Part shown: positions 1 through 36,688 of the stretch, in pieces
How the letters are laid out: the number at the start of each line of letters is the position of its first letter
Position numbering within the stretch: position 1 is the first letter of the stretch
Assembly (NCBI GenBank): GCA_031265035.1
Contig: JAISDE010000195.1
Coordinates: forward strand, 1 to 36,688
From: Peptococcaceae bacterium
GTDB lineage: Bacteria > Bacillota > Peptococcia > DRI-13 > UBA5745
Direction of reading: 5' to 3'
Length of the DNA: 36,688 bases
Program-made: the position numbers and the translations under genes
Notes under the pieces: model-generated
The model's input: only the letters and a program-made list of their open reading frames with translations
What the model was told of the DNA's origin: nothing
The model's database searches: none

Positions 1-409
1 CGCCTTGTTTTATGCGCGTTTCTCTCAGAGAAACAGTGCCGACAATTAGTGTAGACCCAATAATGTCCGGGAGTTGAGGGTCAATCATGGTCATGAGCAT
101 TTTCAGAACGTCGTTGCTCTCACCCAACAGAATCTCTGCAATCAGGTTTTCCGACAGCGATTCCGGTTTGCCAAGCAGATACTTCACCGAGCCGCTGACT
201 GCGTCATAAAAACTGAACACAGTAGGTTTGAGTTTGTCCATAAACTCTGAGAAACTGTGGCACAGCAGTTTTCGATTAATCCGCTGAACCGTTTCATCGT
301 CCAATGAATCAATGTTGCGGGTGTCACCGATTTCGGTGAGCAGATCCGGCATTTGGGGATTGAACTCGTCCAGCGCCAGAGTCCGCGAGGTTTGTGGGAT
401 ATCCGCCAT
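1..409 (-). CDS. Unknown protein, C-terminus cut by window edge
   Basis: An open frame begins with ATG at 409 and runs off the left edge after about 136 codons, with no stop. The first residues read MADIPQTSRTLALDEF, followed by an acidic, helical-looking stretch and a hydrophobic segment near residues 110-125. A GAGAAAGGGCG ribosome-binding region lies about 10 bases upstream. It starts 32 bases after the VWA gene ends, on the same strand, so the two are probably co-transcribed and may work together. I recognise no domain and assign no function. The codon pattern is coherent across the whole stretch, so I consider it a real gene rather than a chance frame. Confidence 0.6.
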   Translation of the reverse strand, partial: MADIPQTSRTLALDEFNPQMPDLLTEIGDTRNIDSLDDETVQRINRKLLCHSFSEFMDKLKPTVFSFYDAVSGSVKYLLGKPESLSENLIAEILLGESNDVLKMLMTMIDPQLPDIIGSTLIVGTVSLRETRIKQG

Positions 410-441
410 ATTATATCTCGCCCTTTCTCAACTGTGTATTT

Positions 442-2307
442 TCATTTAGCTAATTCCATACGCAGACGCCGGCCCGATCCGGCCATTTCAACGGTGTTGT
501 GATAATATATCTCGAATTCGTTTACGTCTTCTTCAAATACAATGTACATCTTTTGTCCGAACACCAGCGCCGCCTGTTCGCCTTTGTTGTGGGGCCGCCC
601 TCCTACATAGACTAACGCATTGGAATGATTTTTGACAATGAGAGCTCCGTCAGCCCGGGGAAGCAGCCGGATGTCTTCGGCCGCGGGATAGCGATACGGT
701 ACACCGGCGCGTTCCATCACGGTGGACAATTTTGTCCACTTCTTCCCTTCAAACTGCGCCAGCTGAGATGACGTCGCAGGAATATCCACTTTGCCCCCTT
801 CGATACATATTCCGTAGATATCCAGCTTTCCGATAAACGGGCCGTAGGTATTTTCAGGCTCGCCGCGATTGTCTGCTACGGTCGTAAGGACTGGGTACGC
901 AGATGCCTTGTGCTTGCGCCGGAAAGCGAACATACATGCCGCCAAAATTATTACGCCCCCTACCGTGGCGGCCATCCAAACGCTGTAGTCGGGCCTGGCT
1001 TCGGCTATCGGAAGTTCAATGATGGGAATAGAAATTGGTGTGCCGGCCGCAAACTCTACACCATGGGAGCCAGCCCGCAACGCAAAGGTGTAGTTCCCGT
1101 AAGATTCCGGATAGAAGACAAAGGTAAAGGCGCCATCTTTGCCAAAAAAATCGGTGATACTGGTACTTTTCCCTTCCGGGTCTGTCATCAAAAGCGTGAT
1201 CTCAGCGTCCTGCGGCGCGTTGCCCGCGAACAGCGGCGCGCCATTTATCGCGGCGGCAAGTGTTACGGTCGTTTGTTGGCGGTAAGCATCCGCGCCGTCT
1301 TCCTGGGTGAGCAATTCGGGGCGGCTTTCTGATGACGCGACGACCGACGCCTGGCCATCTGCCAGAAGATAAACGCGTACATCCTTGTTTTCACTGGGCG
1401 ATAGGCGTAAATCCACCGCTTCAGGATAAGGCTGGGTCAGTTCGATCATGGCGTAGGAACGTCCCTGGCCGTAGGAAAGGCGGGCGCCGCTTCCGCTGGC
1501 CTGTATCCCTTGAAGCGGGGAGTCCGCCGATATGTATATTCTGAGACGCGAAAAGCCGAAAGTCGGCAGACCGATGGAAAAATCCTGCGCTACGCTTGCC
1601 GTGTTGATTCCTGTCGTAATGCTACTGTTGTAGGCAAATTCGGTGAAGTAAACCGTTTCTACGGTTTTGGCTAAAGTGACTGGCTCTGTATGCGTGACAC
1701 CACCGCCTGTCTGGAGGGCTAATGCTTCCCACATCGGAACAAACTCGGCGCGGCTGTGCGCCTTTTCCAGGAAAAGAAAATGTATAGTGACATCGCTGTT
1801 GACCGCTCTCTGCGCGATAGTTCCCAACTCCGACGCGGCGCGCCCATAATCATTATCGCTCAAAACGAAACCGCCCTCGCTGATGTCTCCAATAAAAAAC
1901 AGCCTCTTATCCGCGGCGTCAGTCTCGTCAAGCAAATCAAGCGCGGCATTGAGGCCGATGTTAAAATCCGTATTGCCCTCGCACTTGGTTTTTTCGACCG
2001 CCTGGCCGATCACTCCACGATTATCTGCTAGCGAGACATCCAGAAAGGGCGTTTGCGATACGATAGAATCGTTTATTGCGAAATAGGCAATCCGGGAACC
2101 GTCAGGAGCCAACTCGGCACCGAGCGCCACGGCGTCTGACCAGAGCCGCTCCGGGTCAGCTTGCGCCATAGAGCCGCTCACATCAACAACCCAGACAATA
2201 GCCGCGCCGTCATTCCCGCCTTCTGCCAGAGCAACGGACGCAAGACCGCCAAGCGCTGTCACTGCCAATAGAGTTATCAGCAATCTCCGGTACAGTACCC
2301 GCCTCAT
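442..2307 (-). CDS. Membrane-anchored von Willebrand factor A domain protein
   Basis: About 621 residues. It has an N-terminal signal peptide (RRVLYRRLL, then a hydrophobic run to LASVALA). A VWA domain follows, with the metal-binding MIDAS pattern D42-x-S44-x-S46, a Thr in GNTDFNIGLN and an Asp in IGDISEG. A long beta-rich extracellular middle comes next, then one membrane span near residues 446-468 followed by FRRKHK. The roughly 145-residue cytoplasmic tail is strand-rich and faintly resembles an FHA domain (IVKNHSNALVYVGGRP), but lacks a clear FHA N-terminal half, so that reading is weak. I chose the ATG at 2307 because GGAAGGAG sits just upstream; a TTG 15 bases earlier has no such site. 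VWA domains bind ligands or partner proteins, and the partner here is unknown. Confidence 0.8.
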   Translation of the reverse strand: MRRVLYRRLLITLLAVTALGGLASVALAEGGNDGAAIVWVVDVSGSMAQADPERLWSDAVALGAELAPDGSRIAYFAINDSIVSQTPFLDVSLADNRGVIGQAVEKTKCEGNTDFNIGLNAALDLLDETDAADKRLFFIGDISEGGFVLSDNDYGRAASELGTIAQRAVNSDVTIHFLFLEKAHSRAEFVPMWEALALQTGGGVTHTEPVTLAKTVETVYFTEFAYNSSITTGINTASVAQDFSIGLPTFGFSRLRIYISADSPLQGIQASGSGARLSYGQGRSYAMIELTQPYPEAVDLRLSPSENKDVRVYLLADGQASVVASSESRPELLTQEDGADAYRQQTTVTLAAAINGAPLFAGNAPQDAEITLLMTDPEGKSTSITDFFGKDGAFTFVFYPESYGNYTFALRAGSHGVEFAAGTPISIPIIELPIAEARPDYSVWMAATVGGVIILAACMFAFRRKHKASAYPVLTTVADNRGEPENTYGPFIGKLDIYGICIEGGKVDIPATSSQLAQFEGKKWTKLSTVMERAGVPYRYPAAEDIRLLPRADGALIVKNHSNALVYVGGRPHNKGEQAALVFGQKMYIVFEEDVNEFEIYYHNTVEMAGSGRRLRMELAK

Positions 2308-2367
2308 CTGCGCTCCTTCCAACCTCGCTGCGACTCAACAACGTCAAACCCCTTTACTTTGGTTCAA

Positions 2368-2396
2368 AGTTTACACTTCGATTGATATATTGTCAA
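2368..2396 (-). promoter_or_regulatory. sigmaA-type promoter for the VWA gene
   Basis: On the - strand a perfect -35 TTGACA (2391-2396) and a -10 TAAACT (2368-2373) are separated by exactly 17 bases. They lie about 60 bases upstream of the VWA start codon. This is the only good promoter pattern in the intergenic stretch. Confidence 0.65.
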
Positions 2397-2505
2397 GTTT
2401 TATTTAAGTTAGATAAAAATGGGTGATAAAAATGGGCAATTTGCCCTCGCTCAAAGTAAAAGTACATGTCCATGGAAGTTCTAAATCTGCGAACTCCTCT
2501 GCTAA

Positions 2506-2719
2506 CTATTCGGCAAGTATATCGTCCATATCGTCAAGCATATCAGGTGAATTTTTATCTGCCTTTGCTAACAATTATCTCTAAAATCGCCACAAGCGGC
2601 GTGTAGTCACGCTCAAAAGCGTAGACATCGGCAACGAGTAACTCCTCCTTATCTGCGCTTCCCCAGTCTTTGTGCCGTCGTAAACATAATTGCTTGATTT
2701 TGTGTTCTTGCTGTTTTCA
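2506..2719 (-). pseudogene. Decayed coding stretch, frame-shifted, unidentified
   Basis: The roughly 500 bases between the VWA gene and the LpdD-like gene hold no intact gene, but the - strand shows gene-like text in two frames. One frame ends at 2555 and contains KDWGSADKEELLVADVYAF followed by ERDYTPLVAILE. The next frame continues as LAKADKNSPDMLDDMDDILAE and stops at 2506. The switch between them near 2560 looks like a one-base frameshift. I do not recognise the parent family. It directly follows the XRE-like tail at 2724-2819, so it may be the second gene of a broken regulator-plus-partner pair. Confidence 0.35.
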
Positions 2720-2723
2720 ATTT

Positions 2724-2819
2724 TCATTCCCCCCCATCCGTAACGGCTATTTCTTCGTTATCTACTGTTACGATGTCACCGACATCGCACTTTAGTGCTT
2801 TATCAAGAGATAATTTGCA
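2724..2819 (-). pseudogene. C-terminal remnant of an XRE-type helix-turn-helix regulator
   Basis: A - strand reading of about 31 codons, stopping at 2724, gives LSLDKALKCDVGDIVTVD and then an acidic tail. The pattern LxxxKALxCxVGDIV is the typical end of small Cro/C1 (XRE) repressors, after the DNA-binding helices. No start codon or helix-turn-helix remains, and the fragment directly abuts the stop codon of the LpdD-like gene in the same frame. I infer that the 5' part was lost by deletion or recombination at that junction. Confidence 0.45.
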
Positions 2820-3200
2820 TTATGAAAAAAGCTCGGCGATAACCAGATCCGCCAAGTCGTTTATTCGCTCCAAAAAGCCCTGGATATCCTGTTCGGTGGC
2901 CTGATCCACATGAACTCCCGCCGTGACCACTACTGTTTGCTGACTGGCAAGGCACAGGCGACGGGCAAAAGGCAATGCCAGCGCGTCGTCTTTATGCCCA
3001 ATCATATTGATTACCGAGGCGGTGGCGCTCATGCCGCCGTCTTTTTTTAAGCTGGGGCGGGAGTGACAGATCACCACCGCGCCTATATGGTCATGCTCGC
3101 CGCCGCCCAGATAAGCGCTGATCCCCTCCCGGGTCTGAACCACCACCGCCTCCAGCAGGCTTCTGCCCTCCCCGATTTTCGTCTGTATGACTTTCCTCAC
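2820..3200 (-). CDS. LpdD-like prenylated-flavin chaperone family protein
   Basis: 126 residues with the pattern GGGEHDHIGAVVICHSRPSL, then SATASVINMIGHKDD and VVVTAGVHVDQAT. As I recall it, this matches the small LpdD family (gallate decarboxylase subunit D), proposed to handle prenylated FMN for UbiD-type decarboxylases. The start is a GTG with only a weak AAGG upstream. It follows hpt by 26 bases on the same strand, so it is probably co-transcribed with it. No UbiD or UbiX homologue lies in the window, so its partner must be elsewhere or its role differs. The family call rests on motif memory only. Confidence 0.55.
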   Translation of the reverse strand: MRKVIQTKIGEGRSLLEAVVVQTREGISAYLGGGEHDHIGAVVICHSRPSLKKDGGMSATASVINMIGHKDDALALPFARRLCLASQQTVVVTAGVHVDQATEQDIQGFLERINDLADLVIAELFS

Positions 3201-3226
3201 GGCGTCTCGCCTTCTCTCAGGCGGCG

Positions 3227-3745
3227 TCAGGGCTTGACCACGGCGATATAAGGCAATTCCCGGCCCTTCTCATTATAGTCCAGCCCGTAGCCTACCACAA
3301 AGTAATCATCTATCTCCAGCCCGCAATAATCCGGCTTTAGCTCTACTTGCCGGCGGGACGGTTTGTCCAAAAATGTGCATATTTTCAGAGAGGCCGGCTT
3401 ACGCACCATCAGATTTTCCCGCAGATAACTCAGCGTCAGCCCGGTGTCCACAATATCTTCCACCACCAGGATATGCTTGCCGGCGATCTCCCGATCCAGA
3501 TCCCGCAGCATCCGAACCACACCGGAGGTTTTGGTGGCGGTGCCGTAGCTGGACAAGGACATGAAGTCGATCTCCACCGGCACCTTAATCTGCCGGATCA
3601 GATCCGACATAAAAACGGCGGCGCCTTTCAAAATGCCAATGACAAAGACCTCCCGCCCCTGATAATCCGCCGTGATTCGCTCGCCCAATTCCGCCACCCG
3701 GCGTTGAATATCCTTTTCGGTGACAAGGATCTGGCCCAGTTCCAT
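3227..3745 (-). CDS. hpt: Hypoxanthine (guanine) phosphoribosyltransferase
   Basis: 172 residues. This purine-salvage enzyme joins hypoxanthine or guanine to PRPP to give IMP or GMP in the cytoplasm. The PRPP-binding loop is HILVVEDIVDTGLTL. The early DYQGREVFVIGILKGAAVF, the flexible-loop region MSLSSYGTATKTSG and the C-terminal VGYGLDYNEKGRELPYI are all standard for the family, and the length is normal. I chose the ATG at 3745 because GGAGGCGG sits about 5 bases upstream. The longer upstream reading is repeat-derived and lysine/arginine rich, and is unlikely to be translated. It lies between a DapA-family gene and the LpdD-like gene. Confidence 0.93.
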   Translation of the reverse strand: MELGQILVTEKDIQRRVAELGERITADYQGREVFVIGILKGAAVFMSDLIRQIKVPVEIDFMSLSSYGTATKTSGVVRMLRDLDREIAGKHILVVEDIVDTGLTLSYLRENLMVRKPASLKICTFLDKPSRRQVELKPDYCGLEIDDYFVVGYGLDYNEKGRELPYIAVVKP

Positions 3746-3885
3746 TTTCCCGCCTCCCCGCCTGTTTTTTCGTCCCTTTGCCAACGCCCCTTTGCCAACG
3801 CGCATTTTGCCAATCGGTATTTTTTTATCCGTCGGCACCTTTGCTCAGGAGCTTTGCCAACGCGTATTTTTGTCAATTGGCGCTT
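3746..3885. repeat. Short degenerate repeats between the aldolase gene and hpt
   Basis: The unit TTTGCCAACGC occurs at 3777, 3791 and 3853, with variant copies near 3806 and 3875 that include TTTTGCCAATCGG. On the - strand the units read roughly AAATACGCGTTGGCAAA. They resemble the last codons of the aldolase gene itself, which spell AAATACGGCAAAAGC. This suggests local duplication from the gene's 3' end. No terminator hairpin is evident. Confidence 0.6.
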
Positions 3886-4796
3886 TTGCCGTATTTGGCG
3901 AATACCCCCAATTCCTCCATCAACCGCCGCAGCTCAGCCAGCTTGTCGCCGCCTAATTCCTGATAAGGCTTGCGTAGCCCCCCGGCGGGCAGGCCCATCA
4001 TCCGCAGGGCGGCTTTAATACAGACGGGATTGGAGAAAAAGTACAGGGCTTTTAATAAGTCATAGTACTTGAGATAGGTATCCCGGCAGGCTTTGACCTG
4101 GTCGATACTATCCCAGGCTTTTGACATCAGCGCCATTTCCTCCGGGATCACGTTGCCGCCGATATTGGCCGCGCCTTGGCCGCCCATCGCCATCAGCGGC
4201 AGCAAAATAGAATATTTGGGGAAATCGCAGCACATCAGGCTCACCCGGTCGCCCAGGCGTCGCTTGACCTCGCATAAGTGGCCCACGCTGGGCATGGCCT
4301 CTTTATCTACCACAAAATTGGGGCACCGCTCGGCGAAACCGGCGATCATTTCCGGCTCCAGCATTACCCCGGTGCGGCTGGGGTTGTTGTATACACCTAC
4401 CGGCAAAGCGACGGAGGACATGGCGGTGAGAAAAAACTCGTTGACCGCCGCGGCGGAAGGCAGCAGGTAATAGGGCGCGGAAAAAACCAACCCGTCAGCC
4501 CCTTCTTTCTCCGCGTATTGGGCCAGCTTTACCGTAGCTTCCGTAGTGGCCATGGTAGAGCCAAAAAAGACGGGGATCCGGCCCCGGCAAAGCTTCACCA
4601 TTTCGGGTATGATCCCATAGCGCTCTTCCGGCGTCAGCATCGTCACCTCACCGGCGGAACCCATGCAGAAAAGCATGGATGTGCCATGGGCGACATGAAA
4701 ATCCACCAACTCCCTGAAGCCGCCAAAGTCCACTTTGTTGCGCGAGTCAAAAGGCGTCGGAATCGCCACCCAGGAACCGCTTGGTTTTATCATCAT
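3873..4796 (-). CDS. DapA/NanA-family (DHDPS-like) aldolase
   Basis: About 307 residues with the fold pattern of pyruvate-dependent class I aldolases. The Schiff-base lysine sits in FVVDKEA, the catalytic tyrosine in GVYNNPSRTG, and the relay tyrosine in SAPYYLLP. The usual GTTGE motif is instead GSAGE, so both threonines of the classical dihydrodipicolinate synthase relay are replaced. The protein may therefore act on a substrate other than aspartate semialdehyde. Its neighbours, hpt and the LpdD-like gene, give no pathway hint. GGGAGGA at 4801-4807 supports ATG 4796 or the adjacent ATG 4793; an upstream in-frame GTG at 4823 has no site. Confidence 0.82.
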   Translation of the reverse strand: MMIKPSGSWVAIPTPFDSRNKVDFGGFRELVDFHVAHGTSMLFCMGSAGEVTMLTPEERYGIIPEMVKLCRGRIPVFFGSTMATTEATVKLAQYAEKEGADGLVFSAPYYLLPSAAAVNEFFLTAMSSVALPVGVYNNPSRTGVMLEPEMIAGFAERCPNFVVDKEAMPSVGHLCEVKRRLGDRVSLMCCDFPKYSILLPLMAMGGQGAANIGGNVIPEEMALMSKAWDSIDQVKACRDTYLKYYDLLKALYFFSNPVCIKAALRMMGLPAGGLRKPYQELGGDKLAELRRLMEELGVFAKYGKSAN

Positions 4797-5033
4797 CGCG
4801 TCCTCCCTCAATTTAGTTTTCACTCAGGATAAACGGGAGAAACGCCCATCCGTTCCCGCTCCGTCAACGATAATAGTATAGCACGGAGCCGGAGACTTTG
4901 CCATGAAAATATTACGGCGGCTATTATCCCGCGGCTATTATACGCCGCCGCCCGCCGCCGCCCGCCGCCGCCCGCCGCCGCCCGCGGGTTTGTCCCGCCC
5001 GCCAGGCGCCGCCCCGCCCGGCGCCGCTCCCTA
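4797..5033. other. Intergenic stretch with promoter and GC-rich tandem repeat
   Basis: Between phoR and the aldolase gene. It holds an extended -10 motif on the - strand, TGCTATACT at 4875-4883, a plausible promoter for the aldolase gene without a good -35. It also holds the GC-rich decamer repeat listed separately. I see no gene here. Confidence 0.5.
4941..4990. repeat. Decamer tandem repeat with G-quadruplex pattern on the - strand
   Basis: CCCGCCGCCG is repeated three times in perfect 10-base register (4951-4980), followed by CCCG and preceded by a partial copy. On the - strand this gives four GGG runs separated by 7-base loops, which fits the usual G3N1-7 quadruplex pattern. It lies about 45 bases past the phoR stop and is on the sense strand of any read-through RNA. 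Confidence 0.75.
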
Positions 5034-6806
5034 TTACCCCAGCGGCAACCTGATCTCGATCCTGGTGCCCGACCCCGCCTCGCTCTCCAGCCGGATTTTG
5101 CCCTGATGCCGCTGGACGATATGTTTCACGATGGACAGCCCCAGACCGGTGCCCGCTATGCCCTTGGAACGGCTTTGATCCGCCCGGTAAAACCGCTCAA
5201 AAATCCTGGCCTGATGCTCCCGGCCAATACCGACGCCATTGTCTGTCACAGTCAGGACAGCCTCGCTTTCCTGGCGCTCCAGCACCGCCTCCGCCCGCCC
5301 CCCCGGCCGATTGTATTTGATGGCGTTGTCGCACAGATTGAAGACCATTTCCTCCAATAGGCCCGGATCCCCAAAGACGGCGCATTCCTCGCCGGTCACC
5401 AGCAATTCCACCTTTTTCTCGGCCGCCGCCGCCTCCAGGCGCCGGGCCGCCCGCTTGGCGCAGTCCAACAGCGCCGCGTTTTCCAGCCCTTCCCCGCCGC
5501 CTTTTTCCTCCAAGCGCGACAGACGGAGGATATCCTCGATCATCGCCAGCAACCGGTTGGCCTCATCATAAATCCGCCCGGCGAAAACCCCGATATCCTC
5601 CGCTCTCACCATGCCGTTGATGATCAGCTCGCCGTAGCCCCGGATAGCGGTCAGCGGCGTTTTCAGCTCATGGGAGACGTTGGCGGTAAACTCCCGCCGC
5701 AGCTTCTCCGCCTGATACCGCTCCGTATGGTCAAAAAGCAGCAGCACAATCCCCTCTGTCCCATTTTCCCCCGGCACGGGATTGGCCAAAAGCTGATAGA
5801 CCCGTTCCTCCAGGGTGAGCAGTCCCTCGCCGGGGCCGCCCGCCCAGGCCGCCTCCACCGCCTGCTGCAGCGCCGGCTCCCGGCAGATCCGCAAAATATG
5901 CCGGTTTTTGATCCGGGACGGCGGCAAAGAGAATAAGCGGGCGGCGCTTTGATTGACCGTCAGCACCTGCCCTTCCCGGCCCAATACCATCAGCCCTTCC
6001 CGCATATTTTCCGTAATGCCGGCAAATTCCTCCTGCTGCTTGCGCAAAGCCCCGATCTGCCGGCGCAGCTGCTTTTGCTGCTCATCCATCCGCAAGAGCA
6101 AGGGCGCCAACTCATCATATACCGGCTGGGATAAAGGCGCCTCCAAATCAATTTGGTTGATGGGCCGGATAATGGTCTTGGTCTGATGCCTGGCCAGCAG
6201 CACCGCCAGCGCCAAAACCGGCGCCAGCATCAAAAAGAGCCAGGGTAATATGGCCGTCAGCGCCAGCCAGGCTGTATTGGCGGTGGCGGCTACCCGTAGC
6301 ACCGTGCCATCCGCCAGTTTTCGCGCGTAATAAAAGGTCTGGCCGCCCAGGGTATCAGACAAGCGCTGGGCCTGGCCATAGCCATGACGTAGCGCTTGCC
6401 GCACTTCCTCCCGCTCCAGGTGGTTTTCCATCGTCGCGGCCGCCGCCTGATTGTCGAAAAGTACCCGTCCGTCGGCGGCGATCAGGGTGAGGCGGGACGA
6501 GGGCGAGACGGCGCCGGCCCGCCGGAGAAAAGCCGCGGCGGTGTCCAAGCCGGCGGGGCTGGCCCCACCGGCGTCAATCGGTACGCCGCCAGCCCCGCCG
6601 CCGCCAGCCCCGCCATCGCCTCTCGCGCCGCCGCCGGCGGCGTAGCCGCCGTCCAGGATCAGGGCGATAAAACTCCCCTCATCTTGTACCTGCCGGCGCA
6701 TATGATCATAAAATTGCCGATATACCGCCGTCAAAAGCAAAAGAGCGGTCAACAGCACAGACACCAAGGCGATCAGGCAAAAATTGCGAAAAATCTTCTT
6801 ATTCAC
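5034..6806 (-). CDS. phoR: Phosphate-type sensor histidine kinase (PhoR family)
   Basis: 590 residues. The order is membrane span 10-30, an extracytoplasmic sensor region, membrane span 182-206, a linker, a PAS domain (about 262-365), then the kinase core. The phosphorylated histidine is H379 in NVSHELKTPLTAIRGYGEL. ATP-binding boxes are NLCDNAIKYN, DNGVGIG, FERFYR and GTGLGLSIV. It presumably phosphorylates the adjacent PhoP. Residues about 55-85 of the sensor region are a Gly/Ala-rich low-complexity insert, which is unusual. The start is GTG, overlapping the PhoP stop codon. The PhoR assignment rests on architecture and on the phoP-phoU-pstB neighbours. Confidence 0.88.
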   Translation of the reverse strand: MNKKIFRNFCLIALVSVLLTALLLLTAVYRQFYDHMRRQVQDEGSFIALILDGGYAAGGGARGDGGAGGGGAGGVPIDAGGASPAGLDTAAAFLRRAGAVSPSSRLTLIAADGRVLFDNQAAAATMENHLEREEVRQALRHGYGQAQRLSDTLGGQTFYYARKLADGTVLRVAATANTAWLALTAILPWLFLMLAPVLALAVLLARHQTKTIIRPINQIDLEAPLSQPVYDELAPLLLRMDEQQKQLRRQIGALRKQQEEFAGITENMREGLMVLGREGQVLTVNQSAARLFSLPPSRIKNRHILRICREPALQQAVEAAWAGGPGEGLLTLEERVYQLLANPVPGENGTEGIVLLLFDHTERYQAEKLRREFTANVSHELKTPLTAIRGYGELIINGMVRAEDIGVFAGRIYDEANRLLAMIEDILRLSRLEEKGGGEGLENAALLDCAKRAARRLEAAAAEKKVELLVTGEECAVFGDPGLLEEMVFNLCDNAIKYNRPGGRAEAVLERQESEAVLTVTDNGVGIGREHQARIFERFYRADQSRSKGIAGTGLGLSIVKHIVQRHQGKIRLESEAGSGTRIEIRLPLG

Positions 6807-7486
6807 TCATACCGGCCCCCGATTTTATAGCCAATGCCCCGGATCGTCTCGATCAGCTCCCCCGGCGGCCCCAATTTTTGCCGCAGGGTTTTAATGTGCA
6901 TATCCACTGTCCGGGTTTCCCCCTCAAAATCGTAACCCCAGACCGCCGTCAGGATCTGATCCCGGCTCAGGGCCAAACCGACATTTGCCAAAAGGTATTG
7001 AAGCAGCGCGAACTCCTTGAAGGTCAGCCGCGTCTCCTGCCCCGCCGCCAACACCCGATGCTGCTCCGGATAAAGGGTCAGGCTGGCGAAACGCAGCGGC
7101 TTCTCCATTTTCGCCTTTTCCTGGCCGGCCCGCCGCAGGGCCGCCTTGACCCTGGCGATCATTTCCATGACGCCAAAAGGCTTGGTGATATAATCATCGG
7201 CGCCGCTGTCCAGCCCCAGCACTTTATCAAACTCGGCGCTCTTTGCCGTCAGCAGCAGCACCGGCAGGCCCCTGGTACGCTCGTCTTCTCTCAACCGCCG
7301 CAGGATGCGCAGCCCGTCCTCCCCCGGCAGCATCACATCCAGTAGCGCCAACTCCGGCAGTTCCTCGGCCAGGGCCGGGAAAAAGCCGCCGCCGTCCGTA
7401 AATCCCCGGGCCTCCAGGCCGCTGGAGCGCAGCGCGTAAACGATCAATTCCCTTATGGCGTCGTCGTCCTCCACACAATAGATCAT
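6803..7486 (-). CDS. phoP: OmpR/PhoB-family response regulator
   Basis: 227 residues. The N-terminal receiver has the acidic pair EDDD, the phospho-acceptor Asp in ALLDVMLPGEDG, a Thr in LLTAKS and the lysine in YITKPFG. The C-terminal winged helix contains LTFKEFALLQYLL and TVDMHIKTLRQKLG. It binds DNA when phosphorylated by the neighbouring kinase and probably controls phosphate-starvation genes. The ATG at 7486 overlaps the phoU stop as ATGA; a longer reading upstream lies within phoU and is rejected. Its own stop overlaps the phoR start, so the three genes are translationally coupled. Confidence 0.92.
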   Translation of the reverse strand: MIYCVEDDDAIRELIVYALRSSGLEARGFTDGGGFFPALAEELPELALLDVMLPGEDGLRILRRLREDERTRGLPVLLLTAKSAEFDKVLGLDSGADDYITKPFGVMEMIARVKAALRRAGQEKAKMEKPLRFASLTLYPEQHRVLAAGQETRLTFKEFALLQYLLANVGLALSRDQILTAVWGYDFEGETRTVDMHIKTLRQKLGPPGELIETIRGIGYKIGGRYE

Positions 7487-8136
7487 GAGGTTTCCCGGCC
7501 TTTCACGGCAAACGCCGCCCACTCCGCTATATTGGTGGCGTGATCGCCGATCCGCTCAAAATATTTGGCGATCATCAGCAAATTGACCGCCGCCTCACCA
7601 TAGTTGACATCCTGGTGAATAAACGCGATCAATTCCTCTTTGACGCGGGTAAATAAATCATCCACCTCATCGTCGGCCCGGATCACCTCGTCCGCCAGGG
7701 CCAAATCCTGCCGGACATAGGCGTCTATGCTGGCCGTCACCATTTTTCCGGTGGCCCGGGCCATCTCCCGGACATAACGGGAGCGGACGCTGCCCTCCCG
7801 GGCCTTGTCCATCAGCAAGGAAATCTCCGCTATGTCCGCCGCCTGATCCCCGATACGCTCCATATCCGTAATCATTTTCAGCGCCGCCGAGATTTGGCGC
7901 AGATCCCCGGCTACCGGCTGCTGCCGCAACAGCAATTGCAGGCAAAGGCTCTCGATTTCCCGCTCTTTCTCGTCAATCTCCTGATCCAGGGCGATGGTCG
8001 CCTTTGCCAAAGAGTGATCGCCTTCCAGCAAAGACCTGTTGGCCTGGGCGATCGCTTGCTCGCACAAAGCGCCCATCTTGATCAATTGCAGATGAAGCTC
8101 CTCCAGCTGCTGATCGAATCGCTTCCGGGTCATCAT
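7483..8136 (-). CDS. phoU: Phosphate transport system regulatory protein PhoU
   Basis: 217 residues, the normal PhoU length, forming two similar three-helix halves. Metal-coordinating acidic patterns are visible in both halves: [16 protein letters not shown] and [17 protein letters not shown]. PhoU links the Pst transporter to the PhoR kinase and restrains the response when phosphate is plentiful. The start ATGATG overlaps the pstB stop, and the gene end overlaps phoP, so expression is coupled across the operon. Confidence 0.95.
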
Positions 8137-8921
8137 CCAAACCTCCCCGTAATATAGTCCTCTGTCCGCTGATCCTTTGGAGCGTCGAAAAGTCGCTCGG
8201 TATTGTCAAATTCCACCGCCTCGCCCCGCAGAAAAAATCCGGCGCGGTCGGAGATCCTGGCCGCCTGCTGCATATTGTGGGTCACAATGATAATAGTATA
8301 ATCTTTTTTTAATTCTGTCACAAGATCCTCAATTTTTCCCGTAGATACGGGATCCAGCGCGCTGGTAGGCTCATCCATCAGCAGCACCTCCGGCGCCGCC
8401 GCCAGCGACCGGGCGATACAAAGCCGCTGCTGCTGCCCGCCGGACAGCCCCAAGGCGCTTTTTTTCAACCGATCCTTTAATTCCTCCCAAATGGCGGCGG
8501 CCCGCAAGGCTCGCTCCACCATCCCATCCAATTCCCGCCGGGAGCGGACGCCATAATTTCTTGGTCCATAAGCCACGTTGTCATAGACGCTCAGGGGAAA
8601 AGGGTTGGGCTTTTGAAATACCATACCCACCCGTTTCCGCAGATAATTGACATCCCCCGGCCCATAGATATCCTCGCCGTCCAGCAATATCCGGCCCTCG
8701 ATCCGGCAGCCCCCGATCAGATCATTCATCCGATTCAGGGTTCTCAGCAGGGTGGACTTGCCGCAGCCGGATGGCCCGATCAAAGCGGTAATCTCCTGCC
8801 GCCGGATCTCCAGTCCCACATTTCTCAAAGCTTGAAAATTACCGTAATACAAATTCAGCCCGGCGACGCTGATTTTGACGTTTATTTTGGGATCGGCAGA
8901 TCCCGCCGCCGCTTTCCGCAT
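8133..8921 (-). CDS. pstB: Phosphate ABC transporter ATP-binding protein PstB
   Basis: About 262 residues. Walker A is [20 protein letters not shown], the signature is [16 protein letters not shown], Walker B is [13 protein letters not shown], and the switch histidine is in IIVTHN. The NRMNDL and [18 protein letters not shown] stretches are specific to PstB. It powers high-affinity phosphate uptake at the membrane. I chose the ATG at 8921 because GAGGAGAG lies about 5 bases upstream; a GTG six bases earlier is too close to that site. It is the first gene of the cluster, and the partners pstS, pstC and pstA are absent from the window. Confidence 0.95.
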
Positions 8922-8941
8922 GCCCACTCTCCTCGTATCCG

Positions 8942-8972
8942 CCGGACTTTATCCGACGGACTTTATCCGCCG
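8942..8972. repeat. 14-base direct repeat upstream of pstB
   Basis: CGGACTTTATCCG occurs twice in close tandem, followed by a partial third CCGG unit. It lies 20-50 bases before the pstB start. Its position would suit a regulator-binding direct repeat, but it may equally be one of the many small tandem duplications of this genome. Confidence 0.5.
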
Positions 8973-9077
8973 GTATCATCGTATCGCGCCAATGTAAAAT
9001 GCTGAATGGCTGCCGGTAAAATTTAAGTAAAAAAGCGAAAGGCGGGGCGACGGCGGCGGCGGCGCAAAAAAAAGCCG

Positions 9078-9124
9078 AGACGCTGGCAGGGCGTCTTGAC
9101 AACAGCCCCATTTCATCATATTGT
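9078..9124 (+). promoter_or_regulatory. Promoter with adjoining inverted repeat for the ABC transporter
   Basis: A -35 TTGACA (9096-9101) and a -10 TATTGT (9119-9124) are 17 bases apart on the + strand. A perfect inverted repeat, AGACGC-N7-GCGTCT (9078-9096), ends on the first base of the -35 box. This placement suits an operator, though no regulator gene is adjacent. Confidence 0.55.
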
Positions 9125-9126
9125 AA

Positions 9127-9200
9127 ATGACAGGCAGGTGAATGAGCGGATGAATCAGCAGGTGAATGAGCGGGTGAATGAGTAGATGAATAAGCGGGTG
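9127..9200. repeat. Degenerate tandem repeat before the ABC ATPase
   Basis: Units close to GGTGAATGAGC recur about six times with 10-14 base spacing, with variants such as GATGAATCAGCA and GATGAATAAGCG. The block ends about 30 bases before the start codon and lies inside the inferred leader of the transporter mRNA. Confidence 0.6.
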
Positions 9201-9232
9201 AGCAACCCGCTGAAAAGAGGGGGAGTACATAC

Positions 9233-9940
9233 ATGGATGCCGAGGACGGGATTTTGGAATGTCGGGGAGTGACCAAGCATTTCGGCGCCAAAACCGCTTT
9301 AGTCAATGTGAATTTGAGTTTGCCCCGAGGCCGGATTGTCGGCCTGCTGGGTCCCAATGGCAGCGGTAAAACCACACTGTTGAAACTGATCAACGGCCTG
9401 ATCCGACCCAGCGCCGGCCAGATAGCGGTCAACGGCCACCCGCCCGGCGCCGAAAGCAAGGCCCTGATCTCCTATTTACCGGATAAAACCTATTTTAATG
9501 ACTGGATGCGGGTCAAAGACCTGCTGGCGTTTTTCCGCGACTTTTACTACGATTTTCGGCTGGGCGTCGCCCAAAGTATGCTGGCCAGCCTGCGGATTGA
9601 TCCCAGCCAGCGGCTGAAAACCCTGTCCAAGGGCACCAAGGAGAAGGTTCAGCTGGTACTGGTCATGGCCCGCAAAGCCAAGCTGTATCTTTTGGATGAG
9701 CCTATCGCCGGCGTGGATCCGGCCGCCCGGGATTATATCCTGCGCACGATCCTGAACAATTACAGCGAGGACGCTACCTTGCTGATCTCGACCCATCTGA
9801 TTCAGGATGTGGAGCAAATTTTCCATAACGTAATTTTTTTGCGGGACGGTAAAATCGTCCTTGACGGCGAGGCGGAGGCCCTGCGGGCGGAAAACGGCAT
9901 GTCCATCGACGCTTTATTCCGGGAGGTTTTCAAATGCTGA
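9233..9940 (+). CDS. ABC transporter ATP-binding protein (YtrB-like)
   Basis: 235 residues. Walker A is GLLGPNGSGKTTLLKLINGL, the signature is the variant LSKGTKEKVQL, Walker B is LYLLDEPIAGVDP, and the switch histidine is in LLISTH. The variant signature and short size resemble YtrB/BcrA-type ATPases that drive two-gene ABC-2 systems for peptide antibiotic resistance or unknown substrates. A GAGGGGGAG ribosome site lies just upstream, and the gene overlaps the permease gene by 7 bases. Unlike many ytr-type loci, no GntR repressor gene precedes it here. The substrate is not known. Confidence 0.85.
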   Translation: MDAEDGILECRGVTKHFGAKTALVNVNLSLPRGRIVGLLGPNGSGKTTLLKLINGLIRPSAGQIAVNGHPPGAESKALISYLPDKTYFNDWMRVKDLLAFFRDFYYDFRLGVAQSMLASLRIDPSQRLKTLSKGTKEKVQLVLVMARKAKLYLLDEPIAGVDPAARDYILRTILNNYSEDATLLISTHLIQDVEQIFHNVIFLRDGKIVLDGEAEALRAENGMSIDALFREVFKC

Positions 9941-10824
9941 CAAAATTATGGCTTTATGAGATGCGGGCCTGCGGTCGGATCCTGCTGCCTTTATACGGCG
10001 CCTTGATCCTCCTGTCCCTGCTGCTGGGCTTCCTCGGGCGATTCAGCAACGATGCCTTCGGTGTGATTCTCCCTATCCTGCTTATTATTTTCTTCGGTTT
10101 GCTGGTGGCTATTTTCTTCGTGACACTGATTCTTTTGATCCAAAGGTTTTGGCGCAATTTGCTGAAAAGCGAAGGCTACCTGATGTTTACTTTACCGGTC
10201 AGCGCTTACCAATTGGTAGGGGCAAAGCTCCTTTCCGCCTGCTGCTGGTTTATCCTGGGAGGTATCGCCGTGTCCGTAGCTATGCTGGCCTTGTTCCTCC
10301 AGCAAGACTTTGATATGGTACGGCTCTTTTTCCGGGACTTCTATGATGGGGCGCTGGTTTTCATCGCTCCCTGGCGCGCGAACGGCGCAACGGTCTATCA
10401 GCTGCTGCAATTCTTATTGATCGGCCTGTCCAATATGGCGCAGCAAATTCTCACCCTCTATGCCGCCCTCTCCATCAGTCAGATACCCAACCGTTTCCGG
10501 GTGCCTGTCGCCTACGGCAGTTTTTTGGCCCTTAACTACGTTCAAAACTTCGCCGCCACCGGACTGAGCAGGGCGATTTTCGCGATGGATGATGTGGGCA
10601 AGGCTTTCGCCGCCCTTGTTTCGTCGCCTTTGCGGCCTTTCTTCTTGTCGCTTTTAGCGCCTTACCCCTCCTCCTTCTACAACACTCTGCCCACCCTCAC
10701 CCCCGCCGATATCACCCTGATCGCCACCTACCTCAATTTTATTCTGGCGGTGGGATTGATCACCAACCTGCTCTACTTCTTGCTGTCCGGCGCGCTGCTG
10801 AAAAATAAACTGAACCTGCTTTGA
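9934..10824 (+). CDS. ABC-2-like transporter permease
   Basis: 296 residues and very hydrophobic, with about six membrane spans. One lies near residues 17-37, a second near 41-70, and others in the middle and at the C-terminus. The phrase LMFTLPVSAYQLVGAKLLSA after the second span is typical of permeases partnered with YtrB/BcrA-like ATPases. It overlaps the ATPase gene by 7 bases and surely forms one transporter with it. The transported compound and the direction (probably export) are inferences from family resemblance only. Confidence 0.75.
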   Translation: MLTKLWLYEMRACGRILLPLYGALILLSLLLGFLGRFSNDAFGVILPILLIIFFGLLVAIFFVTLILLIQRFWRNLLKSEGYLMFTLPVSAYQLVGAKLLSACCWFILGGIAVSVAMLALFLQQDFDMVRLFFRDFYDGALVFIAPWRANGATVYQLLQFLLIGLSNMAQQILTLYAALSISQIPNRFRVPVAYGSFLALNYVQNFAATGLSRAIFAMDDVGKAFAALVSSPLRPFFLSLLAPYPSSFYNTLPTLTPADITLIATYLNFILAVGLITNLLYFLLSGALLKNKLNLL

Positions 10825-10861
10825 GGCTAAGCCGTATACCGGATACGGCATATAGCAAAAT

Positions 10862-11060
10862 AAGGTACAAGATACAAGGTACAAGATACGAGATGCAAGG
10901 TACAAGGTACAAGATACGAGACGCAAGATATAAGATACAAGGTACAAGATGCAAGGTACAAGGTACAAGATACGAGACGCAAGATATAAGATACAAGGTA
11001 CAAGATACAAGATATGAGACGCAAGATATAAGATACAAGGTACAAGGTACAAGATACAAG
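10862..11060. repeat. Heptamer tandem repeat array (28 units)
   Basis: Twenty-eight consecutive 7-base units plus 3 bases, with no slip of register. The units are AAGGTAC, AAGATAC, AAGATAT, AAGATGC, GAGACGC and GAGATGC. A higher-order order recurs: GAGACGC, AAGATAT, AAGATAC, AAGGTAC leads each of the last three blocks. Because 7 is not a multiple of 3, all - strand frames stay open and read as Tyr/Leu/Cys-rich text, which I regard as non-coding. There are no spacers, so this is not CRISPR. Confidence 0.92.
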
Positions 11061-11070
11061 AATCAGCAAA

Positions 11071-11117
11071 AAAAGAGGCGGCCCGTCGGGAAATCCTCCC
11101 GACAGGCCGCCTCTTTT
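11071..11117. terminator. Bidirectional intrinsic terminator
   Basis: The arms AAAAGAGGCGGCC and GGCCGCCTCTTTT pair perfectly, with an inner stem GTCGGGA/TCCCGAC. A-runs and T-runs flank both sides. It can end groEL transcription from the right and read-through from the transporter and repeat array on the left. Confidence 0.9.
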
Positions 11118-11153
11118 CATTTTTATCTCAGCGCCATGATCAAGACTAGATTA

Positions 11154-12791
<1,638 letters not shown>

Positions 12792-12832
12792 TCATTCCTT
12801 TCGTTTCTATATCACAACGCGGGGGTCTAGAC

Positions 12833-13117
12833 TTATAAAATGGCGTGCACATCCCGCTCGTTGAGGATCAAGACATCCTCGTCGTCAATCTTGATTTCCG
12901 TGCCGCCGTATTTAGAGTATAATACCTTGTCACCTTCCTTCACTTCCATGGGAACCCGCGCCCCGTTGTCCAATATCCGCCCGCTGCCTACCGCCAGCAC
13001 CTCGCCTTTTTGGGGCTTTTCCTTAGCCGTGTCCGGCAAGACAATGCCGCCGGCGGTTTTTTCTTCGGCGCTGATGGGCTTTACCACTAATTTGTCGCCA
13101 AGGGGTTTGATTTTCAT
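12833..13117 (-). CDS. groES: 10 kDa co-chaperonin GroES
   Basis: 94 residues. The order is [20 protein letters not shown], the mobile loop [39 protein letters not shown] and a C-terminal hydrophobic end. It caps GroEL to close the folding chamber. A near-perfect AAGGAGGT lies 8 bases before the ATG at 13117, which rules out the longer upstream reading. It is the first gene of the heat-shock operon. Confidence 0.97.
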
Positions 13118-13151
13118 CGAATATACCTCCTTAAAAATACTTCTGTGATTG

Positions 13152-13178
13152 CTAGCACTCATCCCGGTCGAGTGCTAA
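13152..13178. promoter_or_regulatory. CIRCE operator (HrcA site) for groES-groEL
   Basis: CTAGCACTC-N9-GAGTGCTAA matches the CIRCE consensus TTAGCACTC-N9-GAGTGCTAA with one mismatch. It lies 35 bases before the groES start and just downstream of the promoter. HrcA binding here represses the operon in the absence of heat stress. hrcA itself is not in the window. Confidence 0.95.
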
Positions 13179-13189
13179 TTACATCCCCT

Positions 13190-13218
13190 ATATTAGTGAA
13201 TCCCCCAGGAATAAGCAA
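13190..13218 (-). promoter_or_regulatory. sigmaA promoter of groES-groEL
   Basis: A -35 TTGCTT (13213-13218) and a -10 TAATAT (13190-13195) with a 17-base spacer on the - strand. The CIRCE operator begins about 11 bases downstream, the standard arrangement. Confidence 0.85.
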
Positions 13219-13338
13219 GAGCCAAAAACGGGGAAATTCGGCGCTTTTTTCGCCAATATCGCCTATTATCATCATTTTTCGCCTTTTTTCGCCCATAAAT
13301 CATTTTCGGCAAATTTCCCCGCCGTTCAGGAGGGGCGG
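13219..13338. other. AT-rich spacer between the RES gene and the groES promoter
   Basis: On the - strand the unit GGCGAAAAA recurs three times here. A weak CCGCC-N10-GGCGG hairpin lies about 5 bases after the RES stop and may be a poor terminator. No gene is visible. Confidence 0.4.
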
Positions 13339-14019
13339 CTATTTTATCGGAGGCTCGGTCTGAAACTGAATATTAGACACTTCCACCGTTTGAACGTCTA
13401 CACACTCGAACAGGCGCTCGTCAAAGACAGCGATATTCGTTCCCCCCGGATTCATTGCGCTCTTGTACTCTACTCCGTCATAGCGTTCGCTTTTGATAAA
13501 CTCCGCTACAAATTGCGTCGGCAAATAATCAAGCGGGCTGTCATTTCGGCGCATTGGTTTAGATACCGTATCTGATAAATCACGCAAACAGCTATGGTTA
13601 ATAGCGTACCGCCACAAATCGCCATAAATGAAAGGACTAACACTTGCCAGTTCCAGCAAACTAACGACCTTAAACGCTTTTTTTGCTTTGAACGTGCCCA
13701 CTGAAACATAGTCGTAAGTGCTTGCCCGTATTTCGCTTAACGCTGTTTCGGCATTAGAGGACAAATACAGGACAGAGATGCCCTCGGGATTGATTCGCCC
13801 AGCTATACTTTTATCGCTCGGCGGCGCTCCCATCTTGTCAACGCTTAACCCATCTTTGTCAGCGCATTGACGAGCGCGATAACATACCATTTCCGCCTCG
13901 TAATTTTTCACAGCGTAGGTTAGAAACGAAGCCATTATTTCAGGATTGAACAAATTGTTGTGAAAACGATTTATTTTGCGAATTTCGCTATCGCGAAAGC
14001 ACTCAATGCAACAGTTCAT
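13339..14019 (-). CDS. RES-domain protein (candidate NAD-degrading toxin)
   Basis: 226 residues. The RES pattern is visible from residue 45 onward: R48 in YRAR, R75 in AGRINPEG followed by ISVLYLSSNAETALSEIR (with E96), then FVAEFIKSERYDGVEYKS with S187, and GGTNIAVFD. RES toxins such as MbcT degrade NAD+, usually beside an XRE/DUF2384 antitoxin. None is here. The N-terminus has NCCIECFRD, a Cys cluster that could bind metal. The gene overlaps the sce7725-like gene as ATGA, so it is translationally coupled as the last of three genes. Base composition is more AT-rich than groEL next door, suggesting transfer. NAD degradation is inferred from the family. Confidence 0.8.
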   Translation of the reverse strand: MNCCIECFRDSEIRKINRFHNNLFNPEIMASFLTYAVKNYEAEMVCYRARQCADKDGLSVDKMGAPPSDKSIAGRINPEGISVLYLSSNAETALSEIRASTYDYVSVGTFKAKKAFKVVSLLELASVSPFIYGDLWRYAINHSCLRDLSDTVSKPMRRNDSPLDYLPTQFVAEFIKSERYDGVEYKSAMNPGGTNIAVFDERLFECVDVQTVEVSNIQFQTEPPIK

Positions 14020-14975
14020 TTGTTTGCCTCTGCGTCAAGGAATTTGCCCACAAGCTCCAAATGGTGCATAATTGAGAGCTTTTTCAAGGAGGGGAGTCCC
14101 GGATAAGTTCCCATTGCCCAATGAGTATTCAGAACGGACATTGCCAGCGTTGGCGGTTTGCCGTTCGCGAATAGTTCCGGTCGCTCAGCTTCCCATTTTC
14201 CTTCCCAAACGATGTACTTTTCCAGAGCCTCGCGAAACTTGCCCGCTACATCCGAAATATCGCGGTTGGAATCTGATATAAAATGGCGTACGCGCAATTC
14301 ATTATACGTATTGAGGTACACGATATGGATAGCCACAGCATATGGCGCGAAACCGCTTTCGTTATAATCGTTACCTATGATTGAGTAGTCGCCAAACCCA
14401 ACATAACCCTCGTCAGCGTAAAACAAATGGTCATCGGAAAAGAACTCATCAACATTCTTTGAATAATCGGCGTTCTTATCTTGCTTGTTAAATTTATCCC
14501 CGAACATTACTTTGCCTTGCCTGACAACACGCCGCAAAGAACGCTCATCAGAGAAAAGCGTATAGCGTGGCGAAGCTTCGTCAAACTCAGATTTATATAT
14601 TTCGAGGAAATCGCGATTGTCAAGCACAGTCGCTATCTCAGGCCGATCAACGCCTCTCGCGCTTAACTTACCGAGAACAGCCGATGTTGTTTTGCTCATC
14701 AGCAACGTAGGAATAATCCCCGATAGTCCACCTGTCTTTTGAACGTACGCGTCAACAAAAATGTCTTGCCCCCCGTAATCGCCGACAGCCGGATTGAATA
14801 TAAGCGCGAGAGGCAATCTCGCGTCAAAAAAGGTTTGAAGCGTCCCCTCAAATGTAGAGCTTAATTTGATAGGCTCGACAACGGGGATAACATGAGAGCC
14901 TAGCAAACCGCTTTTTGCCAACTCTTTCAGCGCTAGTAACTCATACTGCCGCCCTCTGAGACAAGGAAAATACAT
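14016..14975 (-). CDS. sce7725-family protein of unknown function
   Basis: 319 residues beginning MYFPCLRGRQYELLALKELA, then HVIPVVEPIK near residue 30, TVLDNRD, and a C-terminal LNTHWAMGTYPGLPSLKKLS. I recognise these as the sce7725 family, named from Sorangium cellulosum and commonly found beside sce7726. The barrel-like strand/helix rhythm of the first half recalls TIM-barrel proteins such as the beta-family protein group. That is only an impression. The start lies 4 bases after the upstream stop codon, with AGGGGG overlapping that gene, so translation is coupled. Biochemical function is not established to my knowledge. Confidence 0.75.
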   Translation of the reverse strand: MYFPCLRGRQYELLALKELAKSGLLGSHVIPVVEPIKLSSTFEGTLQTFFDARLPLALIFNPAVGDYGGQDIFVDAYVQKTGGLSGIIPTLLMSKTTSAVLGKLSARGVDRPEIATVLDNRDFLEIYKSEFDEASPRYTLFSDERSLRRVVRQGKVMFGDKFNKQDKNADYSKNVDEFFSDDHLFYADEGYVGFGDYSIIGNDYNESGFAPYAVAIHIVYLNTYNELRVRHFISDSNRDISDVAGKFREALEKYIVWEGKWEAERPELFANGKPPTLAMSVLNTHWAMGTYPGLPSLKKLSIMHHLELVGKFLDAEANK

Positions 14976-14979
14976 CTTG

Positions 14980-15849
14980 TTACCCCCTGTATCGCAATTC
15001 CAACATTTGCTCTATATCGTTCAACCGCTTCGTCAGATTGGAGAAATAGACGACCGACTTCAATTCCCGCTGTATTCGCGAAAACGCGGCAGTTGTTATA
15101 TTGTTGCGCTGTTTTAACTCCGCCAGCGCAAGATTTCGCGCCTCAAGTATCGGTATTTGCTGAAACCATTCAAGGCAAACGCGGAAGCGGAACACCGGGG
15201 CTACCGGCGGCAACTCTCCGAAGTAACCGCTGACAACGTTCTCGTACTCGCGCTTGCGCAATAGCTTAAATATACAAGCGTGGTCAAGATCAGCGTCGTA
15301 TTGCTCAGGCTCTCTGCCGTGTGCCTTGCTGAATATCGTATCGCGCTCCGACAGCGCGTAGATACCAACCGCCTCACCCATATCCCCAAAGCCCGATAAT
15401 ACCCGCTCAACACGCTCAATCTCGCGTGTTGAAGCTAACACGGATACCTTGCTGAACGCTTTGAAATAGTCCCTTAGTTGGTCGCGCAAACGGTCGAAAT
15501 TATCCAACTCTGACTTGATTTCGTAGACCGTCCCCTCGCCGTTTATCATAACAAAGTCCGCGATATGCTGACCTATACGAACCTGTGACAATGCTGTCGT
15601 CGTGTTTACGCTGTGTCTTCCCGCGAGTAACTTATTCAGCAACGTGTTCATGTAGTAATACTCATTGCGCTTCTCTCTGCCCAGATGAGCATAAATATCG
15701 CTGAAAATCTCGCCGCGTGTCTTACTTTCCAGGTTATTCACATAGCGGCGCGCGACATAGTCAAACACCTTGCTTGAGCCGCTTTGAAGCAGTTCGCTGA
15801 TAACGCCGCGAGTGAAAACGCGGTTGATCGCCCTGCTGTTATCAGTCAC
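14980..15849 (-). CDS. sce7726-family protein, PD-(D/E)XK nuclease-like
   Basis: 289 residues. The central block HIADFVMINGEGTVYEIKSE gives D98, E110 and K112, spaced as in PD-(D/E)XK nucleases, followed by RLRDQLRDYFKAF with a conserved Gln at 124 and VSVLAS. This matches my memory of the sce7726 family. The C-terminal third is helical. The start is GTG with GAGGGAGGTGAG a few bases upstream. It is the first gene of a three-gene cassette with the sce7725 and RES genes. Nuclease activity is inferred from the motif only. Confidence 0.78.
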   Translation of the reverse strand: MTDNSRAINRVFTRGVISELLQSGSSKVFDYVARRYVNNLESKTRGEIFSDIYAHLGREKRNEYYYMNTLLNKLLAGRHSVNTTTALSQVRIGQHIADFVMINGEGTVYEIKSELDNFDRLRDQLRDYFKAFSKVSVLASTREIERVERVLSGFGDMGEAVGIYALSERDTIFSKAHGREPEQYDADLDHACIFKLLRKREYENVVSGYFGELPPVAPVFRFRVCLEWFQQIPILEARNLALAELKQRNNITTAAFSRIQRELKSVVYFSNLTKRLNDIEQMLELRYRG

Positions 15850-16150
15850 GGCACGCTCACCTCCCTCTGCCCCGCGAATATGATTGTATCACAACGCCAA
15901 ATATAATTCCAGCTAAGACGTCAGTATTTGGCGACAATTGCCGACAATTACAAGCCCAATTACAAGCCCGGAATGGCGGGCCATATGCTCACCCGAAAAC
16001 ACACTCACCCGAAAATAATGATTGATAAATCCGCCCATTTGATGTACTGTATGCGTTGATGATTCGCGACAACAGCGCTCAAATACCGAAAAAACTTCGG
16101 TATAAACTTCGTATAAACTTCGGTATAAAGGAAAAACGGGGGTATTGGAT
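15850..16150. other. Divergent intergenic region with small repeats
   Basis: It separates the sce7726 cassette from the nucleoside kinase. It holds an extended -10 for the cassette (listed separately) and several short direct repeats: GACAATT at 15932 and 15943, CAAGCCC twice near 15951, CTCACCCGAAAA twice near 15988 and 16004, and AACTTCGGTATAA at 16092-16128 in two full copies and one shortened copy. No gene is visible. The last repeat block precedes the kinase ribosome site. Confidence 0.5.
15883..15891 (-). promoter_or_regulatory. Extended -10 promoter for the sce7726-sce7725-RES cassette
   Basis: TGATACAAT on the - strand, that is TGn followed by TACAAT, lies about 35 bases before the GTG start. 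The -35 region (TGGAAT at 17 bases) is weak, as is usual for extended -10 promoters. Confidence 0.45.
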
Positions 16151-17830
16151 ATGACGATAAAGCTGACTGTCGGTTACTGGACGGAAAAGGAGAGGACGGC
16201 GACGACGGCGCCGGCGGGCGCCCGGCTGCTGGACTTGGCGAGAGACTGGGGTCAGGGGCGCAATCTGCCGATCATCGGCGCGCTGTATAATAATGAGGTC
16301 GTGGATCTATACGCGCCAGCCCGGGCGCCGGGGGAAGTCTATTGGCTGGATATGTCCAGCGAGCACGGTCTGCGGATTTACAAGCAAAGTGTCATCATGC
16401 TGCTGGGTCAGGCGACCCGGGAGCTTTTTCCCCACTGGCGGCTGGAGGTGCATCACGCCTTGGGGGAACACAGCTACTGCGAGCTGAACGGCACGACCAA
16501 GCCCTCCAGCCGCACCCTGGAGTTGATTGAGGAACGGATGAATCAATTGGTGGCGGAAAACGAGGCGATTGTGCCCCATGACCTGCCGGCGGCGGAGGCC
16601 GTCGCCTTGCTGGAGAAAGCCGGCTACGAGGAAACGGCGGCCTTGCTGCGGGGCGTCGCCGGGGAGCGGATTCGCGTATACAGCATGGGGGAGCAGATTT
16701 TTCATTCCTTTTACGCGTTGGCGCCGGACACCGGCTGTCTGCGGGTATTTCGCCTGGAGCAGTACGAGAAAGGCTTTTTGTTGCGTTATCCCTCGCCGGA
16801 GGCGCCGGAGCGGGTAGCGGCGCTGACCGAGATGCCCAAACTGGCCGGCGTGCTGCGGGAATCCAAGGATTGGACAAAAATCCTGAATGTGTACAATGTC
16901 TCCGGTCTTTGTCAAACGGTAAAAAAAGGGCCGGTTGCTGTCCGGGAATTGATCCATGTCTCCGAGGCCCTGCAAGAAAAATATCTGGTCAATTTAGCGG
17001 CCCAAATCCATGAGGATCGGGATAGGCTGCGGGTCGTGCTGATCGCGGGGCCTTCTTCCTCCGGCAAAACCACCTTTTGCTACCGCCTGGCAATACAATT
17101 ACGGGTCTTGGGCCTGCGCCCGGTAACCCTATCCACCGACGACTATTTTGTCAATCGGGAAGAAACGCCCCTAAATCCCGACGGCTCTTATGACTACGAA
17201 TCCATGCGGGCTATCAATGTGGATTTGTTCAACAGCGATTTGCGCCAATTGATCGCCGGTGAGGACACGGCGTTGCCGACATTTGATTTTAAGCGGGGCT
17301 TACGGCTGGACAAAAGCCGCTCGCTGCGGCTGGAGCCTGGCCACCCGGTGATCATTGAGGGCATCCACGCCCTGAATGAGGCCCTGACGCCGGCCATCGG
17401 CCGGGGGATGAAATTCAAGGTATATATCAGCTCCATGGTACAAATCGATATCGATTCTTACAATAGAGTGGCCACCAGCGACGCCCGCCTGCTGCGCCGG
17501 GTGGTGCGGGATTCCCAGTACCGGGGCAGGTCGGCGGAGGCTACCTTGCGGCAATGGCCGGCGGTACGGCGGGGCGAGGAACAAAATATATTTCCTTTTC
17601 AGGAGGACGCTGATACCATTTTCAACACGGCGCTGCTTTATGAGACCGGCGTATTTAAAAAATACGCCGAACCCCTGCTGCGTCAGGTGCGCCCGGATAT
17701 CGCCGAGTACGCCGACGCCCAAAGGCTACTCACCCTGCTGGCCTATTTTCCCGGGATCGACGACCGGGACGTGCCCCTGAACTCCGTACTGCGGGAATTT
17801 ATCGGCGGCGGCTCCATCCACGACGAGTAA
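16151..17830 (+). CDS. Uridine kinase-like nucleoside kinase with N-terminal TGS-like region
   Basis: About 559 residues. The first 60 residues resemble a TGS domain and the next part resembles threonyl-tRNA synthetase N-terminal regions. It includes HHALGEHSYCELNG, a variant of the HxxxH site. The C-terminal kinase has the P-loop VLIAGPSSSGKTTFCYRL, STDDYFVNREETP, FDFKRGLR and VIIEGIHALNEALTP. These are hallmarks of the uridine kinase/phosphoribulokinase family. Such fused kinases of about 550 residues are common in Clostridia, but their substrate is not settled; nucleoside phosphorylation is likely. GGGGG lies about 10 bases before the ATG at 16151. pyrE follows 73 bases later, supporting a pyrimidine role. 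Confidence 0.85.
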   Translation: MTIKLTVGYWTEKERTATTAPAGARLLDLARDWGQGRNLPIIGALYNNEVVDLYAPARAPGEVYWLDMSSEHGLRIYKQSVIMLLGQATRELFPHWRLEVHHALGEHSYCELNGTTKPSSRTLELIEERMNQLVAENEAIVPHDLPAAEAVALLEKAGYEETAALLRGVAGERIRVYSMGEQIFHSFYALAPDTGCLRVFRLEQYEKGFLLRYPSPEAPERVAALTEMPKLAGVLRESKDWTKILNVYNVSGLCQTVKKGPVAVRELIHVSEALQEKYLVNLAAQIHEDRDRLRVVLIAGPSSSGKTTFCYRLAIQLRVLGLRPVTLSTDDYFVNREETPLNPDGSYDYESMRAINVDLFNSDLRQLIAGEDTALPTFDFKRGLRLDKSRSLRLEPGHPVIIEGIHALNEALTPAIGRGMKFKVYISSMVQIDIDSYNRVATSDARLLRRVVRDSQYRGRSAEATLRQWPAVRRGEEQNIFPFQEDADTIFNTALLYETGVFKKYAEPLLRQVRPDIAEYADAQRLLTLLAYFPGIDDRDVPLNSVLREFIGGGSIHDE

Positions 17831-17903
17831 GACTAATCTCGCCAGTATAACGCCAATCTTCAATATTGAATTTAAAATAAAGCGAAAAGGTGGGGAGAGC
17901 GAT

Positions 17904-18599
17904 ATGTCAACAAATGAGACAAGCAACCTGTCGGCGGAGGAAAAAAAGGATTTCATCGCGTTTATGGTGTCCGCCGGGGTGCTGCGCTTTGGCGAGTTTA
18001 TCACCAAAAGCGGCCGGCCGACGCCCTATTTTATCAATACGGGCAATTACCGTACCGGCGGCCAGATCGCCCGCCTGGGTGAGTTTTACGCCAGCCTGAT
18101 TCACCAGGTCTGCGGCGAGGGGTTTTTCGCCCTCCTTGGCCCGGCCTATAAGGGCATTCCCCTGGCGACGGCGGCGGCCTTCGCTTTGTGGACGCGCTAT
18201 CAAATGGATCGGCCCTATTTTTTCAACCGCAAGGAGGCGAAGGATCACGGGGAAAAGGGCATCTGGATTGGCTACCAACCAGCAAACGGCGACCGAGTGA
18301 TCATTGTGGAGGACGTGCTTACCGCCGGCACAGCCGTAGGGGAAATCATGCCTTTGCTCCGGAGCGCCGCTGCCGTCCAGGTCACCGACATGTTTATCTC
18401 CGTCGATCGGCAGGAATACGGCGCGACGCCCGGAAAAACGGCGGTCGCCCAGGTAACGGAGGAATTCGGGCTTCGGGTGCGCTCCCTGGTGACGGCTCGG
18501 GATATCCGGGACTGGCTGGCGACGGCAGGCGGCGACCGGGAAATCCTGGGGCAGATGGACGCCTATATGGACAAATACTGCGTTTTTGACCAGGTTTGA
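17904..18599 (+). CDS. pyrE: Orotate phosphoribosyltransferase
   Basis: 231 residues. It converts orotate and PRPP to orotidine monophosphate, the fifth step of UMP synthesis. Visible marks are SGRPTPYFINTGNYRTGGQ, the flexible loop RKEAKDHGEKG that covers the active site, and the PRPP motif RVIIVEDVLTAGTAV. AGGTGGGGAG lies just before the ATG. It runs on the opposite strand from the other pyr genes and is likely co-transcribed with the nucleoside kinase. Its stop codon lies 5 bases from the degV stop, so the two genes converge tail to tail without room for a terminator. Confidence 0.95.
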   Translation: MSTNETSNLSAEEKKDFIAFMVSAGVLRFGEFITKSGRPTPYFINTGNYRTGGQIARLGEFYASLIHQVCGEGFFALLGPAYKGIPLATAAAFALWTRYQMDRPYFFNRKEAKDHGEKGIWIGYQPANGDRVIIVEDVLTAGTAVGEIMPLLRSAAAVQVTDMFISVDRQEYGATPGKTAVAQVTEEFGLRVRSLVTARDIRDWLATAGGDREILGQMDAYMDKYCVFDQV

Positions 18600-18604
18600 T
18601 CTGT

Positions 18605-19465
18605 TTACAGGTAGCACAGTGTCAGGCCCAGCGTGCCGGGGCCGGTATGGACACCGATGACGGCGCCTGTCTCAGCGAAATTATCCACGGTCTTGCCGTA
18701 AGCGGCCTCCACTTTTTCCCGCAGGATCACGGCCAGGCTCTCGCAGGCGCCGTGGATGACACCCAGGCGCAGAGGCGTGTGGTCGCTCAACAGCTTCAGA
18801 CCATGATCCACCATTTTTTGTATGGCCTGGCGCTGGCTCCTGACCTTGCCAAAAGACTCGTATACGCCGTCCTTGACATGGATCAGCGGCTTGATGTTGA
18901 GCACGGAGCCGAAAAGGGCGGTCACCTTGCCGATACGGCCGCCTTTATAGAGATATTCCAGAGTGTTCAGGCAAAACATGGTTTCAGTATGGGCGGCGAC
19001 CAGGGTCAAATACTCCAAAACCTTCTCAGCCTTGGCGCCCGCCTCGATCAAACGGACAGCCTCCATCACCTGGAGTCCCATCCCAAAGCTGATGTTGCGG
19101 CTGTCAAAGGTATAAATCCTGGGGCTGATCTCCCGGGCGGCGGTTTCCGCCGCGTTGATAGTGCCGCTCAGGGCGCCTGACAGATGAATGGAAATGATTT
19201 GGCAATCAGGGTTTTCCGCCAGAATCTCCCCGTATGCCTGTCGGAAATCCTCTTGCGTGGGCGTGGAGGTTTTGGGCAAACGATCGCCGGCAGCCAGGAG
19301 CAAGGGGTAAAAATCCTTGGCCTCCAACTCCTTCCCATCCAGATAATTGGCGCCCTCGGGAAAATGTATGCGCAAGGGAACAATGGTCACCCGATGTTTT
19401 GCCGCGAAATCCCGCGGCAGATCCGCCGTGCTGTCCGTTACAATCCGTATCGCGTTTTTTGTCAT
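18605..19465 (-). CDS. DegV family fatty acid-binding protein
   Basis: 286 residues, a normal length. The N-terminal IRIVTDSTADLPRDFA, the KTSTPTQEDF motif, IISIHLSGALSGTINAA and LEYLYKGGRIGK are all standard for DegV/FakB proteins. These bind a fatty acid and present it to a fatty acid kinase for phospholipid synthesis. No kinase gene (fakA) is nearby. AAGGAT lies about 6 bases before the ATG. It lies between pyrE, which converges on it, and the pyr operon upstream on the same strand. Confidence 0.92.
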   Translation of the reverse strand: MTKNAIRIVTDSTADLPRDFAAKHRVTIVPLRIHFPEGANYLDGKELEAKDFYPLLLAAGDRLPKTSTPTQEDFRQAYGEILAENPDCQIISIHLSGALSGTINAAETAAREISPRIYTFDSRNISFGMGLQVMEAVRLIEAGAKAEKVLEYLTLVAAHTETMFCLNTLEYLYKGGRIGKVTALFGSVLNIKPLIHVKDGVYESFGKVRSQRQAIQKMVDHGLKLLSDHTPLRLGVIHGACESLAVILREKVEAAYGKTVDNFAETGAVIGVHTGPGTLGLTLCYL

Positions 19466-19561
19466 TAGCCGATCCTTCTTTCTTTGCTTACACGCTATAA
19501 ATTGCTATTGAGTAAAGCGCCCGCCTAAGGTCGCTTCAGGGTTAGTTCCGCCAAGCCTTTT

Positions 19562-20473
19562 TTAGGGCAAAGCCAGTCCCCGGATCTCACTGATCGACGA
19601 GTAACCTTCCTGGGCCAGCCAGCGCTCAAGGCCACTGATGATCTTGGGAACGCAATGGGGATCAATAAAATTGCCCGCGCCCACGGCGACGGCCGCGGCG
19701 CCGGCCAGAAAAAACTCCGCGGCGTCCGCCGGGCTGACGATACCGCCCATGGCGATAATCGGTAAATTTACCGCCTGAGCCGTTTCCCAAACCATACGCA
19801 AGGCTATGGGCTTGATGGCGGGGCCGGACAGACCGCCCACCTGTCGGGCCAGGATCGGGCGCCGGGTTTTGATGTCGATAGCCATCCCCAGCACAGTATT
19901 GATCAGGGACAGGATATCAGCGCCCGCGCCGGCCACCGCCCTGGCGATGGCCACTATGTCCGCGACATTGGGGGAAAGCTTGACGATGAGCGGCAGGGCG
20001 CAATGCTCGCGAACCGCCTCGGTCACCTGGGCGGCCAACCGCGGATCGGTACCGAAAAACATGCCGCCGCCGCTGACGTTGGGACAGGAGATATTGACCT
20101 CCAGGGCGCTCAACCCGTCGGCGCCCTCCAACCGGCGGGCGATTTCGCCAAATTCCGCTATGGAGTGCCCGTTGATATTGGCGATTACCCTGGCGCCCTG
20201 AGACTTGAGCCAAGGCAATTCCTCCCGCAGAAAAGCGTCAACACCGGGATTTTGCAGGCCGATGCTATTCAGCATACCGGCGGGGGTCTCGGCGATCCTG
20301 GGTGAATCGTTGCCGGCCCTGGGCGCCAGGGTCAGACCCTTTACCATAATGGCGCCGGGAACCGACGGCGGATAATACCGGGCAAATTCCCGGCCGAAGC
20401 CAAAAGCGCCGGAGGCGGCCAGCACGGGATTGGGCAAGGTCAGGCCCGCCAGACGCACTTCAAGGCTGGTCAA
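19562..20473 (-). CDS. pyrD: Dihydroorotate dehydrogenase B, catalytic subunit
   Basis: 303 residues. It oxidises dihydroorotate to orotate with FMN, passing electrons through PyrK to NAD+. Marks are VRLAGLTLPNPVLAASGAFG, the class 1 motif NISCPNVSGGG with the catalytic Cys of the B type, IVKLSPN, and the FMN phosphate-binding end IAMGGIVSPADAAEF with VAVGAGNF. I chose the TTG at 20473 because AAGGAGG lies 7 bases upstream. A longer reading has no site and would extend deep into pyrK. The start overlaps the pyrK end by 14 bases, so the two subunits are translationally coupled. Confidence 0.95.
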   Translation of the reverse strand: MTSLEVRLAGLTLPNPVLAASGAFGFGREFARYYPPSVPGAIMVKGLTLAPRAGNDSPRIAETPAGMLNSIGLQNPGVDAFLREELPWLKSQGARVIANINGHSIAEFGEIARRLEGADGLSALEVNISCPNVSGGGMFFGTDPRLAAQVTEAVREHCALPLIVKLSPNVADIVAIARAVAGAGADILSLINTVLGMAIDIKTRRPILARQVGGLSGPAIKPIALRMVWETAQAVNLPIIAMGGIVSPADAAEFFLAGAAAVAVGAGNFIDPHCVPKIISGLERWLAQEGYSSISEIRGLALP

Positions 20474-21428
20474 GGAAAAACACCTCCTTGCCGTCAAAGA
20501 CCGGGCCGTCATAACAGATCCGGCGTTGCTGGATGGTACCTGAAGCGTCCTTGATCTTTACGGCGCAGCCCATACAGGCGCCCAAGCCGCAACCCATGCG
20601 TTCTTCCAGGGATACTTGCGCCGGCAGACGAAAGCGGCGGCAAAGCCCGGTCACCGCCCGCAAAAAGGGCATGGGGCCGCAGGCATAAACGATGTCAACG
20701 GCGCCGGATCCCGGGCCGATGCCCGCCCCGGGGCCGCCGCCGGGATCCGCGTCAGCGCTGGCTCTGGGGCCAGCGGCAGCGGCATGGTCTGTGCCAGCGG
20801 CATGGTCTGTGCCAGCGGCAGTATCCGCGCCCGGGGCGGCGACCGCGTCGCGGCCCGCGCCAGCGCCGGCGAGCAAATACCGCTCCAACGGCCCGGTGAT
20901 CAAACCGGCGAAACCGGCGGAGCCGTCTTCTGTAGCGATTTGCGCCCGGCAGCCCAAATCACCCAGCTGCCCAAGCCCAAAAAGACGATCCAGGGAAGCG
21001 CCGCCCAAAAAAGCGCTGACCTGATGGCCGGCCTGGCGCAACGCCTGGGCCAGGGGCAGCAATGGCGCTATGCCCATACCGCCGCCCACCAGCGCCGCCC
21101 GCCCCGGCTCAACCCCCGGCCAAGTAAAACCATTGCCCAAAGGACCGAGAATATCCACCTGCCGGCCGGCCTGCCACCGGCTCATTTGAGCTGTGCCCTC
21201 GCCTACCACTCGGTAAACAATCTGGCAACGACCCGCCCCAGCCGCGATGCCAGCCAGGCCAAAGGGTCGCCGTAAAAAAGGCGCCCAGTTTTCCCCCAAC
21301 CTGAGCATAACAAACTGGCCCGGTCGGGCGGCGGCGACCAAAGCCGGCGCCAACAGCGTCATCTCATACAAGCCCGGCGCCAGCGATTGATTCTTTTCCA
21401 AAAAAGCGCCCTCAGTATTCTCCGCCAA
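20460..21428 (-). CDS. pyrK: Dihydroorotate dehydrogenase B, electron transfer subunit
   Basis: About 322 residues, long for the family (usually 250-260). The FAD motif is FLRRPFGLAG, the NAD-binding part is VGGGMGIAPLLPLA, and the 2Fe-2S cysteines are at about 280, 285, 288 and 305 (CGLGACMGC, then RRICYDGP). The extra length comes from an Ala/Gly/Asp-rich insert at about residues 187-242, which includes a duplicated AAGTDH and lies just before the YACGP motif. The TTG at 21428 is 6 bases after GGGGAGG and is preferred; an ATG directly abutting that site and a GTG at 21458 are less likely. Confidence 0.92.
   Translation of the reverse strand: MAENTEGAFLEKNQSLAPGLYEMTLLAPALVAAARPGQFVMLRLGENWAPFLRRPFGLAGIAAGAGRCQIVYRVVGEGTAQMSRWQAGRQVDILGPLGNGFTWPGVEPGRAALVGGGMGIAPLLPLAQALRQAGHQVSAFLGGASLDRLFGLGQLGDLGCRAQIATEDGSAGFAGLITGPLERYLLAGAGAGRDAVAAPGADTAAGTDHAAGTDHAAAAGPRASADADPGGGPGAGIGPGSGAVDIVYACGPMPFLRAVTGLCRRFRLPAQVSLEERMGCGLGACMGCAVKIKDASGTIQQRRICYDGPVFDGKEVFFLDQP
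20770..20822. repeat. 18-base tandem duplication inside pyrK
   Basis: GCGGCATGGTCTGTGCCA occurs twice in direct tandem near 20776-20811, followed by a partial copy. It encodes the repeated AAGTDH in the low-complexity insert of PyrK. The unit is 6 codons, so the frame is kept. Confidence 0.8.
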
Positions 21429-21469
21429 ATTCATCCTCCCCGCGCATATACTCCCCACTAGGACAAGCC

Positions 21470-22246
21470 CTATCCCCTCAAGACCCCGGGCAAGGCTGCC
21501 CGGATTTCCGCCAGAATTCCCGCCGCCGCGGCCTGGGGATCAGCCGCCCTGGTAATGGGCCGGCCTACCACCAAATAATCCGCCCCGGCGGCTATGGCCT
21601 CACCCGGCGTCATGACCCGGCGCTGATCCGCCAAGTCGGCGCCGGCCGGGCGCACACCGGGACAAACAATCAGAAAATCCTCGCCCGCCGCCTGGCGGAT
21701 AGCCCGGATTTCCCTGGGGGACGCCACAACACCGGCCAGGCCCGAACTTCGGGCCAGCATCGCCAGACGAACGGCGTTGACCTCCGACGCCGGCGGCAAC
21801 CCAACCTCAATCATATCCTCCTCAGCCATGCTGGTCAAAATTGTAACGGCGATCAGCGCCGGCGGTCTCAGGTTTTCCGCCTCCCCGTACTGTCGCAGGC
21901 CGTCAGCCGCCTGAGCCATCATCCGCAGCCCCCCCAGGGCGTGAATATTGATCATATCCGCCCCCAAACGGCAGGCTTGGCGGCAAGCTTGGGTGACGGT
22001 ATTGGGGATATCGTGAAACTTCAAATCCAAGAACACTTTTTTCACCAACGCTTTCAGCTTCGACACCATTCGGTCGCCGGCGGCCAGGTACAATTCCAGG
22101 CCAACCTTAAAATAAACCGCCGCCGGCAAAGCCTCCGCCAGGGCCATCGCCTGTCGCTCATCGGGAAAGTCCAGCGCGATGATCAAGCGTTCCGCCGGGG
22201 GAATGACGGGATGAGGCAGACAAGGTTGGGTCAGACTGTCGGACAT
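21470..22246 (-). CDS. pyrF: Orotidine 5'-phosphate decarboxylase
   Basis: 258 residues. It decarboxylates OMP to UMP, the last de novo step. The catalytic motif is VFLDLKFHDIPNTV, with the Asp/Lys/Asp set. The early LIIALDFPDERQAMALAEAL, the loop VCPGVRPAGADLADQRRVM and the end DYLVVGRPITRAADP are standard. AGGAGG lies 6 bases before the ATG at 22246; a longer reading adds a basic segment without a ribosome site. It is third from the operon end, 68 bases after pyrC and about 41 bases before pyrK. Confidence 0.96.
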   Translation of the reverse strand: MSDSLTQPCLPHPVIPPAERLIIALDFPDERQAMALAEALPAAVYFKVGLELYLAAGDRMVSKLKALVKKVFLDLKFHDIPNTVTQACRQACRLGADMINIHALGGLRMMAQAADGLRQYGEAENLRPPALIAVTILTSMAEEDMIEVGLPPASEVNAVRLAMLARSSGLAGVVASPREIRAIRQAAGEDFLIVCPGVRPAGADLADQRRVMTPGEAIAAGADYLVVGRPITRAADPQAAAAGILAEIRAALPGVLRG

Positions 22247-22314
22247 GTGGCGCCTCCTAAAAATATATTTCGAAATGGCTTTTGGGACATACACCGGTCA
22301 AAGATACGCTCCGG

Positions 22315-23628
22315 TCAGGCGTACACCTGGCCTTCCCGCATGGTAATTCTGCCCCGGTAAAGGGTCAGCACAGGCCAGCCCCGCAAAGTCAGGCCGGCAA
22401 ACGGCGTATTTTTGCCCAGGGAATAAAAGGCGTTTGGATCCACCTTTTTAACTTTTCCCGGATCAATGGCTACCAGATCGGCCACCGCCCCCGGGGCTAT
22501 GGTCGCCGGCGGCCGGCCTAGAACAGCGGCCGGCCCGAGGATAAACCGGGCCAGCAGATCTAAAATCGGCATTTTTTCCCGGAGCACCAACGTGTCCCAA
22601 ACCACCGCCAACGCCGTTTCCAAGCCACTGATCCCATTAGGCGCCTGAGCGAAGGGCCGGGCCTTGGCGTCGGCTGACCAGGGAGCGTGATCCGTGGCGA
22701 TACAAGTGATCAAGCCGCTTTTCACCGCCGTCGCTACCGCTTGGCGATGGGACTCGTCTCGCAGGGGCGGGCTGACTTTGCCCATTGTATTGCCTCCTCG
22801 CAGGACTTCGTCCGTCAGCCGCAGATGATGGGGCATCGCCTCGGCGGTAACGGCGATCCCTTCCCTTTGAGCAAAGCGCAGCAAGGCCACCCCTTCCGCC
22901 GTGCTAAGATGAGCGATATGCGCCCTGCCGCCGGTTTTTTGCGCCAAGAGTATATTGCGGGCAATAGGAACAGCCTCGCTGACAGCGGATATACCCGGCA
23001 GATCCATTTCCCGGGAAATAACGCCCCCGTGGATCAGGCCGTCCCTTTTTAATCCCGGATCCTCACAATGGTCAATAACTGGCAGACCCAGCGCCTTAGC
23101 CCTGTATAGCGCCGCTTCCATGATGCCGCTGTCCCATATAGGCATCCCATCGTCGGAAAAAGCCGCCGCCCCGGCATCTTTCAGGGCGGCCATATCAGTA
23201 AGTTCCTTACCCGCCAACCCTTTGGTCACCGCGGCGATGGGCAAAAGCCTGGCCAGGCCGGAAGCCGCCGCCCGCTCTCTCAGATAGGACAAAACCTCCG
23301 GCTTGTCGGCTACCTGGCCGGAATTAGGCATGGCGCACACTGTGGTAAAGCCGCCGGCCGCGGCGGCCATCAGGCCGCTGGCTACAGTCTCGTTGGCCTC
23401 GCCGCCAGGGGCGCGCAAATGAACATGCAAATCCGTCAGCCCCGGCGCCAGAATGCAGCCCTCCAAGGACAGGCGCTGATCGGCCGCCGCCCGCCCCAGA
23501 CTGCCGGGCGGATATATACCCTCAATTCGCTCTCCCCGGATTTTTATGTCAAAGGGCTGGAATATACCTGCCACCGGATCAGCCAACGTAGCGCCGGTAA
23601 GCACTTTTACCTCGTTTACCACGGGCAT
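22315..23628 (-). CDS. pyrC: Dihydroorotase
   Basis: 437 residues, the class I amidohydrolase type. Metal ligands are D66, H68 and H70 in DLHVHLR, with further ligands in SDDGMPIWDSG, IDHCEDP, AHIAHLS and ATDHAPWS. It cyclises carbamoyl aspartate to dihydroorotate. It is the first gene of pyrC-pyrF-pyrK-pyrD. The ATG at 23628 is separated by only one base from TAAGGAG. The GTG two codons later (third residue) has better spacing and may be the true start. pyrB and carAB, often adjacent in Bacillota, are absent. Confidence 0.95.
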   Translation of the reverse strand: MPVVNEVKVLTGATLADPVAGIFQPFDIKIRGERIEGIYPPGSLGRAAADQRLSLEGCILAPGLTDLHVHLRAPGGEANETVASGLMAAAAGGFTTVCAMPNSGQVADKPEVLSYLRERAAASGLARLLPIAAVTKGLAGKELTDMAALKDAGAAAFSDDGMPIWDSGIMEAALYRAKALGLPVIDHCEDPGLKRDGLIHGGVISREMDLPGISAVSEAVPIARNILLAQKTGGRAHIAHLSTAEGVALLRFAQREGIAVTAEAMPHHLRLTDEVLRGGNTMGKVSPPLRDESHRQAVATAVKSGLITCIATDHAPWSADAKARPFAQAPNGISGLETALAVVWDTLVLREKMPILDLLARFILGPAAVLGRPPATIAPGAVADLVAIDPGKVKKVDPNAFYSLGKNTPFAGLTLRGWPVLTLYRGRITMREGQVYA

Positions 23629-23691
23629 TCTCCTTATCTCAAAGGGGACGCTATTTAACGTCTAAAAAGATCCCTCATTCTCTGTCGTTCC

Positions 23692-23700
23692 AGTATATCA
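23692..23700 (-). promoter_or_regulatory. Extended -10 promoter of the pyrC operon
   Basis: TGATATACT on the - strand, that is TGn followed by TATACT (5 of 6 to consensus), lies about 65 bases before pyrC. There is no good -35, as is common for extended -10 promoters. Confidence 0.55.
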
Positions 23701-23754
23701 CAAAAAAATGCGTCAGTTCGCCGGTTTTGTAAAAAAAATATGCTTCCGGCAGGG

Positions 23755-23792
23755 TTGATTTGTCGAGACCATTCTATTATACTAGTATAGTA
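23755..23792 (+). promoter_or_regulatory. Promoter overlapped by an 18-base near-palindrome
   Basis: A -35 TTGATT (23755-23760) and a -10 TATACT (23778-23783) are 17 bases apart on the + strand, facing the TPR-like gene about 200 bases away. A near-perfect palindrome, TATTATACTAGTATAGTA with one mismatched pair, covers the -10. A second palindrome, ATGATATCAT, follows at once. The layout suggests a repressor site. Confidence 0.55.
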
Positions 23793-23983
23793 ATGATATC
23801 ATCGTTCTAGCATAAAAACTTGTGCCGCCGATAGCGGCTTCACACATTTTTCAAATACCCTCGGCAGGTTTTATTCCTCAACATGGAGAATACATAGTAT
23901 AGAGAATACATAAGAAGTAAATGCAAAGGGAGAAATTGGGCTGGCCGCGGGGAAGATCGGGGAACTGAAAGGGGCGCGGGGTA

Positions 23984-24553
23984 ATGACCGGATACATGCC
24001 ATGGGACAAAAGCTGGCGCATCTTAATCACATATATCTCCTGGATTCAGCCGGATCTGCCGGGTATGGAAAACTCACCGGTGCTGCCAGCCTATCCGATC
24101 TTTATTTCTTCTTTGCGGGGCGGACTGGAAAGTCCGGATCTGTATTCCGCCATCGCCGGGGCTATGGTGTTTTTATTGGGGCACGAGCCGGAGGAACCGA
24201 TCAACAGCCTTTATTGCGCCTGGCTGCGGATGTACAATGACGAGCTGGCGATACGGCTTTTTTATGAGGGGACGGAAATGACCGCCCAGTACAATATGCC
24301 CCAGGCGATCTGGCTGCTGCAAGCATCCTTGCTTCTGGAGCCATACTCCTATGAGACAAATTACAATCTCAGCCTGGCGTTCAATCAGCTGGGCACACAG
24401 CTGCAACGCAAAGAGCGGCATCGGGAGGCGGGCGATTGCTACCGCCAGGCCCAACAATACCTTGACAACGCCAGCCAAATTAAAGACCAGGGCGAGGGCG
24501 CTGTGTTTTTCCAAGGGCCGGAGCCGGAGCAACCCAGAGGCTACATCGGCTGA
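23984..24553 (+). CDS. Hypothetical protein with TPR-like helical repeats
   Basis: 189 residues. The region from about residue 80 to 165 reads like helix pairs of tetratricopeptide repeats: QAIWLLQASLLLEPYSYETN, YNLSLAFNQLGTQLQ, EAGDCYRQAQQYLDNA. The N-terminal half is aromatic and hydrophobic, without a clear signal peptide. A GGGGTA site precedes the ATG directly; a second ATG four codons on is possible. TPR proteins usually bind other proteins. The gene lies between the pyr control region and cobO and gives no pathway hint. I do not recognise the specific family. Confidence 0.65.
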   Translation: MTGYMPWDKSWRILITYISWIQPDLPGMENSPVLPAYPIFISSLRGGLESPDLYSAIAGAMVFLLGHEPEEPINSLYCAWLRMYNDELAIRLFYEGTEMTAQYNMPQAIWLLQASLLLEPYSYETNYNLSLAFNQLGTQLQRKERHREAGDCYRQAQQYLDNASQIKDQGEGAVFFQGPEPEQPRGYIG

Positions 24554-24584
24554 TGCCGGCGGGCCAAAAAGAGGTATGGATTCC

Positions 24585-24627
24585 GGGACAAGGCACGGAA
24601 TGACGAAAGGGACAAGGTACGGAATGA
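24585..24627. repeat. 19-base direct repeat before cobO
   Basis: GGGACAAGGCACGGAATGA at 24585-24603 recurs at 24609-24627 with a single change, spaced by 5 bases. It lies about 30 bases before the cobO start and shows no inverted symmetry. Confidence 0.8.
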
Positions 24628-24656
24628 GGGGGTGAGTCCTCAGCGGGAGGGTGAAA

Positions 24657-25241
24657 ATGCTGGGCATGATTCAGGTATATACCGGCGACGGCAAAGGGAA
24701 AACCACGGCGGCCATCGGCTTGGCCATACGGGCGCTGGGCGCCGGCAAAACCGTGCTATTTCTTCAATTTATGAAAGCCAAGGGCTACAGCGAGCATCAA
24801 ATTCTCAGCCGCCTGGCGCCGGACTTGACGCTGGCGACATTGGGCAAGCCTTTTTTCGTGGCCCCGGCAGGTACCATATCGGAGGAAGACAAAGCCAAAT
24901 GGGGCGACAGCGTGGTGATTTTTCCGCCGGGCCAGCCGCCGGCGGATTATCTGGCGTTGGTAGCGGCCGGGCTGGAGCGGGCGGAGGCTGCTTTGCTGAG
25001 CGGCAATTATGACGTGGTGGTGCTGGATGAGATCAACGTCGCCCTGCATTTTGGCCTGGTGGATTGGGCCAGGCTGGCGGATATGCTGGACAGAAAAGCG
25101 GCCGGGACAGAGGTCATCCTGACCGGCAGGCGCGCGCCGGATCCGTTGCTGGCCAAAGCCCACCTGGTAACGGAAATGCGAGAGATCAAGCATTATTACC
25201 GGGATCTGGGCCTGGAGGCTCGGCTGGGTATTGAGAATTAG
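24657..25241 (+). CDS. cobO: Cob(I)yrinic acid a,c-diamide adenosyltransferase
   Basis: 194 residues. The P-loop GDGKGKTTAAIGLAIRALGAG lies at the N-terminus, followed by VLFLQFMKAKGYSEHQIL, the Walker B-like VVVLDEINVALHFGLV and the C-terminal EVILTGRRAPDPLL. This is the CobO/BtuR type, which attaches the adenosyl group to corrinoids to make coenzyme B12. GGGAGG lies 6 bases before the ATG at 24657. It is an isolated B12 gene with no riboswitch upstream. Its last 56 bases overlap the end of helD on the other strand. Confidence 0.93.
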   Translation: MLGMIQVYTGDGKGKTTAAIGLAIRALGAGKTVLFLQFMKAKGYSEHQILSRLAPDLTLATLGKPFFVAPAGTISEEDKAKWGDSVVIFPPGQPPADYLALVAAGLERAEAALLSGNYDVVVLDEINVALHFGLVDWARLADMLDRKAAGTEVILTGRRAPDPLLAKAHLVTEMREIKHYYRDLGLEARLGIEN

Positions 25242-27504
25242 AGTTCGGTTCTAGGCCGGCCTCCGCGATCAGCGGACTTAGCTCGCCGCTGAAAATCAGG
25301 GTCAGGAAATGCAAGGCCCGACTGGCGGCCAGGTACAAAAGGCGCCGGTGCTCCGGCCAGGCGTAGTTGATGTTGTTGACCTCCCAAAGGATGGCGGCGT
25401 CAAATTCCAACCCTCTGACCAGATGCAAAGGCAGGATCATGCCGCGGCCCAAATCCGCCTGGCCGGCGTCCCGTACCAGCTGCAAGGCCGCGCGATTCTT
25501 GATCTGCCCGTAAAGGGCCTCGGCCTGGCCGGCGGTCTTGCAAATCACGGCGATGGAGGCGGCGCCGGCCTGCCGGAGGCGTTTGATCGCGTCCAGCAGC
25601 AATAGCGCGGCGCCCTCCGATTCCTTGGCCCCCAGGATCTCCACCGGCCCGCTATGGCGCTCAAACGGCGTCATCAAATCCGGCGCCGACAGAAAGCGAC
25701 GGCAAAAACCGCTGATTTCCCAGGAGCTGCGATAACTCTCCCGCAATATGGCCGGCTCCGACTCCGGATCGCCCATGATAGCGCCGACGCTCAAATAGTC
25801 CGGCAAGGAATCCGTCCTGACCAGGCTTTGCTGGACGTCGCCCAGAATAGTAAAATTAGCTTTGGGAAACCATTTTCTCAGCAACATATAGTGCAGGGGG
25901 CCGTAGTCCTGAGCCTCATCCACGATAACCTGCCGGATTTGCGGGTGATCAGCGGTACCTTCCAGCAATAGGCGCAGCCAAAGCAAGCCGGCGGCGTCAC
26001 TGTCGTCGTTCGGCGACCCTTGGGCGCAGGCCAGGCGAATCTCCTCAATACCATCAGGTAAAGGCAATTTCTTTGACAAACGGTAAAACAAGGTTTTATC
26101 CGCGAACAACCGTCGGTAAAGGCCGGGAATATCTATCCGCGTCAAATCCTCCAGCGCCCGGTTCAGATAAGCGCTACGCTTCATGGAAAGCAGCCGGGCA
26201 AAAGAAAAAATCTCCAGCTGCCGCTCCGGGTAGTCACTGACAAAAGCTTGCAGCTCCGGCAGGCGCCGCCGCCTGGCCTGATGCGCTTTGAGGGAGATCC
26301 GCCGCCTGAGACGCTCCAAACGTTTGGCCAATGGCATAATGCCCTGATCCTGACGCAATTCCCGGCGCAATTCCTGTCGGTCGGCGATCCAGGCGCCATG
26401 ATAATAAAATTCCGGCAAGGTTTTCAGCCGCCGCTCGTAATATACCGCCAATCGCCGTAGCAAGACGCTGAAAACCTCGGAGGTCTTAAATCTGATGATA
26501 GCCTGCCGCAGCCGGAAAAGGGCCGGCTCCGTCTCGCCCAGCAGCCGATCCAGTTGCCGCTCCCCGGAGACGGTTCGGGTATCGTCGGGCAGGTTGGCCG
26601 TAAAAATATCGTCGAAGGTGAGGCTGGTGATATTTTCTTCCCCCAGCTCCGGCAAAACCCGGTTGATATAGCGGCTAAACAGGCGGTTGGGAGAGAGAAT
26701 GAGGATTTCCCCGTATTTCAGGGCATCCTGATGATCCTGATACATCAGGAACGCGGCCCGGTGCATCGCCAGGCTGGTTTTGCCGCTGCCGGCGCAGCCC
26801 TGGATGAGCAATACCCGCCTGCTCTTGTCCCGGATCAGGATATCTTGAGACTCCTGGAGGCTTTCCACGATGGAGCGCATTCTGGGGGACGCTTGCTGGG
26901 ACAGCAGCTTTTTTAAAATATCGTCCTTGATGTGCAGCCCGGTATCAAAATAATATTCCAACTCGCCCAGGCAGATCTCATACTGACGCTTGAGCAGCAA
27001 GGCGCCGCTGATTTCCCCCAGGGGCGCCTTAAACGAGGCCGGCCCCAGCGCTGAACGGTAAAACAGACCGGATAAAGGCGCGCGCCAGTCACAAACCTGG
27101 ATTTGGCCGGTCAGGGGATCCCGCAGGTTGGCCCGGCCGATGTAATAGCTGTCGCAGGCCATGCCGTCCTCAGCGAAATCGACCCTGCCAAAATAAGGGC
27201 GGTCTTTCATGCCCTGGAGTTGGCCAAGCCGGTTGGTATAGACCTTGTAAGCCGCCAGTTGGGTTTGCAGGCCGGCCAGATATTGGGCTGTCTCCGCCTG
27301 CTTGTCCCGATCGCCGCGGAAAGAAGGCTGATTTTCCTGTAATTCCTCCCTGGCCTGGCGCAGCTTTTCCCGCTCGCCGTCAAGCGCCGCGATCAATTCC
27401 CTCAAATTGCGCTGAATCAGGGCCTGGGTGTGCTTTAAATAAACCCGCTCATGCAGAAAATCCATATCCTGCCCGGCCGGCTCCTCCGACTCTCGCTCAC
27501 TCAT
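25186..27504 (-). CDS. helD: HelD-type RNA polymerase recycling helicase (UvrD family)
   Basis: 772 residues. A long N-terminal coiled coil covers about residues 15-100. Then come PYFGRVDF and YYIGRANLRDP with DWRAPLSGLFY, a block specific to HelD. Walker A is IQGCAGSGKTS (about 236-244) and the DExx box is VIVDEAQDYGPLHY. HelD removes stalled RNA polymerase from DNA and is distinct from the DNA-repair helicases of the same superfamily. GGGAGGTGAG lies a few bases before the ATG. The 3' end runs 56 bases into cobO from the opposite side. Confidence 0.92.
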   Translation of the reverse strand: MSERESEEPAGQDMDFLHERVYLKHTQALIQRNLRELIAALDGEREKLRQAREELQENQPSFRGDRDKQAETAQYLAGLQTQLAAYKVYTNRLGQLQGMKDRPYFGRVDFAEDGMACDSYYIGRANLRDPLTGQIQVCDWRAPLSGLFYRSALGPASFKAPLGEISGALLLKRQYEICLGELEYYFDTGLHIKDDILKKLLSQQASPRMRSIVESLQESQDILIRDKSRRVLLIQGCAGSGKTSLAMHRAAFLMYQDHQDALKYGEILILSPNRLFSRYINRVLPELGEENITSLTFDDIFTANLPDDTRTVSGERQLDRLLGETEPALFRLRQAIIRFKTSEVFSVLLRRLAVYYERRLKTLPEFYYHGAWIADRQELRRELRQDQGIMPLAKRLERLRRRISLKAHQARRRRLPELQAFVSDYPERQLEIFSFARLLSMKRSAYLNRALEDLTRIDIPGLYRRLFADKTLFYRLSKKLPLPDGIEEIRLACAQGSPNDDSDAAGLLWLRLLLEGTADHPQIRQVIVDEAQDYGPLHYMLLRKWFPKANFTILGDVQQSLVRTDSLPDYLSVGAIMGDPESEPAILRESYRSSWEISGFCRRFLSAPDLMTPFERHSGPVEILGAKESEGAALLLLDAIKRLRQAGAASIAVICKTAGQAEALYGQIKNRAALQLVRDAGQADLGRGMILPLHLVRGLEFDAAILWEVNNINYAWPEHRRLLYLAASRALHFLTLIFSGELSPLIAEAGLEPNSNSQYPAEPPGPDPGNNA

Positions 27505-27540
27505 GGATCCTCACCTCCCGCGATCGGGCACCAAGAGGCA

Positions 27541-28710
27541 TCAGGCCAACCGCTCCAGGACAGACAGGACGTAGTCCCCAAAGACCTGACAAGTGACGCC
27601 TTTTTGGTCGCCGGTCACCATGTGCCGCTTTTCTTCCAACAAGCAAATATCCAAGGCGCGATTCAGGCGATCCGCCGCCTCCCGCCGGCCGATGTGGGAG
27701 AGCAGCATAGCCGCGGCCCGCAAAAGGGAGGCGGGATTGGCGTAAATCGCCCGGCCCTGGGCCACCATCCGATCACCGGAGCCGTGAATCGCCTCAAACA
27801 TAGCGTATTTTTTTCCAATATTGGCGCTGCCGGCCGTGCCGACGCCGCCCTGAATCTGCGCCGCCTCGTCGGTAATGATGTCCCCGTACAGGTTGGGCAG
27901 CACCACGACCTGAAAGCCGGCCCGAACCCGCTCATCGATCAGGTTGGCGGTCATAATGTCCACATACCGTTCGGTACAGGTGATGTCGGGATACTCACCG
28001 CCGATCTCATGGAAGATCTCCAGGAATTTGCCGTCGGTGGTCTTGATCACGTTGGCCTTGGTAACGGCGGTGACTTGGGTTTTCCGGTTTTTGACGGCGT
28101 AGTCGAAAGCGGCCCTGATGATCCGCCGGCAACCCTCATCGGTGACTAAGGTAAAGTCCACCGCCAAATCCGGGGAAACAGCGAAGCCTTTGCTGCCCAC
28201 AGCGTAGGCCCCTTCCGTGTTTTCCCGGAAAAAGACCCAGTCGATGCCCAACTCCGGCACCCGCGTCGGCCGCAGGTTGGCGAAAAGATCCAACTCCCGG
28301 CGCATGGCCACATTGGCGCTCTCGATATTGGGGCCGGCGTCGCCTTTTTGCGGGGTTCTGGTGGGACCCTTCAAAATGACCGGGCAAGCCCTCAACTCCG
28401 CTAAAGTATCATCGGGAATGGCTTTGCCTGTCAGCAAACGATTCTCAATCGTCAGCCCATTGATATCCCGAAACTCGATCTCCCCCGCCGCCAGCTGCCC
28501 GGCCAGCAAACGCCCCAAAATCCGCCGCGTCTCGCCCATAATGATCGGGCCGATGCCGTCGCCGCCGCAAAACCCGATGATCAGCGGATTGAGACTTTGA
28601 TAATCGGTAAAGGCGCCTTGGGATTTGATCGCCGCCGCCCGCTGCCACTGTTCTTCCAAAAGTTGGGCAAATTTCTCGCAGGCGATTTGAATTTCTGGTC
28701 GCACACTCAT
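27541..28710 (-). CDS. NAD-dependent isocitrate/isopropylmalate dehydrogenase family protein, probably isocitrate dehydrogenase
   Basis: 389 residues, including an N-terminal extension of about 40 residues before IIGFCGGDGIGP. The substrate loop reads ESANVAMRRELDLFANLRP, followed by FFRENTEGAYAVG, VTKANVIKTTDGKF and NLYGDIITDEAAQIQGGVG. The family oxidatively decarboxylates 2R,3S-hydroxyacids. The Ser-Ala-Asn-x-x-x-Arg pattern and the partner citrate synthase favour isocitrate, giving 2-oxoglutarate; isopropylmalate or homoisocitrate remain possible. AGGAG lies just before the ATG, which overlaps the end of the GntR gene, so the two are coupled. Confidence 0.82.
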   Translation of the reverse strand: MSVRPEIQIACEKFAQLLEEQWQRAAAIKSQGAFTDYQSLNPLIIGFCGGDGIGPIIMGETRRILGRLLAGQLAAGEIEFRDINGLTIENRLLTGKAIPDDTLAELRACPVILKGPTRTPQKGDAGPNIESANVAMRRELDLFANLRPTRVPELGIDWVFFRENTEGAYAVGSKGFAVSPDLAVDFTLVTDEGCRRIIRAAFDYAVKNRKTQVTAVTKANVIKTTDGKFLEIFHEIGGEYPDITCTERYVDIMTANLIDERVRAGFQVVVLPNLYGDIITDEAAQIQGGVGTAGSANIGKKYAMFEAIHGSGDRMVAQGRAIYANPASLLRAAAMLLSHIGRREAADRLNRALDICLLEEKRHMVTGDQKGVTCQVFGDYVLSVLERLA

Positions 28711-29480
28711 TTCTCCTGTTCCTTAAAATTTTGCTCTGATTCAAAATATCGCTCTCGCTCTCGCTTGATCTGATTGGCCTGCCCGACTTGATTGAGGTCG
28801 CCGGTCAGCAGCTTGAGCAGGTTTTCCTTGGCGTTGTGGATATGGAGAACGGTCAGCCGCTCCGCCTCCTCCCCGTCTCCCCGGCAGATCGCCTCCAAAA
28901 TCAGGCGGTGCTCGGCGACAGATTTTTTGGTGCGGTCAACGGCTATGAGGGAAAGCTGCCGGTAACGCCTGACCATATGATGCAGATCCTTGAGCACATG
29001 CCGCAAAGTACGGCTGTCACAGCAGGAGAAAATCTGCTCATGAAAACGGGAATCCAAATCGCTGATTTGTTCCTCATAGGATTTCAGGGCATAAAACTCC
29101 TGCAACTCCACGATTTCCCGCAGGCTCCCGGCCTGGGCCTCGGTTATGTTCTCCGCCGCCCAACGGGAGGCCAGGCCCTCAATATACCCCCGGATGGCGT
29201 AAATGTCCAGCAGATCTTTGTGATCCACGCCCAGCACGACGGCGCCCTTGTTGGGCACGATGCGCACCAGGCTTTTTTGCTCCAGCATCCTGAGCGCCTC
29301 CCGCACCGGGGTGCGGCTGACGCCAAGCTCGGCGGAAAGCCTTGACTCGTTCAGGTTTTCCCCCGGGGGGATCTTGCCGCTGAGGATGCTTTCCTCCAGA
29401 CGGGTAAAAACCTGATAACTGAGGGAATGGGGTTGGTCGCTAAGTGGCTCGCCGCGGCCAGGCATTTCCAGCGCCTTCAT
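28707..29480 (-). CDS. GntR-family transcriptional regulator, FCD subfamily
   Basis: 257 residues. The winged helix reads YQVFTRLEESILSGKIPPGE, then LNESRLSAELGVSRTPVREAL and LVRIVPNKGAVV. The all-helical FCD ligand domain includes DLDSRFHEQIF and VAEHRLILEAI with the usual Asp/His metal set. It lies between the citrate synthase and dehydrogenase genes on the same strand and probably controls this operon in response to a carboxylic acid. GGGAGGG lies 6 bases before the ATG. Its target is plausibly the inverted repeat at the operon promoter. Confidence 0.92.
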   Translation of the reverse strand: MKALEMPGRGEPLSDQPHSLSYQVFTRLEESILSGKIPPGENLNESRLSAELGVSRTPVREALRMLEQKSLVRIVPNKGAVVLGVDHKDLLDIYAIRGYIEGLASRWAAENITEAQAGSLREIVELQEFYALKSYEEQISDLDSRFHEQIFSCCDSRTLRHVLKDLHHMVRRYRQLSLIAVDRTKKSVAEHRLILEAICRGDGEEAERLTVLHIHNAKENLLKLLTGDLNQVGQANQIKRERERYFESEQNFKEQEK

Positions 29481-29510
29481 GCGATTCCCTCCCGCGCTTT
29501 ACTTTCACTG

Positions 29511-29586
29511 GTATTAACATTGCTCCACTACTCCGCTGTATTAACATTGCTCCACTACTCCGCGACATTAACATTACTCCACTATG
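29511..29586. repeat. 27-base tandem repeat overlapping the citrate synthase stop
   Basis: Three units starting at 29511, 29538 and 29565, beginning GTATTAACATTGCTCCACTA; the third is shorter and diverged. The third unit contains the stop codon of the citrate synthase gene at 29574. Each unit is 9 codons and on the - strand contains GGAGCAATG, a ribosome site next to ATG. The array fills the gap before the GntR gene. Confidence 0.88.
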
Positions 29587-30944
29587 TCCGGTTTGTAAAG
29601 AGAAACCAGGTCTTCCAATTCCTCGTCGCTGATCACAGTTTCCCGGCCATCGGCATATTGCCGATCGATCCACGCCTTGATCCGCTCCACCAGCGGATCC
29701 TGTTTGCCGACCTGCTTATCCGCCGACAAACCATAATGATCGTTGAGCCAATAAGCGATCCCCGCCAGGCCGCTGGTACTGCTGATCGCCACGGCGGCGG
29801 GCCGGTTCAGCAATTGGCTGGTATCGAAGATATTGTAGATTTCCTCATCCTTCATCAGGCCGTCGGCGTGAATACCGGCCCTGGTCACATTGAAATGCTT
29901 GCCCACAAAAGGCGTCATAGGCGGCACCCGATAGCCGATTTTTCTCTCGTAATAACGGGCGATCTCCGTAATAACCGTAGGATCCATCCCGTTGAAGGAG
30001 CCTCGCAGGGAGGCGTACTCAAACACCATCGCCTCCAGGGGGATATTGCCGGTACGCTCGCCGATGCCCAGCAAGGAGCAATTGACGGCGCAGGCCCCGT
30101 ACAGCCAGGCGACGGCGGCGTTGATTACCGCTTTGTAAAAGTCGTTGTGCCCGTGCCATTCCAGCAATTCCGACGGCACATCGGAATAATGCTGCAAACC
30201 GTAGATGATGCCCGGCACGCTGCGAGGCAAGGCTACGCCCCAATACGGGATGCCGTAGCCCATGGTATCGCAGGCCCGGATTTTGATGGGAATCCCCGCC
30301 TCCTTGGACAGCCCCGTCAGGGCGTTGACAAACGGTACCACAAAGCCGTAAAAATCGGCCCGGGTAATATCCTCCAAATGGCAGCGGGGCCGCACGCCCA
30401 AATCCAACGCCTGGGAAACGACAGCGAGATAACCGTCCATGGCCTGTCGCCGGGATTTACCCAGCTTCTTGAAAATGTGGTAATCAGAGCAACTGACCAG
30501 TATGCCGGTCTCTTTGACCCCCATGTCCTTTACCAACTGGAAATCTTCTTTGGTGGCGCGAATCCAGGTGGTAATCTCCGGATAATCGTACCCCAGGGCC
30601 AGGCATTTTTGCAGGGCGTCCCGGTCTTTTTGACTGTAGAGGAAAAACTCCGTCTGCCGAATAATGCCCTGTGGCCCACCCAGGCGGGACAGCATTTTGT
30701 ATAAATCCACTATCTGCTCCACTGTATAGGGCGCTCTGGATTGCTGCCCGTCCCGAAAGGTGGTGTCGGTGATCCAGACTTCTTTGGGCATCCCCAGCGG
30801 TACCTGGCGATGATTGAAGGGCACCTTGGGTACCTCACTGTAGGGGTACAACTCCCGGTACAAATTGGGTTCCGGCACATCCTGCAACGAATACTTGTAG
30901 GGATCTTGTTCCAATAAATTGCTGTTTTTGCTAGGCTCGATCAT
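29574..30944 (-). CDS. Probable Re-citrate synthase (homocitrate synthase/isopropylmalate synthase superfamily)
   Basis: 456 residues. The catalytic TIM barrel begins WITDTTFRDGQQSRAPYTVE, with RCHLEDITRADF, WHGHNDFYKAVINA (metal ligands His-x-His) and GERTGNIPLE. The long N-terminal lead and overall text resemble the anaerobic Re-citrate synthases of Clostridium kluyveri type, which condense oxaloacetate and acetyl-CoA. Homocitrate synthase is the main alternative. The neighbouring dehydrogenase and regulator favour a citrate to 2-oxoglutarate route, though no aconitase is here. AAGGAGG lies 6 bases before the ATG. It heads a three-gene operon. Confidence 0.8.
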   Translation of the reverse strand: MIEPSKNSNLLEQDPYKYSLQDVPEPNLYRELYPYSEVPKVPFNHRQVPLGMPKEVWITDTTFRDGQQSRAPYTVEQIVDLYKMLSRLGGPQGIIRQTEFFLYSQKDRDALQKCLALGYDYPEITTWIRATKEDFQLVKDMGVKETGILVSCSDYHIFKKLGKSRRQAMDGYLAVVSQALDLGVRPRCHLEDITRADFYGFVVPFVNALTGLSKEAGIPIKIRACDTMGYGIPYWGVALPRSVPGIIYGLQHYSDVPSELLEWHGHNDFYKAVINAAVAWLYGACAVNCSLLGIGERTGNIPLEAMVFEYASLRGSFNGMDPTVITEIARYYERKIGYRVPPMTPFVGKHFNVTRAGIHADGLMKDEEIYNIFDTSQLLNRPAAVAISSTSGLAGIAYWLNDHYGLSADKQVGKQDPLVERIKAWIDRQYADGRETVISDEELEDLVSLYKPDIVE

Positions 30945-30958
30945 GGTTTACCTCCTTG

Positions 30959-30988
30959 GGACTCGTCAAACAATAAATTGACGAATCC
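30959..30988 (-). other. Leader hairpin before the citrate synthase ribosome site
   Basis: On the - strand the arms GGATTCGTCAA and TTGACGAGTCC pair over 11 bases with one G-U pair and an 8-base loop. The 3' arm ends at the AAGGAGG ribosome site. There is no T-run, so it is not a terminator; it might affect translation or mRNA stability. Confidence 0.5.
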
Positions 30989-31034
30989 TTGTACTCTGTG
31001 GCGCCTAATATTGGCAGGACGGCAAGTGAATACT

Positions 31035-31050
31035 TGTATGCAATTATACA
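31035..31050. promoter_or_regulatory. Operator-like inverted repeat at the citrate synthase promoter
   Basis: TGTAT-N6-ATACA is a perfect inverted repeat placed 3 bases downstream of the -10 box, over the expected transcription start. FCD-type GntR regulators often bind short TGTAT/ATACA-like palindromes, and such a regulator is encoded in this operon. Confidence 0.5.
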
Positions 31051-31053
31051 GAC

Positions 31054-31081
31054 AGTATATCACACATCCCGACCCTGTCAA
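31054..31081 (-). promoter_or_regulatory. sigmaA promoter of the citrate synthase operon
   Basis: A perfect -35 TTGACA (31076-31081), a 16-base spacer, and an extended -10 TGATATACT (31054-31062) on the - strand. It is the strongest promoter pattern of the window and lies about 110 bases before the start codon. Confidence 0.8.
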
Positions 31082-31226
31082 GGGAGCGGCGGCGCCGCGT
31101 ATTTAACTTGTATTTAAGGTATTTAAGCTGGATTTAACGCTTGTATTTAACTTGAAATTGGGATAAATACGCGGTATTATAGGTTTAATTTTTAGATCTT
31201 GAAATCGAAAAGAGGCGCGTATACTT

Positions 31227-33953
31227 ATGATGAAAAGATTTTTCGCAGTGATCATTCCCCTCTGCCTTGTCGCGGTATTGCTTGCCCCACCGGCGCCCCG
31301 CGCCCTCGCCGCGCCGACGTTAAACGACGGCGTAAACGGCGACTTTATTCTGGAGTGGCGCGACAAACTGTCCGGTATGGATTTGCCCGGGTATTATCTG
31401 GTCGGTTATACCGGATCCGGCGGCGACGTCGCGATTCCCGACGGCGTGTATGGCGTTTTGAGCGGGGCGTTCCCGGATAAGGCGGCGATCACGGGCATCT
31501 ATATGCCCGACAGCGTGCAATTTCTCGGTTTTGGCCTTTTCGAGGGCTTTACAGCGTTAAAGAGCGCGCGTCTGCCCAGGGAAATGCCGTATATCCCGGG
31601 ATGGGTTTTCAAAAACTGCTCGTCCCTGACCAACGTCACAATGCCGGAACGGTTCACCAGTGACGACTACATCGGCATTGCGCCTGAGACATTTCGCGGG
31701 ACCAAAATCAAAAGCATCACCATTCCCGACGGCGCGAAGAATATTGGCGAAAAAGCATTCTGGGACTGCCCGGAGCTTGAGAGCGTCACCATCCCGCCCA
31801 GCGTGTACGGCATAACCCGGGTGACGAATCAAGAGTCGCCCGAATACGGCGACACACCCTTCAGCAAAGGCGGCGCGGCGACGCGAGTAGTGATTTACGG
31901 CGTACCCGGCTCACCCGCCGAGTCATTCGCGCGGGATTGCGGCATCGGCTTTAATAAGCCTTATGAGGCGCCGAATTATCTTGACGAGGCGGACAAATTT
32001 ATCGCCGGGCTGCCAACCTACAAGCCCGTGGACAGCGCCGCGATCAAGTCGCTGGCGGCGCGGCTGCTTGAGGCCAAAGCGGCCCAGCGGGTTCCCCACT
32101 CGTCCCCGCCCCTTGGTCACATTACTCGTCTCTCGAACAGCATGACAAAGAGCGAGCGCTATGAGGCGTTACTGCGGGGCGCGCGTTCCGACCCAGCCGC
32201 GCTGGCGTTTTATACCCAGTCGGATTATGGGTTTGACGTGTCCAATACCAGCGGGCTTATAGGTCTCATTCTGGAAAGAATGGCGAGGAAAATTACCGAC
32301 GGGCTCAATACCGACTATGAGAAAACCCTGGCGATTCACTATTGGGTAGCGGACAACATCTATTACGATTATCCGCTGAAGCGCTGGATCGAGGACGAAA
32401 AAAATGCCCCCGCGCCGGATAAATCCGCGCTCAGCCCCACCGGCGTGCTTGAGCTGGGGCGCACCGTATGCGAAGGTTATAGCAGGCTCACTGTCTCATT
32501 GCTGCGGGCGATCGGCATACCCGCCCGTTATGTGTCGGGCAACGGCGAACCCGGACACACCTGGTATGAGGCCTTCGCGGATAACCGCTGGATACTGGCG
32601 GACTCAACCTGGGACAGCGGCAACACTTGGGACGACGGGGGAATTACCGCGTCCGGGGGCGTCAGGCAGTCCCTGCCCTACTTTGACGCCAGCGTCGCGT
32701 CTTTCGCGTCCAATCACAACGTCGGGCAGGGGTGTGTCAATTATTTGGCGGAGGCTTTTGGTGAATTCAGCGATTTTCTGGGGATCATTACACTTGACGA
32801 CAAATTGGCGAGGATTTGGTGTTTGCCGTCAGAAACAATAGATGAGTTTGTCGTACCCGACTATGTAACAAATATGGGCAGCTCGCTCTTGAATCATGTG
32901 ACTATTCGCGCCAATATCAAAAAACTGGTCATACCGGGCAATGTCACACAAATCACTTGGGGCAGCTATCCGGGAAACAGCTACCGGGGCGCGGAGCATC
33001 TCGCGCTTGATATGCGCGAGGTTCCCTATCGCGTCGGCGCTATGTGGGGCGCGACCCGGTTGACCCTGGGCACAAATGTTAAAACTATAGCGGATCAGGC
33101 GTTTACCAGTAATTTTTATCTCTCTACTGTGGAGCTGCCGGCGACGGTGGAGAATCTCAATGTCACCGCCTTTGACGACAGCGAGCTAAAGGCCGTGATC
33201 ATCCGTAACCCCAACATCGCGTTCTTCAAAACCGATAATTTCTCGCATGGCGGCGGCATTACCTTTTACGCCCCCGCTGGCTCGGCGACTGAAAAGGGAT
33301 TACAGGCGCATTTTGTGAAATTCGCCTTTCATGGCAACCGGGTACTGCCGCTGGAAACGGCGCCCGCTGAATGGGCGAGAGCCGGTGTCGAGAGGGCAAA
33401 ATCCCTGGGCATTGTGCCGTATTATCTCGACTATGCCCCCAGCGCGAATATTACCAGGCTTGAGTTTTGTCGCCTGGCCGTGGCCCTGTACGAAAAGATT
33501 AAAGGTCCGGCGCCGCTGCCCGCTTATCTCTCCGCCGATCCCCTGGGGCTGTTCCTTCTTGACAATGTTGACTCGGAACACGCGAACCCCGTCACCTTCG
33601 CGGACACCTGGGATCTGGACGTCTATAAAATGTACGCCCTGGGCGTAATCGGCGGTGTCGGCAAAGACGAGTACGGCCGGGATATCTTTGATCCCTACGG
33701 CGAGCTTTCCCGGGAGCAGGCCGCCTCTATGCTCGCCAGGCTGTACGCCGCGCTGGGCAAACCGCTGGCGGACGCCGCCCCCTCATTTACGGATAAAGCC
33801 AATATCTCCTCCTGGGCCGCGGCGGTCGTCGGCAAAGTACAGGCGGCTGGCATAATGGGCGACGTAGGCGGCGGGAGATTCGATCCCCGGGGGCGCTATA
33901 CGCGGGAGCAGAGCATTATAACCCTGCTGCGGATTTGGGACGCCGTAAACTGA
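31227..33953 (+). CDS. Secreted surface protein with LRR-like, transglutaminase-like and SLH domains
   Basis: 908 residues. Residues 1-29 are a signal peptide ending ALAAP. About 65-240 and again 560-700 carry BspA-type (LRR_5) repeats such as SITIPDGAKNIGEKAFWDC. A transglutaminase/protease-like core lies at about 365-460, with C415 in RTVCEGYSRL, H444 in GHTWYEAF and D459 in LADSTWD. From about 715 to the end are SLH segments (FADTWDLDVYKMYALGVIGG, GGGRFDPRGRYTREQ) that bind cell-wall polymer. It is thus exported and held at the cell surface; its substrate is unknown. Codons ATG ATG follow AAAGAGGCG. Confidence 0.88.
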   Translation: MMKRFFAVIIPLCLVAVLLAPPAPRALAAPTLNDGVNGDFILEWRDKLSGMDLPGYYLVGYTGSGGDVAIPDGVYGVLSGAFPDKAAITGIYMPDSVQFLGFGLFEGFTALKSARLPREMPYIPGWVFKNCSSLTNVTMPERFTSDDYIGIAPETFRGTKIKSITIPDGAKNIGEKAFWDCPELESVTIPPSVYGITRVTNQESPEYGDTPFSKGGAATRVVIYGVPGSPAESFARDCGIGFNKPYEAPNYLDEADKFIAGLPTYKPVDSAAIKSLAARLLEAKAAQRVPHSSPPLGHITRLSNSMTKSERYEALLRGARSDPAALAFYTQSDYGFDVSNTSGLIGLILERMARKITDGLNTDYEKTLAIHYWVADNIYYDYPLKRWIEDEKNAPAPDKSALSPTGVLELGRTVCEGYSRLTVSLLRAIGIPARYVSGNGEPGHTWYEAFADNRWILADSTWDSGNTWDDGGITASGGVRQSLPYFDASVASFASNHNVGQGCVNYLAEAFGEFSDFLGIITLDDKLARIWCLPSETIDEFVVPDYVTNMGSSLLNHVTIRANIKKLVIPGNVTQITWGSYPGNSYRGAEHLALDMREVPYRVGAMWGATRLTLGTNVKTIADQAFTSNFYLSTVELPATVENLNVTAFDDSELKAVIIRNPNIAFFKTDNFSHGGGITFYAPAGSATEKGLQAHFVKFAFHGNRVLPLETAPAEWARAGVERAKSLGIVPYYLDYAPSANITRLEFCRLAVALYEKIKGPAPLPAYLSADPLGLFLLDNVDSEHANPVTFADTWDLDVYKMYALGVIGGVGKDEYGRDIFDPYGELSREQAASMLARLYAALGKPLADAAPSFTDKANISSWAAAVVGKVQAAGIMGDVGGGRFDPRGRYTREQSIITLLRIWDAVN

Positions 33954-34057
33954 GCGACCGTAAACTGAGCGAAGGTTGATTTTAACCATATCGAATTTAC
34001 CGTATCGAGTTTGAGGCGGTTAGAATTCAGACCTGGTCAGACCTGGTCAGACCTGGG
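33943..34057. repeat. Tandem duplications after the SLH protein gene
   Basis: CCGTAAACTGAGCGA occurs twice in perfect tandem (33943-33957 and 33958-33972), and the first copy contains the stop codon. Further on, GACCTGGTCA is repeated at 34030 and 34040 with a partial third copy. ACTGTAATA then repeats near 34074 and 34085. The stretch has no gene. Confidence 0.85.
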
Positions 34058-34094
34058 CTGTCTAACCGTATTGACTGTAATAAACTGTAATAAC

Positions 34095-34133
34095 AAAAAA
34101 CGGCAGCCGATTTACCAATCGGCAGCCGTTTTT
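34095..34133 (+). terminator. Intrinsic terminator after the SLH protein gene
   Basis: The arms AAAAACGGCAGCCGATT and AATCGGCAGCCGTTTTT pair over 17 bases with one mismatch and a short loop, ending in a T-run. It lies about 140 bases after the SLH protein stop and could work in both directions. Confidence 0.85.
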
Positions 34134-34174
34134 GTTTGCGCTCTTGTTTGGCCTTGTTGGCGCTCTTGTTTGCG

Positions 34175-34427
34175 CCTCAAATCCATCAGCCGCGTTCAGG
34201 CTTACCGCGTGATCCGCACCGGGGCGGAAGCTCTCGGCTTCGACGCCAGGGTGTCCTGCCACTCGCTCCGCAAGACCTTCGGCTATCACGCCTGGAAGCA
34301 CGGCATATCGCCCGCGGTGATCATGAAGGTCTACAACCACTCATCCCTGGCCGTGACCCAATGCTACCTGGGCATTACCCAGGACGATATCAATGATTGC
34401 TATAGCAAGCTGGCGGACATGGTGTGA
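34175..34427 (+). pseudogene. C-terminal remnant of a tyrosine recombinase/integrase
   Basis: About 82 codons show the catalytic end of a phage-type integrase. SISRVQAYRVI leads in, then CHSLRKTFGYHAWKHG (His-x-x-Arg), VYNHSSLAVTQCYLGITQDD with the nucleophile Tyr. The N-terminal half, including the DNA-binding core and the first catalytic Arg, is missing. The open frame upstream (from 34011) is only terminator and repeat text. No attachment site is recognisable. It marks a past mobile element. Confidence 0.85.
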
Positions 34428-34491
34428 GTACCTCGGATAATATATACGAGTATCTCAGATAATATGTACGAGTACCTTAAATGATATATCG
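34426..34491. repeat. 22-base tandem repeat between two gene ends
   Basis: Three units in register at 34426, 34448 and 34470, of the form GAGTAYCTCRGATAATATRTAC, with the last most diverged. The array overlaps the stop codon of the integrase remnant at its left end and the stop codon of the acyltransferase gene (34477) in the third unit. Confidence 0.85.
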
Positions 34492-35604
34492 GCTCAGGAC
34501 GGGAATTTTGCCGATCAGCCAGCTGACGAGAAAGCTGCCGGCAAAAATGGCGGCTGAGATTAGCGGCACAGAAAGGAGGGGATTGAAGGCCAGCGGGCTT
34601 AGGCCGGCCTCGCTCAAGGCAATGAGAAACAGGTCGTGAGCCAGATACATGCCAAAGCTATATCTGGACACCAGCAGGATCCGCGCTTCCAGCCCCCGAG
34701 CTGAGGGCCTGGCCCCGGAGACGCCGGCGCCAACTCTGGCTCCGGCCGCCTCAGCCCGCCCCGACGCCGCCGCGAACCGGGTTTGGAAAAAGAGAAAAAC
34801 GGCCAAGGCCGTAGCGGCGGTCGTAGGCAGCAGGTAGCCATAAAAATGATCCCTGACGGCACCGTCGGTCAGGAGCGCGAAACGGCTGTTGGCGACCACA
34901 GTAAACGCCGCCCCGGCCAGACCGGCCAGGTAGATAACCTTCCGCGCCCGGGCCGACGGGGGGAAAGCGCCGAAATAATATCCCCCCACAAAATAAACGA
35001 CGTACCCCATGACAAAAAACAAGGACAAATGGGTACGCGCGGTGATCAAGGCATCTTTGGCTGGCAGGGGAAAGAGCAAAATAAAAGGCCACACAAGGCT
35101 GAACAAAGAGGACAAGATCAAAAAATACCTGGTCAGGCCCTTGTCCGCCGCGATTTGCCGCAGGAAGGGGACGATCAGGTACAGACCGGCGATCATATAG
35201 AGAAACCACAGATGATAATTGCCCCGCACAAAGGCGCCCACCGCCGACTTCAGGGCAGCGGCGTCCACCGCCGCCTCGGTGTCCCGGAGCAGCCGGGCGG
35301 TATTGATCAGGCTATAGCAAGCCGACCAAAAAATATAGGCGACCCCGATCCGGAAAATATACTTGCCCGCCAAATCCCGCCCAGCGATGGGCTTGGCGGG
35401 ATCCAAAAACAGCCGCCCGCTGATCATGACAAACAAGGGGACGCAAAACCGCGCCGCGCTGTCATAAAGGTTCAGCGCCTGCCAGGCGAAGGAGTCGGCG
35501 GGCGCGCCAAACCAATCGGCGGCCGATACATGGAGCGCGATCACCGCGAAGGTGGCTAAAACCCGCAGAGCGTCAAGATAGATGAGCCTTTGCCCGTTTC
35601 GCAT
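34477..35604 (-). CDS. Acyltransferase 3 family membrane protein
   Basis: 375 residues with about ten membrane spans. The N-terminal motif RLIYLDALRVLATFAVIALH and the following AARFCVPLFVMISGRLFL are typical of acyltransferase-3 proteins (WecH/OatA-like), which add acetyl or other acyl groups to surface sugars. A cytoplasmic-looking Ala/Gly-rich stretch (about 278-305, ASGRAEAAGARVGAGVSGA) is a low-complexity insert like those in PhoR and PyrK. AAAGGGG lies about 9 bases before the ATG. No sugar-synthesis genes are adjacent, so the acceptor is unknown. Confidence 0.85.
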   Translation of the reverse strand: MRNGQRLIYLDALRVLATFAVIALHVSAADWFGAPADSFAWQALNLYDSAARFCVPLFVMISGRLFLDPAKPIAGRDLAGKYIFRIGVAYIFWSACYSLINTARLLRDTEAAVDAAALKSAVGAFVRGNYHLWFLYMIAGLYLIVPFLRQIAADKGLTRYFLILSSLFSLVWPFILLFPLPAKDALITARTHLSLFFVMGYVVYFVGGYYFGAFPPSARARKVIYLAGLAGAAFTVVANSRFALLTDGAVRDHFYGYLLPTTAATALAVFLFFQTRFAAASGRAEAAGARVGAGVSGARPSARGLEARILLVSRYSFGMYLAHDLFLIALSEAGLSPLAFNPLLSVPLISAAIFAGSFLVSWLIGKIPVLSRYII

Positions 35605-35647
35605 GACAACAGCCCCTTTCCCCGTAATGCTGATTCGGATTTGTTTC

Positions 35648-35752
35648 CTAGAATGATGTCCCCTTTGATAAACATCTCAAATATTTTGGCGGGATTACCC
35701 ACCACCGACCACAGCGCCGAAACAAGTATATTGGTGTCCGCTAAAATATTAT
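35648..35752 (-). pseudogene. Truncated PIN-domain toxin fragment
   Basis: A - strand reading gives NILADTNILVSALWSVGNPA and then KIFEMFIKGDIILG. The DTNILVSAL start with its first catalytic Asp is the classic PIN-domain N-terminus. After ILG the frame runs into the acyltransferase promoter/start region and loses similarity, so at least two thirds of the protein are missing. It has no start codon. A 12-base direct repeat, ATATTTTAGCGG, flanks the upstream edge. Confidence 0.7.
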
Positions 35753-35775
35753 GACATCGGCCGCTAAAATATCAC

Positions 35776-35874
35776 CTAATCGTCCCGCCGGCTGATTTCC
35801 GCCCCGGCCTGCCGTAGCTTGCCTACCAGGTCGTCATAGCCCCGATCGATGAAACGTATGCGAGGTAAAGGCAT
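35776..35874 (-). pseudogene. murA 3' fragment
   Basis: A 32-codon - strand reading ends RFIDRGYDDLVGKLRQAGAE and then ISRRDD before a stop. This matches the conserved C-terminus of UDP-N-acetylglucosamine enolpyruvyl transferase (MurA), where a similar IDRGYExLxxKLxxLGA occurs. Only the tail remains. It could be a scar of recombination at the murA 3' end, with the intact gene elsewhere. Confidence 0.65.
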
Positions 35875-35912
35875 CCCAACCCCGCGGCGCACGCTATAGA
35901 ATGACCGCGGTA

Positions 35913-36176
35913 TTATTTGTCGTTGTAATGACCGCGGCATTGAGCGAATATTACTTTCCCATCTTGCAAACAGTATACAATACGGTTATCTTCATCTATA
36001 CGACGCGACCACCAGCCAGATAAATCGCCCCGCAACGACTCCGGCTTGCCTATGCCATCATATCCGCCACGCTCAATATCCTTTATCAGCTGATTTATAC
36101 GGTTTAGCGTCTTTTTGTCTTGTGTTTGCCAGTATATATAGTCATCCCAAGCTTTTTCTGTCCATAGTTTTTCCAT
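35913..36176 (-). CDS. yoeB: Txe/YoeB family toxin
   Basis: 87 residues. WTEKAWDDYIYWQTQDKK, then KPESLRGDLSGWWSRRIDED, NRIVYCLQDGK and the C-terminal CRGHYNDK. These hold the Glu, Arg and His-Tyr residues of YoeB ribosome-dependent mRNA endonucleases. Length is normal and all key residues are present. It follows its antitoxin gene by 3 bases. YoeB toxins cut mRNA on the ribosome when the antitoxin is degraded. Confidence 0.95.
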   Translation of the reverse strand: MEKLWTEKAWDDYIYWQTQDKKTLNRINQLIKDIERGGYDGIGKPESLRGDLSGWWSRRIDEDNRIVYCLQDGKVIFAQCRGHYNDK

Positions 36177-36179
36177 AGG

Positions 36180-36434
36180 CTAATCATCTATCAATTCATG
36201 GGCGATCAATTTACCGTCTTTAGCGGCTTGTATGGACTCCCTCAATACCCTCATATTGGACTCGCTGTAAAATGGATCTGTTTTGGTTGAGACCGAGAAA
36301 GGTATACCGCCTTCCCTCACCGATTGGCTGATAAAAACATTAACGGCGGTAGTAAAATTCATGCCGAGCGCGTTAAACAGTTTTTCGCTCTGCTCTTTTA
36401 GATTATCATCCACGTAAATGGTTATTTGCGCCAT
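36180..36434 (-). CDS. RelB/DinJ family antitoxin
   Basis: 84 residues. The N-terminal ribbon-helix-helix MAQITIYVDDNLKEQSEKLF is followed by NALGMNFTTAVNVFISQSVR, the DinJ/RelB pattern, and a flexible acidic C-terminus that should wrap the toxin. GGAGG lies 8 bases before the ATG at 36434. It pairs with YoeB rather than the more usual RelE/YafQ, while YoeB more often pairs with YefM. It presumably represses its own promoter. Confidence 0.93.
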   Translation of the reverse strand: MAQITIYVDDNLKEQSEKLFNALGMNFTTAVNVFISQSVREGGIPFSVSTKTDPFYSESNMRVLRESIQAAKDGKLIAHELIDD

Positions 36435-36459
36435 GCTCAACACCTCCTCTTATTTTATC

Positions 36460-36488
36460 ATTATATAGTGTCCTCCGCGCGTTGTCGA
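36460..36488 (-). promoter_or_regulatory. Promoter of the RelB/DinJ-YoeB operon
   Basis: A -35 TCGACA (36483-36488) and a perfect -10 TATAAT (36460-36465) with a 17-base spacer on the - strand, about 25 bases before the antitoxin start. Confidence 0.8.
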
Positions 36489-36567
36489 TTTATTTCCCGC
36501 AAAAAAATCGGCGAAAAGGCCGAAAAAATATATCTAAACATCCGCTACTGTCAACCCAACGAATTGT

Positions 36568-36688
36568 TCACGCTGTCAATACGGACAAGGGCACGACATT
36601 TACCCCGTCCGGCCGGCGATGGGCGAAGCCGTTAGCGGTCAGCGCGGTCAGCGCCGCGGGCGCTTTGGTCTTCTTCGTGTCAATCTTT
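36568..36688 (-). CDS. 3' end of an unidentified gene cut by window edge
   Basis: A - strand frame enters from the right edge and stops at 36568 after about 39 codons, reading KIDTKKTKAPAALTALTANG and ending GVNVVPLSVLTA. The end loosely recalls ATPases of the DUF4143 type, but too little is visible to say. The Ala/Thr repeat comes from the small direct repeat GCGGTCAGCGC. Confidence 0.4.
   Translation of the reverse strand, partial: KIDTKKTKAPAALTALTANGFAHRRPDGVNVVPLSVLTA

What the first reader, a model, noticed from the sequence alone, without database searches (positions are those of the whole stretch)
10862..11060. Perfect-register 28-unit heptamer array with higher-order pattern
Six heptamer variants, all of the form RAGRYRY, follow each other 28 times with no indel. 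Larger blocks beginning GAGACGC-AAGATAT are repeated, which implies amplification of multi-unit blocks. One strand is purine-rich. It sits between convergent genes next to a strong terminator, where such an array could act as a polymerase or nucleoid-protein site or as a hypervariable locus.
Basis: seen in the sequence. Interest (0 to 1): 0.5.

Follow-up and report, generated by a model that had tools for sequence, protein, structure and literature searches.

The report
Heptamer repeat array behind stop codon
A 200-base run of 28 seven-letter repeats sits just behind the end of a transporter gene; it is one of several such arrays in this genome and belongs to a widespread, poorly understood class of bacterial seven-base repeats that tend to begin right behind the stop signals of genes.

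Summary
The array is real: 28 RAGRYRY heptamers at 10862-11057, no indel, six variants differing only by transitions; 100 shuffles gave at most 2 units. A 7-unit block is duplicated (P=0.0012). It is not a lone locus: the genome holds three more AAGRYAC arrays and other heptamer families, while 0 of 59 relatives match the 6-unit pattern. Similar arrays lie in about 80 genomes of at least 17 phyla and in 60 of 1089 genomes drawn from three phyla, against 27 of 1089 for the reversed motif: a twofold preference only. Genomes tend to use one unit each; of six orthologous pairs, two differ in unit number (18/8, 14/7). Arrays start within 25 nt behind a stop codon on the purine-rich sense strand in 21 of 44 cases, against 2 of 39 on the other strand; the reversed motif does likewise, 7/14 against 0/11. 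Best reading: a dispersed heptanucleotide repeat in an untranslated 3' tail, growing by slippage and block duplication. The kind is known; mechanism and transcription are inferred. A polymerase or nucleoid-protein site is unsupported.

The parts
10862..11061 (+). array of 28 RAGRYRY heptamers plus 4 bases; + is the purine-rich strand (72% purine)
10897..10945 (+). first copy of the duplicated 7-unit block (units 6-12)
   Evidence: unit string, block test
10953..11001 (+). second copy of the duplicated 7-unit block (units 14-20)
   Evidence: unit string, block test
9934..10824 (+). gene the array is sense to: 296-aa membrane-protein-like partner of an ABC ATPase; its stop lies 37 nt before the array
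   Evidence: membrane-protein label is my reading of context, no family hit
9233..9940 (+). ABC-transporter ATPase-like gene upstream of it
11072..11116 (-). terminator hairpin with U tract in the groEL direction; may also end transcription from the left (inferred from the T-rich tail on the + strand)
11154..12791 (-). groEL, convergent neighbour; stop 92 nt from the array

Best explanation
A dispersed heptanucleotide tandem repeat in the untranslated 3' tail of the upstream gene. Shown: the array and its block duplication, sister arrays in the genome, a general placement rule for such arrays, genome-specific units, and unit-number differences at some orthologous arrays elsewhere. Inferred: (1) the array is transcribed as the tail of the upstream gene's mRNA; (2) it grows by replication slippage and unequal exchange of multi-unit blocks; (3) growth is favoured or tolerated where the purine-rich strand is the RNA-like strand and no ribosomes follow, for instance because purine-rich nascent RNA re-pairs with the template (R-loop) and destabilises the repeat; (4) arrays of one genome share a unit because they seed or convert one another. 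No dedicated function is needed.
For: Block duplication. Sister arrays on contigs C93, C104, C100; C104's array starts on the stop codon itself, C93's starts 16 nt behind a stop. Placement in unselected draws: sense stop within 25 nt 21 of 44, antisense stop 2 of 39, p=1.4e-5; convergent cases nearer the sense stop 21 of 24. Same in the AAGRTAC set, 25 of 47 vs 3 of 39, and with one array per genome (22.2 of 50.7 vs 3.3 of 41.7 on average, median p 1.2e-4). The reversed motif obeys the same rule, 7 of 14 vs 0 of 11, so no particular unit is required. Modal units are alike within genomes (0.56 vs 2.16 differences, 0 of 5000 permutations). Unit numbers 18/8 and 14/7 at orthologous sites. Divergent spacers are poor in arrays, 8 vs 24 convergent.
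Against: Transcription, R-loops and instability were not measured. Among arrays between tandem genes sense is not significantly commoner than antisense (20 vs 15). Four of six orthologous pairs have 4 and 4 units. One small own array (L019) lies nearer the antisense stop, and L016 lies before a start and not behind a stop. The array RNA folds somewhat better than shuffles (z -2.9, -17.7 kcal/mol over 200 nt), which leaves room for an RNA role. Shared units within a genome could also mean selection. Gene calls are simple longest-ORF calls.
Confidence: 0.5

Rival explanations
1. Functional 3'UTR RNA element: a repeated binding site for an RNA-binding protein, or an mRNA-end buffer, with the same unit selected at many genes of one genome.
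For: One unit per genome at unrelated sites; start close behind stop codons on the sense strand; array RNA folds better than shuffles. MacGregor proposed a translational regulator for TAACTGA repeats (PMC4679880).
Against: The reversed motif has the same placement, units change wholesale between orthologous arrays (GAGATAC to GAGATAT), arrays are absent from 13 of 15 genomes of one genus and from 59 of 59 sampled relatives of this genome by the 6-unit pattern.
Confidence: 0.2
2. Contingency (phase-variation) locus: changes in unit number switch or tune a neighbouring gene.
For: Unit number varies at two of six orthologous arrays; L016 lies between a promoter-like stretch and a start codon (by eye).
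Against: The window array is not inside a gene or before a start; neighbours are a transporter and groEL, both convergent to it. Array starts within 25 nt before a sense start are few: 2 of 28. Rehm et al. rejected this role for their repeats (PMC4692102).
Confidence: 0.06
3. Polymerase or nucleoid-protein site between convergent genes.
For: Convergent spacers hold more arrays than divergent ones, 24 vs 8.
Against: Arrays are as common between tandem genes (20 sense plus 15 antisense) and follow one stop codon and strand and not the middle of convergent spacers; unit sequence differs from genome to genome.
Confidence: 0.05
4. Product of a telomerase-like reverse transcriptase (such as DRT10, which makes 9-nt tandem-repeat cDNA) captured in the chromosome.
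For: Such enzymes exist in bacteria and make short tandem repeats (PMC12632851, abstract in a listing and passages).
Against: No RVT_1 (PF00078) match in this genome (85% complete) nor in 7 of the 11 array-bearing genomes examined, G000 included; 4 of 13 array-free genomes of one genus have one.
Confidence: 0.02
5. Assembly artefact.
For: 247 contigs, 85% complete; one heptamer array ends 2 bases from a contig end (L028) and another begins 167 bases from one (L016), so unit numbers may be wrong.
Against: Ordered variants with genes on both sides; the same class in independent assemblies, also in contigs over 3 Mb.
Confidence: 0.02

Closest known systems
GGGNATC / GGGGA(C/T)T heptamer repeats of Xanthomonas and Nostoc (Rehm et al. 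2015, PMC4692102; abstract, introduction, section 13 and discussion read)
   Same: Dispersed intergenic tandem heptanucleotides, poor between divergent genes, mostly within 50 bp behind the stop on the coding strand, length variable between relatives
   Different: G-rich and able to form G-quadruplexes, with a preference for four units; there repeats lie near their 5' neighbour whatever its orientation, here only when the neighbour is sense (10 of 20 and 7 of 11 otherwise)
TAACTGA direct repeats (MacGregor 2015, PMC4679880; abstract and section 10 read)
   Same: One heptamer at many intergenic sites, patchy over Beggiatoaceae, Cyanobacteria and Bacteroidetes
   Different: In the main genome two to six copies, mostly just before start codons
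Cyanobacterial STRR heptanucleotides (Calothrix; recalled, and mentioned in the introduction of PMC4692102)
   Same: Tandem heptanucleotides dispersed in a genome
   Different: Other units; original paper not read
Geobacter metallireducens four-unit GGGACCG elements, 49 places (PMC2700814, passages read)
   Same: Dispersed tandem heptanucleotides with one unit per genome
   Different: Four units, also inside genes
Heptamer repeats before the S23p gene in the Coxiella 23S intervening sequence (PMC4990558, passages read)
   Same: Heptamers whose number differs by strain
   Different: Two or three units (plus a degenerate one) at a single site before a start codon

Membership tests
dispersed intergenic heptanucleotide repeats (STRR-like, broad sense) | tandem 7-nt units | tested here: met
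   28 units
dispersed intergenic heptanucleotide repeats (STRR-like, broad sense) | several intergenic arrays of related units in one genome | tested here: met
   four AAGRYAC-type arrays and other heptamer families
G-quadruplex heptamers (GGGNATC type) | tracts of three or more G in each unit | tested here: not met
   no unit of the window array holds GGG
G-quadruplex heptamers (GGGNATC type) | location behind the stop on the sense strand | tested here: met
   37 nt behind the stop; class rule
TAACTGA repeats | unit TAACTGA just before start codons | tested here: not met
   other unit, behind a stop
contingency-locus simple sequence repeats | repeat in a coding region or promoter of the switched gene | tested here: not met
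   3' side of both neighbours
contingency-locus simple sequence repeats | unit number varies within the population | not testable with these tools
   one assembly of the species
products of a telomerase-like reverse transcriptase (DRT10) | reverse transcriptase in the genome | tested here: not met
   no PF00078 match in G000, 85% complete
polymerase or nucleoid-protein binding site | bound protein | not testable with these tools
   no binding data

The most novel reading that the evidence does not exclude
Bacterial heptamer arrays of quite different sequence obey one rule: they arise at the stop codon on the purine-rich sense strand and are homogenised within a genome, because a transcription-coupled process in the ribosome-free tail (for example an R-loop) makes 7-base repeats there and spreads the local unit. 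That would be a general, polar source of new intergenic DNA in bacteria, independent of G-quadruplexes.
Probability: 0.2. Interest if true: 0.7.

Novelty: new member of a known kind. Interest (0 to 1): 0.4.

Why it matters
Heptanucleotide repeats are known to be common in some bacteria but are unexplained. The placement rule found here (directly behind stop codons, purine-rich strand sense, for two different unit classes, in draws from three phyla) speaks against the G-quadruplex as the general cause and makes the question of why seven bases and why there testable with reporter constructs and long-read resequencing.

Tried and rejected
Reverse-transcriptase origin: not supported. Link with S23/IVP four-helix-bundle genes: suggested by L197 and L198, but such genes were found in only 5 of 148 array-bearing loci (1 of 103, 3 of 34, 1 of 11), 0 of 22 other loci and 0 of 24 own stretches. 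A special AAGRTAC consensus: in viral contigs AAGRTACx4 is no commoner than two controls (2 stretches against 4 and 9), and the RAGRYRY excess over its reversal is about twofold (60 vs 27 of 1089 genomes; discordant 54 vs 21, p=0.0002; Pseudomonadota 20 vs 5, own phylum 9 vs 2, Bacteroidota 25 vs 14, the last two not significant alone). A regular superperiod in the window array: not supported. Shared flanks among the genome's four AAGRYAC arrays: only short weak matches, best E 0.005. Empty-site comparison at the window locus: the neighbouring transporter genes gave no tblastn hit beside groEL in 7 relatives' loci, so the spacer could not be compared. A period-7 excess in randomly chosen contigs of this genome: 4 period-7 rows (one A-rich and doubtful) in 34 unmasked contigs, fewer than for periods 11, 12, 14 and 15. 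In the array-bearing loci, with the seed arrays and 100 bp around masked, period 7 is the commonest (23 perfect arrays of 3 or more copies; next is period 4 with 13).

Rows dropped and limits: L206 (copy of an own array) left out of the draws; same-strand arrays within 30 bp merged; of 151 arrays, 23 inside called ORFs and 22 without both neighbours were left out, 106 used, 30 of 34, 37 of 45 and 19 of 28 arrays were usable. Array listings show only the first places of a genome, so not every array of a genome was fetched; Bacteroidota arrays were fetched for 28 of the 30 matching genomes. Own-phylum and control loci have about 1.5 kb flanks, the others about 3 kb. The 1089 leave out the centre genomes G061, G000 and G060. 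The within-genome unit test does not correct for related genomes.

Full report
Observation. The window holds 28 consecutive heptamers of the form RAGRYRY from 10862 to 11057, followed by AAGA. Six variants occur and all 26 differences from AAGATAC are transitions; shuffled windows gave at most two units in a row in 100 tries. A block of seven units is present twice, 56 bp apart, and part of it a third time; permuted unit orders reach seven units or more with P=0.0012, although a regular superperiod is not supported.

Setting. The array begins 37 nt behind the stop of a 296-aa protein gene that follows an ABC-ATPase-like gene, on the same strand, and ends 92 nt before the stop of groEL, which points the other way. 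A strong hairpin with a U tract in the groEL direction lies between array and groEL; the + side also has a T-rich tail, so two-way termination is plausible but inferred. The array as RNA folds to -17.7 kcal/mol over 200 nt, better than shuffles (z -2.9). groEL was found in 7 of 8 relatives of the family. For the six with sequence behind it, the 330 bases printed show no heptamer array to the eye (L142-L146, L148; L147 ends at the gene), and the transporter genes are not found beside it, so the spacers are not strictly comparable.

Same genome. A DNA search finds three more arrays, on contigs C93, C104 and C100, of 233, 217 and 175 bp with their own unit mixtures. The C104 array starts on the stop codon itself (the TAA overlaps the first unit) and ends 16 nt before the next gene; the C93 array starts 16 nt behind a stop; the C100 array lies before a start codon, behind a promoter-like stretch (both by eye), near a contig end. 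Of 34 unmasked contigs chosen only by number, three held clear heptamer arrays of other families: GGGNGCY, RAGTTNR and AAGTTAC. C142 has a 39-bp GAGGTAT array which lies nearer its antisense stop, against the rule below. The 6-unit RAGRYRY pattern matched 0 of 59 relatives from family to phylum; the 4-unit pattern matched one genome of the same order once (G019).

Elsewhere. A scan of the species-genome collection for AAGRTAC x4 gave 103 stretches before stopping at its limit, from about 80 genomes and 17 named phyla. To avoid this selection I drew genomes of three phyla with the degenerate pattern RAGRYRY x4: 20 of 397 Pseudomonadota, 10 of 397 of the window's own phylum, 30 of 295 Bacteroidota (centres left out). 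The same pattern read backwards matched 5, 3 and 19. The preference is real over all (54 vs 21 discordant genomes, p=0.0002) but only about twofold, and not significant in two of the three phyla alone.

Placement. With a simple longest-ORF gene call, arrays of the three draws begin within 25 nt of the stop of a gene they are sense to in 21 of 44 cases, but within 25 nt of the stop of a gene they are antisense to in 2 of 39 (p=1.4e-5); between convergent genes 21 of 24 are nearer the sense stop. The AAGRTAC set gives 25 of 47 vs 3 of 39. One array per genome, over 75 genomes of that set and two of the draws, gives on average 22.2 of 50.7 vs 3.3 of 41.7. The reversed heptamer class also shows it: 7 of 14 vs 0 of 11, and 8 of 8 convergent cases. 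Convergent spacers hold three times as many arrays as divergent ones (24 vs 8). Against a simple strand rule, arrays between tandem genes are only slightly more often sense than antisense (20 vs 15, not significant), and arrays with an antisense 5' neighbour show no nearness to it (10 of 20 and 7 of 11).

Turnover. Within a genome the modal units are alike (mean distance 0.56 within, 2.16 between; 35 arrays, 20 genomes, 0 of 5000 permutations). In the genus of Thalassotalea sp. ND16A, 2 of 15 genomes carry AAGRTAC arrays, one with 83 pattern matches and one with 13, and 13 have none. Of six pairs of arrays with similar flanks on both sides in different genomes, two differ in unit number (18 and 8, with nearly all units changed from GAGATAC to GAGATAT; 14 and 7) and four have 4 and 4 units by the pattern.

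Reading. The array is one of a dispersed class of heptanucleotide repeats that, most likely, grow by slippage and block duplication in 3' tails of genes. [quoted passage not shown] The present units have no GGG, so the quadruplex is not a general cause. Those authors also cite the idea that seven bases reflect the DNA segment held by the polymerase. Transcription through ribosome-free, purine-rich sequence is the mechanism I find most likely, but nothing here shows it. The reversed-class control and the genome-specific units argue against one conserved protein site. A telomerase-like enzyme is not supported: no RVT_1 match in this genome or in 7 of 11 array-bearing genomes, this one included.

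Known or not. My paper searches showed no account of RAGRYRY arrays in their listings; the library holds only open-licence papers, and I read only the papers and parts named under Closest known systems plus passages of PMC4060949 and PMC12632851. I file the array as a new member of a known kind. The part that may be new is the common placement of arrays of different sequence in several phyla.

Noticed in passing
L197:2198-3066 and 3793-4182; L198:50-84: Two S23/IVP-like four-helix-bundle genes (label by recall) lie in L197, with heptamer arrays within 8 nt of one of them; a fragment of such a gene lies beside the L198 array. Coxiella's S23p gene also has heptamers before it (PMC4990558).
   Followed up: partly
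L028:14509-14735: A GGGNGCY heptamer array (G-rich strand is the minus strand) runs to 2 bases from the contig end, so arrays may break this assembly.
   Followed up: no
L029:3930-4175: A 246-bp RAGTTNR heptamer array fills a spacer between two genes that read in the same direction, 30 nt behind one stop and 33 nt before the next start on the purine-rich strand.
   Followed up: partly
L040:6514-6594, also L066, L074, L092: Inverted pairs of heptamer arrays (AAGGTAC run followed by its complement) that could form long hairpins.
   Followed up: no
L063, L102, L110, L130 (Thalassotalea): Arrays followed by a shared AAGCAG... stretch and a terminator-like hairpin, as if array and terminator travelled together.
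   Followed up: partly
window 4943-4985, 9134-9201, 29510-29584, 34426-34489: Other tandem repeats in the window with periods 10, 12/24, 27 and 22.
   Followed up: no
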